Source: Pseudomonadota bacterium | GTDB lineage: Bacteria; Pseudomonadota; Gammaproteobacteria; JAKAQQ01 | Direction: 5' to 3' | Length of the DNA stretch: 64,000 nt | NCBI GenBank assembly: GCA_021810635.1 | Contig: JAJZIH010000006.1 | Span: 1-64,000, forward strand | In this document: piece after piece, positions 1-64,000 of the stretch | How the letters are laid out: every line of letters begins with the position of its first letter | Numbering within the stretch: position 1 is the first letter of the stretch | The notes under the pieces: model-generated | What the model was told of the DNA's origin: nothing | The model's input: the letters and a program-made list of their open reading frames with translations, nothing else | Databases searched by the model: none | Position numbers and translations under genes: made by a program

Positions 1-1
1 C

Positions 2-118
2 GCCCAGGCCTACTGCCGCATCTCCAGCTATCTCCAGACCATGGCCAACCAAGGCTACAACCCTCTCGTCGCTATCCAAATGGCCCTATCCGGTCAGCTC
101 TACGCCGAAACCGGGTGA
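2..118 (+). pseudogene. 3' end of an IS66-like transposase, cut by the window edge
   Basis: The first 39 codons read open from the window edge to TGA. The translated tail (…YLQTMANQGYNPLVAIQMAL…) resembles the C-terminal end of IS66-type transposases, where a 'YL.T..KQG' block precedes a short Ala/Leu-rich tail. Only this end is visible, so neither intactness nor the catalytic residues can be judged. It could be the end of a complete element lying to the left. The family call rests on one short motif and is tentative. Confidence 0.4.
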
Positions 119-125
119 GCAGTTA

Positions 126-265
126 CATGGACAGTTCATAGTGCACAATCGGAGGGTTTTTTATGAACCGGTCCAAGTCAAATCGAGATCAAAGTTTGCG
201 GTTTGATAGACGCCGGAATTCCGCAAACAGATTATTGAGCTGGTGCACGCCGGCGACAGTGTCCG
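126..265 (+). mobile_element. IS3-family OrfA 5' remnant, copy 1
   Basis: The stretch begins with the same leader as the region at 903 (TGGACAGTTCATAGTGCACA) and continues into a decayed reading frame. That frame reads TPEFRKQIIELVHAG after a stop, matching the start of IS3-family OrfA helix-turn-helix proteins. Similarity stops about 265. The fragment lies just beyond the truncated toxin end at 295 and may be what broke it. No intact transposase or second IS end is visible. Confidence 0.5.
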
Positions 266-294
266 CTGCGTTCCAGCCACATCACACTGCGGTC

Positions 295-465
295 TTAATC
301 CTTATCCAGCGTGACAAGAATGCGGCTTTCTCGTTTGGCGATATTCAGTATTTCCTCGTCGCCGGGATCCTGCGGCCATTCTCCGGCCCACACAACGTCG
401 TGCCCTGCCTCCTCTAGTACCTTTGGCCCTCCACTCCATATACAGGTATCGAGCAACAGCCTCAT
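295..465 (-). pseudogene. Truncated DUF5615 (Mut7-C/PIN-like) toxin
   Basis: The 56-residue product begins MRLLLDTCIWSGGPKVLEEA and runs through WAGEWPQDPGDEEIL to ILVTLDKD. This is the typical N-terminal half of DUF5615 proteins, a PIN-like toxin family of about 110-120 residues. A stop codon follows directly after LDKD, so the C-terminal half, including the usual DFGEL continuation, is missing. Its ATG overlaps the stop of the upstream DUF433 gene (ATGA), as in intact DUF433/DUF5615 toxin-antitoxin pairs. The sequence past the stop merges into an IS3 remnant. I infer loss of toxin activity; the acidic residues in LLLDT, DEE and LDKD remain. Confidence 0.75.
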
Positions 466-713
466 GTACCCGTATCCAGAATCAAGGGTTCAACGCGCTC
501 GTGACCGACGACACGGCGCGCGTACACCAGGCACGCCTGAATATCTTCTTTCCCCAGCCACGGATACCCCTGCAAAATCGTTTCCGGGGTGTCGCCCGCC
601 GCCAGCATGCCGAGTACATGCTCGACTGCCAACCGCCGCCCGCGAATGATGGGCTTCCCCCCGAACATCTTTGGGTTTACTGTGATGCGTTCAAGCAATT
701 TTTGCTCGTCCAT
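462..713 (-). CDS. DUF433 domain protein, probable antitoxin
   Basis: The 83-residue protein carries the DUF433 signature: ITVNPKMFGGKPIIRG, then a helical segment (VEHVLGMLAAGDTPETIL) and YPWLGKEDIQACLVYA. DUF433 proteins are winged-helix-like antitoxins usually coupled to DUF5615 toxins, and that is the arrangement here (stop/start overlap at 462-465). I chose the ATG at 713 because AGGTG lies seven bases before it; a GTG five codons upstream is possible. The partner toxin is truncated, so this is probably an orphan antitoxin. It reads away from the neighbouring PQQ-protein gene and is enclosed by IS scraps. Confidence 0.85.
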   Translation of the reverse strand: MDEQKLLERITVNPKMFGGKPIIRGRRLAVEHVLGMLAAGDTPETILQGYPWLGKEDIQACLVYARRVVGHERVEPLILDTGT

Positions 714-902
714 AGTTTCACCTCGCACGGTTACGACCTAAGTTTAGCAGAGCACCCAGACTTTAAGTATCTTCAGACTCGAACAACTGTTCATTTATCT
801 CCAGAATCCTAGTCGAGGCGCACGCGATTTCCGGCTGGCAGATGTCGTGCAGCGAGCACTCCGGACAACGCCGCATGTCGTCAACTGGAATTCCCCCACT
901 TT

Positions 903-1110
903 GATGGACAGTTCATAGTGCACAATCGGAGGGTTTTGACTCTGGCCCGATTCATGGACCAGTCCAAGTCAAAACCGAGGTCAACATTCGCGGTTCGATA
1001 GACGCCGGAATTCTGCAAACAACCATTAAGCTGGTACACACCGGTCGTCCGTCATCGCAGCTGTCGAAGGAATTTAATGGGATGAACGTCCCCTGCTTCC
1101 AAACGTGGTT
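903..1110 (+). mobile_element. IS3-family OrfA 5' remnant, copy 2
   Basis: This repeats the leader and OrfA start seen at 126, in the same orientation and about 777 bp further on. It begins MDQSKSKPRSTFAVR, meets a stop at the same place as copy 1, then reads TPEFCKQ and, after a one-base shift, TIKLVHTGRPSSQLSKEF. Two decayed copies of one IS thus flank the DUF433 module. Similarity ends near 1110, where IS110-like sequence begins shortly after. Confidence 0.5.
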
Positions 1111-1161
1111 CGATGCCACAATGGGGAGCGCATTGAATAGGAGACTCATTCCCTGCGCGAG

Positions 1162-1400
1162 GGTACGACACTCGGTATCGATTTGGCAAAGAATGTGTTT
1201 CGGTTGCACGGTGTCGATCGCACCGGCAAGCCGGTGCTGCGGAAAACCGTGAGCCGGGCCAAGTGATTGGAGAGTCGAATCAACGTGCCGCGCTGTCTGG
1301 TGGGTTGTACGAGCGGGTCGACAGGCCGGTTATGCCCATCGCCGTCCCGTGTTTGGCCAATCGGTCAGTTCTACCCCGAGACCCGGAGGCCACGGCAATT
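1162..1400 (+). mobile_element. IS110-family transposase N-terminal remnant
   Basis: From 1162 the frame reads TTLGIDLAKNVFRLHGVDR and then TGKPVLRKTVSRAK before a stop at 1266. This is the highly conserved start of IS110-type DEDD transposases (GIDLAKNVFQLHG…, first catalytic Asp in GID). Beyond the stop the frame shifts but PRCLVG and a weakened version of the following block are still recognisable to about 1380. No start codon is present. The piece abuts the IS3 remnant upstream and the 3' end of the PQQ-protein gene downstream. Confidence 0.65.
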
Positions 1401-3067
1401 CAACGGACCGGGGGCTGCCTGCTCTTTCGCCAGGGAGGGTGCAAGAGTCCGAACACGGCCACGCCGTCCTGGGTGCCGACGTAGACCCGTCCACCGGCGA
1501 TCATCGGGGTGATGAACTTGTTCCCCGGGCCAAAGGCGTCACGCCGTCCGGCCTGCCGGCTGCTGTAGAGAAGGTCGTGGAGATCGTCGGCGCGGTAGGC
1601 GTACAGAACTGCCGGGTCGGTGTTTCCCACCGCCCATACGATGCCATCGCGCCGGCCGTCGGCTGAAATACTCGGCGTGGTTCCCGGATAGACAAAACGG
1701 TTGCTGCTCCGGGAGACCGCCCGGTCGGAAAGGCGCGCCTGATGGATGCGGAAGGCGCGGAGTGGCTGGCCCACGGCGCCGAAATACACCCAGTGGCCGA
1801 AAAAGGCCGGCATGCCGAACTCAGGGCCGTGGAGCGCATGGGGGACCTCCTGCCAGATGCGGTTCGTCCGCGGGTTGAAATGGCCCATGTGGTTGCGGTT
1901 CACGACATAGATGATGCCGTCCTTGCCAGCTCCGAGGGCCAGCTCGACCGGATGTCCTTGGCGACTCCGGAGCGTTGGCAGGACGAGCGCCCCCCCGGAT
2001 CCGAAATCCTCGTCCGAACGGGATTCGGCACGGGTATTGTCCATATTGAAGTAGTCGCTCACGCGGAGGCGCCCGTCCCGGGCCGAGAGACGGATGAAAG
2101 CGTTTCCGAAGTCATGGTCCCGGGGAAATCCTTGACTGTTGAGATGCGGGTCGAAACTGCCGTTTCCATCCAGAAAGTAGATATGTCCGCCGGGTCCGGC
2201 AGCCGGTCCGGCTCCCGAAGACCAGATGGCACCGTCGCTGCCGTTCGGGGTGACGTCGATCACACCATCCTGCCTCAGCGTTCGCGCGTTGTAGCCGATC
2301 ACCCAGCCGGTGTAGGGACGATGGTCGCAGTGGGAGGCCCAACTCGTATAGACCACGCCATGGAGGAGCAGGAGTCCGGCCCGCTCCTTGTATTGAGCCG
2401 GGTTGAAGAGGACCCGGCCGTCCACGCTGTCATTTCCCGTGCCGGGATAGCTGGCGCGGATGATGACCGGGCTTCCCGGACGCTCCGCTCCGGTGGCGAG
2501 GTCTAGGGCGTAAAGCCGCTGCTCGTGCCGTCCTTCCCTGTTTTTCGACATGGCGACTGCGAAGAGGGTGCCCTGGGGTCCCGCGCGGGGATCGATCACG
2601 GGGGTCGCGGTGATGCCGATCACCGGGATTACCTGGCTGCAGTCACGCGGCCCGCTCGGGGTTGCGCCCGCCCCGAGCAGGATCTTCCTCCACAGGATCC
2701 GGCCGCTCACCGCGTTGAATGCATAGAGTCGGTCGTCCTCGGTGGCGACGTAAAGAACCGGTTGGGCCACGCCGTCGATCGTGACCGCGGGGTCATAGAG
2801 CGGTTCCGCATCGACTTTGCCGTCCGTTGCAAAAAACCCGACCTTCCCGAAATCCCGGACGTTGACGTTCGCGGGCGTGAGAACGGTTTCCAAAAGGTCG
2901 GCCCCGGTCCGGAAGTTGTTGTCGTGGTAGGTGAAAACAGAAAAACGGTGAGGAGTGTTCGGCGGGGGAGCGCCGGGTCCGGGACGGGCGGGAAAGGCGT
3001 TTGCGGCGCTTCCCAGGGCGCCGGCGACGAGCCCTGCGACCAGAACGGGGTGGAGATGCAAGTGCAT
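1400..3067 (-). CDS. Secreted PQQ-type beta-propeller protein
   Basis: A 555-residue protein with an N-terminal signal peptide (LVAGLVAGALGSAANAFPA). It carries repeated WD/PQQ-like blades such as VLYVATEDDRLYAFNAVSG, YALDLATGAERPG, IIYVVNRNHMGHF and VYVGTQDGVAVFGLL. These are outer-strand motifs of pyrroloquinoline-quinone-type propellers. I see no clear set of quinoprotein dehydrogenase active-site residues, so the enzymatic role is open; it may be structural or assembly-related in the periplasm. The start has a good ribosome-binding site (GGAGAGAGG). The 3' end runs into IS110 debris, so the last residues (PPWRKSRQPPVR) may be foreign. It is divergent from the HNH gene. Confidence 0.8.
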   Translation of the reverse strand: MHLHLHPVLVAGLVAGALGSAANAFPARPGPGAPPPNTPHRFSVFTYHDNNFRTGADLLETVLTPANVNVRDFGKVGFFATDGKVDAEPLYDPAVTIDGVAQPVLYVATEDDRLYAFNAVSGRILWRKILLGAGATPSGPRDCSQVIPVIGITATPVIDPRAGPQGTLFAVAMSKNREGRHEQRLYALDLATGAERPGSPVIIRASYPGTGNDSVDGRVLFNPAQYKERAGLLLLHGVVYTSWASHCDHRPYTGWVIGYNARTLRQDGVIDVTPNGSDGAIWSSGAGPAAGPGGHIYFLDGNGSFDPHLNSQGFPRDHDFGNAFIRLSARDGRLRVSDYFNMDNTRAESRSDEDFGSGGALVLPTLRSRQGHPVELALGAGKDGIIYVVNRNHMGHFNPRTNRIWQEVPHALHGPEFGMPAFFGHWVYFGAVGQPLRAFRIHQARLSDRAVSRSSNRFVYPGTTPSISADGRRDGIVWAVGNTDPAVLYAYRADDLHDLLYSSRQAGRRDAFGPGNKFITPMIAGGRVYVGTQDGVAVFGLLHPPWRKSRQPPVR

Positions 3068-3147
3068 GGCCTCTCTCCGGTTTTGGAGGGTCTTTCGAGT
3101 ATAGGCTACCGGGTGCGGGGCCGTGGAGTCTGGTCTATCATCAAACG

Positions 3148-4077
3148 ATGGACAAGCGAGATTGGGATGCCCGGCTCCGCCGGGAGACGTTGGCCTGGCT
3201 CCGGGAGCCCAGCCGGTATGAGGCGGTGATCGATCGCAACCGTCTCGAGAAGGCTTTTACGCTGGAGGGGCGCACCGTTTCCCTCATGGGCCCGAAAGGC
3301 ATTTTCACACCGAAAGATTGTCTCTACCCGCTGTCGGTCACGACCGTGTGGAAGGGACCTTATTCCGATCATTTCGCGGATGAGGACCGGCTGCTTTACA
3401 GCTACCGGGGGGCAGCGCTTCCGGCCGATGGCCGGGAATATCCGGACAACCTGGGGTTGCGGAGGGCCATGACCGACCGGATCCCACTGGTCTATTTCTG
3501 CGCGGTGGCCCGTGGGCGGTATTATCCGGCCTGGCCGGTCTACATTGTCGCCGACGACCCTCAAAGACGGATTTTCACCCTGGTCACCGATTTCGTGACG
3601 GCGTTGCCCGGGGAAGGCAATCCTCCCTGGATGCTCGGAGAGCCCGATGACCCGGAGATCCGGCGCCGCTGGAGCCTGGCCACCGTCCGGGTCCGCTACC
3701 ATCAACAGGCCTTCCGCGAACGGGTGATCGAGGCCTACCGCTCACACTGCGCGATGTGCCGACTCCGGGAACGGAGCCTGCTCGATGCGGCGCACATCAT
3801 TGGTGACGCGGAGCCCGCAGGGACCGCCGCAGTCACGAATGGACTGGCCCTCTGCAAGATCCACCATGCTGCCTTTGACCAGCACCTGCTCGCCGTCCGT
3901 CCGGACTACCGGATCGAGGTGAGCCCGAGGATCCTCACGGAGACCGACGGCCCGATGCTCGAGATCGGTTTCCAGGCCCTGCACGGGACGACCATCTGGC
4001 TGCCTGGACGGGCACGGGACCGTCCTTCCCGGGAGCGGCTTGAGGAGCGCTGGCAGCGTTTCCGCGAGGCCAGTTGA
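3148..4077 (+). CDS. HNH endonuclease domain protein
   Basis: The 309-residue protein has a C-terminal HNH nuclease motif in order: CAMCRLRERSLLDAAHII, then NGLALCKIHHAAFDQHLL, giving the two Cys-x-x-Cys-type metal ligands and the His/Asn/His core. The N-terminal two thirds (VWKGPYSDHFADEDRLLYSY, WPVYIVADDP) match the region usually found before HNH in putative restriction-type nucleases that probably recognise DNA. I chose ATG 3148 because the longer frame upstream overlaps the divergent promoter area and the coding-like part begins MDKRDWDARLRRE. No methyltransferase partner is present, so classical restriction is not supported. Confidence 0.85.
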   Translation: MDKRDWDARLRRETLAWLREPSRYEAVIDRNRLEKAFTLEGRTVSLMGPKGIFTPKDCLYPLSVTTVWKGPYSDHFADEDRLLYSYRGAALPADGREYPDNLGLRRAMTDRIPLVYFCAVARGRYYPAWPVYIVADDPQRRIFTLVTDFVTALPGEGNPPWMLGEPDDPEIRRRWSLATVRVRYHQQAFRERVIEAYRSHCAMCRLRERSLLDAAHIIGDAEPAGTAAVTNGLALCKIHHAAFDQHLLAVRPDYRIEVSPRILTETDGPMLEIGFQALHGTTIWLPGRARDRPSRERLEERWQRFREAS

Positions 4078-4163
4078 GCCGCCCGCGGATCTGGCACCGG
4101 ACAAGCGGCGGCTCTTTGGGTATGCTACTGACCCACGACCCGTCCCTTCCAAGGAGCCCGCCC

Positions 4164-4712
4164 ATGACCGTTTCCCTCTATGACCTTTCGGTTCCCGTTT
4201 TCTCGCACAAGCTCGAAAACCTGAGGAACATCCTCAAAAAAGCCTTGGCGCAGGCCGAGGCCCGAAAGATCGAGCCGGCCGTTCTGGTTCAGGCCCGGCT
4301 TTTCCCCGACATGTTTCCGCTCGCCCGGCAGGTCCAGATCGCGACCGATCAGGCGAAGGGATGCGCGGCCCGTCTGACCGGCGGCGAGCCGCCCCGTTAC
4401 GAGGACACGGAGTCCACGTTCGCCGAGCTTGACGAGCGCATCGGACGGACCGTGGCGTTTCTGGGCACGCTCAAGAAGGCGGCCTTTGACGGAGCCGAGA
4501 ACCGGCTGGTCCGTCTGCCCGTGCGCGACCGCACGGTCGAGGTGCTGGGCCTGCCTTATCTCCTCCACTACGCCTATCCCAACTTCTATTTCCACTTGAC
4601 CACCGCCTATGCCATCCTCCGCCACAACGGAATCGAGGTCGGGAAGTCCGATTTCCTGGGCGCCTCGAAACCCGAGGACCTGGCGGGCCCAGGGGCACGC
4701 GTCGGCCACTAA
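4164..4712 (+). CDS. DUF1993 family protein
   Basis: The 182-residue product begins MTVSLYDLSVPVFSHKLENL and includes ARLFPDMFPLARQVQIATDQ and LPYLLHYAYPNFYFHLTTAY, the hallmark blocks of DUF1993. The family is predicted to adopt a DinB-like four-helix fold; its substrate is unknown. The ATG at 4164 is preceded by AAGGAG at a suitable distance, and an in-frame upstream start lacks a site. It converges on the flavoprotein gene with eight bases between the stops. Length is as expected for the family (about 170 residues). Confidence 0.88.
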   Translation: MTVSLYDLSVPVFSHKLENLRNILKKALAQAEARKIEPAVLVQARLFPDMFPLARQVQIATDQAKGCAARLTGGEPPRYEDTESTFAELDERIGRTVAFLGTLKKAAFDGAENRLVRLPVRDRTVEVLGLPYLLHYAYPNFYFHLTTAYAILRHNGIEVGKSDFLGASKPEDLAGPGARVGH

Positions 4713-4720
4713 TCCCGGTC

Positions 4721-6160
4721 TCAGTTCAGGGGGCGGAGCAGTCGGAGGAGACCCGCCGCGAACCGGCGGGAGGCCGGTCCCGTGCGCTGCTCGCGCCAGC
4801 GGACGGCGGCCTTTCTGTGCACCTCGGAGTAGGTCGGGTAGGGCTGGATCAGGCCGAGGAGGCGCGAGAGGGAGAACCGCTCTCGCATCGCAAGCACGAT
4901 CTGGGCGATGCTTTCCCCGGCGTGCGGCATGCAGAGCGACACACAGGCGAGACGTCCGTGCCGGTCGATCCCGAAATGGGCGACGCCCCGAGCGACCCCG
5001 TCCGTCACGGCGCGGTTGAGTTCGGAGAGGGGGATTTCGATGGTTTCGACCACCCGGTCCCGGTCCTCTGGATCACCTCCGACGGAAGCGATCTCCGGAT
5101 CCGTGTAGGTCACGCGGGGAATGGGACTCGTGGCCCAGCGCAGGCGGATGAGTGGACGAAACAGGGCGTTCAGGGCCGCATAGGCACCTTGCTGTCCGGC
5201 AACGTGGGTGAAATGGATTGGGCTCGTCACATCCCCTGCGGCATAAAGGCCCCCCCGGGATGTTCTCAGGAACGCATCGGTCCGGATCCGGCCGGAGGGA
5301 TCCAACGCGAGACCGAGCGCCTCGAGGCCTTGGGTGCGCGCGCGCCGCCCCACGGCGATGAGCAGGGCGTCGAAGGGGAGGGTTGTGGGGCTGCCGGTTC
5401 CGGTCTCGACCACCAGCCGGAACGAACCCTCCGCCCGCTCGACCCGCAGGGCCCGGGCGGAAGTGAGGATCCGGGTGCCTTCCTCTTGGAGGGCCGTGGT
5501 GAGTGCTGCCGAGATCGCGGCGGGTTCCTGGCCGAGGAGCCGGGGTGCAGATTCAACGATCGTGACCCGGCTGGCGAGACGGCGGTAGGCCTGCCCGATC
5601 TCGCAGCCGAGCGGTCCGCCTCCGAGGATGACGAGATCGCGGGGCTGCCGTTCCAGGTCCCAGAGGGTTTCACTCGTAAACCAGGGGGCGCCGTCTAGTC
5701 CGGGCAAATCGGGAACGACAGGGGTCGCACCGGTCGCAATGACGAGGCTCCGCGCGGTGAGCCGGGAGGTGCCGATCCGAACGGACGCTTCCGATTCGAC
5801 GATGGCGGGGCCGTGCACGACCATCGCGCCGAGTGCCCGGTAACGGGCTTCCGAGTCCTCCGGTTCGATGCGTGCGATCACACGCGTGAGGGAGTCCCGG
5901 AGGGCGGCGAAATCGATGACCGGCTCATGAGGGGCGATGCCGAAGGGGCCGCCCTGCCGCTGGGCGTGAGCCAGCGCGGCGGCGCGCAGAAGCGCCTTGC
6001 TTGGAATGCATCCGGTGTAGAGGCAGTCGCCGCCCAGGCGATGGCGCTCGACCAGAATGACCCGGGATCCGGCCCGGGCGGCGACCGAGGCGGCCGCGAG
6101 ACCGGCGGCCCCACCACCCACGACCAGGAGATCCGACCGCCGCGTGGGGACCCCCGTCAT
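4721..6160 (-). CDS. FAD-dependent pyridine nucleotide-disulfide oxidoreductase
   Basis: A 479-residue class I flavin disulfide reductase. Visible in order are the FAD fold (LLVVGGGAAGLAAAS), the redox-active pair in CLYTGCIPSKALL, the NAD(P) fold (LVILGGGPLGCEIGQ), the second FAD motif (GGLYAAGDV) and a dimerisation domain ending in IQPYPTYSEVHRKAA. The usual His of the His-Pro-Thr-x-Ser-Glu motif is replaced by Tyr, as in mercuric-reductase-like and RclA-like relatives rather than true dihydrolipoamide dehydrogenase. No heavy-metal-associated domain or C-terminal Cys pair is present, so mercury reduction is unlikely. The substrate is unknown. I start at ATG 6160; the 32 codons upstream look non-coding. 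Confidence 0.88.
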   Translation of the reverse strand: MTGVPTRRSDLLVVGGGAAGLAAASVAARAGSRVILVERHRLGGDCLYTGCIPSKALLRAAALAHAQRQGGPFGIAPHEPVIDFAALRDSLTRVIARIEPEDSEARYRALGAMVVHGPAIVESEASVRIGTSRLTARSLVIATGATPVVPDLPGLDGAPWFTSETLWDLERQPRDLVILGGGPLGCEIGQAYRRLASRVTIVESAPRLLGQEPAAISAALTTALQEEGTRILTSARALRVERAEGSFRLVVETGTGSPTTLPFDALLIAVGRRARTQGLEALGLALDPSGRIRTDAFLRTSRGGLYAAGDVTSPIHFTHVAGQQGAYAALNALFRPLIRLRWATSPIPRVTYTDPEIASVGGDPEDRDRVVETIEIPLSELNRAVTDGVARGVAHFGIDRHGRLACVSLCMPHAGESIAQIVLAMRERFSLSRLLGLIQPYPTYSEVHRKAAVRWREQRTGPASRRFAAGLLRLLRPLN

Positions 6161-6335
6161 GGACGGGTCACGGCACCACTCGCGGCGGCGGTTGCGGATC
6201 CGTTCTGGGTTCGATGAATGCGCATCCTGTCGGCGGGGTACCGGACCAAGGTCCACCGATCATAACAAAACGTTCCACGCGAAGGATCCGGGGTCAGGGT
6301 TTGTTTCTGTTATGCTGGAACTGGGGGTGAGCACG

Positions 6336-6722
6336 ATGATGAAAGCTTTTCGTCTCTTGGTCCCGGTTGCGGCGTTGGCCGCGCTTCTCGCCGGGTGCGC
6401 GACCGGGGTGCCCTACGGATCGGCGATGGGGAGCTATCCTTCGGGCTACTTCGGGAGCTATGGGTATTACGGCTATCCGTCTCTTTTCCCGGGCTATGGC
6501 TACTACGGCGGTTACGGCGGATTTTATCCGCCCGGCGATTATATCGGGCCCGAACCGATGAGCCCGCCCCCGATGGGCACACCCCCCACGGGATCCCAGC
6601 CGTCCCCATCGCGCCCCCCACCCCCACCACCACCCCCACCACCGCACATGCCCCCACCGCCGCCGTCGTTCCCATCGCCGCACTTGCCCCCGCGGCCAGT
6701 CTGCCCCCGCATCTGTCCCTGA
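6336..6722 (+). CDS. Proline-rich outer-envelope lipoprotein
   Basis: The 128-residue product has a lipoprotein signal with lipobox LLAGC (Cys 21). A Gly/Tyr-rich middle (GYYGYPSLFPGYGYYGGYGG) is followed by an extreme Pro-rich tail with a run of about ten prolines. Low complexity gives no enzymatic clue; such proteins often act as surface or periplasmic scaffolds. Two ATGs in a row (6336, 6339) follow a GGGGTGAG site; either could be used. The long C-rich strand makes opposite-strand frames here spurious. It lies just upstream of the alpha/beta hydrolase in the same direction. Confidence 0.7.
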   Translation: MMKAFRLLVPVAALAALLAGCATGVPYGSAMGSYPSGYFGSYGYYGYPSLFPGYGYYGGYGGFYPPGDYIGPEPMSPPPMGTPPTGSQPSPSRPPPPPPPPPPHMPPPPPSFPSPHLPPRPVCPRICP

Positions 6723-6759
6723 GTGAACCCGGTTTCTGCGTGAAAGGAGGCCATGGGTC

Positions 6760-7632
6760 ATGACCGGGGAACCTGCCTGCCGGGTTGTGCGCTATGGCGA
6801 TCCGGAAGGTTTCCCGGTGCTCTATCTTCACGGATTCCCCGGCTCCCACCGCGAGGCCGGCCTGGCCGAACCCTGGGTCGGAGGCCTGCATCTCGCTCTT
6901 TATGCCATCGACCGTCCCGGGTATGGGGATTCCCCAGGCTGTCCCCAACTGCCGCTGGCCGGCTGGCCGGGCTTTCAGAAGGAACTGGCCGATGCGCTGG
7001 GTCTCACGCGCTATGGGGTGTTGGCGATCTCGGGAGGGGCGCCCTACGCCTACGCTCAGCATCACGAAGCCGATTCCCGGCTTGCCTTCACGCTGATTCT
7101 GTGTGGACTTCCCCCCGTTACGGGACGGGAGGATTACCGTCGGCTGCCGTTTCTCATGCGCTTCCACGCTGTCCTGCTCCGGAGCGTTCCGAATCTGGTT
7201 GCGGCTGAGGCCAACTGGATCGCCCGGCGGGTCCGGCGAGATCCCGGCTGGCTGTGGCGCCGGGTCTACCGCCAGGTTCACGACTGTGACCGGGAGGTTT
7301 TGACCGATCCCGGAATACGGTCTCTGCTTGAGGACTCCTGGAGGGTGGGGCTCAGCCACGGCGGCCAGGGTCTGATCCAGGACCTCGTGCGCTACCTCTC
7401 GCCTTGGCCTTACGCCGGTCGGCCGCCAGGACGGAGCCCTCTTTGGATTTTTCACGGTCGGGAAGACCGGATCGTCACACCTGACCGGGTCCTGGATTTT
7501 GCGTCCAGGATACGGGGTGCCCAAGTCAGGCTCATTGAGAATGAAGGGCATTTTTCTCTGCCGTTGCGCCAGGCAGACGACCGGTGGGCGACCTTGGCCC
7601 GAGAGCTCTTGCGTGGTTCGCAAGTACACTGA
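6760..7632 (+). CDS. Alpha/beta-fold hydrolase
   Basis: A 290-residue hydrolase with the canonical triad: nucleophile Ser in LAISGGAPYAYA, acid Asp in IFHGREDRIVTPD and His in ENEGHFSLP. The oxyanion-loop motif LYLHGFPGS is near residue 25. The fold and the GxSGG elbow are typical of proline-iminopeptidase/esterase-like enzymes of broad substrate range, so I do not name a substrate. The start has AAAGGAGG eight bases upstream. It follows the lipoprotein gene by 37 bases and may be co-transcribed with it. Confidence 0.88.
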   Translation: MTGEPACRVVRYGDPEGFPVLYLHGFPGSHREAGLAEPWVGGLHLALYAIDRPGYGDSPGCPQLPLAGWPGFQKELADALGLTRYGVLAISGGAPYAYAQHHEADSRLAFTLILCGLPPVTGREDYRRLPFLMRFHAVLLRSVPNLVAAEANWIARRVRRDPGWLWRRVYRQVHDCDREVLTDPGIRSLLEDSWRVGLSHGGQGLIQDLVRYLSPWPYAGRPPGRSPLWIFHGREDRIVTPDRVLDFASRIRGAQVRLIENEGHFSLPLRQADDRWATLARELLRGSQVH

Positions 7633-7757
7633 AAAACCGTGATAAAACGCAGTCGGTGTACGGGGGGGATCCTTGCTGACCGAAAGGGACGCGCGTATGA
7701 TGAAATCACGGAGCCGGTCAGTTCCGGCTGGTAAATAACTGTGGAGGAGTGTTTCTC

Positions 7758-8099
7758 ATGTTGCAAAAATCTTTCGTACTCGGTGCCGCGTTGGGCGTTC
7801 TGGCCCTAGGCCCGCTGGCGCTTGCGGCCGGCAGCGTGCCGTCGCACCCGATGATGCATCACAAGATGATGACTGCAGCCCAGCACCGCGCTTGGCTCAA
7901 GAAGGTTCAGCTGGCACTGGATCATTCAGGTGCCCATCTCAAGGCGGATGGCCTGTGGGGGCACAAGACCATGATGGCGATCAGCTCGTTCCAGAAGAGT
8001 CATGGGCTCAAGGTGACCGGCCACCTCAACCATGCGACCCTCGCTAAGCTGGGTGTGAGTTGGGCCTTCGGGACAAAAAAAGCCTGGCATAAAAAGTAA
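7758..8099 (+). CDS. Secreted peptidoglycan-binding-like protein
   Basis: The 113-residue protein has a signal peptide (VLGAALGVLALGPLALAAG), a His/Met-rich linker (HPMMHHKMMTAAQH) and a single PG_binding_1-like repeat: KKVQLALDHSGAHLKADGLW…KTMMAISSFQKSHGLKVTGH. That repeat normally binds murein and is fused to a hydrolase; here it stands alone. The Met/His cluster could bind metal, which is inference only. ATG 7758 is favoured over the GTG at 7749 by spacing from GGAGG. A strong terminator follows the gene. Confidence 0.8.
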   Translation: MLQKSFVLGAALGVLALGPLALAAGSVPSHPMMHHKMMTAAQHRAWLKKVQLALDHSGAHLKADGLWGHKTMMAISSFQKSHGLKVTGHLNHATLAKLGVSWAFGTKKAWHKK

Positions 8100-8125
8100 T
8101 CCTTTCGCGTCGATTGTCAGACCTG

Positions 8126-8154
8126 AAACCGGCGGGGTGACCCGCCGGTTTTTT
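8126..8154 (+). terminator. Rho-independent terminator
   Basis: An 11-bp stem (AAACCGGCGGG paired with CCCGCCGGTTT) around a GTGA loop ends in a T tract, 27 bases after the peptidoglycan-binding gene. The A-rich left arm also makes it usable on the other strand, where it would terminate mutM, whose stop codon touches it. Confidence 0.85.
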
Positions 8155-8969
8155 CAGCGCTGGCAGCAGGGGCAGAAAAAGGTGGAACGCTGCCCGATCC
8201 GGATGCGCCGGATGGTCTCTCCGCAGGCGCGGCAGGCCTCTCCCGCGCGTCCATAGACCTGCCAGTGGACCCGAAAACCGCCGGGATCGCCGTTGATGTG
8301 ACGGTAGTCCCGGAGCGTGCTGCCGCCTTCCGCGAGCGCCTCCTCGAGGACGGTACGGATCGCGGTACCAAGGATGAGGGCGCGGGCGGTTCCGATCCGG
8401 CGTCCCGGGCGCCGGGGATTGATGCCGGCCCGAAACAGGGCCTCACTGGCGTAAATGTTGCCGACTCCGGCGACCAGGCGTCCGTCGATGAGGAGTGACT
8501 TGACGGGTGCGGCGCGGGCTCTCAGCGCCTGCGCCCATTCCGGACCGCCGAAGTCAGGTTCCAAGGGTTCCGGGCCGAGGTCCGCGAGGAGCGGGTGGAG
8601 ACCCGGCGGGCCATGCCCCCCGAGCAGAAAGCCGAACCGGCGCGGGTCGTGCAACCGGACCGCCTGATGGGAAAGCCGGATCTCCCAGTGGTCGTGGAGA
8701 GTGCGCCCGGAGCCGGGTTCGACGAGGCTGAGCCGGCCGGACATGCCTAGGTGGACGAGCAGCCAGGTTCCACCCTCGAGATGGAAAATTAGGTATTTGG
8801 CCCGGCGGGCAAGCGCGGTGATGTGCAGGCCGGAAACCGACCCGGCGAGGTCGGGTGGAACCGGGTAGCGTAAACGGGGCTGCCAGACCGCGAGAGAACA
8901 AATGCGGTGCCCGACGAGGTGAGGCTCGAGCGCTCTCCGGATCGTCTCAACTTCGGGGAGTTCGGGCAT
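8154..8969 (-). CDS. mutM: Formamidopyrimidine-DNA glycosylase
   Basis: The 271-residue protein removes oxidised purines (8-oxoguanine, FaPy) from DNA and cleaves the abasic site. The catalytic N-terminus MPELPEVETIRRAL has Pro1 (after Met removal) and Glu2. LVAGVGNIYASEALFRAG is the helix-two-turn-helix and LTS-like Lys region, and the C-terminal zinc finger is CRACGETIRRIRIGQRSTFFCPCCQ. The start is fixed by the MPELPEVET motif, 60 codons into a longer open frame. The start overlaps the upstream DUF4340 gene by 23 bases. With mutY in this window it forms part of the 'GO' repair system. Confidence 0.97.
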   Translation of the reverse strand: MPELPEVETIRRALEPHLVGHRICSLAVWQPRLRYPVPPDLAGSVSGLHITALARRAKYLIFHLEGGTWLLVHLGMSGRLSLVEPGSGRTLHDHWEIRLSHQAVRLHDPRRFGFLLGGHGPPGLHPLLADLGPEPLEPDFGGPEWAQALRARAAPVKSLLIDGRLVAGVGNIYASEALFRAGINPRRPGRRIGTARALILGTAIRTVLEEALAEGGSTLRDYRHINGDPGGFRVHWQVYGRAGEACRACGETIRRIRIGQRSTFFCPCCQR

Positions 8970-9825
8970 GAGGCGGCCGACGGTCGGCCGAGAGGTGGAA
9001 CATTTTCCGGGCGACCGGTTTTGGGAATACCCAGCGCAATGGAGGGTTGTGCCCCACGAGGGCGAGGCCGAGGGAGTCGCGGGCCAGGGTATAGACCCGG
9101 GGTTTGGCCTGCCCGGCCAGCCGGATCGTGACCGTGCCCAGGGCGTCAATCCGCCCGGGAGGCCCGATGCTCAGTGCGCTGGCATAGGTCCAGTGCCGGA
9201 CGAGGCGGGCGAGCATGCCGGAACTCACATGAGGTTCGGGCGGGGTCAGTGTCCAGCCCCCCCGGGCACCCCGCGTGAGGGTGAGCCGGGGCAGGGCCAA
9301 AGTCAGAATGTGCGATCCGGCCGGCAGGAAGCGGGTGGAAAGCAGTGTGTAGAAGTTTCCGGCCAGTCGGTAATAAAGTACGTCACGCACGAGATCGACC
9401 ATGGAGCCCACCCGGATGTAGCGGCGGTGCCCCACCGGATCGGTCCGGCCGAACTCGAGACGATGGCGGTTGATCCAGAGGGTGAGCCGAGGCCGGACGA
9501 GCCCGACTTGGGCCTGCGGGATCCGCGCCAGGGGATAGTGATGCCGTACTGGTTCGGCGAGTTCGTCGATGAGGGAGGTGAGTTCGAGGTTCTCTGCCCG
9601 CGCTCGGAAGGGGTGGATGAGCCACCACTGCTTCCCGATCTTCCGGAAGACCACGGCCGGATGGTGTGGCCGGACGTAGGCGAAACGCGTGACCGTTCCC
9701 GGCTGGACGGAGAGAAGAGCCGGAGCCCGGGGTTTCGGGTGGCGCCAGACCCCGAGGACCACGGCCAAGGCGAGACCCAGGACGACCAGGGCCAGCGCCA
9801 TATTGATCCAGAGTCTTTTGCGCAT
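8947..9825 (-). CDS. DUF4340-like membrane-anchored protein of the ABC/GldG cluster
   Basis: The 292-residue protein has one N-terminal membrane helix (INMALALVVLGLALAVVLGVW) and a long extracytoplasmic domain with repeated short beta segments (QWWLIHPFRARAENLELTSL, RRYIRVGSMVDLVRDVLYYR). DUF4340 proteins are the customary third partner of GldA/F/G-type exporters in proteobacteria. The arrangement ATPase, permease, GldG, DUF4340 in one direction with gaps of zero to four bases supports this. The function of the complex is unknown; in Bacteroidetes related proteins serve gliding, but no gliding genes are here. The 3' end overlaps mutM. Confidence 0.75.
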   Translation of the reverse strand: MRKRLWINMALALVVLGLALAVVLGVWRHPKPRAPALLSVQPGTVTRFAYVRPHHPAVVFRKIGKQWWLIHPFRARAENLELTSLIDELAEPVRHHYPLARIPQAQVGLVRPRLTLWINRHRLEFGRTDPVGHRRYIRVGSMVDLVRDVLYYRLAGNFYTLLSTRFLPAGSHILTLALPRLTLTRGARGGWTLTPPEPHVSSGMLARLVRHWTYASALSIGPPGRIDALGTVTIRLAGQAKPRVYTLARDSLGLALVGHNPPLRWVFPKPVARKMFHLSADRRPPHARTPRS

Positions 9826-9829
9826 GGGA

Positions 9830-11197
9830 TCAGCGCCGACGCCGGCGGATCCAGTAGGCCATCCCTGCGGCGAACAAAAGGAGAGGAACGCCGATCAGAA
9901 AACCGGCCCCGAGAAGTCCTTCCTCGAACGGGGTCAGAACGAGCGTGCGGTCTGGGGATTCGGGCTCGTGGAGCTTGAGCGCGGCATTCTGGCTCGTGAG
10001 CCAGTTGAACAGGTTGAGGGCGAAGGTGAGGTTGCCGCCTTCGTTGAGAAAGGCATTGGCGAGGAACTCGTTGGTCGCCAGCACTGCGACCCGCTGGCCC
10101 CCCGGTTTCCCGCTTTTCAGGACGTGGTTGAGGAGAAAGCCGATCGGAAGCGGTCCGGCCCGGTCCCCCTGCTTCGGGTTATAGGTGAGGGTTCCGGTGA
10201 GCGGACCGGTGGCCAGCCAGCTGACCGGGAGCGGGCGGCTTGCGAGGAGGGTCTCCTGGGACCAGGACGTGCCGGAGCGGCGGGCCAACGCACCGGCGTC
10301 CGGGAACAGCGTTTCGACGCGAAGGCTTTCGGTCACTGGATTGACCGGGTAGCTTGTGAGGACGAGCCAGGTGGGATTCGAGATCCCGAAGAGGCGGGAT
10401 TCGGCATCCACAATCGTGCCGGGCAGGAGGCGGATCCCCAGGGTGCGGGCCAGCGGGGCGAGCCCATGCGGCCGGCCGGGCGCGGTGAGCCAAAGGAAGG
10501 CCCGGCCCTCTTTCACATAGCGGACGAGGGTCGCCACCTCGGGGGCCAGCAGGCGCACGGTGGGATCATCCAGCACGACGAGTGCCGTCTTCGCCGGAAT
10601 GCGCGCGGTCGCGAGATTCAGGGTCTTGACCCGGAACCCCTCGCGCCCGAGGGCCTGGTTGAAGGCCCGGAGATCCTGAGGGCGGCTGGCGGTCAGGGAG
10701 GGTTCGCCGTTGCCGGTCACGAAGCGGACCTGGAGATTCTGGCTGCGCGTGAGCCGGAAGAGGGCGTCGGTGAGGGACGTCTGGGTGAGCGTCATGAGCG
10801 TCTGGCGGCGGCCTTCGTAGCGGATGACGAGCTCGCCGTCCGCCGTGATGCCGAATTTTCGGACCTGATTCAGGTGGATGTCGGGATTGACGAAATGGAG
10901 ACGGATCCGCGGATTGACCTCGTGGTAGCGGTCGACCAGACGGCGGATCTCGGCCCGGAGCGGATCCTCGGTGCGGACGAAAGCATCAATCTCGACCGGA
11001 TGGTTGAGCGTGCGGGTGATCCGGCGACTGGCCCGGGTGAGGCTGTTGCGTCCCATCGCCGTCCAGTCCCAGGATACGCGGATCCGGCTGGTCAGCCAGA
11101 ATGCCAGACCGGCGGCGGCGAGCAGGAGGACCATGAAGACAACCCCCTGGATTCTGAGCCAGCGGCGAGAGCGCCGGTTGATTTCGAAGGGGGGCAT
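9830..11197 (-). CDS. GldG-like ABC auxiliary protein
   Basis: The 455-residue protein has a membrane helix at each end (GVVFMVLLLAAAGLAFWLTS near residue 20 and a helix in the last 35 residues before a RRRRR tail). Between them lies a domain with the GldG/IFT52-like pattern (NPRIRLHFVNPDIH, LQVRFVTGNGEPSL, TALVVLDDP, RVAVLATNEFLANAFLNEGG). Such proteins accompany ABC-2 permeases and are thought to bind or present the substrate in the periplasm. It starts two bases after the permease gene stop, consistent with one operon. Confidence 0.82.
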   Translation of the reverse strand: MPPFEINRRSRRWLRIQGVVFMVLLLAAAGLAFWLTSRIRVSWDWTAMGRNSLTRASRRITRTLNHPVEIDAFVRTEDPLRAEIRRLVDRYHEVNPRIRLHFVNPDIHLNQVRKFGITADGELVIRYEGRRQTLMTLTQTSLTDALFRLTRSQNLQVRFVTGNGEPSLTASRPQDLRAFNQALGREGFRVKTLNLATARIPAKTALVVLDDPTVRLLAPEVATLVRYVKEGRAFLWLTAPGRPHGLAPLARTLGIRLLPGTIVDAESRLFGISNPTWLVLTSYPVNPVTESLRVETLFPDAGALARRSGTSWSQETLLASRPLPVSWLATGPLTGTLTYNPKQGDRAGPLPIGFLLNHVLKSGKPGGQRVAVLATNEFLANAFLNEGGNLTFALNLFNWLTSQNAALKLHEPESPDRTLVLTPFEEGLLGAGFLIGVPLLLFAAGMAYWIRRRRR

Positions 11198-11198
11198 C

Positions 11199-11951
11199 TC
11201 AGTGCTCCAGGTGGTCGGCGTCGAATCGCCGGCCAGTCAGGATCAGGAAGGTGAGGGTGAAAATGAGGTAGTAGGCGATGTTGCTCACCTGGACGTCGCC
11301 GCGCGCGAACGCTGAAAAGTGGTTGAGCAGGGAGGCATAGCGCAGGATGTGGCTGCCCGGTCCGTGACCCTTGGCCGCCCACGCGATGATCCACAGGAAG
11401 AGGAGCAGGCCGAAGGTCGAGATGGCGGCCAGGATGGGCTGCTCGGTCAGGCTCGACAGATAGAGTCCCGCGGCGGCGAAGGCCGCCATCACGAGGAAGA
11501 GCCCGAGGAGTCCCGAGGCTACCAGCCCCCAGTCGAGATGGGTGCCGAGCTCCAACGACAGCGGCATGAGAAAGATCAGGGCGAGGAGGATCAGGAGAAA
11601 GCCCAAAATGCCCAGGTATTTGCCGCCAACGAGATCAACCGTGCCGAGGGGGGCCGCATAGAGCAGCTCCAGGGTTTTCTGGCGCCGCTCGTCGCTCACG
11701 AGCCGCATCGTGAGGAGCGGGATCACGAGCAGGAGGATCACGATGGCGCTGTGGAACATCGGCATGACGACGAGTGCGGTCACACCCGCCGCATGCCGGT
11801 AGAGCGCCAGCCGGGGCATGATTCTCAGGAAAAGATCTACCTGGAGGAGGAAGATCCAGCCGAGAATCAGGGTCACGACGGCCAGAATCACCCAGGCCAG
11901 CGGCGAGGCGAAGAGGGAGCGCAACTCACGCTTGGCGATCGCGCGGATCAC
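11199..11951 (-). CDS. ABC-2 type permease
   Basis: The 250-residue integral membrane protein has about six helices, beginning with a short cytoplasmic start (VIRAIAKRELRSLFASPLAW) and the first helix VILAVVTLILGWIFLL. SDERRQKTLELLYAAPLGT is the conserved cytoplasmic loop of ABC-2 export permeases. The GTG start at 11951 overlaps the ATPase stop as GTGA; the longer open frame upstream is only the ATPase gene read in another frame. It pairs with the ATPase upstream and GldG downstream. The substrate is unknown. Confidence 0.85.
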   Translation of the reverse strand: MIRAIAKRELRSLFASPLAWVILAVVTLILGWIFLLQVDLFLRIMPRLALYRHAAGVTALVVMPMFHSAIVILLLVIPLLTMRLVSDERRQKTLELLYAAPLGTVDLVGGKYLGILGFLLILLALIFLMPLSLELGTHLDWGLVASGLLGLFLVMAAFAAAGLYLSSLTEQPILAAISTFGLLLFLWIIAWAAKGHGPGSHILRYASLLNHFSAFARGDVQVSNIAYYLIFTLTFLILTGRRFDADHLEH

Positions 11952-12904
11952 GGGGCCGGCTCCGCCGGAACCGGGGTTTCCCCGCGCGTGAGCGACAGGA
12001 AGATCGCCTCGAGACTGGCCTCTTCCGCACTGAGCCCGAAGGGCGCCCAGCCGTCCCGGACCGCGCGGTCGAGGAAGTTCCGCGGGAACTCGTCCGTCGC
12101 CCCGTCGGGCGGCTCGATACGGAACCATCCGGCACCGAGCGGCGTGACCCCATGTGCGCCGGTTCGCACGGCCAGTTGTTCGACCGGCGGCGGATTGCGG
12201 AGTCCGGCGCGGTAGGCCACGGTTGGAATGCCCGATCCGGGCCCCACAAGGGGCCGCGACCAGGCGAGCCGACCCTCGTGGATGATGACGACGCGGGTGG
12301 CCAGGCTCTGGACCTCGCCCAGGAGATGGCTCGAGAAGATGACGCTGTGGGCTTCGCCGAGCGAACGGATCAGCGCGCGGATGTCCTGGATCTGGGCCGG
12401 GTCGAGCCCTACCGTCGGTTCGTCGAGGAGGAGGACTTCCGGTTCATGGAGGATCGCCTGCGCGATTCCGACCCGCTGCTGATACCCCCTGGAGAGGTTC
12501 CGGATGAGCCGCCGTTCCACTTGTGTCAGGCCGGTTTTCTCCTCCACCGCGCGGACGGCCGTGCGGATCCGGGGACGCGGGACGCCGTGGATTTCGGCAC
12601 AGAACCGCAGATATTCCGAGACGGTCAGTTCCGGATGGAGGGGCGGCTGCTCGGGCAAGTAGCCCAGCTTGCGCTTGGCCGGTTTGGGCGCACTGAGGAG
12701 ATCAATGCCAGCGATGGAAATCCGGCCGGCGCTCGGGGCCAGCGTGCCGGCCAGCATTCTCAAGGTCGTACTCTTGCCGGCACCGTTCAGCCCGAGAAAG
12801 CCCAGGATTTCACCCCGATCGAGCGTGAGATCGAGGTCCTGGACGGCCGGTCGGCCACCAAATGAGCGGGTGAGATTGCGGGCATCGATCAGGTTTTCGG
12901 CCAT
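11948..12904 (-). CDS. ABC transporter ATP-binding protein
   Basis: The 318-residue ATPase shows Walker A (GLNGAGKST), signature loop (LSRGYQQR), Walker B (VLLLDEPTVGLDP) and the switch His in IFSSHLLGEV. A C-terminal extension of about 80 residues (after SRPLVGPGSG) is typical of CcmA/DrrA/GldA-type exporter ATPases. The start at ATG 12904 is chosen because MAENLIDARNLTRSFGG begins the family alignment. It is the first gene of a four-gene transporter operon ending in the DUF4340 gene. It is divergent from the desaturase gene, with 126 bases between the starts. Confidence 0.92.
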   Translation of the reverse strand: MAENLIDARNLTRSFGGRPAVQDLDLTLDRGEILGFLGLNGAGKSTTLRMLAGTLAPSAGRISIAGIDLLSAPKPAKRKLGYLPEQPPLHPELTVSEYLRFCAEIHGVPRPRIRTAVRAVEEKTGLTQVERRLIRNLSRGYQQRVGIAQAILHEPEVLLLDEPTVGLDPAQIQDIRALIRSLGEAHSVIFSSHLLGEVQSLATRVVIIHEGRLAWSRPLVGPGSGIPTVAYRAGLRNPPPVEQLAVRTGAHGVTPLGAGWFRIEPPDGATDEFPRNFLDRAVRDGWAPFGLSAEEASLEAIFLSLTRGETPVPAEPAP

Positions 12905-13030
12905 GGGATCGTGGGCTCCAGGAAGCCAATGGGCCGGGAACCGGTGGGCTGGGTTCCGCATCCGGACTCGGTCGACAATTGCGTATAATGCCAGTGGATT
13001 CTAGCGCACTTCCTACCGAGGTTCCAGCCG

Positions 13031-14218
13031 TTGGATACATTTTTGGCCCATGGTCTTCTCAACTGGCCGCTCTGGGCACTGATCGGAATCTGGCTCGTGA
13101 CCCTGCATCTGACCGTGGTCGCCGTGTCGCTTTACCTGCATCGCGACCAGACGCATCGGGCGGTGAGGCTGCACCCGGTGGTCCGTCATTTCTGCCGGGG
13201 CTGGATTTGGCTGACTACGGCCACCGAGACCCGGGAGTGGGTTGCGGTGCACCGTCGCCACCACTCCGTGGTGGACCACGAAGGCGATCCGCACAGTCCC
13301 CGGATGTTCGGGCTCCGGACGGTGCTGTTCGGAGGGGTGGGACTCTACCGCCGTGCGGCGGGGGACCCCGAGACGCTCCGGATCTACGGGCAGGGGACTC
13401 CCGACGATTGGCTCGAACGGCGGATTTATGCCGGGCCCGGCAATATCGTCGGCATTCTCCTCCTCATGGGTCTCGAAGTGGTTCTGTTCGGACCGCTCGG
13501 CCTGACGCTTTGGGCCTTCCAGATGATGGGGATCCCGATTCTTGCGGCCGGGGTGGTCAATGGACTGGGCCATGCGGTGGGATACCGCAACTACGATACG
13601 CCGGACCTCTCCCATAACATCCTGCCCTGGGGAGTCGTCTGCGGTGGCGAGGAGTTGCACAACAATCATCACGCATTTCCGGGTTCGGCCCGTTTCAGCC
13701 AGCGCTACGGGGAGTTCGACATCGGCTGGATGTACCTCCGGGTTCTCAGCTTCCTGGGCCTGGCCGAAATCGAACGCCTGGCCCCGGCCGACCCGAAGTC
13801 GGTCTCCCTGCAGGACTTGGTGGGTTACCGGGCGCATCTCATGAGCCGATACCTCAAGGAGGTGCTGCGTCCCACGTGGCGGAACGTTCGCCGTGACGGT
13901 TTTCGGCCGAGTCGGCGCAGCCGTCGGCTTTTCTGGCTGTCCCCCAAGTTGCTGAGCGAGTCGGTCGCGGACTGTGCCACGCTGGAATCCATCCTGGACA
14001 GCCAGCCGGCTCTCAGGACGGTCTACGAGTTCCGAGTCCGTCTCTGGCATGTCTGGGACAGCGGGGCCCACACGGCGGAACGTCTGGAGAACCTGCGCGA
14101 ATGGCTGCGCCAGGCGCGGACGAGCGGAGTGCGCCAGCTCGAGTATTTCTCAGAACGGGTCTACCAACTCGTCGAGCAGATGAGCATCGAAATCGTGGCG
14201 CAGCCCACGGGCGGCTGA
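13031..14218 (+). CDS. Membrane fatty acid desaturase (acyl-CoA delta-9 type)
   Basis: The 395-residue di-iron membrane enzyme has all three histidine boxes: HRDQTH, HRRHH and HNNHH. Helices WALIGIWLVTLHLTVVAVSL and IVGILLLMGLEVVLFG alternate as in DesA/DesC acyl desaturases that introduce a cis double bond into saturated acyl chains. A long soluble C-terminal tail, rich in Arg and Leu (about 130 residues), is also seen in gammaproteobacterial members. The best start is the TTG at 13031; no closer ATG keeps the first helix. It stands alone between the ABC cluster and rpmG. Confidence 0.9.
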   Translation: MDTFLAHGLLNWPLWALIGIWLVTLHLTVVAVSLYLHRDQTHRAVRLHPVVRHFCRGWIWLTTATETREWVAVHRRHHSVVDHEGDPHSPRMFGLRTVLFGGVGLYRRAAGDPETLRIYGQGTPDDWLERRIYAGPGNIVGILLLMGLEVVLFGPLGLTLWAFQMMGIPILAAGVVNGLGHAVGYRNYDTPDLSHNILPWGVVCGGEELHNNHHAFPGSARFSQRYGEFDIGWMYLRVLSFLGLAEIERLAPADPKSVSLQDLVGYRAHLMSRYLKEVLRPTWRNVRRDGFRPSRRSRRLFWLSPKLLSESVADCATLESILDSQPALRTVYEFRVRLWHVWDSGAHTAERLENLREWLRQARTSGVRQLEYFSERVYQLVEQMSIEIVAQPTGG

Positions 14219-14300
14219 ACCCGTCCGAAACAACCGACCGGACCCCGCTGAAAGGGAAGAATAAGGAGAGGCGGGCGGGAAACCGCCAGCCGGTTATTTG

Positions 14301-14456
14301 TTACTTGAGCTTGGCTTCGGTATAAAGGACGTGCTTCTTGGCTACCGGATCGAACTTGCGGACTTGGAACTTGTCCGCGTGCAGGCGTTTGTTCTTGGTC
14401 GTGACGTAAAAGTGCCCGGTCTCAGCGCTCGAGACCAGCTTGATTTTCTCGCGCAT
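14301..14456 (-). CDS. rpmG: 50S ribosomal protein L33
   Basis: The 51-residue product reads [20 protein letters not shown], then [20 protein letters not shown], then [11 protein letters not shown]. This is the Cys-free L33 form of proteobacteria, lacking the zinc-binding CxxC. It lies 15 bases after rpmB in the standard rpmB-rpmG operon. GGAGG-like sequence precedes the ATG. Confidence 0.96.
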
Positions 14457-14471
14457 GGAATTCCTCCGGTC

Positions 14472-14705
14472 TCAGCGGGACGCCCGGGATTGGATCCGCG
14501 CCAGCGCGGCCTCGATCCCGATGCGATTGATGATCCGTAGCCCGTGGCTCGACAGGCGCAAAGTCACGTAGCGCTTCTCGCTTTCCACCCAGAAGCGGTG
14601 GCTGTGCAGGTTAGGCAGAAAGCGGCGGCGTGTCCGGTTGTTGGCATGGGACACCCGATTGCCGACGAGCGGCCCCTTGCCGGTCATTTCACAGATTCGG
14701 GACAT
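14472..14705 (-). CDS. rpmB: 50S ribosomal protein L28
   Basis: The 77-residue product has the L28 landmarks [40 protein letters not shown] and the C-terminal [20 protein letters not shown]. Length equals the gammaproteobacterial norm. It is the first gene of the rpmB-rpmG pair and is divergent from the OsmC gene. Confidence 0.97.
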
Positions 14706-14883
14706 GCTGGCGGATCCTCACGGGCGGTCTGCAATTATAGCGTGACCGGATCTGGTGAATCAAGGACAGGGGCCGCAGCCCGGGGAAAGCGCGCGGGGGT
14801 GGCTCGTCCGGCAGAATGGCTCTGCTATGATGAGTACCCGGAACAGACTTGGAAGTGCCCGTGCTTCCGGTCCGGAGGGCTTG

Positions 14884-15336
14884 ATGAATGCGATCGCAAC
14901 TGTCACGGCTGACCTCGGGAAGACCCCCTATACGGTACGTCTGACCGACGATCTCGGTCACACTTGGCTGGCCGATGAGCCGGCCGACCAGCAGGGAGCC
15001 AATTTCGGACCCTCACCCGTCCGTCTCCTGATTGCGAGCTTGGGCGCGTGCACGGCCATCACCGTCAAGATGTATGCAGTGCGCAAGAATTGGCCGCTTG
15101 AGGGGGTCGAGATCCGTGTCAAACTGATGACGTATGTTCCGGTTCCCGAGAGCGGAACCTCGATGGTTTTGGAGATCACGCTGCATGGACCGCTCACGCC
15201 GGAACAGCGCGAACGCCTCCTGGCCATCGCCAACGCCTGTCCGGTGCACCGGATCCTGACCTCTGAGGTCAAAATCGAGACTTTCCTCGAGGAAGCTCCG
15301 TCCAGTACCCAGGCTCGCGCCGGTTCGGGCGGGTGA
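14884..15336 (+). CDS. OsmC family peroxide-reductase-like protein
   Basis: The 150-residue OsmC/Ohr-fold protein has the two family cysteines, in LIASLGACTAITVKMYA (helix 2) and in NACPVHRILTSEVKIET. These are the peroxidatic and resolving thiols in OsmC proteins, which reduce organic hydroperoxides. The PVH context around the second Cys is the YhfA/'OsmC-like' subgroup, so the physiological substrate is not certain. The ATG at 14884 follows GGAGG; 43 upstream in-frame codons have no coding character. Confidence 0.88.
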   Translation: MNAIATVTADLGKTPYTVRLTDDLGHTWLADEPADQQGANFGPSPVRLLIASLGACTAITVKMYAVRKNWPLEGVEIRVKLMTYVPVPESGTSMVLEITLHGPLTPEQRERLLAIANACPVHRILTSEVKIETFLEEAPSSTQARAGSGG

Positions 15337-15403
15337 CCACGAGCCGGTTCCCCAGCCCCCCGTCCCCGGATTCCGCCGCCATCCCCAGCAAGGGAGGAGA
15401 GGC

Positions 15404-16654
15404 ATGAAGACGCTAAGACCCCCCGTGCCCCCAGCGATCGACTCCTCACGACCGTTTCACCTGCTTCTCGGCGTGACCGGTGGCATTGCGGCCTATAAAT
15501 GTCTGGAACTGGTGCGGCGGCTTCGCGAGCGTGGCCACGAAGTACAGGTGGTCATGACCCGGGCGGCGACCCGCTTTGTGGGACCGCTCGGCTTCCAGGC
15601 CGTCTCCGGCCATCCGGTGCGTACCGATCTCTGGGATACGGCTGCGGAGGCGGGCATGGGGCACATCGAACTCGCCCGCTGGGCCGATCTCATCCTCGTG
15701 GCGCCAGCCTCCGCCCACAGCTTGGCCCGCCTCGCACACGGCCTGGCCGATGATCTTTTGGGGACCCTTTGCCTGGCCTCCCGGGCGCCCGTGGCGGTGG
15801 CGCCGGCAATGAACCAGGCCATGTGGGCCCATCCGGCGACGAGGGCCAATGTTGCGCTCCTTGAGGCCCGTGGTGTCCGAATCTGGGGCCCGGGGGAGGG
15901 GATGCAGGTCTGCGGTGACGAGGGCGAGGGCCGGTTGCTCGAGCCGGACGACTTGGCGGCCCGGATCGAGGCGGCGCGCATCCGCCGGTGGATGTTCCCG
16001 CCGGAACTCCCCGTGCTCCTGACTGCGGGACCCACGCGCGAACCGATCGATCCGGTGCGCTATCTCAGCAACCGGAGTTCGGGCCGCATGGGTTATGCTC
16101 TGGCCGCTGCCTTCCGCGAAGCCGGTGCCGCGGTCACGCTCGTGAGCGGTCCCACCGCACTCACCGGACCGGAGGGTGTGACCATGGTGCGCGTCGAGAC
16201 CAGCCGAGAGATGATGGAGCGGGTGCTGGCGAGCGCCCCGGATTGCGCGATCTTCTGTGCGGTGGCTGCCGTCGCCGATTTCCGGCCGGCGCGGGCCTCT
16301 CTGCACAAGCGCTCCAAGGATGCGACGCCGCAACCCTTACCCCTCGAGCTCACCGACGATATTCTCATGGCCGTTTCGCGGCTCAGCCCCCGTCCCTTCC
16401 TCGTCGGATTTGCCGCGGAAACCCATGATCTCGAAGTCCACGCCCGCGCCAAGCTTGAACGGAAGGCGCTTGATGTCGTCGTCGCCAACCCGGTCGGCCC
16501 GGGGCTCGGTTTTGAATCCGAGGACAATGAAGCCCTAGTGCTGTGGCCGGGAGGAAGCGCGTCGTTCGGCCGAATGCCGAAATCGGATCTCGCGCCTCGT
16601 CTGGTGGATCTCATCCACGAACGCTTCACTGCCCGGGCGGAGCCCCGGCGTTGA
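15404..16654 (+). CDS. coaBC: Bifunctional phosphopantothenoylcysteine decarboxylase/synthetase
   Basis: The 416-residue enzyme carries out two coenzyme A steps: ligation of cysteine to 4'-phosphopantothenate (CoaB) and decarboxylation to 4'-phosphopantetheine (CoaC). The CoaC domain shows the flavin-binding start [28 protein letters not shown] (active-site Asn) and the Cys of [11 protein letters not shown]. The CoaB domain begins [19 protein letters not shown] with RSSGRMG, and ends with [14 protein letters not shown]. Length is normal. Its TGA overlaps the TTG of dut, the usual gammaproteobacterial partner. Confidence 0.96.
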
Positions 16655-17103
16655 AGCGCCTGGCGCTCCGGATCCTGGATGCCCGGATCGGCAGTCTCTG
16701 GCCGCTGCCGGCCTATGCGACGGACGGATCCGCCGGTCTCGATCTCCGAGCGCTGCTCGATCAACCCCTGGCCCTCGAAGCCGGCCAGGCCGAACTCGTT
16801 CCGACCGGTATCGCCATCCACATCGGGGATCCGGCCTGGGCCGGCCTGATCCTCCCCCGGTCGGGGCGCGGCCACCGCGATGGGCTCGTGCTCGGCAACC
16901 TCGTGGGGCTCATCGATTCGGACTACCAGGGCGAACTTCGGATTTCGGCCTGGAACCGGAGCGGGACCCGGCTCGTGATCGAACCCGGGGAACGGGTGGC
17001 CCAGTTGGTTCTTGTCCCGGTGGCCCGGGTGGCGCTCGAGGTGGTCGAGAGTTTCACGGCCACCCGCCGCGGGGACGGCGGGTTCGGACACAGCGGGAGC
17101 TAG
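16651..17103 (+). CDS. dut: dUTP diphosphatase
   Basis: The 150-residue trimeric dUTPase hydrolyses dUTP to dUMP and pyrophosphate. Motif 1 is [10 protein letters not shown], motif 2 [15 protein letters not shown], motif 3 [17 protein letters not shown], motif 4 [10 protein letters not shown] and motif 5 [12 protein letters not shown], all recognisable. The motif 2/3 Ser and Asp and the motif 5 Phe needed for catalysis are present. The TTG start overlaps the coaBC stop (TTGA), suggesting coupled translation. The last four bases overlap the convergent pyrE stop. Confidence 0.96.
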
Positions 17104-17771
17104 ACCGCCTGCGGGGGATCCCCAGTCTGTGCACCATAGCGTGCGCGGTAGCGCTCCAGGCTTTCGTGCGTCGCCTTCCAGCGGGGCTTGTGGCGCAGGT
17201 ACTCGATGAGATCGCTGAAGGACGCGATGGCCCGCACCTCCACCCCCCACCGGATACGGGCTTCCATGACAGCCGAGCAGGTGCCCTCGCTGCCGCGTTC
17301 CTCACGGTCGAGTGCCAGAATCACGCCGACGGGGCGGGCTTGGGCCTGCTCAATCAGGGTCACCGATTCGCGGATGGCCGTGCCAGCGGTGATGACATCG
17401 TCGATGATCACGACCGGACCCTTGAGAGGGCCGCCCACGATGCGGCCTCCTTCCCCGTGGTCCTTGGCTTCCTTGCGGTTGAAGGCGTAGGCCACGGGTT
17501 CGCTGCGGGTTGAAGATAGCGCGATCGCCGTCGCCACGACCAGCGGAATCCCCTTGTAGGCGGGTCCGAAAAGTGTGAGGGCCGGCAGCCCCGAGTCCGT
17601 GATGGCTTCGGCGTAGAGCCGGCCCAGTTCGGCGATTTCCCTCCCCAGCCGGATGCGCCCCAGGTCGAAAAAATAGGGACTGACGCGTCCGCTTTTCAGG
17701 GTGAACTCGCCGAAGCTGAGAGCCCCGGCACCCAGGGCCAGTTCGAAAAATCGCTGGGTACGCTCTGGCAT
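17100..17771 (-). CDS. pyrE: Orotate phosphoribosyltransferase
   Basis: The 223-residue enzyme joins orotate to PRPP to form OMP in pyrimidine synthesis. The PRPP motif [13 protein letters not shown], the N-terminal [16 protein letters not shown] that binds orotate and [10 protein letters not shown] are present. The length is that of the gammaproteobacterial PyrE. Its stop overlaps that of dut, so the two genes converge with no room for a separate terminator. Confidence 0.97.
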
Positions 17772-17865
17772 CGGGATTCCGATCGGGAGGTATGGCCATC
17801 CTATCTAACTTCGCCGCGTTTGGGTAGCGCTTGGCCCCCGGTGAAGATGCCGCTAGACTGCCTGC

Positions 17866-18645
17866 ATGCGGATCCTTACCCTCAACGTCAACGGGCTCAG
17901 GGCGGCTACCCGCAAGGGACTGTTCGACTGGCTGCCGGAATCGGGGGCGGAGATCGCCTGTCTCCAGGAGACCCGGACTCAGGCCCACCAGCGCGACCCC
18001 GCTTTGTGGGAGCGGGGCGGTTACACCGGTTGCTTTGCCGATGCCCGCAGGCCCGGCTATGCTGGAACCGCGATCCTGGCCCGCCGTGAACCGGACGAGG
18101 TCGAGATCGGATTCGGGGATCCCGAGTTCGACGGCGAGGGCCGGCTCGTGGCGGCGCGTTGGGGTCCGCTCTGGGTCTGCTGCGTGTATTTTCCCTCAGG
18201 GTCGCAGGGTCCGGAACGCCAAGCATCGAAGGATCGCTTCCTCGTGTCCTTCCCGCAGGCCCTGGCACGGATCCGGAGCCGGGGGGGGACGGTTTTGGCG
18301 GGGGACTTCAATATCGCCCATCGCCCGATCGACCTGCGCAATGCCCACGCGAACGAGAAGCATTCCGGTTTCCTGCCCCACGAGAGGGCCTGGATGGATG
18401 ACCTCTTTTCCGGACCGGCGGGCTTCCGGGATGCCTTTCGCTTGGTCGATCCGGATGCGGGACGCTACACGTTCTGGTCGAACCGCGGACGGGCTTACGA
18501 GAAGGACGTGGGCTGGCGCATCGACTATCAAGTTGTCACGCCCGACCTCGCACCGGCCGTCCGTTCGGTCATGATCGCCCGCGCACTGCGTTTTTCCGAT
18601 CATGCCCCGCTCCTCATCGACTACGACCTGCCAGGGCCTTTGTGA
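17866..18645 (+). CDS. xthA: Exodeoxyribonuclease III
   Basis: The 259-residue Mg-dependent AP endonuclease/exonuclease has MRILTLNVNGLRAATRKGLF, the metal-binding Glu in IACLQETRTQ, VLAGDFNIAHRPIDL with catalytic Asp/Asn and the C-terminal RFSDHAPLLIDYDL containing the catalytic Asp-His. Family length is normal. The stop overlaps the GTG of the carrier gene (GTGA). Together with mutM and mutY it supplies base-excision repair, but the three genes are not contiguous. Confidence 0.95.
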   Translation: MRILTLNVNGLRAATRKGLFDWLPESGAEIACLQETRTQAHQRDPALWERGGYTGCFADARRPGYAGTAILARREPDEVEIGFGDPEFDGEGRLVAARWGPLWVCCVYFPSGSQGPERQASKDRFLVSFPQALARIRSRGGTVLAGDFNIAHRPIDLRNAHANEKHSGFLPHERAWMDDLFSGPAGFRDAFRLVDPDAGRYTFWSNRGRAYEKDVGWRIDYQVVTPDLAPAVRSVMIARALRFSDHAPLLIDYDLPGPL

Positions 18646-19931
18646 CGCCGCCTGTCACGGTCCGGAGACGCTTCGATTGGCGGGTGCTGTCGACGCGCCG
18701 GATGCTGGTCGCCCTTCTCATGGGATTCTCATCCGGTCTTCCGCTCCTGCTCACGAGTACCCTGCTCCAAGCCTGGCTCACCCGCCAAGGAATCAATCTC
18801 GGGGTTATCGGGCTGTTTTCCCTGGTGGGGTTGCCCTACACACTCGAGTTCGTCTGGGCGCCCCTCTTCGACCGTTTCAAACCCGGGATGCTCGGCCGCC
18901 GCCGCGGTTGGCTCCTTATCACCCAGCTGGCTCTCACCGCCTCGATCGCCGCCATGGCGCTCCTCAATCCCCATCGCGACCTTTTGGCCGTGGCCTTCCT
19001 GTGCCTCCTGATCGCTTTCTGTTCGGCCTCCCAGGATACGGTGATCAACGCCTACCGCCGGGAGTCGCTCGACGACGACGAACAGGGATTCGGGGCTTCC
19101 CTCTATGTGAACGGCTACCGCGTGGCCATGCTGGTGGTTTCGGGTGGCGGTCTGATCCTGGTGCATTTCATCGGCTTTCGGGCGGTCTATCTCGTCATGG
19201 CCTCGCTCATGTCGGTGGGTTTTCTCACGACCATGTGCGCCCGCGAGCCGGCCCTCATCGCCCCCCTCCCGCGCGGGTTGCGCCAGACGGTGGTGGAACC
19301 CCTGTTGTCCTACTTCCGGCGGCCGGATGCGGTCTGGGTGCTGGTGTTTTTTCTGCTCTACAAGGTCGGGGATCTGACCGCCTCGAACATGACAATTCCC
19401 TTCTACCTCCGGATGGGCTACTCCAACCTCACGATCGGCCTCGTCGTCAAGGCGTTCGGCTTCTGGGCCATCGTGGCCGGGGGATTGCTCGGAGGAGCCC
19501 TCATGCTCCGGATCGGGACCTACCGGGCCCTCTTCTGGTTCGGGCTTCTCCAGGCCTGCGCCACCGCAAGCTTTGCGCTCCTCACCGTCACGGGGCCCTC
19601 CGTCCGCGCCCTGGCCTTTGTGATCAGCGCCGAAAACCTCACACTCGGAATGAGCACGGCGGCGTTCGTGGGGTTCATGGCCCTCATGACCGACCGTCGC
19701 TTCACAGCGACCCAGTTCGCGCTCCTGACCAGTCTCATGGGAGTGCCTCGGGTCATCCTGTCGGCACCGAGCGGCTATCTCGCCTTGGCCCTGGGCTGGC
19801 TGCCCTTCTTCGTGGTCTGCGGACTGATGGCGGCACCCGGGCTTCTGATCCTCCGCCGGTTCCGGCACTGGCTCGAGATCCACCCGTCCCCCCCGTCCGG
19901 GGTTGGAGAGACTCCGGCTCTGCTAGAATAG
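18642..19931 (+). CDS. AmpG-like MFS permease
   Basis: The 429-residue protein has about 12 membrane helices and starts with the AmpG-like FSSGLPLLLTSTLLQAWLTR and GLFSLVGLPYTLEFVWAPLF. WAPLFDRFKPGMLGRRRGWL is the loop motif of this subfamily. AmpG imports anhydro-muropeptides for murein recycling. I judge the subfamily likely but the exact substrate not proved. GTG start coupled to xthA. The C-terminus ends after RRFRHWLE in a short polar tail. Confidence 0.85.
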   Translation: MTPPVTVRRRFDWRVLSTRRMLVALLMGFSSGLPLLLTSTLLQAWLTRQGINLGVIGLFSLVGLPYTLEFVWAPLFDRFKPGMLGRRRGWLLITQLALTASIAAMALLNPHRDLLAVAFLCLLIAFCSASQDTVINAYRRESLDDDEQGFGASLYVNGYRVAMLVVSGGGLILVHFIGFRAVYLVMASLMSVGFLTTMCAREPALIAPLPRGLRQTVVEPLLSYFRRPDAVWVLVFFLLYKVGDLTASNMTIPFYLRMGYSNLTIGLVVKAFGFWAIVAGGLLGGALMLRIGTYRALFWFGLLQACATASFALLTVTGPSVRALAFVISAENLTLGMSTAAFVGFMALMTDRRFTATQFALLTSLMGVPRVILSAPSGYLALALGWLPFFVVCGLMAAPGLLILRRFRHWLEIHPSPPSGVGETPALLE

Positions 19932-19955
19932 CGACGATCCTTCGTGTGGAGATGT

Positions 19956-21182
19956 ATGAGTTCCAGGACCGGTCCCGAGCCTCCCCATCCGGCGAGCCGC
20001 ATCGAGGACGATCTTGTTTTTGGCGAGTTCGGAGAGGTCAATCCTTCGATTTCGGATGGGTCCACCTTCACCTTTCTGGACCTTGAAAAACTGAAAGCCA
20101 TCTTTCATGGGCCGATTCCGGGCTGCCACCTCTATTCCCGCCTTGAAAACCCTTCAACTCAGGTGCTGGCTTCTGCTCTGGCTCTCCTCGAGGAGATGCC
20201 AGCCGCCCACGTCACGGCTTCCGGCATGGCTGCGATCGCCTCGGTCCTCTTGCATTTCTGCTCGCAGAATTCGGTCATCGTTTCGGACCGGCTGGTTTAC
20301 GGCGGAACCTATGCTTTTCTCAGGAATTTCCTGCCCCGTTTCGGGATCACCACCCGCTTTGTTGACTGCACGGATCCGGACCAGGTACGGCGGGCGTTCA
20401 CGCCGGAGACTCGGGTGCTTTACTGCGAGAGCCTGAGCAACCCCCTTCTCCGCGCCCCGGATCTGCAGCGGATGGCCGGGATTGCGCACGCTGCGGGGGC
20501 CCGTCTGGTGGTGGACAACACGTTTGCGCCGCTCATCTTCACGCCCCGACGGCAGGGCGCTGATGTCGTCATCCATAGCCTGACCAAGTTCATCAACGGG
20601 ATGAGCGACTGTGTGGCCGGGGTGATTGCGGCCGACGAAGCAGTGATCCGGGAGCTTTCGGACGCTTCGGCCGGGGCGTGCATGCTGCTCGGCCCAACGC
20701 TTGACAGCCTCAGGGCCGCCTCCATCTACAAGAACCTCCATACCCTCCCGGTGCGGCTCCTGCAGCACGGGAAGAATGCCCTTACCCTGGCCCAGCGCCT
20801 GGCCGATGCAGGAATCCGGGTCCGTTACCCCGGACTGCCCGACTATCCCGACCAGTCGGTCTGGAAACGGCAGGCTGACCCCCGCATGGGGTATGGCGGC
20901 ATGATGACGATCGATTTCGGGGAAGAAGGGCCGGCGGAAAAGTTCATGCTGGCCCTGCAGGAGCAGCGTGCGGGGCTGCTCGCCGTGAGTCTGGGCTACT
21001 ACCGGACCCTCTTCAGCCCGCCCGGATCAAGCACCTCCTCGGAGATTCCGGCGGAAGACCGCGCCACGACCGGCCTCGGCCCTGGACTGGTCCGTTTCTC
21101 GGTGGGACTGGATTTCGACATGGAGCGGACCTGGGAGCGCTTCAAAACCAGTCTCCGCAAGGCGGGGGTGCCGATCTCCTGA
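19956..21182 (+). CDS. Cys/Met-metabolism PLP-dependent enzyme (gamma-lyase/synthase family)
   Basis: The 408-residue enzyme belongs to the cystathionine beta/gamma-lyase fold. VTASGMAAIASVLLHF binds the cofactor phosphate, RLVVDNTFAPLIF holds the PLP-binding Asp and IHSLTKFINGMSD contains the Schiff-base Lys. The C-terminal GLVRFSVGLDF closes the family pattern. Members include O-acetylhomoserine sulfhydrylase, methionine gamma-lyase and cystathionine synthase; sequence alone does not decide. The start at ATG 19956 (MSSRTGPEPP) has TGGAG just upstream. The N-terminal 35 residues are longer than in MetB. It converges on the exporter gene. Confidence 0.85.
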   Translation: MSSRTGPEPPHPASRIEDDLVFGEFGEVNPSISDGSTFTFLDLEKLKAIFHGPIPGCHLYSRLENPSTQVLASALALLEEMPAAHVTASGMAAIASVLLHFCSQNSVIVSDRLVYGGTYAFLRNFLPRFGITTRFVDCTDPDQVRRAFTPETRVLYCESLSNPLLRAPDLQRMAGIAHAAGARLVVDNTFAPLIFTPRRQGADVVIHSLTKFINGMSDCVAGVIAADEAVIRELSDASAGACMLLGPTLDSLRAASIYKNLHTLPVRLLQHGKNALTLAQRLADAGIRVRYPGLPDYPDQSVWKRQADPRMGYGGMMTIDFGEEGPAEKFMLALQEQRAGLLAVSLGYYRTLFSPPGSSTSSEIPAEDRATTGLGPGLVRFSVGLDFDMERTWERFKTSLRKAGVPIS

Positions 21183-21204
21183 AACTGAGGAGCCGAACGG
21201 GGCC

Positions 21205-22932
21205 CTACTCCAGGGCCGTGTGGGAAGGGGAGGGGTGCGGGCCTTTCTTCTGCCGCAGCAGGAAGACTAGGGGAATCATGGCGAGCGAGATCACGCCCAT
21301 GATCCTGAAATCATCGATATAGGCAAGCATACTCGACTGCTGGAGCAGATTCCGGTAAAGGTAGCCCATCGCCTCCCCGGTGGCCGAGCCACCGGTCTGG
21401 ATTCCCTGGGCAAACGCGCTTCGTGACCGGGCCAGAAAGGACTGCAGGTTCGGATTGAACGGATTGATGTGTCGGACGAGCAGGCTCTGGTGGAACTGGG
21501 CCTGCCGGATGAGGATGGTTGTGGCGACCGAGATACCGAAGCTGCCGCCGATGTTGCGCGACATATTGATGATGGCCGAGGCATTGCTGGATTTTGTGAC
21601 CGGAATGCTGGAGAACGCCACGGTGTTGATGGGAATGAAGAGGAAGGCCATTCCTGAGCCCTGCAAGATCCGGATCCACATGAGGGTCTGAAAGTTGGTT
21701 TCGGTATCGAAATGGGTCATGGACAGCATGGCGATGCCGAGGATCAGGAAACCGAAGCCCACGAGCCAGCGGGGATCCACTCGCCCGACGAGCTGTCCCA
21801 CGAGGGGCATGAGCAACAGGATGGCGAGCCCGCCCGGGGAAAGCATGAGCCCCGCCTCGACCGCCGTGTAGCCCATGAGCGACTGGACATAGAGAGGCAG
21901 GAGCACCGTCGTTCCGAGCAGCACGAATCCCAGAATAAACATGAGAAGGTTCGCGGCTGCGAAAGATGTGTTTTTGAACAGGTGGAGGTCGACGATCGGA
22001 TCGTGACGGAGCCATTCCCAGGCGACGAAGCCGATCAGGGTGAAGGCGGCAATCACGGTCATTGACAGGATAAGGGTTGAGCTGAACCAGTCGTTCTGCT
22101 GTCCGCGGTCCAGGACCACCTGCAGACTGCCGAGCCCCAGGGCAATCAGGCTAAAGCCGATATAGTCGAGCCGGAGGCCATTTTTCAGGCGCATCGCCCG
22201 GGTTTTCGCGAAGTGGGGAGGGTCGCGGACCAGCGACTTGATGAGCGGGAGGATGAGAAACCCCACCGGTACGTTGATCAAAAAGACCCAGCGCCAGCTC
22301 ATGTGATCGGTGATCCAGCCTCCCAATGTCGGGCCGATGGCGGGAGCGAAGACGACGGCCATGCCGTAAAGAGCGAAAGCCATGCCACGTTTCTCGGGTG
22401 GCGCGGCATCGGAGAGGATCGCCTGCGCGTTGGGCTGGAGCCCCCCCCCGACGAGTCCCTGGATGGCCCGGAAGAAAATCAGTGCTCCCAGGGTCGGAGC
22501 AAGTCCGCTCAGCAGTGAGGCGATGCTGAAGGCGCCAATGCTGCCCATGAAATACCGCTTGCGTCCCAGGGTGCTGGCCAGCCAGCCGCTGAGCGGCAGG
22601 ATGATGGCGTTGGTGATGGTATAGGAGGTGAGGACCCAGGTGGCCTGACTTTTGGAAGCGGAGAGGCTGCCTGCGATGTGCAGGAGGGAGACGTTGGCGA
22701 TGGAGAGGTCGAGCACTTCCATAAAGGCGGCCATGGCCACCACGGGAGCAATGGCCCAGAACCGGGTAGGCGAAACCTCTGGATCCAGGTGTTCGGTTGT
22801 GATGGCAGGTGCGGATTCCACGGGCGGCTCTGGGGGGTTGCACCGACGGACGATATCGCCCTCATGGGTTGGCGATCCACGGGGTCGGTTCAAGGACGCC
22901 CGGATCGTACCGGAATGCTGATGGGGAGGCAA
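21205..22932 (-). CDS. DHA2-family (EmrB/QacA) multidrug exporter
   Basis: The 575-residue proton-driven exporter has 14 predicted helices. Motif D1 is LDLSIANVSLLHIAG, motif A SGWLASTLGRKRYF and motif C GPTLGGWITDH. No HlyD-type EmrA partner or regulator is adjacent, so substrates are unknown. The start is uncertain: the first 60 residues are not conserved and the coordinates use the longest frame; a start near VESAPAITTEHL is possible. Its 5' part and upstream flank recur at 24920-25176 in rearranged form, showing a local duplication. Confidence 0.9.
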   Translation of the reverse strand: MPPHQHSGTIRASLNRPRGSPTHEGDIVRRCNPPEPPVESAPAITTEHLDPEVSPTRFWAIAPVVAMAAFMEVLDLSIANVSLLHIAGSLSASKSQATWVLTSYTITNAIILPLSGWLASTLGRKRYFMGSIGAFSIASLLSGLAPTLGALIFFRAIQGLVGGGLQPNAQAILSDAAPPEKRGMAFALYGMAVVFAPAIGPTLGGWITDHMSWRWVFLINVPVGFLILPLIKSLVRDPPHFAKTRAMRLKNGLRLDYIGFSLIALGLGSLQVVLDRGQQNDWFSSTLILSMTVIAAFTLIGFVAWEWLRHDPIVDLHLFKNTSFAAANLLMFILGFVLLGTTVLLPLYVQSLMGYTAVEAGLMLSPGGLAILLLMPLVGQLVGRVDPRWLVGFGFLILGIAMLSMTHFDTETNFQTLMWIRILQGSGMAFLFIPINTVAFSSIPVTKSSNASAIINMSRNIGGSFGISVATTILIRQAQFHQSLLVRHINPFNPNLQSFLARSRSAFAQGIQTGGSATGEAMGYLYRNLLQQSSMLAYIDDFRIMGVISLAMIPLVFLLRQKKGPHPSPSHTALE

Positions 22933-23029
22933 CCTGGGGGGTGGTCTGTCCGTTTCGTTCAGGGCCGGTCATCCGCAGCCATGGGTGAGCCATGGTGCCC
23001 GGACGGGACTCGCAGGCTACGGCCGGTGC

Positions 23030-23335
23030 TCCGGAAACGATTCCGGAAGGTGCTTCTTGACTGGAGACAGAAGACCTCCAGGGCTGCCTCTCCTTGAATA
23101 ATGAGAACTGGCGGGAAGCGTTCGACCCTGTTGAGCCAGGAAGATCTGGGGGGCGTGAAGTGCAGATGAAAGCGTGGATGCCGGGCCAGCCCGGCTATGA
23201 CTTCGGGATGCTGGTGGGTGGTGCAGTTGTCAACGATCAGGTGCAGTTCCTGGTTGTTGGGCGTCTTGCAATCGATAGCCTGGAGGAACCGCAGCGACTC
23301 TGGGTGCCGATGGAGTGGATCGGTCATCGAGAGCC
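23030..23335 (-). mobile_element. IS630-family transposase C-terminal remnant
   Basis: The readable block is ELHLIVDNCTTHQHPEVIAG, then RHPRFHLHFTPPRSSWLNRV and ERF. It carries the DN..TH and SSWLN.VERF motifs that close the DDE domain of IS630 transposases (second Asp in VDN). The matching N-terminal half is missing and, after VERF, the frame decays. The catalytic Glu region is altered (ERFPP rather than ERFF). The fragment sits directly beside the exporter's upstream flank. Confidence 0.75.
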
Positions 23336-23514
23336 GGTTGACGTGCTGCGATCGCGTCCCGGCACCAACATCCCCAATCCGCCCGATCCGGTCTCGGGAA
23401 CTTTCCCCAAGCCGGTCTGCCAAACATACAGACGTTTGATTCGCCGCCTTCCGTGCGTGCTATTGTGGTCCGGGTGTATGCTCCGTGTAGCGAATGAGAC
23501 GGGAGCAGGCCATC

Positions 23515-24465
23515 ATGCCCAGTACCCAACTCCCGGCACGGATCCCTGTTCGCTTCTTCCCCATCCTTCTGGCCGGTCTTTGCGGAATGATCTCTACCCG
23601 TGCGGTGGGCCACACCGCCTCCCCCACGCGACCTCATGCTTCGCACACCTCCCGTAAGGCCCATCGGCACAATCGGCATGACCACTGGGAGATCCGGCTC
23701 ATGCGCGGCACCCCGGGTGGATACATCGAGGTGCGGGAAAATGCCGTGCGCGGCACCCCCCTGCCTTTGGGCAGCGGTCTCGGCCTGAGTCCACTCATTC
23801 GCCTGCGTATCGGCTGGTCCACAGCCATCGGGCCGCGACAGCGCCTCGTTCTGCGCCTGGATCTCTCAGAGATCACGGGCTCGCAGACCTTTCCGCATAC
23901 CATTTACTTCAACGGCGTGGGACTGGTCCCGGACCGGCCGGTGGAGAGCGATACCCCGGTCGTGAACGACTGGCAGCTCACGGCCCTCGACCGGGTGTAT
24001 CTCGCCTCATGGCTGGGAAACCGGCTCCGTGTGGATGGAGAGTTTGGTTTCACCTATGTGGGTCTGACCTACAAGCTGAACGGAATACCGGTTGGCGCCA
24101 CGACCCCGAACCAGATGAGCGGAAGTCGGACCATGGAGGATTTCATCACCCAGGAACTGCCGGTACCCGAGATCGGACTCCGCGTGGAAGGGCGGCTCAC
24201 TCCGCACTGGATGATCGTGGGAAGCCTCATCGGCGGGCACCTGCCGGACCTCTACAGCCTCCGCAACGAGGGTGGCAAAGTATTCGTCACCCAGACCAAC
24301 CGGGAAATGAATCTCGGCGTGCGCTACCGCCTGAGCGGGGCGTGGTCGGTCGGATTCGGCGCCTACACCCGCTATTACATGCAGCATGAAATCAGCGCCC
24401 AGGACGGGAACTACATCCGGATGAGCGAGCATGGGCTCTATCTCGGCGTGAGCGGCCGGTTCTGA
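23515..24465 (+). CDS. Outer-membrane beta-barrel protein, unknown function
   Basis: The 316-residue protein has a signal peptide (FFPILLAGLCGMISTRAVGH), a His-rich segment (HASHTSRKAHRHNRHDHWE) and then alternating amphipathic strands typical of an outer-membrane barrel. Examples are RLRIGWSTAIGPRQRLVLRL, YLASWLGNRLRVDGEFGF, LGVRYRLSGAWSVGFGAY, and it ends LGVSGRF with the C-terminal Phe used for BAM recognition. No substrate can be assigned. The ATG at 23515 is preceded by GGGAGCAGG; an ATG seven codons upstream is also possible. It sits among decayed IS pieces and may be an accessory gene. Confidence 0.7.
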   Translation: MPSTQLPARIPVRFFPILLAGLCGMISTRAVGHTASPTRPHASHTSRKAHRHNRHDHWEIRLMRGTPGGYIEVRENAVRGTPLPLGSGLGLSPLIRLRIGWSTAIGPRQRLVLRLDLSEITGSQTFPHTIYFNGVGLVPDRPVESDTPVVNDWQLTALDRVYLASWLGNRLRVDGEFGFTYVGLTYKLNGIPVGATTPNQMSGSRTMEDFITQELPVPEIGLRVEGRLTPHWMIVGSLIGGHLPDLYSLRNEGGKVFVTQTNREMNLGVRYRLSGAWSVGFGAYTRYYMQHEISAQDGNYIRMSEHGLYLGVSGRF

Positions 24466-24522
24466 ATCATCGCAGATGAAATCCTCCCGACTCCCACTTT
24501 TGCGCACCAGCGCCTGATCGGC

Positions 24523-24591
24523 GCGAGGCGTGAGACCAACCCGATTCTTGAACTTACGAGCGAAGGCGCTCTGATCCCCATACCAAAACCC
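24523..24591 (-). pseudogene. AraC-family regulator C-terminal scrap
   Basis: About 23 codons read GFWYGDQSAFARKFKNRVGL followed by TPRADQ. This is the second helix-turn-helix and closing 'F.R.F....G.TP...R' motif of AraC/XylS regulators. Nothing upstream in the same frame continues the domain, so it is a fragment left by deletion. It lies between the barrel gene and the duplicated exporter piece. The intervening stretch 24600-24919 shows no recognisable gene. Confidence 0.5.
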
Positions 24592-24919
24592 ATGCCCAGT
24601 ACCCAGTACCACCCACTCACTCAGCGCGACCATCCCGACGCCAGCGATCGCGCGTATTGGAGCGGGTGGAGGCCGGGTCAAGCCCGGCCAGATGGTGATT
24701 GTCCAGCTCGGCAGCGAAGCCACCTGGATGATCGTCCATTATCATCCGATACTGGCGTTTCCGGATGCTGCTTGTCGTCGGTACGCACCCCGTGCATCTC
24801 CTCATAGACTGGCATCTCGTTGCCCTGCGGGAGGGCGGCCGTCAGGTGCTCATTGCCGCCAATCCCACTCCGGTCAAATAGCGCTCCCCATCGCAGGCAT
24901 GCGGAACGGATTCTGCCGC

Positions 24920-25176
24920 GAGGCGATGCTGAAGGCGCCAATGCTGCCCATGAAATACCGCTTGCGTCCCAGGGTGCTGGCCAGCCAGCCGCTGAGCGGC
25001 AGGATGATGGCGTTGGTGATGGTATAGGAGGTGAGGACCCAGGTGGCCTGACTTTGGGGCGGCTCTGGGGGTTGCACCGACGGACGATATCGCCCTCATG
25101 GGTTGGCGATCCACGGGGTCGGTTCAAGGACGCCCGGATCGTACCGGAATGCTGATGGGGAGGCAACCTGGGGGGC
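24920..25176 (-). pseudogene. Rearranged partial copy of the DHA2 exporter 5' end
   Basis: The region repeats 22517-22653 and 22821-22942 almost base for base, offset by about 2.4 kb, but lacks the 167 bases between them. The encoded fragment keeps SQATWVLTSYTITNAIILPL and SGWLASTLGRKRYFMGSIGA, fused upstream to NPPEPPQ. It loses the N-terminal helix with LDLSIANV and everything after helix 4. It cannot encode a transporter. The near-perfect identity to the parent suggests a recent event. The copy includes the parent's upstream flank, so it was duplicated as DNA, not by an IS carrying the gene. Confidence 0.85.
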
Positions 25177-25392
25177 ATGGTGTCCGGCGCGCCGCCTTTG
25201 CCACCTGCAGATGCCCTGCGTGCCCAGCGCTGACATGTGCATTTGCATCTGGTGGTACCCGGGTGTATGTTACCCAGTGCTGCGGCATCGTGATCGGCGT
25301 GTGCGAATCAGCACAGGGTGGTTTTCTGCAGGAAGCGCCAAGCCGTATGCTTTCCCGTTCACCGTTGGTGGGTTTTTTCGGAGGCCTGCATC

Positions 25393-28300
25393 ATGAAGCG
25401 ATTTCCATGGGTTGTGTACTTGGGATTGGTTGTCGCCGGCAGCCTGGCGTTAACCTTGGGCGCGGCCGCGCAGGTCAATCCCGACCTGTATGCCGGCCTC
25501 AGGTGGCGGAACGTCGGTCCATTTCACGGCGGCCGCGTGTCCGCGGTCACGGGCGTTAGTAGCCAGCCCGGCGTGTACTATGCGGGTACGCCTGAGGGAG
25601 GCATCTGGAAAACCACGAGCGCCGGCGTCACCTGGTTCCCCATTTTCGACCAGGAGAAACGCGTGGATAGCATCGGCGCCGTCCGAGTCGCTCCCTCCGA
25701 TCCCCAGATCGTGTATGCCGGCACTGGCGACGCCACCATTATCAATCCCTACTTGGGTAGCCTGGGCGACGGCATGTGGAAGTCCACCAATGCCGGCAAG
25801 ACCTGGCGGCATATCGGTCTGAAAAACACCGTGATGATCGACAGCATTCTGGTTGATCCAACCAATCCCAACGTGGTCGTTGTTTCCACCCTCGGCAATG
25901 CCACCCATCACGGCGGCGGCATCTACCGCTCCACGAATGGCGGCCGAAGCTGGGTTAACGTCCTCAAGCCCGCCGGTTATCACGGCACGCGCGAAGTAGT
26001 GTCCGACAACGGTGATTTCAGCATCATGCTGGCCGTCACCCAGGGCACGGGCGGCCCGTTCTTTACCCTCACGCATGGCCCGAAGGCAAAGCCTAAACCG
26101 CCGCTGCTGTTCAAGTCCATCAACGGAGGACTGACCTGGACGCCGCTCAAGATCCCGCCCTTCCCCGGCCGTATTAGTGTGGCGATCGCCATGCATGGCC
26201 GGCGCATTTACATGGTTGGCAACAACATCGAGCATGGGTCCGGACTTTTTCGCTCCGACAACGGCGGCGCCACCTGGCGGCACATGGCGGTGAAGGACAA
26301 GCGCATCAGCAACGGCCAGGGTGCATACAGTTGCGGCGTCTTCGTGGATCCGCAGAATCCCAACGTCGTCTATACCGTGAGCACCGCCCTGTACCGCTCC
26401 ACCGACGGCGGCGTCATCTTCCACGCCTTCAAGGGCGCACCCGGTGGTGAGGATTACCATGGTCTCTGGATCAACCCCACCAACGGCAAGCGCATGGTGG
26501 TTGCCTCCGACCAGGGTGTCAGCGTCACGCTCAATAACGGCCATACCTGGAGCCTCTGGTACACCGAGCCCATCTCGCAGATCTACCATGTGGCCACCAC
26601 CAGCCAATACCCCTATTGGATCGTCGGCGCACAGCAGGATACCGGAGCAGTCATGATCCGCAGCCGCGGTATCTGGGGCCAGGTTAACTTCACCGACTGG
26701 AGCCCGCTACCCTCCTCGGAGTTTGGTTACATCACGCCCGATCCCCTGCACCCGCACATCCTCTATGGTATCGGCTATGGTCCCGGCGGCGGCGGGGGCG
26801 GTCTGCTCAAGATCAATATGGCCACCGGGCAGTGGGAAAGTATTGCGCCAAACTTCGGCGCCGGCTCCAAAAACTACCGCTCCAGTCGCAGCCTGCCGAA
26901 GAAATTCGATACCGCTTTCGATCCCGGAGCTCTTTACGTCGCCTATCAGTGTCTGCTGGTTTCGCACAACGGCGGCCACTCCTGGAAGGCGTTCAGCCCC
27001 GCCCTCACCACCGCCAAAGGCAAGCCCCCGGTGCCCTGCGGCATGCCACTGCCGCCAGCAAAGAAGAAAGCGAAGCGACCCCGCAACCCCTTTAAACCCG
27101 CCGGACCCGTCATCAACGACTTCTCGATTTCCAAGGTCAAGCCGGGCGTGGTCTGGACCGTGAGCAGCAACGGCCAAATCTACAATACCATGGATGGCGG
27201 CAAGCACTGGAACAATGTCAGCAACATCACTGGCGCTCCGCCTCACACCCAGTTCCATACCATCGAAGCCGGCGACGAGGTGAATACTGCCTATGTCACC
27301 GCTCGTATCGCCGTCAAGCATGGGCACAAGGTCACTCCGACCACTCATCCGAAAACCGGCGTGCCACCCCACGCCAGACTTCATCAGACCACCCCACCCG
27401 TTCATCAGGACATTGACGTGCCGCTCATCTGGCGTACCACCGATGGCGGCAAGACTTGGGTCAGCATCGTCCGTGGCCTGCCCCGGAATCAGCGCACCGG
27501 TAACTGGGTGAATGTGCTGCGCGTCGATCCCGAGCAGCCCGGCCTTCTCTTCGTCGGTACCGGGACGACCGTCTACGTCAGCTTTGACAATGGTGATCAT
27601 TGGCAGTCGCTGCGCCAGAATCTGCCCAGCACCTCTATCACCGACCTCGTTGTCCACACCCGGTACCACATGAACGACCTGGTCATTAGCACCTTCGGTC
27701 GCGGTTTCTGGGTGCTTGACGACATCACCCCGCTGCGCCAGATCGCCGCCCATGCCCGGGCCATTCGTTCTTCCTCGGTTTACTTCTTTAAGCCCGAGGA
27801 GGCCATTCGCGCCCGTTTCAACAGCAATTGGGATCAGCCCTTCTCCATCGAGGTGCCGCATGCTCCCAACCCGCCCTATGGCGTGATCATGGATTATGTC
27901 CTTCGCCACAAACCCGACGGGCCGATCCAGCTCCAGATTTTCAATGCCCACGGAGACCTGGTCCGTACTCTCTCCAGCACGTTACCGCCCCCTATTGAAG
28001 GTCAGGCCTACCCCCGCTATTGGCTGGCCTCGCCCCAGTCGCGTGCCCTGACCACCCAGGTCGGCCTGAATCGCTTTGCCTGGAACCTTCGTTATGCCCC
28101 TCCGCTGGCCTTTCACCATGACCTCGAAAACCAGATGAACAATGTGGCTGGAACCACCACCCCGGGTCCGCATGGACCGCAGGTGATCCCCGGTGTTTAT
28201 ACGCTCAAACTCACCGTGGATGGCCACGTCTACACCCGCCACGTCACCGTCATGAACGACCCGCGCGTCGGTCAGAGCCCCCGCCTGATGGCCGCCCTGC

Positions 28301-28809
28301 GCGCTCAGAACCGGGTGACGATGTTTGCCTACCACGGCATGCGGCAGACCTATGAAGGCCACCAAGAGGTCAACGCCGTCAAGACCCAGTTAGCGTCACT
28401 CATGCACGGCCACCTGCCTGCCCCACTCGCCTTGCAGGCAAAAAAGCTTGAGGCCAGTTTGACCAAGATTGGTGGCAAGAAACCAACCAGCGGCTTTCTG
28501 TCCTTCCTCCACCATCTGAAGCACAAACCTAAAGCGTTACGGTCCTTCGTCGCCCTGAACAACGACTACAACAATCTGGTCAGCCTCATGCAGGTGGGCT
28601 TGGACATGCGGCCTACGCCCGACCAGGTCGCCACCTTGAAGAGCGATTGTCGTCAGTACGACCGCACGGTGACTGCCTGGAAGGCCATGCAGGCGAAACA
28701 GCTGCCCGCCTTCAATACCGTGCTGGCCAAAAATCACTTGAAGAAACTCCACCTCGTGCCCGTCAGACTCGCCGAGCCTTCCTGTAGCGTGGCGGCCGGT
28801 TTGCACTGA
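25393..28809 (+). CDS. Large secreted VPS10/BNR-repeat (sortilin-like) protein
   Basis: The 1138-residue protein has a signal peptide (VVYLGLVVAGSLALTLGAAA). About ten Asp-box repeats follow: KTTSAGVTW, KSTNAGKTW, RSTNGGRSW, KSINGGLTW, RSDNGGATW, RSTDGG, VSHNGGHSW, NTMDGGKHW, RTTDGGKTW and VSFDNGDHW. They form a ten-bladed VPS10/sialidase-like propeller. The family block ISTFGRGFWVLDDITPLRQ ends the propeller, and about 400 residues of mixed beta and helical sequence follow. Similar proteins are abundant in Acidobacteria and Bacteroidetes; their substrates are unknown. The start follows CGGAGG. Flanks on both sides are IS or duplicated debris, and Cys-poor, Gly/Pro/Thr-rich codon use differs from neighbours, so transfer is plausible. 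Confidence 0.85.
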   Translation: MKRFPWVVYLGLVVAGSLALTLGAAAQVNPDLYAGLRWRNVGPFHGGRVSAVTGVSSQPGVYYAGTPEGGIWKTTSAGVTWFPIFDQEKRVDSIGAVRVAPSDPQIVYAGTGDATIINPYLGSLGDGMWKSTNAGKTWRHIGLKNTVMIDSILVDPTNPNVVVVSTLGNATHHGGGIYRSTNGGRSWVNVLKPAGYHGTREVVSDNGDFSIMLAVTQGTGGPFFTLTHGPKAKPKPPLLFKSINGGLTWTPLKIPPFPGRISVAIAMHGRRIYMVGNNIEHGSGLFRSDNGGATWRHMAVKDKRISNGQGAYSCGVFVDPQNPNVVYTVSTALYRSTDGGVIFHAFKGAPGGEDYHGLWINPTNGKRMVVASDQGVSVTLNNGHTWSLWYTEPISQIYHVATTSQYPYWIVGAQQDTGAVMIRSRGIWGQVNFTDWSPLPSSEFGYITPDPLHPHILYGIGYGPGGGGGGLLKINMATGQWESIAPNFGAGSKNYRSSRSLPKKFDTAFDPGALYVAYQCLLVSHNGGHSWKAFSPALTTAKGKPPVPCGMPLPPAKKKAKRPRNPFKPAGPVINDFSISKVKPGVVWTVSSNGQIYNTMDGGKHWNNVSNITGAPPHTQFHTIEAGDEVNTAYVTARIAVKHGHKVTPTTHPKTGVPPHARLHQTTPPVHQDIDVPLIWRTTDGGKTWVSIVRGLPRNQRTGNWVNVLRVDPEQPGLLFVGTGTTVYVSFDNGDHWQSLRQNLPSTSITDLVVHTRYHMNDLVISTFGRGFWVLDDITPLRQIAAHARAIRSSSVYFFKPEEAIRARFNSNWDQPFSIEVPHAPNPPYGVIMDYVLRHKPDGPIQLQIFNAHGDLVRTLSSTLPPPIEGQAYPRYWLASPQSRALTTQVGLNRFAWNLRYAPPLAFHHDLENQMNNVAGTTTPGPHGPQVIPGVYTLKLTVDGHVYTRHVTVMNDPRVGQSPRLMAALRAQNRVTMFAYHGMRQTYEGHQEVNAVKTQLASLMHGHLPAPLALQAKKLEASLTKIGGKKPTSGFLSFLHHLKHKPKALRSFVALNNDYNNLVSLMQVGLDMRPTPDQVATLKSDCRQYDRTVTAWKAMQAKQLPAFNTVLAKNHLKKLHLVPVRLAEPSCSVAAGLH

Positions 28810-28830
28810 ACGCGCCTGGACCCATGACCC

Positions 28831-28859
28831 CACGGAGGCAGCAGCGAACTGCCTTCGTG
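28831..28859 (+). terminator. Possible terminator hairpin
   Basis: An 11-bp stem with one G-T pair (CACGGAGGCAG against CTGCCTTCGTG, loop CAGCGAA) lies 21 bases after the VPS10 gene. No T run follows, so it could be a Rho-dependent end or an RNA-stabilising hairpin. Confidence 0.4.
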
Positions 28860-28950
28860 GAAGGTGTCAATGACTTTGAGACACCCGATTGCCTGAATTG
28901 AGTGTTGAAGGATCGGGGGTTATGGGGGGGCGGTCTCCGGCTTCGACGGA

Positions 28951-29259
28951 TTGATCCAGGCGGCGGTGGGCCGTACCGGGGGCTTCGAGGCGATGCCCTC
29001 GAAGCGCATGGGATCGGCGGGAGATGGTTTCGATCATGCGATGGCGGAAAGCTGCTTCGCGACGTTGGAATGCGAGCGGTTGACAAAGCGTCCTTTCAAA
29101 TCGCAGGCCGAAGCACGCATCGCCATTTTTGAATACCTGGGGGGATTTCATAATCCGCATCGGTTTCACTTTTCGATCGGTTGTCTCTCGCCGGTTAACT
29201 TTGAACGGAGGTACGCCCCTCGGAAACCATCGAAACTCACACGTCCACGTGTCCACTAA
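28951..29259 (+). mobile_element. IS3-family OrfB C-terminal remnant
   Basis: The frame reads HAMAESCFATLECERLTKRP, then FKSQAEARIAIFEYLGGFHN and PHRFHFSIGCLSPVNFE. This is the end of an IS3-type (DDE) OrfB, including the catalytic Glu of AESFFATLK. The first two catalytic Asp residues and all of OrfA are absent. It is a different part of the element from the IS3 scraps at 126 and 903, so relation to them cannot be judged. Confidence 0.8.
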
Positions 29260-29260
29260 G

Positions 29261-29362
29261 ATGTTCCGGCAGCAACGCCCCGGTCTTCTCCAGAAGCCAG
29301 GGCCCGGTCAGGGCATTGAAGAAATCGACCGCCTCGAGTCGTTGAGCTCGCACAGCGATGCG
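29261..29362 (-). mobile_element. IS4-family transposase N-terminal scrap
   Basis: About 34 codons read IAVRAQRLEAVDFFNALTGP followed by LLEKTGALLPEHL. They match the start of a common IS4-type transposase (…A..FF..LTGPELL…LPEHRERLYPPT). The remainder is missing. It abuts the IS3 remnant. The rest of 29363-29604 shows no gene. Confidence 0.5.
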
Positions 29363-29604
29363 AGATTGACGTTGCGGGGATTGAAAAGCCGAACGACGCT
29401 CTCCAAGGCTGGTCTCAGGGTTAGTGGGACGGTTTGAGGGGCACCCTATTGACCAATCTAAGACAGCCTTCCCTATATTTTTCAAATGGTTGCCGTCAGT
29501 TGTTCACAGTGCTTTCCGTTCAGTAAGTGCCATTTGGATTCAGCATGGGAACGAACTGAGAAAAATCCGGCTGCCGCGGTGCAGCCTGCGCCACACGGCC
29601 TGAT

Positions 29605-29646
29605 TTGATGCCGGTCAAAAACCGCCGGCGGTGGCGGCGTTACCCT
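29605..29646 (+). promoter_or_regulatory. Predicted FNR-activated promoter of the radical SAM gene
   Basis: TTGATGCCGGTCAA (29605-29618) differs from the FNR palindrome TTGAT-N4-ATCAA at one base; such variants are common in FNR/ANR targets. TACCCT lies at 29641-29646, exactly -12 to -7 if the box is centred at -41.5, the class II FNR position. The predicted start is 29653, 63 bases before the gene. This is prediction from spacing only. Confidence 0.55.
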
Positions 29647-29715
29647 GTCGGTGAGCGCCGTACGCGCCCCGGCCCACTTCGCTTCACCTCACCTGCTGCA
29701 CCGGTTCATCAGACC

Positions 29716-31593
29716 ATGCGACTGCTGTTGATCAATCCCAAGTCTCCGGAGAGCTTTTGGAACTTCCACTGGGCGGTGAACGAGGTGCTCGCCGAGAAGC
29801 GTGCGGTCAATCCTCCGCTCGGGCTCGCCACCCTCGCCGCGCTGTGTCCACCGCACTGGCAGGTGCGCATCGTTGATGAGAATGTCGAGCCCCTGCCGCT
29901 TCGGCCCGAGGTCGACCTGATCGGCATCGGCGGCATGGGTGTGCAGTTCCCGCGCCAGCGCGAGCTCATCGAGTACTACCGCGGACTCGGCCACTTTGTG
30001 GTCGCCGGTGGCAGTTTCGCCTCCCTGTGCCCGGAGCGTTACGAGGGGCTTGCGAATGCCATCATCTGTGGGGAGGCCGAGTGCATTTGGCCACGCTTCT
30101 GCGCGGATTTCGAGTCCGGTGCCACAGAGGCGCTGTACCGCGAGGATGGCGTGGTCGATCTCAAGGAGTCCCCGGTGCCGCGCTTCGATTTGTTGCCGCT
30201 GCATCTCTACACCACCGCCACGATGCAGTTTTCGCGCGGCTGCCCGTACCTGTGCGAGTTCTGTGACATCATTGTCATGTTCGGCCGCAAGCCGCGCCAG
30301 AAAAGCCTTGCCCAGGTCGAACGCGAGCTCGACGCGTTGCGCAGCCACGGGGTGCGCAAAGTGTTTTTCGTCGACGACAACCTGATCGGCAATCGGGTGG
30401 TCGCCAAGAAGCTGCTGCGCTTCCTCGCCGAATACCAGCGCCGACACGACTACGCGTACAGCTTCGGTACGGAGACCTCGTTGAACCTCGCGGAGGACGA
30501 GGAGCTGATGCAGCTGATGCGTGCGGCGGGATTTCGCTGGACATTCATCGGCATCGAATCGCCCGACGAGGCGAGCCTGCGCGAAATGCGCAAGGTCCAA
30601 AACATGCGCACCGATATCCTGAGCTCCGTACAGCGCATCCATGGCTACGGTATCGAGGTGCTCGCCGGCTTCATTGTCGGCTTCGATAACGATACCGTCG
30701 CGACCTTCGAACGCCAGTACGAGTTCATCGCCCGATCGGGGATCCAGACGGCCATGATCGGTCTGCTGCACGCCATGCCGCGGACGCCTCTCTATGAGCG
30801 CCTGCGCGCGGCAGGTCGCCTGCGCGAGACCGACAGCGGCGGCGATAACACCAAGCTCGACACCAACGTCGAGCCGCTCAACATGAGTCGCGGTGAGCTC
30901 ATCGACGGCTACCGCGAGCTGCACCGACGGCTGCTCGTCGACGGGGCGATCGCGCGGCGGATCCGCAGCAAATGCCGCTCTCTCGGCCGGCCCAGAGGCG
31001 GCATGGAGTACGGCGCGGCCACCGGTCTGGCCATCCTGCTGCGCCTGATTTGGCGCGGCATACTGCCCGGCGGCCCACGGCGCCACTGGCATTTCCTGCG
31101 CACGATCCCGTGGCGCAAGCCCTGGCAGGTTCCATTCGTGGTCGGCGACTGGATCATCGGGCTGTCCATGCAGGATTACGCCCGCCGACACTTTGGGACC
31201 GCCGTATCGCGGAGCGCACGCTCCGGCAGCGAATGCCTGGCGCGCCTTGCTCGCACGCTGCGCCGCTCACGCGCCGGTCAGGTGTCGGTCAGTCCCGGGG
31301 AGGCGAATGAAAATGTGCTGGTGCTCGATCTGTGGCTGCAGGCGATGCCCGGCCGCGCTCGGCGGCGCATCGCTGCGGACCTCGGCGTTTTGCTGCGCGA
31401 AACGTCAACGCAGCTCACGCTGCGAATCGAGCATCTCAGCGGTGCGGATCTGCTGCGCATGCGGTGGCTGCTGCGTCGGCTGCGGCGCTTTGCCGACCGG
31501 GTCTCGATCGAAACCGGATCGCTGCACGCCTCGATCCTCTTGCAAGCCTGGCCGTTTCAGCTGCGGCTGCGGGCCTCCACACCAGGCGCGTGA
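29716..31593 (+). CDS. B12-binding radical SAM protein with C-terminal extension
   Basis: The 625-residue protein begins with a cobalamin-binding-like domain (MRLLLINPKSPESFW, VNPPLGLATLAALCP; about residues 1-140). A radical SAM barrel follows with the 4Fe-4S ligands Cys176, Cys180 and Cys183 (SRGCPYLCEFCDI), then a DUF4070-like region (LNMSRGELIDGYRELHRRLL). After residue 530 comes about 95 residues (VLVLDLWLQAMPGRARRRIA…) not part of the usual architecture. DUF4070 enzymes include methylases such as HpnP-type hopanoid methylases, so methylation of a lipid or cofactor is a reasonable guess only. ATG 29716 is chosen by the family start. It converges on fnr, leaving six bases. Confidence 0.82.
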   Translation: MRLLLINPKSPESFWNFHWAVNEVLAEKRAVNPPLGLATLAALCPPHWQVRIVDENVEPLPLRPEVDLIGIGGMGVQFPRQRELIEYYRGLGHFVVAGGSFASLCPERYEGLANAIICGEAECIWPRFCADFESGATEALYREDGVVDLKESPVPRFDLLPLHLYTTATMQFSRGCPYLCEFCDIIVMFGRKPRQKSLAQVERELDALRSHGVRKVFFVDDNLIGNRVVAKKLLRFLAEYQRRHDYAYSFGTETSLNLAEDEELMQLMRAAGFRWTFIGIESPDEASLREMRKVQNMRTDILSSVQRIHGYGIEVLAGFIVGFDNDTVATFERQYEFIARSGIQTAMIGLLHAMPRTPLYERLRAAGRLRETDSGGDNTKLDTNVEPLNMSRGELIDGYRELHRRLLVDGAIARRIRSKCRSLGRPRGGMEYGAATGLAILLRLIWRGILPGGPRRHWHFLRTIPWRKPWQVPFVVGDWIIGLSMQDYARRHFGTAVSRSARSGSECLARLARTLRRSRAGQVSVSPGEANENVLVLDLWLQAMPGRARRRIAADLGVLLRETSTQLTLRIEHLSGADLLRMRWLLRRLRRFADRVSIETGSLHASILLQAWPFQLRLRASTPGA

Positions 31594-31599
31594 GGCTTC

Positions 31600-32337
31600 T
31601 CAGGCGCACCCGCTGCCGAGTGCGGCAAGCGCCTCAGGCCGCAGCACGCTGATGTCCCTGGCGCGCACCCGCAGCCAGCCCTCGCGTTTGAATGCGCTGA
31701 GCGCGCGGCTGATGGTTTCGAGCGTCAGACCGAGGTGGCTGGCGATGTCGGCACGGTTCATGCTCAGACGGAACTCGGTCGGCGACAGTCCACGCCGTGC
31801 CAGCCGTTCGGACAGATCGGCCAGAAAATGCGCAACGCGGCCGCGGGCATCGCGCTGGGCGAGTTCCCCGTGCAGCCGTTGAGCTTCATCGAGTGCCTGC
31901 CCGAGCAGTCGCAGGATCTCACGCCGCAGTCCCGGTAGACGCTCGAGCAACTGCTCGAGCTTACGCATCGGAACGCGGCAGTAGTGGAGCGCCTCCAGTG
32001 CGCTGACTTCGCACAGGTAGCGCCCGCCCGCAAAGCCTTCGAGCCCCACCGCCTCGCCGGGCAGGATGAACCCGTGAACCTGCTCGGTTCCCTCCAGCGT
32101 GACGCTGTAGCGCTTGGCAGAACCGCTGCGCACAACGAACAGGGCGGCCATCGGCTCGCCGGCGCGCACCAGCGTGACTCCGGGGAGTACCTGACGGCCT
32201 CGCTCGACCGCCGCCTCGAGCATGCGGGCCTCGTCGCCCGGCAGGTGGGCCGGCAGACAAATGGCCCTCAGCGCGCAATCTCGGCAGGATACGCATACTG
32301 GCGCGGCGGGCCCGATCGGTTGACGCTTGGTACTCAC
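31600..32337 (-). CDS. fnr: FNR-type oxygen-sensing transcription regulator
   Basis: The 245-residue CRP/FNR protein has an N-terminal Cys cluster, Cys15, Cys18, Cys21 and Cys27, plus an internal Cys109 (YLCEVSAL). This matches the oxygen-labile 4Fe-4S cluster of FNR, with one extra Cys. A cyclic-nucleotide-like domain (LFVVRSGSAKRYSV, GEAVGLEGFAGG) is followed by the DNA-binding helix RADIASHLGLTLETISRALS. Its ETISR reads the TTGAT half-site in E. coli FNR. It should bind TTGAT-N4-ATCAA boxes, of which three lie in this window. Its own upstream region holds one (32392). Confidence 0.93.
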   Translation of the reverse strand: MSTKRQPIGPAAPVCVSCRDCALRAICLPAHLPGDEARMLEAAVERGRQVLPGVTLVRAGEPMAALFVVRSGSAKRYSVTLEGTEQVHGFILPGEAVGLEGFAGGRYLCEVSALEALHYCRVPMRKLEQLLERLPGLRREILRLLGQALDEAQRLHGELAQRDARGRVAHFLADLSERLARRGLSPTEFRLSMNRADIASHLGLTLETISRALSAFKREGWLRVRARDISVLRPEALAALGSGCA

Positions 32338-32391
32338 GTCGCAGAACTATATATCGCCGCGCCCCGTGCTGCCGTTGCGCATGAGCGGCAC

Positions 32392-32405
32392 TTGACGCAG
32401 ATCAA
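32392..32405. promoter_or_regulatory. FNR-like box beside fnr
   Basis: TTGACGCAGATCAA has one mismatch to TTGAT-N4-ATCAA and lies 55 bases upstream of the fnr start. No good -10 occupies the class II position for fnr; a TATATA at 32349-32354 would put the box near -56. Autoregulation or repression are both possible. Confidence 0.55.
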
Positions 32406-32438
32406 ATTTGCGCCGTCCCGCCCGATACCCTGGGGGGC

Positions 32439-32582
32439 ATGATCTTGATCCTGCCCCCCCAAACTACCACTGCTCGCGGACACTTCGACCCCGTCAGTCC
32501 GTTGTTCCCGTTGTTCGTACGCGTTCTCAATCACGGGGCGCGCGGCCAGAACAGCGGCGCGGCGCTCGAAGTCGATGTGTGA
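32439..32582 (+). CDS. Possible 47-residue ORF opposite fnr
   Basis: An ATG after GGGGGG opens a short frame beginning MILILPPQTTTARGHFDPVS and ending SGAALEVDV. It lies just past the FNR-like box, and TACCCT stands at 32426-32431. I recognise no family, and the composition gives no domain. It may be chance. The rest of 32338-32712 holds no other gene. Confidence 0.2.
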   Translation: MILILPPQTTTARGHFDPVSPLFPLFVRVLNHGARGQNSGAALEVDV

Positions 32583-32712
32583 ACTCAGCGTGGACATTGG
32601 ATGACGCAAAGGTGCGAAAAACATCCTGTGGTGATGATGCGAGAACGGTCATTCAACGATGACTTCCAGCACACCGACATCCAGCACAGCGGCTTCTGCC
32701 ATCGCCAACCCT

Positions 32713-33270
32713 TTATTGATGGTTCCCGGCCACCGTCTTGCGGAGCATCAGCAGAATGGTGCCATCAAAAATCAGATTGATGCCCACAAAGATGCCGACG
32801 AGGACGAGTGAGCCCAGTGGCCACGTAACGAAAAACAGAAGGGCTATAACGACATCGATCACCCCACTGAAAATAAACCAACCCCGCCCGTGGTGGGCGT
32901 GGACATTGGATTGAGTGAAGTTGCGGTAAGCGTCGAGCACAAAGTAGAGAATAAACATCAGGCCAATGGCGGCAATGCCCGCGTTGGGCAGTGCAATCAT
33001 GATCCCGCCGGTAATGAGCAGAAGCAGCGGTTTCAACCAGTCGGCCAAATGATGTTGATGCATCTGATAACTGTGGATGATCCAGGTGAACCCGGCAAAG
33101 ATCAATATGCCCGCCAGCACGCCATCGGTGACGGCCGAAAGAAGGATTGGGCTCAGCAGTCCGAAAAGGCCAATGATGATTAATACGATGGCGATGGGTA
33201 GAACGTGTTTTCCGAACATTTTCCGCTCGGCCTCGACGACGGTGGAAAGATCGGGTATCGGCTGGTTCAT
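32713..33270 (-). CDS. HdeD-family (DUF308) membrane protein
   Basis: The 185-residue protein has six helices in three pairs, such as LPIAIVLIIIGLFGLLSPIL, LLLLITGGIMIALPNAGIAA, FIFSGVIDVVIALLFFVTWP and LVLVGIFVGINLIFDGTILL, the DUF308 repeat of HdeD. In E. coli HdeD gives acid resistance at high cell density; the mechanism is unknown. The gene has a lower GC content than its neighbours and lies between the fnr block and an IS30 scrap, hinting at transfer. A GGAGAG site precedes the ATG. Confidence 0.88.
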   Translation of the reverse strand: MNQPIPDLSTVVEAERKMFGKHVLPIAIVLIIIGLFGLLSPILLSAVTDGVLAGILIFAGFTWIIHSYQMHQHHLADWLKPLLLLITGGIMIALPNAGIAAIGLMFILYFVLDAYRNFTQSNVHAHHGRGWFIFSGVIDVVIALLFFVTWPLGSLVLVGIFVGINLIFDGTILLMLRKTVAGNHQ

Positions 33271-33394
33271 GGCGCTCTCCTTTCAGTGGTATCAGAGGGC
33301 AGATTCAACCCTAAAATGAAACTTCATGACGGGCTGAGTGGGCAAGCTGTGGTGGTATTGGCGCTTTTCCGACCGTCCAGTTGAAGGAGCACAG

Positions 33395-33560
33395 ATGAAA
33401 GGCGACACGCAGCAGACCCGGAAGCAAGGATACCAGATATCCGCATACCCGTAGGCAGCGTTTGACCACACGCAGACTGTCGCCGAGCAGGCGGTGCGTC
33501 AATCGACGATTTCCCGCGAGTTGGCGCGCAACCGGGTCTTGTCTGGGTTCAGGGGAGCCT
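33395..33560 (+). mobile_element. IS30-family transposase N-terminal remnant
   Basis: An ATG after AAGGAG reads MKGDTQQTRKQGYQISAYP then a stop; after a frame change FDHTQTVAEQAVRQSTISRE and LARNRVLSGFR follow. Together they match the N-terminal HTH of IS30 transposases (YTQLTQEERYQI…STISRELARN). The catalytic core is absent. Confidence 0.7.
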
Positions 33561-34732
33561 CTGGGGGGGGCCACCCGGAAGATGACCCAAACCGGCGGTT
33601 TCCGTTCGAATCGACAACACCCTTCATTGCTCTGAATTCCGTATCAGTCACGGCTTTCAGCGATTCGTCCATTCTGTAACCAGATCCGACTGACACTGCG
33701 GATAGGATATCTGGATAGGGGCTTAGGAAGAAAAGCGGAGAAAAAATCGCTACGCTTCCAATCCGGGCCAAAAGAATCATTACTTCCCGTTTGCGAAAGT
33801 CTTCACGGCGGAGAGTCCGCCCTCTTGTGCGATGCTTCGTTATGGATCCGACGGTGCCCCCAACCTCAGTTTGCGCCGCGCTTTCGGTCCGAACCATCCA
33901 GGCGATCTGCCTTCGCATCCGGCTTGGGTCCTCACCGGATCCAGGGCAAGAGCGGTCGCGGCGCCGGCGGACAAACGATCGACTTCGGACTGCTGAAACG
34001 GGACGATCGGAGGGGTTGGGAATCGTTCCCAAGGCAAGCTGGGCGGCGAGCCCCGGGGCCAGGCCGATCCGGAGAGCCTCAAGCGCCCCGACGGATGGCG
34101 GGGGGTTGAGGGCCGCGTCGACCTGGGATTCGACCCACCTGATTCGGCCCCATCTTGGACAGAATGAATTCGCGTGAGGTGCCCATCCCCTCAACGGTAT
34201 CGAATCGTTCCGGAGCTTCACAAAAAGACAACTGGCCCAGTTCAACGGGATCTACCGGAATGACCTGGCACCTGAAGGAGACTGAATTTCGTTTCAACCC
34301 TCGACAGGGAGACCTTTACAAAACAGGATTCAAGTTGCACAGGGAACATCCCCTGTGAAACTAACGGTCTTTTCTTCCTTAAGATCCCTGGATCAGGTAG
34401 GGTGAAGCATGTGGCCTGAAGGACTGACTGGGGTATTGACAGCCATGCTGGATTTCTGTTATTTAAGAAACCCAATGAAGGGCATCCCCGTACCCCGGGG
34501 TTAGGGAACAAGGATTTGAAGCGAAAACTTTGGGTCCACAAGCCCGAGCCGTTCAGAAAAGGACCTCCGGCAAAACCGTGAAGCCAACCGATCGCAGCCT
34601 CGGATTCATTGTCAATCCAAGGGGAGCGGGAAGTTCAAGATTGATGCCGGAGGCGTTGGAGACGCGTCCGTTCGACTATGGCCAATCCTTCCAAAACTTG
34701 AATGGACGCACCACAAAGCCATAGGAGCGTAA
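33561..34732. other. No recognisable gene; possible promoter near the right end
   Basis: About 1.17 kb with many short overlapping frames on both strands and no domain or consistent codon pattern. The longest (a 248-codon frame on the minus strand) is mostly Arg/Pro/Ser-rich. TTGACA at 34436 with TATTTA at 34460 (18-base spacing) could be a sigma-70 promoter for the protease, leaving a leader of about 260 bases. Confidence 0.5.
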
Positions 34733-37471
34733 ATGAAAAACCAAATCTCGTCAACTATCCGGGCTGTAGCCTGGGTGGCGTTTCCGGCATTGGCCCTCGC
34801 CACTCCAGCTTTCGCCCAAACTGTCCTTCATTCCGATGTGATGAGGGTCTCCGCCGTGGTCCCCAAGGTGGTCGCGCGAGCGGTTTATCTGAGAAGCCAC
34901 AATCCGAGCGCCTTCATGACCGTCACGGTCGGACTCAAGCTGAACCACGAGCATGCCCTGGATACCTTTCTGAAGGCGCTTCAGGATCCAGCGAGTCCGT
35001 CCTATCGACACTTCCTGACACCCACGGAGTTCGTCCAGGAATACGGACCGACTCGAGCTCAGGTGCAAGTCGTGGAGCGCTACCTCCGGAGCGAGGGAGT
35101 CGAAGTCACGGGCGTGGCCCGGAACCGGCTCCTCATTCGTACGGAGGGGGCGGTGCAATCCTACGAGCAAGCTCTGGGCGTGGTGCTGAACGACTACATG
35201 TATCACGGGCGGGTGTTTTACGCGCCCTCCCAGGATCCGGTCGTCCCCGTGGCCATCGCAGCGGATGTCCAATCGTTCATCGGGCTTTCCGATGCCGCGA
35301 TCATGCGGCCGATGAATATCCGCGCACCGGTCGTAACTTCCCGACTGACGGCCTCCTCGACCCCTGCCGGCTACTCGCCCCAGCAGATTGCGACCGTTTA
35401 TGACTGGCCTTCGATCACGAACACCGCCAATGGCTCGGGTGTCACGATCGCCAACGCGACTGCGGAAAGCACGAACCTTTCGACGAGTGCCCTCGACACC
35501 TTCTGGAACCAGTATGGTCTTCCGAACCATACGGTCACCGTCATCTCCGTCGACGGGACGACACGGTCGACGGGGGGCACCATTGAAACCACGATCGACG
35601 AGGAGCGAAGTGGTGCCATGGCCCCCGGTGCAACCCTCCTGGTCTACGATGCCGACAGCGCGACCGATCAGGATTTTACCGACACTTACAACAAAATCGT
35701 GACCGATAACACCGCTCAGGTCATGACGACGAGTTGGGGGGAACCCGAAGCGGATGCTTCTTCCGCGACGCTCTCGACGGATGACGGTATCTTCAAACAA
35801 GCGGCCGCGCAGGGGATCTCGGTTTTCGCTGCCGCAGGTGACAACGGCTCCTCGGATGGAACGAGCAACCCCGATACGGCGGACTTTCCCTCCTCCGACC
35901 CGTATGTCCTGGCTGCGGGCGGTACCACCCTCACGCTCACGAGCAGCGGGACCCGCTCGAGCGAGATCGCCTGGAGCAGCGGAGGCGGTGCGGAAAGCAG
36001 CGTGTTCAGCGAACCGTCCTGGCAGGTCGGCAACGGCGTGCCCCAGAACGGCTTCCGCAACACCTCTGATCTTTCGATGGATGCCGATCCCAATACGGGG
36101 TACTCGGTCTACGAAGGTGGCAGTTGGAGTGTCTACGGAGGCACGAGTTTCGTGGCCCCGCAGCTCGCCGGCCTTTGGGCGGATGGAGTGTCCGATGATA
36201 GTGGCACCAGCTTGGGACAGGCGAATCAGGCTGAATACGGGGTCGCCAACTCGAGCAACTACGCCAACGACTTCTATGATGTCACTTCCGGCAGTAACGG
36301 TGCGTTCAGTGCCGGTATCGGATGGGATCATCCGACTGGCTGGGGAACGCCGGTGGCGAAGAACCTCATTGCGAACATCGTGACGCCCACGACCGGAGGG
36401 GGTGGCATTGCCGCACCGACGGCGAGTAATGGAACCGTCACAACGAGCGAGGGCACGGCGGTTTCCGGGACCCTTTCAGCCACAGGCCCAAGCGGGGCGA
36501 GCCTCACGTTTGCGATTGTGAGCCAGCCCGCGAACGGAACGGTGAGTCTGACCGATACCTCGACCGGCGCCTTCACCTATACGCCGAACACGGGCTTCAC
36601 AGGAACCGACTCGTTCACCTTCGATGCCAGTGACAGCGGCGGCACCTCCAACACGGCATCCGAATCCGTGACGGTCAATGCACCGGCTGTGGCGGCCCCG
36701 ACGGCCGCGAACGGCTCCGTGACCACCTCAGAGAATAAGGCGGTCTCGGGAACCCTTTCAGCCACAGGCCCAAGCGGGGCGAGCCTCACGTTTGCGATTG
36801 TGAGCCAGCCCGCGAACGGAACGGTGAGTCTGACCGATACCTCGACCGGCGCCTTCACCTATACGCCGAACACGGGCTTCACAGGAACCGACTCGTTCAC
36901 CTTCGATGCCAGTGACAGCGGCGGCACCTCCAACACGGCGACCGAATCCGTGACGGTGAACGCGGTTTCGACAGGGCCCTGCCTGTCGGGCTATGCCTCC
37001 TATACTGGTACTCTTTCCGGCAGTGGGGATTATGCCTACCAGCCCAATGACAACTACTATTACGCCAATGGCGGCAATGAAAAGGGACTCTTGTACGGTG
37101 CCTCGGGAACCAACTTCCAACTCTATCTCTACAAGTGGAATCCCTACTACGGCTGGATCAACGTGGCGGCCGGGACCGGATCGGGTGCGGATCAGACCGT
37201 GACCTATGACGGCAACTCCGGCTATTACGTTTGGCTCGTCTACTCCAATGTCGGCGCCGGCGCCTACACGTTCTGCCTCAACTATCCGGGACAGGCGAAT
37301 GTGGTCCCGGCATCGGTCCGCATGTCTCAGGGCCTGCCGCAAAACCTGCAAGGCACTACTCGGGGAACTCTTCCCACGAATGGTGGTTCGGGCGCGATGG
37401 GACTCATAGCACTCATCCTTCTAGGTGCATTCCTACTGGGACGCAGGATGCGTATCACAACCCAGTCCTGA
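34733..37471 (+). CDS. Sedolisin (S53) acid protease with tandem beta repeats and membrane tail
   Basis: A 912-residue secreted endopeptidase active at low pH. Order: signal peptide (ending ATPAFAQ), pro-kumamolisin domain (about 30-200; HFLTPTEFVQEYGPTRAQV), and S53 catalytic domain (about 210-560). The catalytic residues are Glu285 and Asp289 (ETTIDEERSGAMAPGA), oxyanion Asp370 (FAAAGDNGSSDG) and nucleophile Ser472 (GGTSFVAPQLAG), and the Ca site is near GIGWDHPTGWGTP. Two Ig-like repeats of 94 residues (each TGPSGASLTFAIVSQPANGT) follow, then a Cys-containing domain. The tail is a Gly-rich linker, a helix (GLIALILLGAFLLG) and RRMR, like a GlyGly-CTERM sorting signal. It stands alone; a hairpin follows. 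Confidence 0.93.
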   Translation: MKNQISSTIRAVAWVAFPALALATPAFAQTVLHSDVMRVSAVVPKVVARAVYLRSHNPSAFMTVTVGLKLNHEHALDTFLKALQDPASPSYRHFLTPTEFVQEYGPTRAQVQVVERYLRSEGVEVTGVARNRLLIRTEGAVQSYEQALGVVLNDYMYHGRVFYAPSQDPVVPVAIAADVQSFIGLSDAAIMRPMNIRAPVVTSRLTASSTPAGYSPQQIATVYDWPSITNTANGSGVTIANATAESTNLSTSALDTFWNQYGLPNHTVTVISVDGTTRSTGGTIETTIDEERSGAMAPGATLLVYDADSATDQDFTDTYNKIVTDNTAQVMTTSWGEPEADASSATLSTDDGIFKQAAAQGISVFAAAGDNGSSDGTSNPDTADFPSSDPYVLAAGGTTLTLTSSGTRSSEIAWSSGGGAESSVFSEPSWQVGNGVPQNGFRNTSDLSMDADPNTGYSVYEGGSWSVYGGTSFVAPQLAGLWADGVSDDSGTSLGQANQAEYGVANSSNYANDFYDVTSGSNGAFSAGIGWDHPTGWGTPVAKNLIANIVTPTTGGGGIAAPTASNGTVTTSEGTAVSGTLSATGPSGASLTFAIVSQPANGTVSLTDTSTGAFTYTPNTGFTGTDSFTFDASDSGGTSNTASESVTVNAPAVAAPTAANGSVTTSENKAVSGTLSATGPSGASLTFAIVSQPANGTVSLTDTSTGAFTYTPNTGFTGTDSFTFDASDSGGTSNTATESVTVNAVSTGPCLSGYASYTGTLSGSGDYAYQPNDNYYYANGGNEKGLLYGASGTNFQLYLYKWNPYYGWINVAAGTGSGADQTVTYDGNSGYYVWLVYSNVGAGAYTFCLNYPGQANVVPASVRMSQGLPQNLQGTTRGTLPTNGGSGAMGLIALILLGAFLLGRRMRITTQS
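36471..36658 (+). repeat. Tandem repeat in the S53 protease, copy 1
   Basis: 188 bases that recur at 36753 with what appears to be complete identity, a period of 282 bp (94 codons). It encodes most of one Ig-like module. The flanking codons of the modules (SNGTVTTSEGTAV versus ANGSVTTSENKAV) have diverged. Confidence 0.9.
36753..36940 (+). repeat. Tandem repeat in the S53 protease, copy 2
   Basis: Second copy of the 188-base block at 36471. The identical core within otherwise diverged modules suggests recent gene conversion or unequal crossing-over. Confidence 0.9.
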
Positions 37472-37491
37472 ATAATCATTGATTGAACCTC

Positions 37492-37519
37492 ATCGGGCAG
37501 ATCAAACGATCTGCCCGAT
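37492..37519 (+). terminator. Strong hairpin after the S53 protease
   Basis: A perfect 12-bp stem (ATCGGGCAGATC / GATCTGCCCGAT) with an AAAC loop lies 20 bases after the stop. Only CCTTTG follows, so the T tract is weak. Confidence 0.65.
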
Positions 37520-37639
37520 GCCTTTGCAGCGAACGGGTTGGAATGAAGGTCTGTGCCGTCCAGGCCATGGCTCAATCTTGACCCGGTGTGCGGCAAGCTC
37601 CGCCGTTCGGGCGGGAAGGGATCGCGCCGGCGGCCTAGT

Positions 37640-38016
37640 CGCCCTTGGGTTTAGTGTGGGGGTCTGCTGCTGTTCAATGTACTGGCGCACGATGGAGATC
37701 GGAGCGCCGCCGCAGGATGCGGCAAAGTAGGACGGCGACCACAGTACGCCACGCCAGTAGCGTTTCTGGATGTCTGGGCGATCTTTGCGCAACAGGCGCC
37801 TGGACACACTTTTGAGGCTGTTTACGAGATTCGAGACACCGATCTTGGGGGGTACTCGACCAGTAGATGCACATGATCGTCCTCGCCGACCATCTCGATC
37901 AGGTGCGTCTTGAAGTCGGCGCAAGTCTTGTCGAAGATGGTGCGCAGCCAGTCGATGGCGTCGCCATCGAACATACTGCGGCGATACTTCGCCACAAAGA
38001 CCAAGTGGACGTGCAT
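37640..38016 (-). pseudogene. IS200/IS605 TnpA transposase, frameshifted
   Basis: The first frame reads MHVHLVFVAKYRRSMFDGDA and later GEDDHVHLLVEYPP, containing the HUH metal motif (HVHLL). After a frameshift near 37845 the second frame reads LVNSLKSVSRRLLRKDRPDI, WRGVLWSPSYFAASCGG and VRQYIEQQQTP, with the catalytic Tyr in RQYIEQQ. The first dozen residues of the family are also missing. All domains are present but split, so it is a recent pseudogene. It is divergent from a broken tnpB, as in IS605. Confidence 0.85.
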
Positions 38017-38027
38017 CTTGAAAACGC

Positions 38028-38280
38028 TTGGAGCGCGCCTACGCCAATTTCTTTGCCCTGCCTGCCGACTTCCCGCGTTTCAAGAAAAAAGACAGCACGA
38101 CAGCTTCCGCTATCCCGACCCGAAGCTGATCAAGCTCGACCAAGGCAATAGCCGTCTGTTCCTGCCCAAGCTCGCTGGCTGCGCTACCGCAACAGTCAAG
38201 ACGTGCTCGGCGCGGCGCAGAACGTCACCGTGAGTGCAACCTGTGGCAAGTGGTTCGTGTCGATCCAGACCTTGCTCGAC
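38028..38280 (+). pseudogene. IS605 TnpB (OrfB) internal fragment, frameshifted
   Basis: Pieces in two or three frames read RAYANFFALPADFPRFKKK, then HDSFRYPDPKLIKLDQGNSR, then LFLPKL, and then DVLGAAQNVTVSATCGKWFV. These are the N-terminal and wedge-region motifs of TnpB, the RNA-guided nuclease of IS605 elements. The RuvC catalytic part is absent. Downstream (38281-38500) there is no readable continuation. It begins within a few bases of the TnpA start, where a deletion probably removed the element's middle. Confidence 0.75.
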
Positions 38281-38517
38281 GACCGAACGAACATCGTACG
38301 AAACACCTGCCGCACACCTCATGCCGTGGATGACGATCCCCACCTTCGAGATCGTGACCTCCGCCAACGCGCAGCAGCGCCGCGCTCTCGACCGCATCGC
38401 ACAAATTCCCCCATAGACAGAACGCACACCCAGCAAACCGCCTCAACGCATTGAGATAAAAGGGAAATGCGCTCAGCAATCAGGGGAACTTCGGGCTCGC
38501 TATTGATACCGAAGACT

Positions 38518-38593
38518 TGGTGGCCAGGGGCGGAATCGAACCGCCGACACGTGGATTTTCAGTCCACTGCTCTACCGACTGAGCTACCTGGCC
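38518..38593 (-). tRNA. tRNA-Phe (GAA)
   Basis: A 76-nt cloverleaf: acceptor GGCCAGG/CCTGGCC, D-arm GCTCAGTCGGTAGAGC, anticodon loop CTGAAAA with anticodon GAA, T-arm GGCGGTTCGATTCCGCC and encoded CCA. The IS605 debris lies about 240 bases away from its 3' end. Confidence 0.97.
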
Positions 38594-38652
38594 ATGCATA
38601 AGCCGCGTATTTTACGCTGTTTCGATTCCCGTTCGTCAAATGCGGAAGGTGT

Positions 38653-39531
38653 TCACGGGCGGCGTCCCTGATGAGTTGCTTTCCGAGGCCCCGGGGCGGG
38701 AGAGGGGCTCTGGACCCAGTGCCTCAGATGTTCAAATCCGGTAGACGAAGGTACCTCGGCAAAAAAACTGATGGCGATATGCCGCCCCTCGGAACGGACC
38801 TGATGAAACCAGCCGGCGGGGAGGAAAAGCATCTCGTTCTTTTGAATCTCAAGATCAATCCGGTGGGGGAGGGCCTCCCGGTAAGCCGGAAAACGGTTGA
38901 AATCGGGATTTTCGATATCGACCGCGCAGAGATGGGGCTGCCTTTCCCCGGGTTCATACTCGATGAGCCCCGTTTCGGCAATGCGCCGGATCACTCCCCG
39001 GGGGTAAAGCTGGGCCGCCTCGCCAGGTGGGAAAAGCGTGAAATGCTTCCGGCCCTCAACCACAACATAGAGATTGTCGTTGAAGTCATGGTGCAGGACC
39101 GTCACGATAGGTGTGGGACTGTTGCCCATCCAGAGGACGATGCAGCGCATCATGAAGTCCTTGAAATAGTCGGGGATTGAAAAATCTCCGATCAGCTGCA
39201 GAAGAGGCGGCTCGATCAGGCGGTCGGTCTGCAGGTTGAGGTAGTATCCCGGGTGGCCGGTCGGGGAGGCCATGACCTCGCGGATGAAATGCCGGAACGG
39301 CATGGCCACATAGGAAGCCGACTCGGCGGTGAACAGGCCCGGCCGTGGCTGCTGCAGGACCCGGACTTCATGGGCGCCCGCCCGGTAGTTCAGATAGTCG
39401 TTGGTCCACCGGTGGGTCTGCCATCCAAGAACTCCGAGATCCGGAACTTGGATGATGAGCGGCAGGCGGTCCACGTAGTGCTGGAGGAACACTCCGGGCT
39501 CGACGGGATGGCGGCGCCGGGAGATGTTCAC
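38653..39531 (-). CDS. Cupin-like (JmjC/cupin_8) oxygenase
   Basis: The 292-residue protein has the Fe(II)/2-oxoglutarate motif His-x-Asp in VTVLHHDFNDNLYVVVEG and the distal His in LPAGWFHQVRSEG. KHFTLFPPGEAAQLYPRG is the cofactor-binding strand of cupin_8/FIH-like hydroxylases. Such enzymes hydroxylate protein side chains or small molecules; the target is unknown. It lies 27 bases after the yggX stop in the same direction, so it could be the last gene of the asmA-mutY-yggX group. Confidence 0.85.
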   Translation of the reverse strand: MNISRRRHPVEPGVFLQHYVDRLPLIIQVPDLGVLGWQTHRWTNDYLNYRAGAHEVRVLQQPRPGLFTAESASYVAMPFRHFIREVMASPTGHPGYYLNLQTDRLIEPPLLQLIGDFSIPDYFKDFMMRCIVLWMGNSPTPIVTVLHHDFNDNLYVVVEGRKHFTLFPPGEAAQLYPRGVIRRIAETGLIEYEPGERQPHLCAVDIENPDFNRFPAYREALPHRIDLEIQKNEMLFLPAGWFHQVRSEGRHIAISFFAEVPSSTGFEHLRHWVQSPSPAPGPRKATHQGRRP

Positions 39532-39558
39532 GGGCAGGCGGATCGTCCCAGGGACACG

Positions 39559-39852
39559 TCAGGTGCCTTCCTGCGGATCCGGTTGGGGGCTGGGCGGCTC
39601 GTAGCCGGGTGGCGGTTCTGATCCGGATCCGAACAGGAATTTGACCATTTCGGCCCGCAGGAACGCGCGGGCCTTGGGGTCGGCCGCGGACAGGCGGTAT
39701 TCGTTCATCAGCATCGTCTGCTGGCGGATCCAGGCCTGCCATCCCACCCGGGAGACCTCGTTGTAAATGCGTTCTCCGAGCGCACCCGGAAAGGGCGGCG
39801 CATCGAGGCCCGGGGCCTCCTTTCTGAGCACGGCACACTGAACCTGGCGCAT
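39559..39852 (-). CDS. yggX: YggX Fe(II)-trafficking protein
   Basis: The 97-residue protein begins [20 protein letters not shown] and has [20 protein letters not shown] and [20 protein letters not shown], the full YggX pattern. It protects iron-sulfur clusters from oxidation and supports MutY activity in enterics. The start is fixed by the MRQVQC motif; upstream frame extension is non-coding. It follows mutY by 32 bases, the conserved gammaproteobacterial order. Confidence 0.95.
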
Positions 39853-39884
39853 GAGTCCTCCGGGTGGATCCTCACGCGATATTA

Positions 39885-41006
39885 TCATCCTTGACCGGGA
39901 GGCAAACCGGTCAGGCCCCGCGTCGCAAGAAAGCGCTGGATTGGACGGGGCAAAGGCTCGCCCCGAAGCTGCCGCCCGGTCACCCAATGAGTCGGTTGGA
40001 CGAGCAACTGTTCGGCGTCATCCTTCGCATCCATCTCGTAAACCTCGATGGAAAGTTCAAGGTGGGTCAATGGGTGTCGCCAGGGCGGGTGGCGCACCAC
40101 GCGTCCGCCGGCAGGGGCCGCAAGCCGGCGGTACCAATGGCATGGACTCTCGTCCGGTGGGATTTCCGGAAGGCAGCTGAGATCACCCCAGATCCCATCC
40201 GGAGGTCTCCGCTCGAGCAGAAGCCGTCCGCTGCGGCGAAGGAGGAGAAGTCGCATCCGTCGTGATCCGGAACGCGTCCGTGCCGTGCCGGGTCCGGCTC
40301 TCCGGACGTCGGGGGTAGAGCGGTACCGGCAGTCTTTGGTCAATGGACAGCGGTTACAGGCCGGATTCCGGGGGTGGCACAGGAGCGCACCCAAATCCAT
40401 GACTCCCTGGGTGTAAACCGCGGCGTTTCGCGTGGGCAGGAGCTCGCGGGCCAGTGCCCACAGGCGGGCGGTCTCGCGTGCATTCCGTTCCGGATCCCGG
40501 CCGAGATGGAGGCGGGCCAGGAGGCGCCGGACGTTGCCGTCGAGGATGGGGTGGGGCTCGTTGCAACTCAAAGACAGGATCGCACCCGCCGTCGATGGGC
40601 CGATGCCCGGCAGTTTGACCAAAGTCGCATAGTCGGTGGGAAAGCCTTTGCCCGACTGCACGATCCGGCGCGCTGTCTCGTGCAGGTTGCGGGCGCGAGC
40701 GTAATAGCCCAGACCGGCAAAATGGCGGAGCACGGTTTTCCGCCGGGCCCGCGCGAGGTGGCTTACGGTCGGAAAACGGTTCAGGAAGCTTTCGTAATAG
40801 GTCTTGACGATTTCCACCTGGGTTTGTTGAAGCATGATTTCCGAGATCCAGATACGATAGGGATCGCGGGTTTTCTGCCAGGGAAGATTGTGACGCCCGT
40901 AGCGTTTCTGCCAAGTGATGATCCGACTGGCAAGATCGCGTGCCAGCCGCACGGGTACGGGCTGTCCGTCGGTTGCGACAGCCCGTTCGGGATTCGTCCG
41001 TCTCAT
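39885..41006 (-). CDS. mutY: A/G-specific adenine glycosylase
   Basis: The 373-residue enzyme removes adenine opposite 8-oxoguanine. HhH motif [14 protein letters not shown] with the catalytic Asp in [12 protein letters not shown], the 4Fe-4S ligands in [17 protein letters not shown] (C-x7-C-x2-C-x5-C as read) and a NUDIX-like C-terminal domain ([20 protein letters not shown]) that recognises oxoG are all visible. The ATG at 41006 overlaps the asmA stop as ATGA; the preceding 121 codons of open frame are asmA read out of frame. Confidence 0.95.
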
Positions 41007-43090
41007 CCGTGGTGAATCAGGTGGCCGAGGAGACGGCCCAGGAGGGACTGGGCTTTGGCGCGGGCTTCGGCCTTGAGGAGGGTCGCGATGCTCAGGCTGA
41101 TGCGGGGCGTCGAAGGAGGACCGCTCACCGTGACCGGGATTGGGATGCCCGCCAGCGCGGTCGGCCATTCGCGGCGGCCGGTCGGGTTGGGACGGGGTGC
41201 CAAAAGGAGTCTCAGCGAGAGGTTGGGATCCAGCCAGTTGAACTGTCCCCGGCCGGTCACCATGAGTCCCGGCGTCTCGAGGGCGAGGGACATCACCTGG
41301 AGGAGGGGGCCGGCGAGACGAAAGCTCAGGTTCATCCGGCCGAGCGGGGTCACGCCGCCCTGGGGCCAAGTTGCGGGGATATGCCCACCGAGCGCCTTGC
41401 GGACGGCCCGTACGATTCGGTCGAGATCAAGCCCTTCCCAGCGTGCCGCCTGCATGGAGAGCTGGCCGCTGCCGGTCAGCGTCCGGGCGATGGCGGTACG
41501 GCTTTGCCCGGCGAAACGGGTCGTCAGGCGGGCATCGAACCGCCCCGCGAGCGGGGACAGGGTGTGGCTGCCCAGCCGGCGGACCAGCTGGCGGGCGGAG
41601 ATCCCGTGGACATTCAGGTTGAAAGCGATGCGGGGGCTGTTGTCCGGCCCGGCTGACAGTGATCCCGCGCCCACCAAACCCCCGCCCAACATCTGCGCGC
41701 TCAGAGGCTGGGCAGTGAGGATCCCCCGTGACATCCGGAAGTCGACCTGAAGGTTGGTGATTGCCAATCCATCCGCCTCGAGTGTGCCGATCCGGAGGTG
41801 CCCCCCCCCGGCATATTGGCGAAGCCAGTTCCAGTTTTGTGCGGCAGGGTGGGATCGGGACCCCATCGCGGCGCCCGGGCCCCGGGCGGCGGGTTGGACA
41901 TGGCCGGAGCCTGCCTTGCTGGCTGGGAAAGCACCCAGGGTCAATGAATTGCCGGCCAGGAGGAAGGAGAAGTGGCGTCTGTTGCCAATCGTTCCGACCC
42001 GAATGAATCCCGTGAATTTTTCCGAGCCCAGGGCCATGGCCAGTTGCGACAGGGAAAGTCGGGTTCCCGTCAGACGCCAATGCGTCGCGAGGGTCAGCGG
42101 CGGGCGGCTCCGCCCGGTGCGGATGAGATGGTCGAGTGCCCCCCCGAACCACGGCCGGATCCGGTCGAGGGTGAGTCGCGCACTGCCGCCGAATGCCCGG
42201 AGGGGGGTGGGCCACAGCCTGCCTCTGGCAGATAAAAATCCATGAAATCCATTTCCTTGTAAGTTTATCTTCTTAAGAAGGATGAAATCTTTGGATAGGC
42301 TGATCTCGAGGCTTGGGGCAAGGCCCCGGATGGTCAAGCTGCGGGGCTTGCTGAGTGCCAGGGTGAAGACGGTCCGTTTCAGGCTGAGCCCGTCCGTTGG
42401 CTGGTAAAGGACCCGGGTTTTGAGGTTCAGTGTTGCGGCGAGGGGTTGAGGTCGGTGGCTGGTGAAGCGGGCCTTGACCCGCAGAGGGAAACGGCGGCCG
42501 GCGTGGATGGGCCCTGCCACGACCTCGAGGAGGTGGAGTTGCTCGACCGTGCCCGTTTGCCGGTTGACCTCGCTGATGCCGACCTGCCGAAAGCGGATAC
42601 GCCCCAGAGCCTCGAAGGGGAGGGGTGGGACTTGGGCCGGGCTCCTGGTGTTGGACGGCGCCGGTTGCGAGGGGCCGATCATCCGGGTCAGTGTCGCGTA
42701 GTTGGTGGCTCCCTTCCGGTCCGTGATGAGCGCGAGGGCGACATGACTGAGTGTCAAGGTCCTCACCCGAATGTGACCGGTGAGGAGGGCGGTCAAGCCG
42801 ACGCCGATCGCCGCCCGGCCGACGGTGAGCAGCGGTGGCCCCTTGAAACCTGAGGGATTCCCGAGCGTGGCCTGATTCAGAGTCAGACCGAGAACAGGGA
42901 AAACCGAAAGCCGGACCGGCCCTGCGATCCTGAGTCTGAGCCCGGTTTCCCGGCGGACAAGTCCGGACAGCTCACGCCGGATGAATCCGGTTGGCACCAA
43001 CCAGGGTCCGATGAAAAGCACAAGCGCCAGGACGAGGAAGATTCCGCCTGTGATCCAAATCCTGCGGCGGGGCCGACGGGGGAGCGTCAT
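41003..43090 (-). CDS. asmA: AsmA family outer-envelope protein
   Basis: The 695-residue protein has one N-terminal membrane helix (WITGGIFLVLALVLFIGPWL), the AsmA start (FIRRELSGLVRRETGLRLRI, LGLTLNQATLGNPSGF) and the C-terminal AsmA_2 repeat (DARLTTRFAGQSRTAIARTL, GSGQLSMQAARWEGLDLDRI). These proteins bridge inner and outer membranes and are implicated in phospholipid transport. The start is ATG 43090; the twenty codons before it overlap the tRNA-Gly region. Gene order asmA-mutY-yggX is conserved in gammaproteobacteria. Confidence 0.9.
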   Translation of the reverse strand: MTLPRRPRRRIWITGGIFLVLALVLFIGPWLVPTGFIRRELSGLVRRETGLRLRIAGPVRLSVFPVLGLTLNQATLGNPSGFKGPPLLTVGRAAIGVGLTALLTGHIRVRTLTLSHVALALITDRKGATNYATLTRMIGPSQPAPSNTRSPAQVPPLPFEALGRIRFRQVGISEVNRQTGTVEQLHLLEVVAGPIHAGRRFPLRVKARFTSHRPQPLAATLNLKTRVLYQPTDGLSLKRTVFTLALSKPRSLTIRGLAPSLEISLSKDFILLKKINLQGNGFHGFLSARGRLWPTPLRAFGGSARLTLDRIRPWFGGALDHLIRTGRSRPPLTLATHWRLTGTRLSLSQLAMALGSEKFTGFIRVGTIGNRRHFSFLLAGNSLTLGAFPASKAGSGHVQPAARGPGAAMGSRSHPAAQNWNWLRQYAGGGHLRIGTLEADGLAITNLQVDFRMSRGILTAQPLSAQMLGGGLVGAGSLSAGPDNSPRIAFNLNVHGISARQLVRRLGSHTLSPLAGRFDARLTTRFAGQSRTAIARTLTGSGQLSMQAARWEGLDLDRIVRAVRKALGGHIPATWPQGGVTPLGRMNLSFRLAGPLLQVMSLALETPGLMVTGRGQFNWLDPNLSLRLLLAPRPNPTGRREWPTALAGIPIPVTVSGPPSTPRISLSIATLLKAEARAKAQSLLGRLLGHLIHHG

Positions 43091-43122
43091 GGCCTGAGCC
43101 TCACCGGCACGGCCAAGGCGGC

Positions 43123-43196
43123 TGGAGCGGGTGATGGGAATCGAACCCACGTCACCAGGTTGGGAACCTGGAACTCTACCATTGAGCTACACCCGC
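43123..43196 (-). tRNA. tRNA-Gly (CCC)
   Basis: A 74-nt cloverleaf: acceptor GCGGGTG/CACCCGC, anticodon stem CCAGG/CCTGG with loop TTCCCAA (anticodon CCC), T-arm with GGTTCGATTCC and encoded CCA. It lies 33 bases upstream of asmA on the same strand. Confidence 0.96.
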
Positions 43197-43306
43197 GGGT
43201 GCAAGCCAGATTACAGCATAAGGGGCGAAGAGCCGTCTGGCAAGCGGGGGCGCGGTCGGTGTCTTTTTGGACGCGGCCAGTCAAACTCATTTATAGTGTG
43301 CTCAGG

Positions 43307-44995
43307 ATGGTTGGTTTTTCCTTGCCGATGCCCGTAACCTGCAACCCAAAACTGAGGATGGGGATCTTCCTTGTCGCGGCTGTCCTGTACGGCCTGACTG
43401 CCCTGCAGGGAGCCGGGGCCCGGGCGGTGGCGGTGCGGGATTCGCTCGTCGGAGTGCCTCACTCCCAGCGCCAGGCCGCCAAGGATCTTCTCCAGGCGGC
43501 GGAACTCCAGTCCGACGCCGTGCTTGCGGCACGCGCCGCCTGGCTTTCCTACGAGCGAGCCCACTTCCGGCTTTCGCGCGAGGCCCTGCTCTATTGGCAG
43601 ACGCTCGAGCCGCACGATTACCGGATTGACAACCTGCTCATCCTGACCGATCTCGAAACGGGACACTTGGGCCAGTCACTGACCGTTCTGAGCGGGCTGG
43701 TCCGCCATGCGGCCCATCCCCATCTGGCGATTGAGAACCTGCTGCAGGTTCTCGCCCGGGCTTCGGAACGTGCTCCCCGTCTGACGCTGTTCCAAAACTG
43801 GGTGCATGAAGCGCGTACCGACCCGCTTGCGCATTGGACGCTGGCCCGGGTCGCCACCGGTGAGGGCCTACCCGGACTCGCCGCGCACGAATACCAGCAA
43901 CTGTTCCACAGCCGCCCGGCTGAACCGTCGATTGGCCTCGCGCTCGCCAAGTCCTGGATCCACCTGGGACAGGAAAAGCGCGGACTGGCCCTGGCTCGCG
44001 CGCTCGAAAAGAAGGGCCTCATCCGGTCTTTGGCATCCCGTATCCGCTATGCGGAGCTCCTGGCCTTGGGGGGACATGCAAAAGAAGCGGAACGCCTGAT
44101 CGGCCCGTTGTGCAAGACGGCAGTTCCGTTGGCCCCGCTCACCCTGGCCTGGATCCAGATCCAACAGAAGCAATACCGCCACGCCGAAGAGACGCTCACC
44201 CGGCTGCTCGAAAAAAACGCGGCGAACCGGACCGCAGGCTATTTTCTAGGCTACGTCGAAGCCGATCTCAAGCATTTTCGCCGGGCCCTGGCCTGGTTTC
44301 ATTATGCCCGGATCGGTCCCCATTTTATCGGCTCGACACGCGAGATCACCCGCATCGAGGTGGAAAGCCATCCACCGCATCTTCGGCAAGCACTTTTGAC
44401 CCTTGAGAAAAATGCAGGGGAGATCCCGATCTGGGGTCCGCGACTTGTGACCAGCGGAGTCAACCTGTTCGTGCAGACCGGCCAGAACTCGCAGGGTGTC
44501 TCGCTGTTGGCTTGGGGGCTCAAACGCTGGCCGGAGAACACCGACCTGCAGTATGCCGAAGCCCTCTTGTCCATCCACCTGGGGCACTTCAGGAAGGCCA
44601 TCCGGGTGCTTCGGACCCTCGTCCGGCGCTATCCGGGCGATCCCCTGTTTCTCAATGCCCTGGGATACACCTGGGTGATTCGCGGCCGGCATTTGTTGCA
44701 GGCGGCGATCTTGATCCACCATGCACTGGTACTTGATCCTTCCGATCCGGCACTTCTGGACAGCCTTGGCTGGGTCGACTTCAAGCTGCACCACTGGCGC
44801 TCAGCCTACCGCCACCTGGCCTTGGCGCACACGCTGAAACCGGAAGAACCCACGATCGCCTTCCATTGGGGCCGGGTGCTTTGGCAGTCGGGGCACCCGC
44901 AGGCGGCCCGCCGGGTCTGGAAGAAGGCCCTTGAGCTGGCTCCCCATGACGAGCGACTCAAGCGTGCCCTGAGCCAGCCCTTGCCGCATCCTTGA
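43307..44995 (+). CDS. TPR-repeat protein upstream of lolB
   Basis: The 562-residue protein has an N-terminal signal (MGIFLVAAVLYGLTALQGAG) and many tetratricopeptide-like helix pairs. Examples are SIGLALAKSWIHLGQEKRGL, AWIQIQQKQYRHAEETLTRL and DPALLDSLGWVDFKLHHWRS. TPR proteins in this position before lolB are typical of gammaproteobacteria and are thought to act in the envelope. I use ATG 43307; an ATG at 43328 gives a cleaner signal start. The stop overlaps the lolB start (TTGA). Confidence 0.85.
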   Translation: MVGFSLPMPVTCNPKLRMGIFLVAAVLYGLTALQGAGARAVAVRDSLVGVPHSQRQAAKDLLQAAELQSDAVLAARAAWLSYERAHFRLSREALLYWQTLEPHDYRIDNLLILTDLETGHLGQSLTVLSGLVRHAAHPHLAIENLLQVLARASERAPRLTLFQNWVHEARTDPLAHWTLARVATGEGLPGLAAHEYQQLFHSRPAEPSIGLALAKSWIHLGQEKRGLALARALEKKGLIRSLASRIRYAELLALGGHAKEAERLIGPLCKTAVPLAPLTLAWIQIQQKQYRHAEETLTRLLEKNAANRTAGYFLGYVEADLKHFRRALAWFHYARIGPHFIGSTREITRIEVESHPPHLRQALLTLEKNAGEIPIWGPRLVTSGVNLFVQTGQNSQGVSLLAWGLKRWPENTDLQYAEALLSIHLGHFRKAIRVLRTLVRRYPGDPLFLNALGYTWVIRGRHLLQAAILIHHALVLDPSDPALLDSLGWVDFKLHHWRSAYRHLALAHTLKPEEPTIAFHWGRVLWQSGHPQAARRVWKKALELAPHDERLKRALSQPLPHP

Positions 44996-45612
44996 CAGTC
45001 CTGCGCCGGTTTTCCACACTGGCCGCTGCCGGGATTCTCCTTCTGTCCGGCTGTGCACTCCCCCCTCCGCCCTTGGGACGGCTATCCGCAGGGACCTTCC
45101 GCCAGCTCCGCTCGATCCAGGGCTTCGAAATCACGGGTGTTCTCGGCGTGGTCGACCGGCAACGGGGTTTTTCGGGCTCGTTCTACTGGCGCAACCGGCA
45201 GGGGCGAACGCTTCTCATCGTGACGGCCCCGCTCGGCACCGGGGGGTTCCGGCTCACCGGCCATCCCGGCCACTGGCGGCTCGTGACTTCACGCGGCCGG
45301 GTGCTCCCGGCCCGCCACTGCCTGCGATGTGTCCTGGCGCACTGGTTCGCGGTCCCCGTCCCCATCCGGAGCCTTCGTTATTGGGTGCGCGGACTGCCGG
45401 ATCCACGGGCACCGGCGCGACAATCCCGGGATTCCGAAGGACGGCTCCAAAGCCTAGTCCAGGATGACTGGCGACTCGTTTTTGAGCGCTACGGCCACGT
45501 CGACGGCCTGCCGGTGCCGACCCATCTCCTTTTGCAATACCGGTCGGCGAAAATCCATCTGATTGTGGACCGTTGGACAATCTGGAGGGCCCCCGGATCC
45601 AGCCCCCGATGA
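44992..45612 (+). CDS. lolB: Outer-membrane lipoprotein localisation factor LolB
   Basis: The 206-residue lipoprotein has lipobox ILLLSGC (Cys21). Its beta-barrel sequence (QGFEITGVLGVVDRQRGFSG, FYWRNRQGRTLLIVTAPLGT, RLVFERYGHVDGLPVPTHLL) is the LolB pattern. LolB receives lipoproteins from LolA and inserts them in the outer membrane. The TTG start overlaps the TPR gene stop. In gammaproteobacteria ispE normally follows; here the sequence runs into ISAzo13 debris instead. The last residues (RAPGSSPR) may be slightly altered. Confidence 0.88.
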   Translation: MTVLRRFSTLAAAGILLLSGCALPPPPLGRLSAGTFRQLRSIQGFEITGVLGVVDRQRGFSGSFYWRNRQGRTLLIVTAPLGTGGFRLTGHPGHWRLVTSRGRVLPARHCLRCVLAHWFAVPVPIRSLRYWVRGLPDPRAPARQSRDSEGRLQSLVQDDWRLVFERYGHVDGLPVPTHLLLQYRSAKIHLIVDRWTIWRAPGSSPR

Positions 45613-45639
45613 CGCCCGACGCCCGGATTTCACATTGGA

Positions 45640-45985
45640 CAGTCCCAATTGGGAGGGCTGGCAAACCAAACCACATCGAACAGGAGTGTCAGCAAACCGT
45701 GAACCGGCTTGGGCAGATCCTTCTGATGGGTGGTGTTCCCGACATTGGGTAGTCGGTCAGGGACCTCTCTCGCCAGTGCGCGGTGATGAACGAAAAAAGG
45801 CGATGCTCCATCTTGTTCCACTTGCTGGTGCCCGGCGAAAAGTGACAGACCGTGATCGTCAACTTCTCCTCCGTCGCAAACCGTTGTAGCGCTCGCTTCC
45901 ACCGCTGTCGGCGCAGATCATGAAGATGGCGGGCTTTCGGGGGATGTCCCGTTCCTCCTGCAGCTTGGCTGTAGACTTCTTCATG
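45640..45985 (-). mobile_element. ISAzo13-family transposase C-terminal remnant
   Basis: The clearest frame reads KLTITVCHFSPGTSKWNKME, then HRLFSFITAHWRERSLTDY. It matches the C-terminal catalytic part of ISAzo13 transposases (TVCHFPPGTSKWNKIEHRLFSFI). Upstream, ICADSGGSERYNGLRRR preserves the 'CADGGGSN' region in another frame. Frameshifts are frequent. It separates lolB from the repeat-flanked ubiquinone cassette. The remaining bases 45986-46061 hold nothing recognisable. Confidence 0.7.
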
Positions 45986-46061
45986 GTGGTTGAACCTTTC
46001 TGGTTTTACGATTGGACTGACCTTAGAATCGCCCGATTGTGCGACCCCGGGCCCTCAACCC

Positions 46062-46394
46062 CCAACTCAACCTTCAACTTGACGTTCATCGGACAGGTCT
46101 TTGGTCCGTCCGATTTTTTGTCCTTAATCATTGTGACCCGTCGTCGAAGGCTCATTCTTGGGCTAAACTATGGAGACTCCACGAAGGGGAAGACCATGGC
46201 CGGCGGGTGGGCGAAAGACGGTGCCGTACAGCAGCAGATCGATGCCAGCCTGGAAGATGCATTGTGGTTATTGCGGGCGCGGCTCCCGGAAGGGGAGGGC
46301 CTTGAACGTTGTGAGCGGTGTCACGCCGAAATCCCTGAAGGCCGGCGCCTCGCGCTTCCCGGTGTGCGTCTCTGCCTGACCTTTCAAAATGAAA
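46062..46394 (+). repeat. 333-bp direct repeat, left copy
   Basis: Nearly identical to 52508-52840 in the same orientation (a handful of base differences and compensating single-base indels), period 6446 bp. It contains the promoter region and first 66 codons of a DksA/YbiI-type gene. Sequence outside the block is unrelated on both sides. Confidence 0.92.
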
Positions 46395-46507
46395 CACCAT
46401 TTGGTATCCGATGTATGCCGATACGCGCAAGCCAGTGGGAGCGTGTACGGATCCGTTTCTGCAGGGCCATCTCCAACGGCGTCCGCGTACTGCTTCCTTG
46501 TTCATGA
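46196..46507 (+). pseudogene. Broken copy of the DksA/YbiI zinc-finger gene
   Basis: The first 66 codons equal the intact gene at 52642 except Trp for Arg in ALWLLRARL and Phe for the fourth zinc-ligand Cys (CLTFQNE versus CLTCQNE). After NE the sequence is unrelated (TPFGIRCMPIRASQWE…) and runs to TGA 46507, giving 103 codons. The conserved YbiI ending NRRG.KDSQLR is missing. With one ligand lost and the C-terminus replaced, a functional zinc finger is unlikely. Confidence 0.85.
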
Positions 46508-46638
46508 TGTGGTCCATCCTCGCCAGATTATGCATGCCGTTCGGATTTGCCTTGCTGGTGTTTGTGTCCGTCTATTTGTGGTTTGTCTATCGGTGGCTCA
46601 AGGGCCTGATTTCTTTCAGTCTGTGGAAAGTGACATGA
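46504..46638 (+). CDS. Possible small single-helix membrane protein
   Basis: A 44-residue frame: MMWSILARLCMPFGFALLVF, then VSVYLWFVYRWLKGLISF and SLWKVT. It has one strong hydrophobic helix and a positively charged end. Its ATG overlaps the stop of the broken zinc-finger frame, and the frame can be extended upstream to 46411. I recognise no family. It precedes the chorismate-mutase/UbiT gene by 43 bases on the same strand and could be co-transcribed. Confidence 0.35.
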   Translation: MMWSILARLCMPFGFALLVFVSVYLWFVYRWLKGLISFSLWKVT

Positions 46639-46681
46639 GCTTTCGCGTGCATTGCCGGCGTCGCCACCGGCCGGGTGTTTG

Positions 46682-47623
46682 ATGCATACTGCCGAGTTGC
46701 TGCCAACTCCCACCGGACCGCATGTACAGACTCCCGGTCGTTCTGGCGATGTGCGCGCGCGATCTGTGGCAGCCGGGCCGATTGAGCTGCACGCGATACG
46801 CTCTCTGATCGACCGGGTCGACGAGATGTTCCTGGTCCTGCTGGCGGGTCGGCGCCAACTGGTGCGACGGGCCATGGCGCTCAAGCAGCGCGCCGGGCTT
46901 CCTGGACGCAACCCTGAACGCGAACGTCAGGTGCATGACCGGGCACAGGCTTTTGGTGCGAAGCTTGCTCTCTCCAATGGTGTGACACGACAATTGATGG
47001 AACTGCTCATTGGGGATGCCTGTGCATTGCAGGGTCTGTCGTCATCCGGAGAACGAACCGTGAGTCATTTTTCGTTGCAGCATGAATCAAAGCACCTACC
47101 GGTGTTGGGTTTTTCCCAGGCGAAAAAACTCCTGCGGCTATTGCCGCCTCCTGCGCGCTTGAGTACACCGTTGCGCTGGATATTGCCGTCGCCGCTGTTG
47201 CGCGACCTGCTGCGCAGCATGATTTTGCGCGTCATGGCGGGGCCTCTCTCCCAAGGCAGGCTGGATGACTTGCAGGGCCGCAGGCTCGGGGTCGAAATCA
47301 CTGACCTCAAGCTGCGCTGGGTGGTCGAGATCGGTACACGCGATTTGCAAGTGCAGGTTCCTGGTGAAGAGGCGGAGTCGACCGTGCGCGGCAGTGCCAC
47401 CGATCTTTTACTCCTGGCCAGCCGTCTCGAAGACGCCGATACACTGTTTTTCCAACGCCGCCTGCAACTAGTCGGCGACACTGAGCTGGGGTTGCTGGTG
47501 CGTAACCTTCTTGATCAACTTCCGTGGGAGACGATTCCGCTGGATGTCCGGGTGTTGCTGAATCGAGGTGCCAGGTTCGCGCGGCTGGCACGCGCGGCTC
47601 ATCATGCCGAAATGATCGCCTGA
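46682..47623 (+). CDS. ubiT: Chorismate mutase (AroQ-type) fused to UbiT (SCP2)
   Basis: A 313-residue two-domain protein. Residues about 35-120 are an all-helical AroQ chorismate mutase (HAIRSLIDRVDEMFLVLLAG, RRQLVRRAMALKQRAGLPGR). By eye, Arg40, Arg58, Lys68, Arg80, Glu81 and Gln117 match E. coli P-protein Arg11, Arg28, Lys39, Arg51, Glu52 and Gln88, while Asp48 is Asn77. Residues about 140-313 are the SCP2 lipid-binding domain of UbiT (GRRLGVEITDLKLRWVVEIG, ASRLEDADTLFFQRRLQLVG), about the length of E. coli UbiT. UbiT is needed for oxygen-independent ubiquinone synthesis with UbiU/UbiV, found convergent next door with a 22-bp overlap. Fusion could link chorismate use to the pathway; this is inference. 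Confidence 0.88.
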   Translation: MHTAELLPTPTGPHVQTPGRSGDVRARSVAAGPIELHAIRSLIDRVDEMFLVLLAGRRQLVRRAMALKQRAGLPGRNPERERQVHDRAQAFGAKLALSNGVTRQLMELLIGDACALQGLSSSGERTVSHFSLQHESKHLPVLGFSQAKKLLRLLPPPARLSTPLRWILPSPLLRDLLRSMILRVMAGPLSQGRLDDLQGRRLGVEITDLKLRWVVEIGTRDLQVQVPGEEAESTVRGSATDLLLLASRLEDADTLFFQRRLQLVGDTELGLLVRNLLDQLPWETIPLDVRVLLNRGARFARLARAAHHAEMIA

Positions 47624-48504
47624 GCGGAGTCTGGCACCTCATCGCCGGGCATTTGTTGCCTGCCGGCCTGCCCGTGCCAGTAGCCGTTTTCCAGGCCGAC
47701 CCGCTGCGCGGGGAGACCGGAATCGATGGTCTTGCGAAAGCGCGCGACCACGGCCGCCATGTCATTTGCCTGCGGGTAGAGGCGCAGCAATTGGATGCCC
47801 GCTGTCTGAAGTTCGGCGATGTCCGGCGCCAGATCGCAGTACTCGCCGCCCTGGATTTGAATGCCATTGATGGTCAAAAAGGGGCTGCCCTCGCGCGTCT
47901 TCAATGGCAGGCCATCCGGATAGTCGATGCAGCGAAAACCGCAGTCATCCTTGGACCGATCCAGCGCTCGTGCGGTATAGCAGCGCGCTGAGTAGGCCAG
48001 TGGCAGGCGCCCCCAGGCAATCACCTCGAATTCCGGCAGCGGTTCGCCGCTGTCCTTGAACTCCCTCAGCAATTCACGGCCGAGTTCAATTCCCAGCACC
48101 AGCCGCTGCATGCCGTCCTCACGCAACAGGCGCAAAGCAACATGGTTGTAGACGTTCAACCCCGGGCCACCGATGAACGGCAGCTTGCGCTCGCGCAAAA
48201 TCTGTACCGCAGACATGTCATTGGCCTCGACCCGGAGGCGTCCGTTTTCTGCAAGACGCGTGAGCGCCGACAATTCCGACTCGGCTTCCAGAAGCGCCAG
48301 CGAGGACAGAACGATCTCATGCCCGCTTTCAGCGAGTTCGTTCGCCAGCGCGATCCAGTCACGCGTGCCGAGTTCGCGGCGCTTGCTGCAGACGGTCTCG
48401 CCGAGATAGATCGTGTCCAGTGGCCATTGCACCGCCTCGCGATAAAACTTGAACACGTCATCGCGGTGCCAGAAATATTGCAGTGGCCCGAGCGTGAGTT
48501 GCAT
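47602..48504 (-). CDS. ubiV: Oxygen-independent ubiquinone hydroxylation protein UbiV (peptidase U32 family)
   Basis: The 300-residue protein has Cys39 (LGETVCSKRREL), Cys175 (YSARCYTARA), Cys188 and Cys192 (KDDCGFRCIDYP). The 13- and 4-residue spacings equal those of the 4Fe-4S ligands of E. coli UbiV. With UbiU it hydroxylates the quinone ring using prephenate as oxygen donor under anoxia. I start at ATG 48504 (MQLTLGPLQYFW); an upstream frame is spurious. It lies 11 bases after ubiU. The end overlaps the convergent mutase/UbiT gene. Confidence 0.95.
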   Translation of the reverse strand: MQLTLGPLQYFWHRDDVFKFYREAVQWPLDTIYLGETVCSKRRELGTRDWIALANELAESGHEIVLSSLALLEAESELSALTRLAENGRLRVEANDMSAVQILRERKLPFIGGPGLNVYNHVALRLLREDGMQRLVLGIELGRELLREFKDSGEPLPEFEVIAWGRLPLAYSARCYTARALDRSKDDCGFRCIDYPDGLPLKTREGSPFLTINGIQIQGGEYCDLAPDIAELQTAGIQLLRLYPQANDMAAVVARFRKTIDSGLPAQRVGLENGYWHGQAGRQQMPGDEVPDSAQAIISA

Positions 48505-48515
48505 GTGTGCTTGCC

Positions 48516-49511
48516 TCAATGCCAGGAACGGTGATAAGGACCCAGCGTGGTCTGGTGGCCTTCGGCGTGAGCATCGAGCTCGTGTTGCCATGCTGGATCG
48601 CCGGCCGCATTGGGCTGGGCTTCGAGCTGGTCGATCGCCTGTCGCCAGACCCGTGTCACGGCACCCACGTAGGCCAGCCCGCGCTGCCGTCCCTCGATCT
48701 TGAGTGCTGCGACTCCCACAGCCTTGAGCATCGGCAACAGCGACAGCGTATTCAAACTGGTGGGCTCTTCCAGGGCATGGAAAATTTCATCGCCGATTTT
48801 GTAGCGGCCCTTGCATACCGTCGGGTAGCCGGCGGGTTCGTGCGCCTGGTAGCGATCGATCAGAACGTTGTTCAAATGCACGCTGCGCACGCCGCCTGGC
48901 TCCTCATCCCAGCGCACGAATTTGGCCGGTGAACAGACACCGTGGCGGTTTGGCGAAACACCGGTCACGTAACTGGACAGCTGACAGCGTCCCTCCACCA
49001 TGATGCACAGACTGCCGAAGGCAAATACCTCGATGGGCACAACCTGGCGTTTGCAGAGCCGTTCGACCTGCTGCAGCGAGAGCACCCTGGGCATAACGGC
49101 GCGCGCGATGCCGAAGCGTTCGCGGTAGTAGCGGAGGGCGGCGTGGGTGGTTGCGGAAGCCTGCACCGAAAGGTGGCGCGGAAGGTCTGGGTGGCGCCGG
49201 GTCGCATAGTCGAGTACGCCGAGATCGGCGCAGATGATGGCGTCGACATCGAGCGCGGCTGCCCGATCCACGGCGTTTTGCCAGGTCCTGATATGCGCAG
49301 AAGTAGGATAGGTGTTCAGCGCAACGTAGACCTTGCGGGCGTGCGCATGGGCATAGTCGATACCCTGACGCATGTCGTCTTCGCTGAAATTGAGACCCGC
49401 GAACGCGCGCGCATTGGTCTGGTCGCGAAAGCCGATATAAACCGCGCTGGCGCCGTGATCAATCGCGGTTTTGAGCGCAGGCAAATTTCCCGCCGGACAG
49501 ATCAGATCCAT
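48516..49511 (-). CDS. ubiU: Oxygen-independent ubiquinone hydroxylation protein UbiU (peptidase U32 family)
   Basis: The 331-residue protein begins [20 protein letters not shown], the U32 start, and carries Cys169 and Cys176 (GSLCIMVEGRC), Cys193 (HGVCSPA) and Cys233 (TVCKGRY). These match the E. coli UbiU 4Fe-4S ligands within one residue. Total length is the same as E. coli UbiU. GGAGGCC precedes the ATG. It forms a heterodimer with UbiV. Prephenate, the product of chorismate mutase, is the reported oxygen donor for UbiU/UbiV, which gives the fused mutase a plausible purpose. Confidence 0.96.
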   Translation of the reverse strand: MDLICPAGNLPALKTAIDHGASAVYIGFRDQTNARAFAGLNFSEDDMRQGIDYAHAHARKVYVALNTYPTSAHIRTWQNAVDRAAALDVDAIICADLGVLDYATRRHPDLPRHLSVQASATTHAALRYYRERFGIARAVMPRVLSLQQVERLCKRQVVPIEVFAFGSLCIMVEGRCQLSSYVTGVSPNRHGVCSPAKFVRWDEEPGGVRSVHLNNVLIDRYQAHEPAGYPTVCKGRYKIGDEIFHALEEPTSLNTLSLLPMLKAVGVAALKIEGRQRGLAYVGAVTRVWRQAIDQLEAQPNAAGDPAWQHELDAHAEGHQTTLGPYHRSWH

Positions 49512-49642
49512 GTGGCCTCCTGAGATTGCGATGGGCGGATTTCCACGTTGCGTGCCGAGCGAGACGCGGTACGGCACGACATCGCCTCGGCACCCGGCAG
49601 GCTGACGCAGTGAATGGTGTACGGCGAGTGCGGCCATTTCAT
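49502..49642 (-). CDS. Possible 46-residue ORF bridging ubiD and ubiU
   Basis: The frame starts [20 protein letters not shown], with ATG overlapping the ubiD stop (ATGA), and ends EATWI ten bases into ubiU. It fills the 127-base gap in the operon. No family is recognised and Cys/Ser-rich content is unremarkable. It could be a coupling leader for ubiU rather than a functional protein. Confidence 0.3.
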
Positions 49643-51129
49643 GGCTGATGCTCTACCGGGACGCTGGAGAACACGCGTGACCACAAGGCATCGACACGTC
49701 GCTCAATGTCCGGATCGAGGGTGATTGGGCGTCCCCAGGTCCGGTCGGTCTCGCCGGCCCATTTGCTGGTGGCATCCAGTCCCAGTTTGGAACCGAGGCC
49801 AGCCACCGGGCTTGCGAAATCCAGGTAATCGATGGGGGTGCGCTCGATGAGCACGCTGTCGCGCGCGGGATCGACCCGTGTCGACAGCGCCCAGATCACC
49901 TCACTCCACTGCCGCGCATCGATATCTGCGTCGACTACGATCACGAACTTCGTGTAGGTAAACTGGCGTAGATACGACCAGATGCCCATCATCACGCGGC
50001 GTGCATGGCCCGGATATTGCTTGCGGATGCTGACGATGGCAATCCGATAGGAACAGGCTTCCGGGGGTAGGTAAAAATCCACGATTTCGGGAAATATCTT
50101 TTGCAAGATCGGTACGAAGACCTCGTTCAATGCCACTGCCAGGACCGAAGGCTCGTCATGTGGTGCACGTCCCATGTAGCTGCCATGATAGATCGCGCCG
50201 TTGCGCAGCAGCATGCGCTGCACGGTCAACACGGGGAACCGGGCCTGGCTGTTGTAGTAGCCCGTGTGGTCACCAAACGGCCCTTCCATGGCGGTGTCGC
50301 CGGGATTGACGACACCTTCGAGCACGATCTCTGCACCAGCAGGCGCATCCAGGCCGGTGTGCGCGCTGTGCCAGACGCGGGTGCGGTCGCCACGCAGCAG
50401 GCCGGCGAACTCGTATTCGGACAAGGTGTCGGGGATGGGCGCCACGGCCGCCAGCAGCGTGGCCGGGTCGGCACCGATGGCGACCAGGACCGGGAACGGC
50501 TGGTCTGGACAGGCCGCCTGCCAGTCGGCGAAATCCAGTGCGCCGCCGCGATGCGGCAGCCAGCGCAGGATCACCCGGTTCGGAGCAATCACCTGTTGCC
50601 GGTAAATTGCCACGTTCTGGCGCTTCTGTCGCGTGCCGCGGGTGACCACCAGGCCGAAGGTGATCAACGGCCCAACATCATCGGGCCAGCACCGCTGGAT
50701 GGGCAGCCGGGCCAGATCGACATCGGCTTCCTCGACGACTTGATCGAGAAACGCAATCTCGTGCACGACCTTGGGGGTGATATTCGCGAGCTGGCCGAAT
50801 TCGGGCCACATCTGCAGTGCTTCACGCACGGACCCGGGCCAGCGAGGCTCCTTGATGGAGGCCAGCAACTGGCCCAGTTCGCGCAGCGAGGCCAAGGGTC
50901 TTCCAGCTAGCGCGGCCTCGATCCGCGCACGATGCCCGAACAGGTTGCCGAGCATGGGATGGTCTGAACCCCGCGGATGCTCGAACAACAGCGCCGGGCC
51001 ACCAGCCCGCAGCGTGCGTAGGCAGAACGCCGTGCTCTCCAGTTGCGGATCAATCGGCTGCGTGATCCTTCGCAGAGAATGACGCGTCTGCAGATGGTCG
51101 AGAAACGCGCGCAGATCGTAAAAAGCCAT
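49639..51129 (-). CDS. ubiD: UbiD-family (3-octaprenyl-4-hydroxybenzoate) decarboxylase
   Basis: The 496-residue prenyl-FMN-dependent decarboxylase has the family start [20 protein letters not shown] and [34 protein letters not shown] supplies the Glu-Arg-Glu-type active-site surroundings, and [20 protein letters not shown] is the C-terminal signature of the octaprenyl-hydroxybenzoate group. It removes the carboxylate of the ubiquinone precursor; the UbiX flavin prenyltransferase is not in the window. It lies 16 bases after the chimeric gene. Placement between quinone genes supports the ubiquinone assignment over aromatic degradation. Confidence 0.95.
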
Positions 51130-51145
51130 GCCAAGGATTCCTTGC

Positions 51146-51766
51146 TTAGAGCGCGCGCGGCATCGCGTAGAACGGAAAAAAGAACCGCAGCGGATGAATA
51201 TCGAAGGGCGTATGCAGAATGTTTGCAGGTAAATCGTTCAACTTGACCAGCAGAAAGCCGCAGCTATCTGGTCGATAGTATACAAACCAGAAAAATACGA
51301 CGGAAAACACACTGAAGCCGAACAGACCTTTTGCGGTGTAATACAGGCGAAACAAGATCCCGTCACGCGGCCACGATGATTCGTCTTCTTGCGCAGGCTG
51401 CTGGTTCTGTTGGCTCGGTGGACCCTTGAGTCGCCGCAGCAGTAACGGTTCGGCCAAAGTGTCGAGCATCCAACCTTCGCGATTCAATAGTTGTACCAGT
51501 CTTTTCTTCCTTTCCACGAGAAGCCAGTGTCCGGGTTCCATCCAGCTTAAGTCAACATCAATCGGCGGACCGGAAGCCTCAACGGCTTTCCCGAGATTCG
51601 GGTTAACAATCGAAATGTTTGAAAACAGACCGACGGTACCAGCGCCCAAGACACCGGAAGAGGCGATGAAAAACTGTCTGCGGCCGGTTCGTACCCCGCT
51701 CTTAGGACGAATGGAATCCACAATCCTCTTGCCAGCAGGTACTTTTTGAGTCGGGCTATTCGCCAT
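51146..51766 (-). CDS. Chimera of Rieske protein N-terminus and cytochrome b C-terminal segment
   Basis: A single 206-codon frame joins parts of two cytochrome bc1 subunits. Residues about 25-133 match the Rieske protein: twin-Arg membrane anchor ([20 protein letters not shown]), then [20 protein letters not shown] and [17 protein letters not shown]. The 2Fe-2S domain (CTHLGC, CPCHGS) is absent. Residues about 137-206 match cytochrome b after its haem helices: [20 protein letters not shown], the HTPFDIHP (PPHI.P) block and [12 protein letters not shown]. It looks like an internal deletion in a petAB operon, kept in frame. It cannot transfer electrons as a Rieske protein. It heads the ubiD-ubiU-ubiV operon. 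Whether the protein has a role, or only the promoter is used, is unknown. Confidence 0.8.
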
Positions 51767-51812
51767 ACATAAATATAACCCTGCCGTAAGATTGCCGGAC
51801 TTGATCCGATCT

Positions 51813-51854
51813 AAAGTAATCCCCTGTACCTCGGGTTGGCTTGATTCAGATCAA
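51813..51854 (-). promoter_or_regulatory. FNR-activated promoter of the ubiD-ubiU-ubiV operon
   Basis: TTGATTCAGATCAA (51841-51854) is a perfect FNR palindrome. On the minus strand TACTTT (51818-51813) occupies -12 to -7 if the box is centred at -41.5, giving a start at 51806, 40 bases before the first ATG. A weaker half-site TTGATCCGATCTAA lies at 51801-51814, over the start. The geometry is that of a class II FNR-activated promoter. Confidence 0.78.
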
Positions 51855-52507
51855 GTCCCGCGCGGATTGCGTTATCTTGTCCGGGATTTTTGACCAAGGC
51901 GCGACTTTGCCGGTCCCGTTTACGGCGGGCACTGGCGGCCACGCGCTCGCTGCCAGCAGCACTGGTGCGCCGACAGCCCTCAGTGCGTCGCCATCCTAGG
52001 CGGGGTGCGCGCGAAGCTGGTGCGAGAGCTCACCGACTTTCTCTTGATGCACTTCGATAGTTTGGCGGACAGGCAAAACATGCGCCGTCACCGCTCGGCA
52101 TTCAAGTGATAATGATGGGCATGGGCCAGTCGCACGCCGCAACCCTCGCCACGCGTGCCTGGTGGCTTGGCGTGTTCGTGATCATCCTCTGATCATCCTC
52201 GTTTTAAATCAAATGGGAAGAACACCGGCCCTTTCGAGAAATGCTGGTAGCCCAGCACCGACCTGCAGACCGCGCGGCACGTCGGGGTCTTTGAGCACGT
52301 GATATAGGCCAGAAAGCCCCCCGGTTTTTCCAACCGGCGCATGCTCCGGCGCAGTGGCTGGTGTGGTAGCCGTCAACTTGCCGGTTTCAAGGAGACTGGC
52401 GGTGAGGCGGATCCGGCTCGTTGCGATTTCCGGGCCTCTTGCTCATGGCCTCGATTCTTCCCAGACGGGAGCTCCGGGCGACCTGAAAATCCTGATCACC
52501 ACGGACA
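51855..52507. other. No supported gene
   Basis: Short decayed frames only. On the plus strand VRAKLVRELTDFLLMHFDSL ends RRHRSAFK before a stop near 52110, but no family is certain. The tandem TGATCATCCTC at about 52189 is a simple duplication. The segment probably belongs to the inserted cassette's right end. Confidence 0.5.
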
Positions 52508-52840
52508 CCAACTCAACCTTCAACTTGACGTTCATCGGACAGGTCTTTGGTCCGCCCGATTTTTTTGTCCTTATCATTGTGACCCGTCGTCGAAGGCTCA
52601 TTCTTGGGCTAAACTATGGAGACTCCACGAAGGGGAAGACCATGGCCGGCGGGTGGGCGAAAGACGGTGCCGTACAGCAGCAGATCGATGCCAGCCTGGA
52701 AGATGCATTGCGGTTATTGCGGGCGCGGCTCCCGGAAGGGGAGGGCCTTGAACGTTGTGAGCGGTGTCACGCCGAAATCCCTGAAGGCCGGCGCCTCGCG
52801 CTTCCCGGTGTGCGTCTCTGCCTGACCTGCCAAAATGAAA
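52508..52840 (+). repeat. 333-bp direct repeat, right copy
   Basis: Pairs with 46062-46394. It holds the upstream region and first 66 codons of the intact zinc-finger gene, which continues past the repeat to 52908. Confidence 0.92.
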
Positions 52841-52908
52841 GTGACCGGCAGCTGACCTTGTCCTCACCCTATAACCGCCGCGGGAACAAGGATAGCCAGC
52901 TCCGCTGA
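52642..52908 (+). CDS. DksA/TraR-type C4 zinc-finger protein (YbiI-like)
   Basis: The 88-residue protein is MAGGWAKDGAVQQQIDASLE, then CERCHAEIPEGRRLALPGVR and LCLTCQNE, ending YNRRGNKDSQLR. The four cysteines (C-x2-C…C-x2-C) form the DksA/TraR finger, and the ending and length match YbiI. DksA itself modulates RNA polymerase with ppGpp, but YbiI-type short forms lack the long coiled coil and their role is unknown. The copy at 46196 is broken, so this is probably the functional one. It precedes tRNA-Arg. Confidence 0.9.
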   Translation: MAGGWAKDGAVQQQIDASLEDALRLLRARLPEGEGLERCERCHAEIPEGRRLALPGVRLCLTCQNESDRQLTLSSPYNRRGNKDSQLR

Positions 52909-52993
52909 ACCCGCCCTGCGGTAGAATCCATCCATGATTGCCCAGCGCGGTGGGCCGTTCCTGGTGCTTCCGAAAAGTGAGTCTTTCCCTGTA

Positions 52994-53070
52994 GCCCCGG
53001 TAGCTCAGTTGGATAGAGCATCCCCCTCCTAAGGGGAAGGTCGGCGGTTCAAATCCGCCCCGGGGCACCA
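52994..53070 (+). tRNA. tRNA-Arg (CCU)
   Basis: A 77-nt cloverleaf: acceptor GCCCCGG/CCGGGGC, anticodon stem TCCCC/GGGGA with loop CTCCTAA (anticodon CCT), T-arm GGCGGTTCAAATCCGCC and encoded CCA. The 270 bases after it hold no gene, and no repeat of its 3' end marks an integration site within the window. Confidence 0.96.
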
Positions 53071-53344
53071 ATCCATCCATAGCCCCATAGCCGATTCCCG
53101 GGTACCGTTCGGGTGACAGTCGGGAAGAAGGGAGGGCAGTCCAAGAAACTGGATCCGCTTTCGAGCCCCTGGCTGCATGATTCCCGGCACGCGGCAACAA
53201 GCCGGCTTTTCGAGAAGGCTCCAATCCGATGGGGGTGCGGCAATCACGGGGCACAGGGGCCTTGAGGTCCGCAAGCGTTTCCGGGACGATTGGCCATGGA
53301 TTGTCTACACTGTGCGGCGGGGTTGACAGTCTTGCAGGATTTAC

Positions 53345-54154
53345 ATGTTCGCTTCGGTCGCACTTCTTCTCTTGGCGGGCGTCTGCGCGGGATTTCTCGG
53401 TGGTCTTTTGGGAATTGGAGGAGGGCTGCCGGTGGTGGCCGCACTCAGCGTGGTTTTGCCGACGCTGGGTGTGCCGAAAATGGAAGTCATGCACGTGTCT
53501 GTCGCGACCTCTCTGGCGGCGATGATTCTGACGTTACTGTCGTCGGCCATAGCCCATATCCGGCGCCGAAGTGTCCTCTGGGCGAGCAGTAGACGGATCG
53601 CACCCGGCATGATGATCGGCGCCCTGATCGGTACCCATCTGGCGGTTCTACTTCCCGAAGGGGTTCTTCGTCTGGTCATCGCCGTGTTTTGCCTGGTCAT
53701 GGCCGGGATGATGTCGTTCGGGAAGCAGCAGGAATTGTCCTCCGCAGACGGAGGACGGATCCCCCAATCGACTTGGCTCATCGGGGCGGGTAGCGGAATC
53801 GGATTTATCTCCTCGGTGATCGGCATCGGTGGCGGGTCGATGACCGTACCGCTTTTGGTGTCCTTGTCGGCCAAACCCGTCGAGGCGATCGGGACGAGCG
53901 CGGTGTGCGGATTGACGCTGGCCCTCACCAGTGCCCTGAGCTACTCCATGTCCGTTCATGCGCCGTCGCGGATGTTGCCCTGGGGAACGCTCGGTTACGT
54001 GAGTCTCCCGGCAGCGGCGCTCATTGCGGTGGGGTCGATGACGCTTGCGCCCGTCGGAGTCAAAGTGGCGCACACCCTGTCCAGCACCGCGCTGAAGCGG
54101 GTTTTTGCGCTGTTTTTGGTGGTGATTGGAGTGCTGATTGTTCTGGGCGGCTAA
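53345..54154 (+). CDS. TauE/SafE family anion exporter
   Basis: The 269-residue membrane protein has about eight helices and the two internal repeats of TauE/SafE: GFLGGLLGIGGGLPVVAALS in the first half and GFISSVIGIGGGSMTVPLLV in the second. Members export sulfite, sulfoacetate or related anions; substrate is not shown here. In a sulfur-oxidising acidophile sulfite efflux would make sense, but no sulfur genes are in the window. It begins 275 bases after tRNA-Arg. Confidence 0.9.
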   Translation: MFASVALLLLAGVCAGFLGGLLGIGGGLPVVAALSVVLPTLGVPKMEVMHVSVATSLAAMILTLLSSAIAHIRRRSVLWASSRRIAPGMMIGALIGTHLAVLLPEGVLRLVIAVFCLVMAGMMSFGKQQELSSADGGRIPQSTWLIGAGSGIGFISSVIGIGGGSMTVPLLVSLSAKPVEAIGTSAVCGLTLALTSALSYSMSVHAPSRMLPWGTLGYVSLPAAALIAVGSMTLAPVGVKVAHTLSSTALKRVFALFLVVIGVLIVLGG

Positions 54155-54325
54155 GTGGATCCCCATTCAAACGAAGCGACCCGGTGGTACCGGTCCCGGA
54201 CCCCGGGTTGGAGCCGTCCCGTTTGACCGAAGCCGGCTGCCGTTCGGTGGAAGGGCGGTACCGGACGCCGATGGCCCTTTTCTTGGGCTCCGCACTAGGT
54301 GGCTGACCCTTTATAGTGGTGATCA

Positions 54326-54796
54326 TTAGTAGTGATCATCCGGCAAACCTGCGGCAACGAGGGCCATCCGAACTAGGAGGTCATGGACTTTCTGCTCGAT
54401 TTCATCCCGGACGCCGCGATACACCGCCAGAACTTCCGCCTCCGTTCCAGAGGCCTGGGCCGGGTCGAGGATCGGCCAATGCTCGCGGAGGACGGTGGCG
54501 GGAACGACCGGGCAGTGCTCATCGGCATGTCCGCACAGAGTGACGATCCGGTCGGCGGTGTTGATCAAAGTATGGGTGACCCGTTTGGAGCGCTGCTTGC
54601 CGATATCGATCCCGCGCTCCGCCATGACACGGACCGCGAAGGGGTTGAGCCCGTGGGCCTCGATACCGGCGGAAAGGGCCACGACTTGGTCTCCACCGAA
54701 CCTTCGCAGCCATCCCTCGGCCATCTGGCTCCGGCAGCTGTTGCCGGTGCAGAGAAACAGGATGGCCGGCCGACGGCCGGGTGTGCAGCGGTTCAT
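54326..54796 (-). CDS. arsC: Thioredoxin-type arsenate reductase
   Basis: The 156-residue low-molecular-weight-phosphatase-fold reductase has the P-loop [16 protein letters not shown] (nucleophile Cys16, Arg22), the second and third redox cysteines in [13 protein letters not shown] (Cys88 and Cys95) and [12 protein letters not shown] with the general-acid Asp. It reduces arsenate to arsenite for export by ArsB. The ATG overlaps the arsB stop. The stop overlaps a C-terminal DDHY ending that is normal for the family. Confidence 0.95.
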
Positions 54797-56112
54797 CCGG
54801 CCCCCAGCCAGCGGATCCAGAGGCCCAGGGCAAGAAGGGTGGCCAAGAGCACGGGAGGCGTGATAACGAGGCCGACCCGCAGGTAGGTCCGCCAGGAGAT
54901 CGTGTGGCCCTGGCGTGCCAGGACGTGAAGCCAAAGAAGGGTGGCCAGACTGCCCAGCGGAGTGAATTTGGGCCCCAAATCGCAGCCGACCACGTTGGCG
55001 TAGATCATGGCGCTCCGGACCAGGTGCGGGATGTGCCCGGCCTGGTGGATGCCGAGGGCCCCGATCAAAACGGTAGGCATGTTGTTCATGACGGCTGAGA
55101 GGACGGCGGCGATAATCCCAGTCCCGGTGGCCGCCACGAGAACCCCCCGCTGCGCCAGTGCGGCGAGCAGTCGCGCCAGAAGCGCCGTGAGCCCGGCGTT
55201 CCGGAGCCCGAAGACGACGAGGTACATGCCGAGACTGAACCAGACGATCTGCCACGGTGCCTCGCGGAGGACCTTGCGGGTCCGGATCGTGGCGCCGCGG
55301 CCGAGGCGCCACCAGCGGCCGGCAATCGCCAGGAGCACGAGGGCGCCACTCCCCGTCACGGCAAAGATCGGCAGGTGGGTCGGGGCGGTGATGAAATAGG
55401 CCACGAGGAGAAGGGCCAGGACGGGAAAGCTCAGCCGGAAAACGAGCGGATCGCGGATCGCGGATGGCGGAGCCGGAAGCGACCGGGTCTCGTAGCGGGC
55501 CGGTACCTGTCGGCCGAAATAGAGCCAGAGCACGCCCAGGGTCGCGAGGAGTGCGACCAAATCGACTGGAACCATGACCATCGCGTAGTGATCGAAGGGA
55601 AGATGGAAATAGTTGGCGCTCACGATGTTGACCAAGTTCGATGTGACGAACGGAAGCGAGGTCGTATCCGCCACGAACCCGGTGGCCATGACAAAGGCCA
55701 AAGCCGCAGCCGGGCGGTAGCCCAAAGCAAGAAGCATGGCGAGCACGATCGGGGTCAGGATGAGTGCGGCTCCGTCGTTGGCGAAAAGCGCCGAGACCCC
55801 TGCCCCGAGCACGATCACCAGCGGAAACAGCCGGTGGCCGTTTCCTCCGCCCCAGTACGCCACATGAAGTGCGGCCCAGTGGAAAAAACCCGCCTCGTCG
55901 AGGATGAGCGAGATCACGATCAAAGCCACGAAGGTGAGCGTGGCGTCCCACACGATGCCCCACACGGTCGCGAGATCGGACCACTGGATGACCCCCAAGG
56001 CTAGGGCGATGGCCGCGCCGATCATCGCGCCCCAACCGATGCCGAGTCCCCAAGGGCGGGCGACCACGAGGAGGAGCGTCAGGGCAAAAACCGAAAGCGC
56101 GAGGAGGATCAC
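54793..56112 (-). CDS. arsB: Arsenite efflux pump
   Basis: The 439-residue protein has about 12 helices and the ArsB landmarks [40 protein letters not shown] and [20 protein letters not shown]. It exports arsenite and antimonite by the proton gradient. I prefer GTG 56112, which overlaps the arsR stop (GTGA) and gives the normal ArsB length; a longer frame to 56202 only reads through arsR. Confidence 0.93.
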
Positions 56113-56489
56113 GGGGGTGTGGGCTCGCCACAGGGGGAGGATCCCGGTGCCCCTTTTTGCCCGGTCGCCAAAAATGCCCGGAGACGGGATTGTGCCGTGC
56201 ACCGGATGAGGATTCTTTCGGGATCCTGGGCGAGAATCCTCAGGATGCCCCGCTGGCGGCGGGCCATCCGGGGTTCGAGTCGGTAGTAAATCCAGGTGCC
56301 GGCCCGTCGGTCGGCGATGAGGCCCGCCTCGCGCAGCCAGGCCAGATGGCGGGAGACCTTGGGCTGGGTTGATCCCAGTGCCGCAACGAGTTCACAGACG
56401 CAGAGCTCGCCCTCGCTGCCCAAAAGATCAAGGATCGACAGGCGGGTCGGGTCGGCGAGCAGTTCGAAAAAGCGGACGAGCCCCGGCAT
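56109..56489 (-). CDS. arsR: ArsR-type metalloregulator
   Basis: The 126-residue winged-helix repressor has [20 protein letters not shown], the arsenite ligand pair in [11 protein letters not shown] and the recognition helix [19 protein letters not shown]-terminal arm of about 25 residues with one Cys follows (RCTAQSRLR). It represses the operon until arsenite binds. ATG 56489 is the best family start, although its Shine-Dalgarno is poor; a GTG at 56534 is possible. Order arsR-arsB-arsC with 4-base overlaps throughout. Confidence 0.93.
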
Positions 56490-56547
56490 CGGGTTGGGGG
56501 TCGGCGGGAGGAGAGCGGACGGCGGGTGCCGCACGGGATCCTTTTTT

Positions 56548-56569
56548 ATATATGGATAGACAAATATAT
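56548..56569 (-). promoter_or_regulatory. Likely ArsR operator/promoter
   Basis: ATATAT-N10-ATATAT, an AT-rich dyad in a GC-rich surrounding, lies 59 bases upstream of arsR. ArsR operators characteristically have such AT-rich imperfect palindromes over the promoter. It also lies between arsR and the divergent protease gene. Confidence 0.65.
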
Positions 56570-56677
56570 CATGCTTGGCGGGCGGGCTCAAGACCAGCCG
56601 CCAGAGCCCGTTGCTCGCGGTTGACGTGCCGACACGAGCGGGTTACCGTGACGTGGCCCCGAATCAGGATGGTCCCC

Positions 56678-59600
56678 ATGCGACACGCTGGTCTTTGCGC
56701 CCTTGCGGCTCTCGTCTTTTCGGCCCTGCCCCAAGCCTCAGCCGCGCCCCTTCTCCTGCGTGATCCCACGCTCTCTGCTCACCACATTGCCTTCTCCTAC
56801 GGTGGAATCCTCTGGCGGGTCGGCCGGCACGGAGGGGTGGCCCATCCCCTCATCACGGGTCACGGGAACCTCGCCCGACCGCTTTACTCCCCGAACGGAC
56901 GCTGGATCGCCTTCACGGCAACCTATCAGGGCAACACCGACGTTTACGTGGCGCATGCCGATGGACGGGGCGTCCACCGTCTCACCTATTATCCGGGACC
57001 CAACATCGCCGTCGGCTGGACGCCCGACAGCCGGCAGATCCTCTTCCGCTCCACCCGTTACAGTTCAAACTACATTCCCTCCCTGTACCTCGTGCCGGTC
57101 ACGGGAGGATTCCCCGTCGCACTCCCCCTGCCGACCGGGCAGGCCGGTTCCTTTTCCCCGGATGGACGGGAGCTGGCCTACGTGCCGGAACTCCAGTGGG
57201 AACGTTTCTGGCAGCACTACCAGGGCGGGCAGCAGACCACGATCCGGATCGCCCGTCTCAAGAATTCAGCAGTGGTCAGGATCCCGCACGGAACGTCGGA
57301 AGACCGGGATCCGCTCTGGGTGGGCTCCCACATCTACTTTCTCTCGAACGCCCCCGGCACGTTCACGCTGTTTTCCTACGACGTCAGGACGGGACACATC
57401 CGGGAGCGGCTGCCGGCCTCCGGCTTTGACGTGAGCTCGGCTTCGGCCGGGCCCGGCGGGATCGTGCTTGACCGGTTCGGCCGGATCGAAATCTATGACT
57501 TCGCCACGGGCCGGGAGCACCCCGTCCGGATCCGGCTGGACGGCAACGTGCCGGCCCGGCGCCCTCGTTTCATCAAGGCGGCGCCTTTCATCCAGGATGC
57601 CGGCATCGCACCCGACGGCGTCCGTGCCGTTTTCACCGCCTTCGGAAAGATCCTCACGGTGCCGGCCCATCACGGCAGCATCGAGAACCTCACGACCCGC
57701 CCGGGCACGATGGACCGTGATCCGGCTTGGTCGCCGAATGGGCGGTGGATCGCCTATTTCTCAGACCAGACCGGCGCCTATGACCTCTACATCCGCCCCG
57801 ATGACGGCATCGGTCCCGTCCGCCGGATCATTCTCGGCGAACCCAATGCCTTTTTTGGCCACCTGCATTGGGCGCCCGACAGCCACCGGCTCGTGTTCAG
57901 TGACCAGCGGCTCAACCTCTGGACCGTCAATCTCAACCGGAAACATCCCGTCCCGATCCGGATCGCGACCGACCGCTATGCCTCGCCCTTGCATGACTTT
58001 CATCCCCGCTGGTCGCCGGACAGCCGCTGGATCGTCTACACGCGCCTTCTGCCCAACTATCTTCATGCCGTCATGGTTTATTCGGTGAAGCACCATGTGA
58101 CGCATGCCATCACGCACGGTCGCAGCGACTGCCTCGATCCGGTATTCGGGCCGGGTGGTCGGAACCTCTACTTCACGGAAAGCACCGATACGGCGCTGAC
58201 CCAGGGCTGGCTCGACATGACGAGCCTCGACCATCCCATCCGCCGCAGTGTTTATGCGGTCGTTCTGCGCAAAAGCGGCGTCTCGCCCCTGCCCCCTCGT
58301 AGTGGCTTCCGGGTTACCGACAAATCCCTGAAACGGCCACCTGCCGCCAAGCTGCCGCGGGTCCGGATCGATTTTGCCGGTCTGTCGGCAAGACGCGTGG
58401 CGCTACCCATCCCGCCGGCCAACTATACCGGGCTGGCGATTGCCCGGAAGGGCGAACTCTTCCTGGACAAGGCACCCGTGGTTCCGGTCTCGCAGAACCT
58501 GGGGGGGCCACCGACCTTCGCCGTCCTCGAGTTCGACTTCGCGCACCGGCATTTGCATACCGTCGTGGCCAAAACCCAGGTCTTCCACTTGTCCGCGGAT
58601 GGAGGCTTCATGCTGACCCGGCTCGGGCCGCATTGGCAGATCACCTCGATCGGGCCACACCCCGTCCATCGTCTGCTCGATACGGCCGCCATGCGGGTCT
58701 ATGTTGATCCCCAAGCCTCTTGGGACGAGATGTACCGGGATGTCTGGCGCATCGAGCACGCTTATTTCTACAGTCCGATTTTCGACGGAACCCCGATCGT
58801 CACCGAGGAAAGGCGGTTTTCCCGCTACCTGCCCGGCGTGGGCAGCCGCAGTGGGCTCAACGACCTTTTCCGTGAGATGCTGAGCTATATCGCTGTGGGG
58901 CACATGTTTGTCTCCGGGGGGCTCCATCCCAAAACCCTGCACGTCGGAGTGGGACTGCTCGGCGCCAACTACCGGATCGCTCACGGCCGCTACCAGATCA
59001 CCCGTATTCTGAGAGGCGGGGCCTGGAATCCTAACCTCTACGCGCCCCTGGCTCAGCCCGGGCTCGGGGTGCGAGTGGGCGACTATCTCCTCTCGGTCAA
59101 CGGCCATCCGCTTCGCGCTTCCGAGAACCTGTATCGTGCCTTCGAGAATCTGGCTGGAGCGGATGTTCTGCTCACGGTCGGGCCCCACCCGAACGGGCAA
59201 GGTGCCCATACCGTGACGGTCAAGACACTCTCCAGCGAGCATGCCCTGCGCGTCGCGGCCTGGGTCGACCACAACCTCAGGGTCGTGAACCGCCTGAGCC
59301 ATGGCCGGCTGGGCTACATCTACCTGCCGAATACCGGGCTCCAGGGTTTCCGGAATTTCAACCGCTATTTCTTCTCGCAGGTCAACAAGGAGGGCCTCAT
59401 TATCGACGAGCGTTTCAACACCGGCGGCTTCCTCTCCGACTACATCATCCAGTACCTGAAGCGCCAGCCGAGAAGCCTGGTCGTGACCCGCTACGGCAAA
59501 CCCTACATCGAGCCCCCGGAAGCGAACTTCGGACCCCGGGTCATGATCATCAACCGCTATTCGGGATCCGGCGGGGATGCCCTGCCGTGGTATTTCAAGA

Positions 59601-59944
59601 TGGAGCACCTGGGGCCTCTGGTGGGCACCCGGACCTGGGGCGGACTTGTCGGGATCGGCGGCTATCCGGAACTCATGGATGACGGGCACGTCACCGCGCC
59701 GCGCTGGGCGGTCGAGGGACTGCATGCACATTTCCCGGTTGAGAACCATGGCATCCAACCCACCGTGACCGTCTGGCAGAACCCGGCGAAGGTCCGGCTC
59801 GGTCAGGACCCCCAGCTCGACCGGGCAATCGCGATTGCGCTCCGCCTGATCCGTGAGCATCCCTTGCCCCACCCCCACCGGGCCCCGTATCGCAACTACC
59901 ACTTGCACCTGCCGCGGATTCGACAGCCGGCCCGGAAGGGCTGA
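56678..59944 (+). CDS. Tricorn-like secreted protease (S41 family)
   Basis: The 1088-residue protein has a signal peptide (LCALAALVFSALPQASA). Two beta-propellers follow with repeats such as RPLYSPNGRWIAFTATYQGN, WTPDSRQILFRSTRY, WSPNGRWIAYFSDQTGAYDL and WSPDSRWIVYTRLLPNYLHA. A PDZ domain comes next (GLGVRVGDYLLSVNGHPLRA), then the S41 core with nucleophile Ser in MIINRYSGSGGDALPWYF and the substrate-binding GLIIDERFNTGG. Tricorn proteases degrade peptides in large assemblies; bacterial exported versions are poorly known. I use ATG 56678 (AGGA upstream); ATG 56669 is also possible. It is divergent from the ars operon. Confidence 0.9.
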   Translation: MRHAGLCALAALVFSALPQASAAPLLLRDPTLSAHHIAFSYGGILWRVGRHGGVAHPLITGHGNLARPLYSPNGRWIAFTATYQGNTDVYVAHADGRGVHRLTYYPGPNIAVGWTPDSRQILFRSTRYSSNYIPSLYLVPVTGGFPVALPLPTGQAGSFSPDGRELAYVPELQWERFWQHYQGGQQTTIRIARLKNSAVVRIPHGTSEDRDPLWVGSHIYFLSNAPGTFTLFSYDVRTGHIRERLPASGFDVSSASAGPGGIVLDRFGRIEIYDFATGREHPVRIRLDGNVPARRPRFIKAAPFIQDAGIAPDGVRAVFTAFGKILTVPAHHGSIENLTTRPGTMDRDPAWSPNGRWIAYFSDQTGAYDLYIRPDDGIGPVRRIILGEPNAFFGHLHWAPDSHRLVFSDQRLNLWTVNLNRKHPVPIRIATDRYASPLHDFHPRWSPDSRWIVYTRLLPNYLHAVMVYSVKHHVTHAITHGRSDCLDPVFGPGGRNLYFTESTDTALTQGWLDMTSLDHPIRRSVYAVVLRKSGVSPLPPRSGFRVTDKSLKRPPAAKLPRVRIDFAGLSARRVALPIPPANYTGLAIARKGELFLDKAPVVPVSQNLGGPPTFAVLEFDFAHRHLHTVVAKTQVFHLSADGGFMLTRLGPHWQITSIGPHPVHRLLDTAAMRVYVDPQASWDEMYRDVWRIEHAYFYSPIFDGTPIVTEERRFSRYLPGVGSRSGLNDLFREMLSYIAVGHMFVSGGLHPKTLHVGVGLLGANYRIAHGRYQITRILRGGAWNPNLYAPLAQPGLGVRVGDYLLSVNGHPLRASENLYRAFENLAGADVLLTVGPHPNGQGAHTVTVKTLSSEHALRVAAWVDHNLRVVNRLSHGRLGYIYLPNTGLQGFRNFNRYFFSQVNKEGLIIDERFNTGGFLSDYIIQYLKRQPRSLVVTRYGKPYIEPPEANFGPRVMIINRYSGSGGDALPWYFKMEHLGPLVGTRTWGGLVGIGGYPELMDDGHVTAPRWAVEGLHAHFPVENHGIQPTVTVWQNPAKVRLGQDPQLDRAIAIALRLIREHPLPHPHRAPYRNYHLHLPRIRQPARKG

Positions 59945-59972
59945 ACGCCGGGGCAAAGCTGCCGCCGACGGG

Positions 59973-62099
59973 TCAGAGGTTCCTTGGTTTGGCAGGGTCG
60001 GCCGGACCCAGGACGAGAGCGGTGAGGGGCGGCAGGTCGACCTCGAACGGACCGTCGGGACGCGGTGCCCGAAGGGATCCTGCGCCCGGTGGGGTCCGGC
60101 CACCGTAGCCGGTCCAGTCGCTGTTGAGGAGCAGACGGACGACCCCCTCTCCCAAGGGGACCGGGTAGTCGCAGACCGCCTGGCAGCTGAAATTGAAGAT
60201 CCCCGCGAGACGGCTTCCGTTCCGGTCCAGGCGCAGGAAGGCCAGGATGGCCGAGCCGGGGGCCGGGCAGTCGGTCCACTCGAATCCCCGTTCGTCGAAA
60301 TCGAGATCGTAAAGTGGCGGATGGGCCGCGTAGAGCCTGCCCAAATCGCGGTTGAGGGAGAGGATTCCGGAGCCAGGCATCTGGCCGGACTCCCTCCAGT
60401 CGAGCCCGGCCAGTACGTCCCACTCGCGGGAGACCCCGAACTCGTTGCCCATGAAGCAGAGTTTCTTGCCGGGGGTCAACATCTGGTAAACAAAAAGCAA
60501 CCGCAGGTTGGCCAGGGCTTCCCTGGGGTCTCCTGGCATTTTATCGATGAGGGGGCCCTTCCCATGGACCACCTCGTCGTGGGACAGCGGTAGGAGGAAG
60601 CGCTCGGTGAAAGCGTACATCCGATTGAAAGTGAGGAGCCCCGGCTGTCTGTTCCGAGCAGGCGGCGGCAGGCGCAGATAGTCCACCGTATCGTGGAACC
60701 AGCCGAGATTCCACTTCATGGAAAACCCGAGTCCGCCTTTCCGGACGGGCCGTGAAACCCCCGGCCACGCCGAAGATTCCTCGGCGATCATGAGGACGCC
60801 CGGCTCATGGGTTGCTGCCCACTCGTTGAGCGCCTGAAGCAGCGAAACCGCTTCCAGGTTTTCCGGAGTGCCATAGTGGTTCGGGATCCACTGCCCGGGT
60901 GCTCGCGAGAAGTCGCGATAGAGCATGGAACTCACCGCATCGACCCGGAGCCCGTCCAGGTGGAAATCGACCAGCCAGCAGGCGGCACTCGACAACAGGA
61001 AACTGCGGACCTCGGGACGGCCGTAGTTGAAAATCAGGGTTCCCCAGTCCGGATGGACGCCCTCGCGGGGGTCGGCGTATTCGTAGAGGGCCTCTCCATC
61101 GAAACGGCAGAGGGCCCCCTCGTTGCGCGGGAAATGGGCAGGGACCCAGTCGAGGATGACTCCGAGGCCTGCCCCGTGACAGGCGTCCACCAGCGCCCGG
61201 AAGTCGTCCGGGGTTCCGAAACGTCCGGTGGGAGCGAAATAGCCGGTTATTTGATAGCCCCAGGATTCGTCCAGTGGGTGTTCGAGAACGGGCAGGAGTT
61301 CGATGTGGGTGTAGCCCATCGTCCGGCAGTACGCGATGAGGTCGCACGCGAGTTCCCGGTAGTTGAGCCAAGTCCCACCGGGGCCCCGCTTCCATGACCC
61401 CAGGTGAACCTCGTAGATATGCAGGGGCTGGTGTGGCCAGTCGTTTGTCTGTCGGCGCTCGAGCCAGTCCGCATCCTGCCAGACATGGCTCGCTTCCGGG
61501 ATCCAGGCCTTGGTCCCGGGGCGCGGTTCGTAGGCCTGGCCATAGGGATCCGCCCGAATGAGGATGTCGCCGACGCGGGTTTCCAGGGCAAACTGGTAGT
61601 CGAGAAGTCCGTCGATCCCGGGAATGAAGAGTTCCCAGATCCCGCTGCTACCACGCGGACGCATGGGGTGAAACTCCCGGTTCCAGCCGTTAAATTCGCC
61701 GATCACGCTGGCCCGGACGGCACGCGGAGCCCAGACGGCGAAGAACAGGCCGGGCACCCCGTCATGGATCCGGCGATGCCCGCCCAGATGGTGATGGGCC
61801 TCCGTGAACAGCCCGGCGTTGAAGCGGCTCAGGGTGGCTGCATCCAGCACCGGCCCGAAAAGATAGGGATCATAGCGCTCGTGGAGGCCCCGCTGATTCT
61901 GCCAGCGCAGCCGGTAGGGAGTGGGAAGGGGCGCCCCCTGCCGGGCGAAGAGTCCATGGGCATCGATGCGTTCGAGCGGGTAACTTTCATCCCGCGTGAG
62001 GATCGCCGCGCTCACCGCATCCGGAAGGACCGCCCGCTGGACGGCCAAAGGCCCCGTGCCGTGTTGCCCGCGCAGGAGGAAGGGGTCAGTGGGACCCAT
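59973..62099 (-). CDS. glgB: 1,4-alpha-glucan branching enzyme
   Basis: The 708-residue GH13 enzyme introduces alpha-1,6 branches in glycogen. A CBM48 domain (FAVWAPRAVRASVIGEFNGW) precedes the barrel with LDGLRVDAVSSMLYRD (nucleophile Asp), MIAEESSAWPGV (acid Glu) and LPLSHDEVVHGKG (third Asp). It has the extra N-terminal module of the proteobacterial type. No other glycogen genes are in the window. It converges on the tricorn gene, leaving 28 bases. Confidence 0.95.
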   Translation of the reverse strand: MGPTDPFLLRGQHGTGPLAVQRAVLPDAVSAAILTRDESYPLERIDAHGLFARQGAPLPTPYRLRWQNQRGLHERYDPYLFGPVLDAATLSRFNAGLFTEAHHHLGGHRRIHDGVPGLFFAVWAPRAVRASVIGEFNGWNREFHPMRPRGSSGIWELFIPGIDGLLDYQFALETRVGDILIRADPYGQAYEPRPGTKAWIPEASHVWQDADWLERRQTNDWPHQPLHIYEVHLGSWKRGPGGTWLNYRELACDLIAYCRTMGYTHIELLPVLEHPLDESWGYQITGYFAPTGRFGTPDDFRALVDACHGAGLGVILDWVPAHFPRNEGALCRFDGEALYEYADPREGVHPDWGTLIFNYGRPEVRSFLLSSAACWLVDFHLDGLRVDAVSSMLYRDFSRAPGQWIPNHYGTPENLEAVSLLQALNEWAATHEPGVLMIAEESSAWPGVSRPVRKGGLGFSMKWNLGWFHDTVDYLRLPPPARNRQPGLLTFNRMYAFTERFLLPLSHDEVVHGKGPLIDKMPGDPREALANLRLLFVYQMLTPGKKLCFMGNEFGVSREWDVLAGLDWRESGQMPGSGILSLNRDLGRLYAAHPPLYDLDFDERGFEWTDCPAPGSAILAFLRLDRNGSRLAGIFNFSCQAVCDYPVPLGEGVVRLLLNSDWTGYGGRTPPGAGSLRAPRPDGPFEVDLPPLTALVLGPADPAKPRNL

Positions 62100-62177
62100 G
62101 ATCAGGCCGGCCGGTGGGTAAAGGAATTCGTGAGTGGCCGGAATCCACGACGGGATGCAGGGTGTTGTTGTCGGAGT

Positions 62178-64000
62178 CTAGGTCCCGGTCGGAGGCCACG
62201 CGAGTGCCACTCGGACATGCCGGAGGAAACGGGTCATGCCGGATTCGCCGATGAGCCGGTCATGCGGGACCAGAAGGCCTGCGGGGCTGTAGAACAGGAA
62301 CGTCGGGGGTCCCAGGATCTGGAAATGATGGAGAAGGAAGCGGGAATCCTGGGTATCCCGGGTGAGATCGACCCGGATGAAAGCCAGTCGCCGCACGAGC
62401 AAACCGATCGCCCGGTCATGCGCCAGCCGCCGGTCCATCAGGCGGCAGGAAATGCACCAGTGGGCCCAGAAATCCACGACGGCGGCCCGTCGGTTCCGGT
62501 GCACCTGTGCGAGGGCCCGATCGAACTGAGCGAGGTTCGTGACCCGGGTCCAGTCGATCGGAGAAGCGGCCGGGGCAGAGAACGCGGATCGTCCGGCAGG
62601 TGCGGACAAGGCGGCAAGGGGGTTTAAGAGGCTGGCTTGACCCAGGCTGGCACCGACCAGTTCCATGGCTCCGAGGAGGGTGAAAAGGACACAAAGCGCC
62701 CACAGCCACGGGGTCAGCCCCGGGCCCCTCTCCCGGCTGGCCCGTTCTGCCTGGCTTAGGAAGCCTCCGCACAAAAGGAGCAGCAGGCCGGAGAGGGCGA
62801 TGATCCATCGCATCGGCAGGATGTCGGAAAGATACCAGAGGGCAAGGGCGAGGAGCAGGAGCCCCAGAAGGGTGTTGACGGCCCGGAGCCAGGGTCCGCT
62901 TTTTGGCCAGAGACGGCCCGCCGACAATCCGAACACCAGAAGCGGGATGCCCATTCCGATGCCCAAGGCAAAGAGGAGAATCCCGCCGCGGAGGATGGCA
63001 CCGTGCTGGGCGATCAAAACCAAAATGGCGGCGAGAGGTGGGACGAGGCAGGGTCCAACCAGAATGGCGGAAACCACGCCCATGGCGGCGCTGCCGGCCA
63101 TCCCCCCCACCTGGCCCGGCCGGGACTCGTGCCGGCTGACCCAATTTTGGAAGGTTCCCGGCAGGCGAAGCTCGAAGAGCCCGAACATGGACAGAGCCAA
63201 GACCACGAACAGGGCAGCCAGAGTGCCGATCACCCAAGGGGTTTCGAGGATCGTGCTCAGGCTGCGCCCGATGGCTCCGGCAATCAGCCCGGCCACGGTG
63301 TAGGACAAGGCCAGGGCAAAAACATAGGCCAGCGCCCGCGGCAGCAGTGAACGCAGGCGCTTCGAACCCCCCCGGCCGAGAACCGTCACGATGATCGGAA
63401 TCATCGGTGCAGAGCAGGGCGTGAAGGTGAGTAGCACACCCATCAGGACGAAGGCGAGGATGGCGAGACCGAGCGGTGCATGCAGGGTGAGGCGCCCGGC
63501 CTCGTGCCGCAGATTCCCGAGGGATCCTGCCAGACTCGGTTGGGTGATCCGATCGGCAGTTGGTGCCGGTCGGACCTGGGAGGCTGGTAGGAACAGAGTC
63601 CGGTGGATTGGCGGATAGCACAATCCAGCCACCGAGCAACCCTGGTAGCGGACCTTGAGCGTCAGGGCCTGCCCCTGCGTTCCGTAGACGGGCAGGGGAA
63701 GCGCCAAGCGGTTGAAAAACACGTGGACGATACCGAAGGTTCCGTCGTTGCGAAGGGTGGCCCGGGGGAAGCGAGGCGCACCGAGCCGCGCACGGGCCGG
63801 GACGACCACCCTGAACCGGAACTGGCGGCGGTACAGGTAGTAGCCCGGCGCGAGGTGCCAGACGAGCCTCAGGGTCTCACGGTTTAGGCGGGTCGCATGG
63901 AACCTGAAAGCCCGGGTCGCCGGCAGGAAACGGTGCGGCTCGTGGGCCAGCAGCCGGCTCAGGATCGAGGCCTGTGCATTGACCCCAAGACCCAGCAGGA
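62178..64000 (-). CDS. dsbD: Thiol:disulfide interchange protein DsbD (5' end outside window)
   Basis: At least 607 residues are visible and the frame stays open to the window edge. The N-terminal periplasmic domain has a Cys pair (GCSVAGLCYPP). The membrane domain has paired cysteines in LLTFTPCSAPMIPIIV and AILVGPCLVPPLAA in eight helices. A C-terminal thioredoxin domain has DFWAHWCISCRLMDRRL. DsbD carries electrons from thioredoxin to periplasmic DsbC-type and cytochrome-c maturation proteins. An internal GTG at 63809 is not the start, because coding continues upstream with LAPGYYLYRRQFRFRV. Confidence 0.92.
   Translation of the reverse strand, partial: LLGLGVNAQASILSRLLAHEPHRFLPATRAFRFHATRLNRETLRLVWHLAPGYYLYRRQFRFRVVVPARARLGAPRFPRATLRNDGTFGIVHVFFNRLALPLPVYGTQGQALTLKVRYQGCSVAGLCYPPIHRTLFLPASQVRPAPTADRITQPSLAGSLGNLRHEAGRLTLHAPLGLAILAFVLMGVLLTFTPCSAPMIPIIVTVLGRGGSKRLRSLLPRALAYVFALALSYTVAGLIAGAIGRSLSTILETPWVIGTLAALFVVLALSMFGLFELRLPGTFQNWVSRHESRPGQVGGMAGSAAMGVVSAILVGPCLVPPLAAILVLIAQHGAILRGGILLFALGIGMGIPLLVFGLSAGRLWPKSGPWLRAVNTLLGLLLLALALWYLSDILPMRWIIALSGLLLLLCGGFLSQAERASRERGPGLTPWLWALCVLFTLLGAMELVGASLGQASLLNPLAALSAPAGRSAFSAPAASPIDWTRVTNLAQFDRALAQVHRNRRAAVVDFWAHWCISCRLMDRRLAHDRAIGLLVRRLAFIRVDLTRDTQDSRFLLHHFQILGPPTFLFYSPAGLLVPHDRLIGESGMTRFLRHVRVALAWPPTGT

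Follow-up and report, generated by a model that had tools for sequence, protein, structure and literature searches.

In the window, i.e., the whole stretch of 64 kb of DNA that was analyzed, a gene encoding a two-domain protein converges with genes of ubiquinone synthesis. The following features were assigned at this locus:

46682–47623, plus strand: CM-UbiT fusion gene (chorismate mutase, CM, joined to UbiT), one open frame of 313 codons
46796–47032, plus strand: AroQ-type chorismate mutase domain (CM_2), based on profile, residue alignment and fold match
47036–47176, plus strand: linker between CM and UbiT, largely disordered in the model, with near-neutral evolution
47183–47530, plus strand: UbiT SCP2 domain, based on NF047962 and fold match
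47602–48504, minus strand: ubiV, NF047965 with 347.4 bits; the listed ORF 47602–48591 was trimmed to the family start
48516–49511, minus strand: ubiU, NF047963 with 524.9 bits; the listed ORF 48516–49637 was trimmed to the family start
49639–51129, minus strand: ubiD-type decarboxylase, based on profile matches
51146–51766, minus strand: chimeric ORF, a Rieske remnant fused to a C-terminal piece of cytochrome b, as seen when aligned with the bc1-type genes that are intact in L020, and supported by a weak Cytochrom_B_C match
51841–51854, no strand: FNR-type palindrome TTGATTCAGATCAA, 5' of the minus-strand operon ending ubiD-ubiU-ubiV

An earlier note on this DNA had described a single frame of 313 codons that joins an AroQ mutase to a UbiT-like SCP2 domain, and this description holds. 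The frame is open, and its product matches CM_2 (Pfam) at residues 39–117 with 48.9 bits (cutoff 27), SCP2 (Pfam) at residues 190–278 with 59 bits (cutoff 21.3) and the UbiT equivalog NF047962 (NCBIfam) at residues 168–283 with 120.7 bits (cutoff 46.9). Modeling of the monomer with AlphaFold2, for which 71 fused sequences were used, resulted in a mean pLDDT of 85.5 and two confident domains joined via a disordered linker with pLDDT below 50 in part. The note had also proposed a structure prediction for each domain. In Foldseek comparisons, the modeled CM domain features the AroQ three-helix fold and matches E. coli chorismate mutase (1ecm_A) with an rmsd of 0.9 A over 83 columns, and the modeled UbiT domain matches UbiJ-SCP2 (6h6p). 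L020 encodes a homologue (4788–5732) that starts with ATG and is similar in length. A frameshift in the real genome, raised in the note as a caveat, or an assembly artefact was ruled out, since the two-domain frame recurs in 77 proteins and is intact in a finished genome, i.e., the complete genome of Dyella jiangningensis (L029, CP007444).

The assignment of the neighboring genes as ubiV and ubiU, both convergent with CM-ubiT, was likewise borne out, as both pass the NCBIfam equivalog cutoffs. Cysteines are present at positions 39, 175, 188, and 192 of UbiV and at positions 169, 176, 193, and 233 of UbiU; with four in each protein, this is the pattern expected of the Fe-S sites according to the E. 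coli positions. The fusion is thus co-located with ubiU and ubiV, each encoding the four cysteines of such sites, which is the setting expected of a UbiT. The palindrome at 51841–51854 represents the only exact match to the FNR consensus TTGATN4ATCAA within the 64 kb, and no FNR-type site was found immediately 5' of the CM-ubiT gene of the window. Upstream of fused genes in general, FNR-type sites occur at 10 of 73 loci vs. about 2 expected, with the loci sharing ancestry. As this enrichment is modest and the ancestry shared, little weight is placed on the FNR-type sites of fused genes. FNR control of ubiTUV is reported to be conserved across Pseudomonadota (PMC11707229).

The ubi cassette was likely acquired horizontally. 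The AsmA-like protein encoded next to it shares 63% identity with its counterpart in G002, a member of the same genus, but the UbiT of the window shares only 36% with the UbiT of G002. In the UbiU tree, the window's UbiU groups with that of L020 (90% identity), and at the DNA level a stretch of 4.4 kb of the cassette shows 84% identity to L020. The CM-ubiT gene of L020 lies 3' of an apparent cytochrome bc1 set (Rieske, cytochrome b, and cytochrome c1, as judged from translations), of which the window features only remnants of the region, one on each side of the cassette. These are the chimeric Rieske/cytochrome b ORF at 51146–51766 and, at 46395–46644, the tail of a gene for a small membrane protein. 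Moreover, two direct repeats of 300 nt each (46062–46361 and 52508–52807; 98% identical) flank the cassette. An ORF encoding a DksA/TraR-type zinc finger overlaps with the copy at 46062–46361. Contamination of the contig is disfavored by the identity of the AsmA-like neighbor to the protein of the same-genus genome.

The two-domain architecture, a search for which had been suggested in the note, was found in at least 77 fused CM-UbiT proteins, the window's included, mostly of Lysobacterales. The contig scan yielded 354 relatives, and the best 80 of these 354, which were kept, belong mostly to Lysobacterales (Dyella, Rhodanobacter, Lysobacter, Thermomonas, Stenotrophomonas, Xanthomonas, Arenimonas). 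The fusion is therefore not peculiar to the genome of the window and is common in Lysobacterales. All 14 fused genomes that were checked individually (mostly Lysobacterales) encode at least one CM_2 beyond the fused one, so that the fused CM is an extra copy there. In four sequences closely related to the cassette (L059, L067, L086, L087), the UbiT frame carries no CM, and they stand beside the window in the UbiU tree. This makes a loss of the CM domain likely in these sequences and suggests that the fusion can be dispensed with if another mutase is available. In the CM tree, the fused proteins and the stand-alone mutase of G357 form one supported clade (99/90), which is nearest, weakly (92/71), to T-protein-like mutases. 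The stand-alone mutases adjacent to ubiT fall apart from this clade without support, and a single origin of fused and stand-alone ubiT-linked mutases was neither demonstrated nor rejected (AU p 0.3). The G357 mutase (L143 2549–4141) has no UbiT in frame and carries Arg for the catalytic Lys39. In Arenimonas maotaiensis and a relative (L032 11447–12511 and L024 11349–12434), a prephenate dehydrogenase with a C-terminal CM is encoded directly 5' of ubiU, and in L021 a chorismate mutase/prephenate dehydrogenase gene (6852–8225) converges with CM-ubiT in the place taken by ubiV in the window.

Besides the fusion, CM and ubiT also occur as neighboring genes. Within the window's family, a stand-alone CM adjoins ubiT in G002, G004, G006, and G008, and in other families it does so in G048, G151, G184, G284, and G367. 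The two genes are divergent with an FNR-type palindrome in the shared intergenic region in G048, G184, G284, and G367, and the CM gene lies 3' of ubiT on the same strand in G151. Within the class sample, UbiT exceeds its cutoff in 98 of 369 genomes, and in nine of the genomes sampled a CM is either fused to ubiT or encoded no farther than about 1 kb from it, vs. about 0.1 expected by our own arithmetic from one to two CM genes per roughly 3 Mb. These observations support a link between CM and ubiTUV that recurs in several families, as fused and as neighboring genes.

Concerning the catalytic residues, the earlier note was right in listing Arg40, Lys68, Arg80, Glu81, and Gln117 as kept and Asp48 as replaced by Asn, whereas its Arg58 has to be corrected to R57. 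According to the alignment, R40, R57, K68, R80, E81, and Q117 of the window correspond to R11, R28, K39, R51, E52, and Q88 of E. coli CM, while N77 and A113 take the places of D48 and S84, so that the E. coli-type combination of D48 and S84 is absent from the window's domain. In E. coli numbering, R11, R28, K39, R51, and E52 are invariant in 77 of 77 fused proteins, window included, and together with two Asp they are the only invariant CM columns of the fused proteins; Q88 is kept in 75 of the 77, with the fused protein of G007 lacking Gln or Glu at this position. Position 48 is occupied by D in 72 and by N in five of the 77 proteins, and position 84 by A in 71. In the PheA mutases from other Gammaproteobacteria, positions 48 and 84 are occupied by R and C, respectively. 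Due to this variability, neither position was counted as AroQ-defining, and D48N and S84A provide no argument for inactivity. The stand-alone ubiT-linked mutases also keep R11, R28, K39, R51, and E52, and where alignable they (L136–L140, L145–L147, L149) feature no Gln or Glu at position 88, which renders their activity, like that of the fused G007 protein, less certain.

Comparison of the window with L020 revealed a dN of 0.088 and a dS of 0.739 for the CM domain (dN/dS about 0.12), 0.088 and 0.706 for the UbiT domain (about 0.13), and 0.624 and 0.708 for the part of the linker that was compared (about 0.9). The similar ratios of both domains indicate that purifying selection on CM is as strong as on UbiT. 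The assignment of the N-terminal domain as a chorismate mutase is supported by purifying selection as well as by its sequence, its modeled fold and the invariance of catalytic residues, and we infer from the conserved residues that this domain is probably catalytically active.

The family of the window offers further insight into the use of prephenate. Prephenate dehydratase (PF00800) was found in none of the nine family genomes and prephenate dehydrogenase (PF02153) exceeded its cutoff in none of them, three of the nine being at least 94% complete, while the control genomes were positive in 14 of 14 cases for each profile. Prephenate thus apparently does not feed the synthesis of phenylalanine and tyrosine there. 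CM_2 occurs in six of the nine genomes with one copy each, in exactly the six that feature ubiT, and all six copies are located at the ubiTUV locus; neither CM_2 nor ubiT was found in G001, G003, and G005. In the genome of the window, which is 86.8% complete, no CM_2 gene was detected other than that of the fusion. The search in the family covered mutases of the CM_2 type, prephenate dehydratase and prephenate dehydrogenase.

For UbiUV, prephenate was still no more than a hypothesis in 2023 (PMC10470549), and the U32 enzyme TrhP requires prephenate (PMC6599085). The earlier note had relied on a report that UbiU/UbiV use prephenate as hydroxyl donor, and a review names prephenate as the compound from which the hydroxyl groups stem when ubiquinone is made anaerobically (PMC11574389, citing Ferizhendi 2024 PNAS). 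With prephenate reported as the oxygen donor, the fusion looks like a built-in donor supply. It is probably a bifunctional protein, with a mutase dedicated to supplying prephenate to the hydroxylation by UbiUV. The AroQ domain would convert chorismate to prephenate, and the C-terminal UbiT (SCP2) domain, judging from what is known of its family, would handle the polyprenylated ring intermediates. Prephenate could thereby be made at the site of UbiT, UbiU, and UbiV, and the Fe-S proteins UbiU and UbiV, for which the donor role is taken from the literature, would use it as hydroxyl-oxygen donor to hydroxylate the ring without O2. With the mutase tethered to UbiT, the supply of prephenate to UbiUV would be local, proximity-based and co-regulated. 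Both the dedication of the mutase and the supply by proximity are deduced from the arrangement of domains and genes, and true substrate channeling to UbiUV may be possible.

The Ala in place of S84 in most fused proteins and the position 88 without Gln or Glu in the stand-alone ubiT-linked homologues would also suit a non-catalytic CM domain, which might bind chorismate or prephenate, acting as a scaffold, carrier or sensor, and present prephenate to UbiUV or regulate UbiT. The invariance of R11, R28, K39, R51, and E52 and the near-invariance of Q88 in the fused proteins argue against such a role, as does the finding that no other CM_2 gene to make prephenate was detected in the window's family, and it is regarded as unlikely. 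A mutase that feeds prephenate mainly to tRNA/rRNA modification and not to ubiquinone might be suggested by the prephenate requirement of CmoA, TrhP, and RlhA (PMC6599085), but the fusion to UbiT, the recurrent adjacency to ubiTUV, the FNR-type intergenic regions shared with ubiT and the joint absence with ubiT render this highly improbable. Being the only CM_2 of its genome, the domain might further be taken for an ordinary mutase of phenylalanine and tyrosine synthesis that was fused to UbiT by chance. Yet neither the dehydratase nor the dehydrogenase (over cutoff) was found in the nine family genomes, the fused genomes that were checked elsewhere encode further mutases, and those members of the window's family that lack ubiT also lack CM, so that a chance fusion deserves very little credence. 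AroQ folds include the isochorismate pyruvate lyase PchB, but the alternative in the earlier note, a chorismate- or isochorismate-lyase-like enzyme forming 4-hydroxybenzoate, the first ubiquinone precursor, is barely conceivable, since the match to the isochorismate lyase family is very weak (12.5 bits, below the cutoff of 126, vs. 48.9 for CM_2), the Pfam profile Chor_lyase (PF04345) has no match in the fusion protein, and the genome encodes its own UbiC chorismate lyase elsewhere (83.1 bits).

A dedicated mutase that provides UbiUV with prephenate therefore remains the preferred reading. In the window's family, it might go further, and the following is put forward tentatively, as something short of probable: these organisms may make prephenate only as an oxygen donor, having lost the aromatic amino-acid branch and kept the sole mutase at ubiTUV, where the tether to UbiT would deliver prephenate directly to UbiUV.

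That prephenate serves hydroxylation as an organic oxygen donor is a recent concept, and the finding bears on the question of how U32 enzymes obtain and use this compound. A mutase fused to ubiT or recurrently found beside it offers independent genomic support for prephenate chemistry outside E. coli. Moreover, the fusion represents a single protein in which point mutations can uncouple the supply of the donor from ubiquinone assembly, and a family devoid of prephenate dehydratase and dehydrogenase provides a natural test of whether prephenate is kept for hydroxylation.

The author of the earlier note knew of no description of the fusion, and the literature searched contains no paper that brings chorismate mutase and UbiT together. 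Pelosi 2019 reported only a ubiT-ubiU fusion, and neither Chobert 2024 nor the quinone survey of 2026 uses the term 'mutase' in its main text. The CM-UbiT fusion is provisionally considered undescribed so far, as the key prephenate paper (Ferizhendi 2024 PNAS) lay outside this search.

Among known systems, the UbiT of E. coli (NF047962) resembles the fusion in its SCP2 domain, its linkage to ubiU and ubiV and its FNR-type regulation. However, it comprises 174 aa that are mostly SCP2 (PMC6747719), whereas the fusion features an AroQ mutase domain before SCP2. The ubiT-ubiU fusion of Zymomonas mobilis (PMC6747719) is likewise a gene fusion of UbiT within the same pathway; there, UbiT is joined to the hydroxylase UbiU, in the window to a candidate prephenate-making enzyme. 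The CM domains of E. coli PheA (P-protein) and TyrA (T-protein) share the AroQ three-helix fold and the catalytic residues with the fusion, but their partner domains turn prephenate into precursors of phenylalanine and tyrosine, while the partner of CM in the fusion is UbiT. Finally, TrhP and RlhA are prephenate-dependent U32 hydroxylases and thus U32 proteins like UbiU and UbiV, but they act on RNA, and no linked mutase is described for them in PMC6599085.
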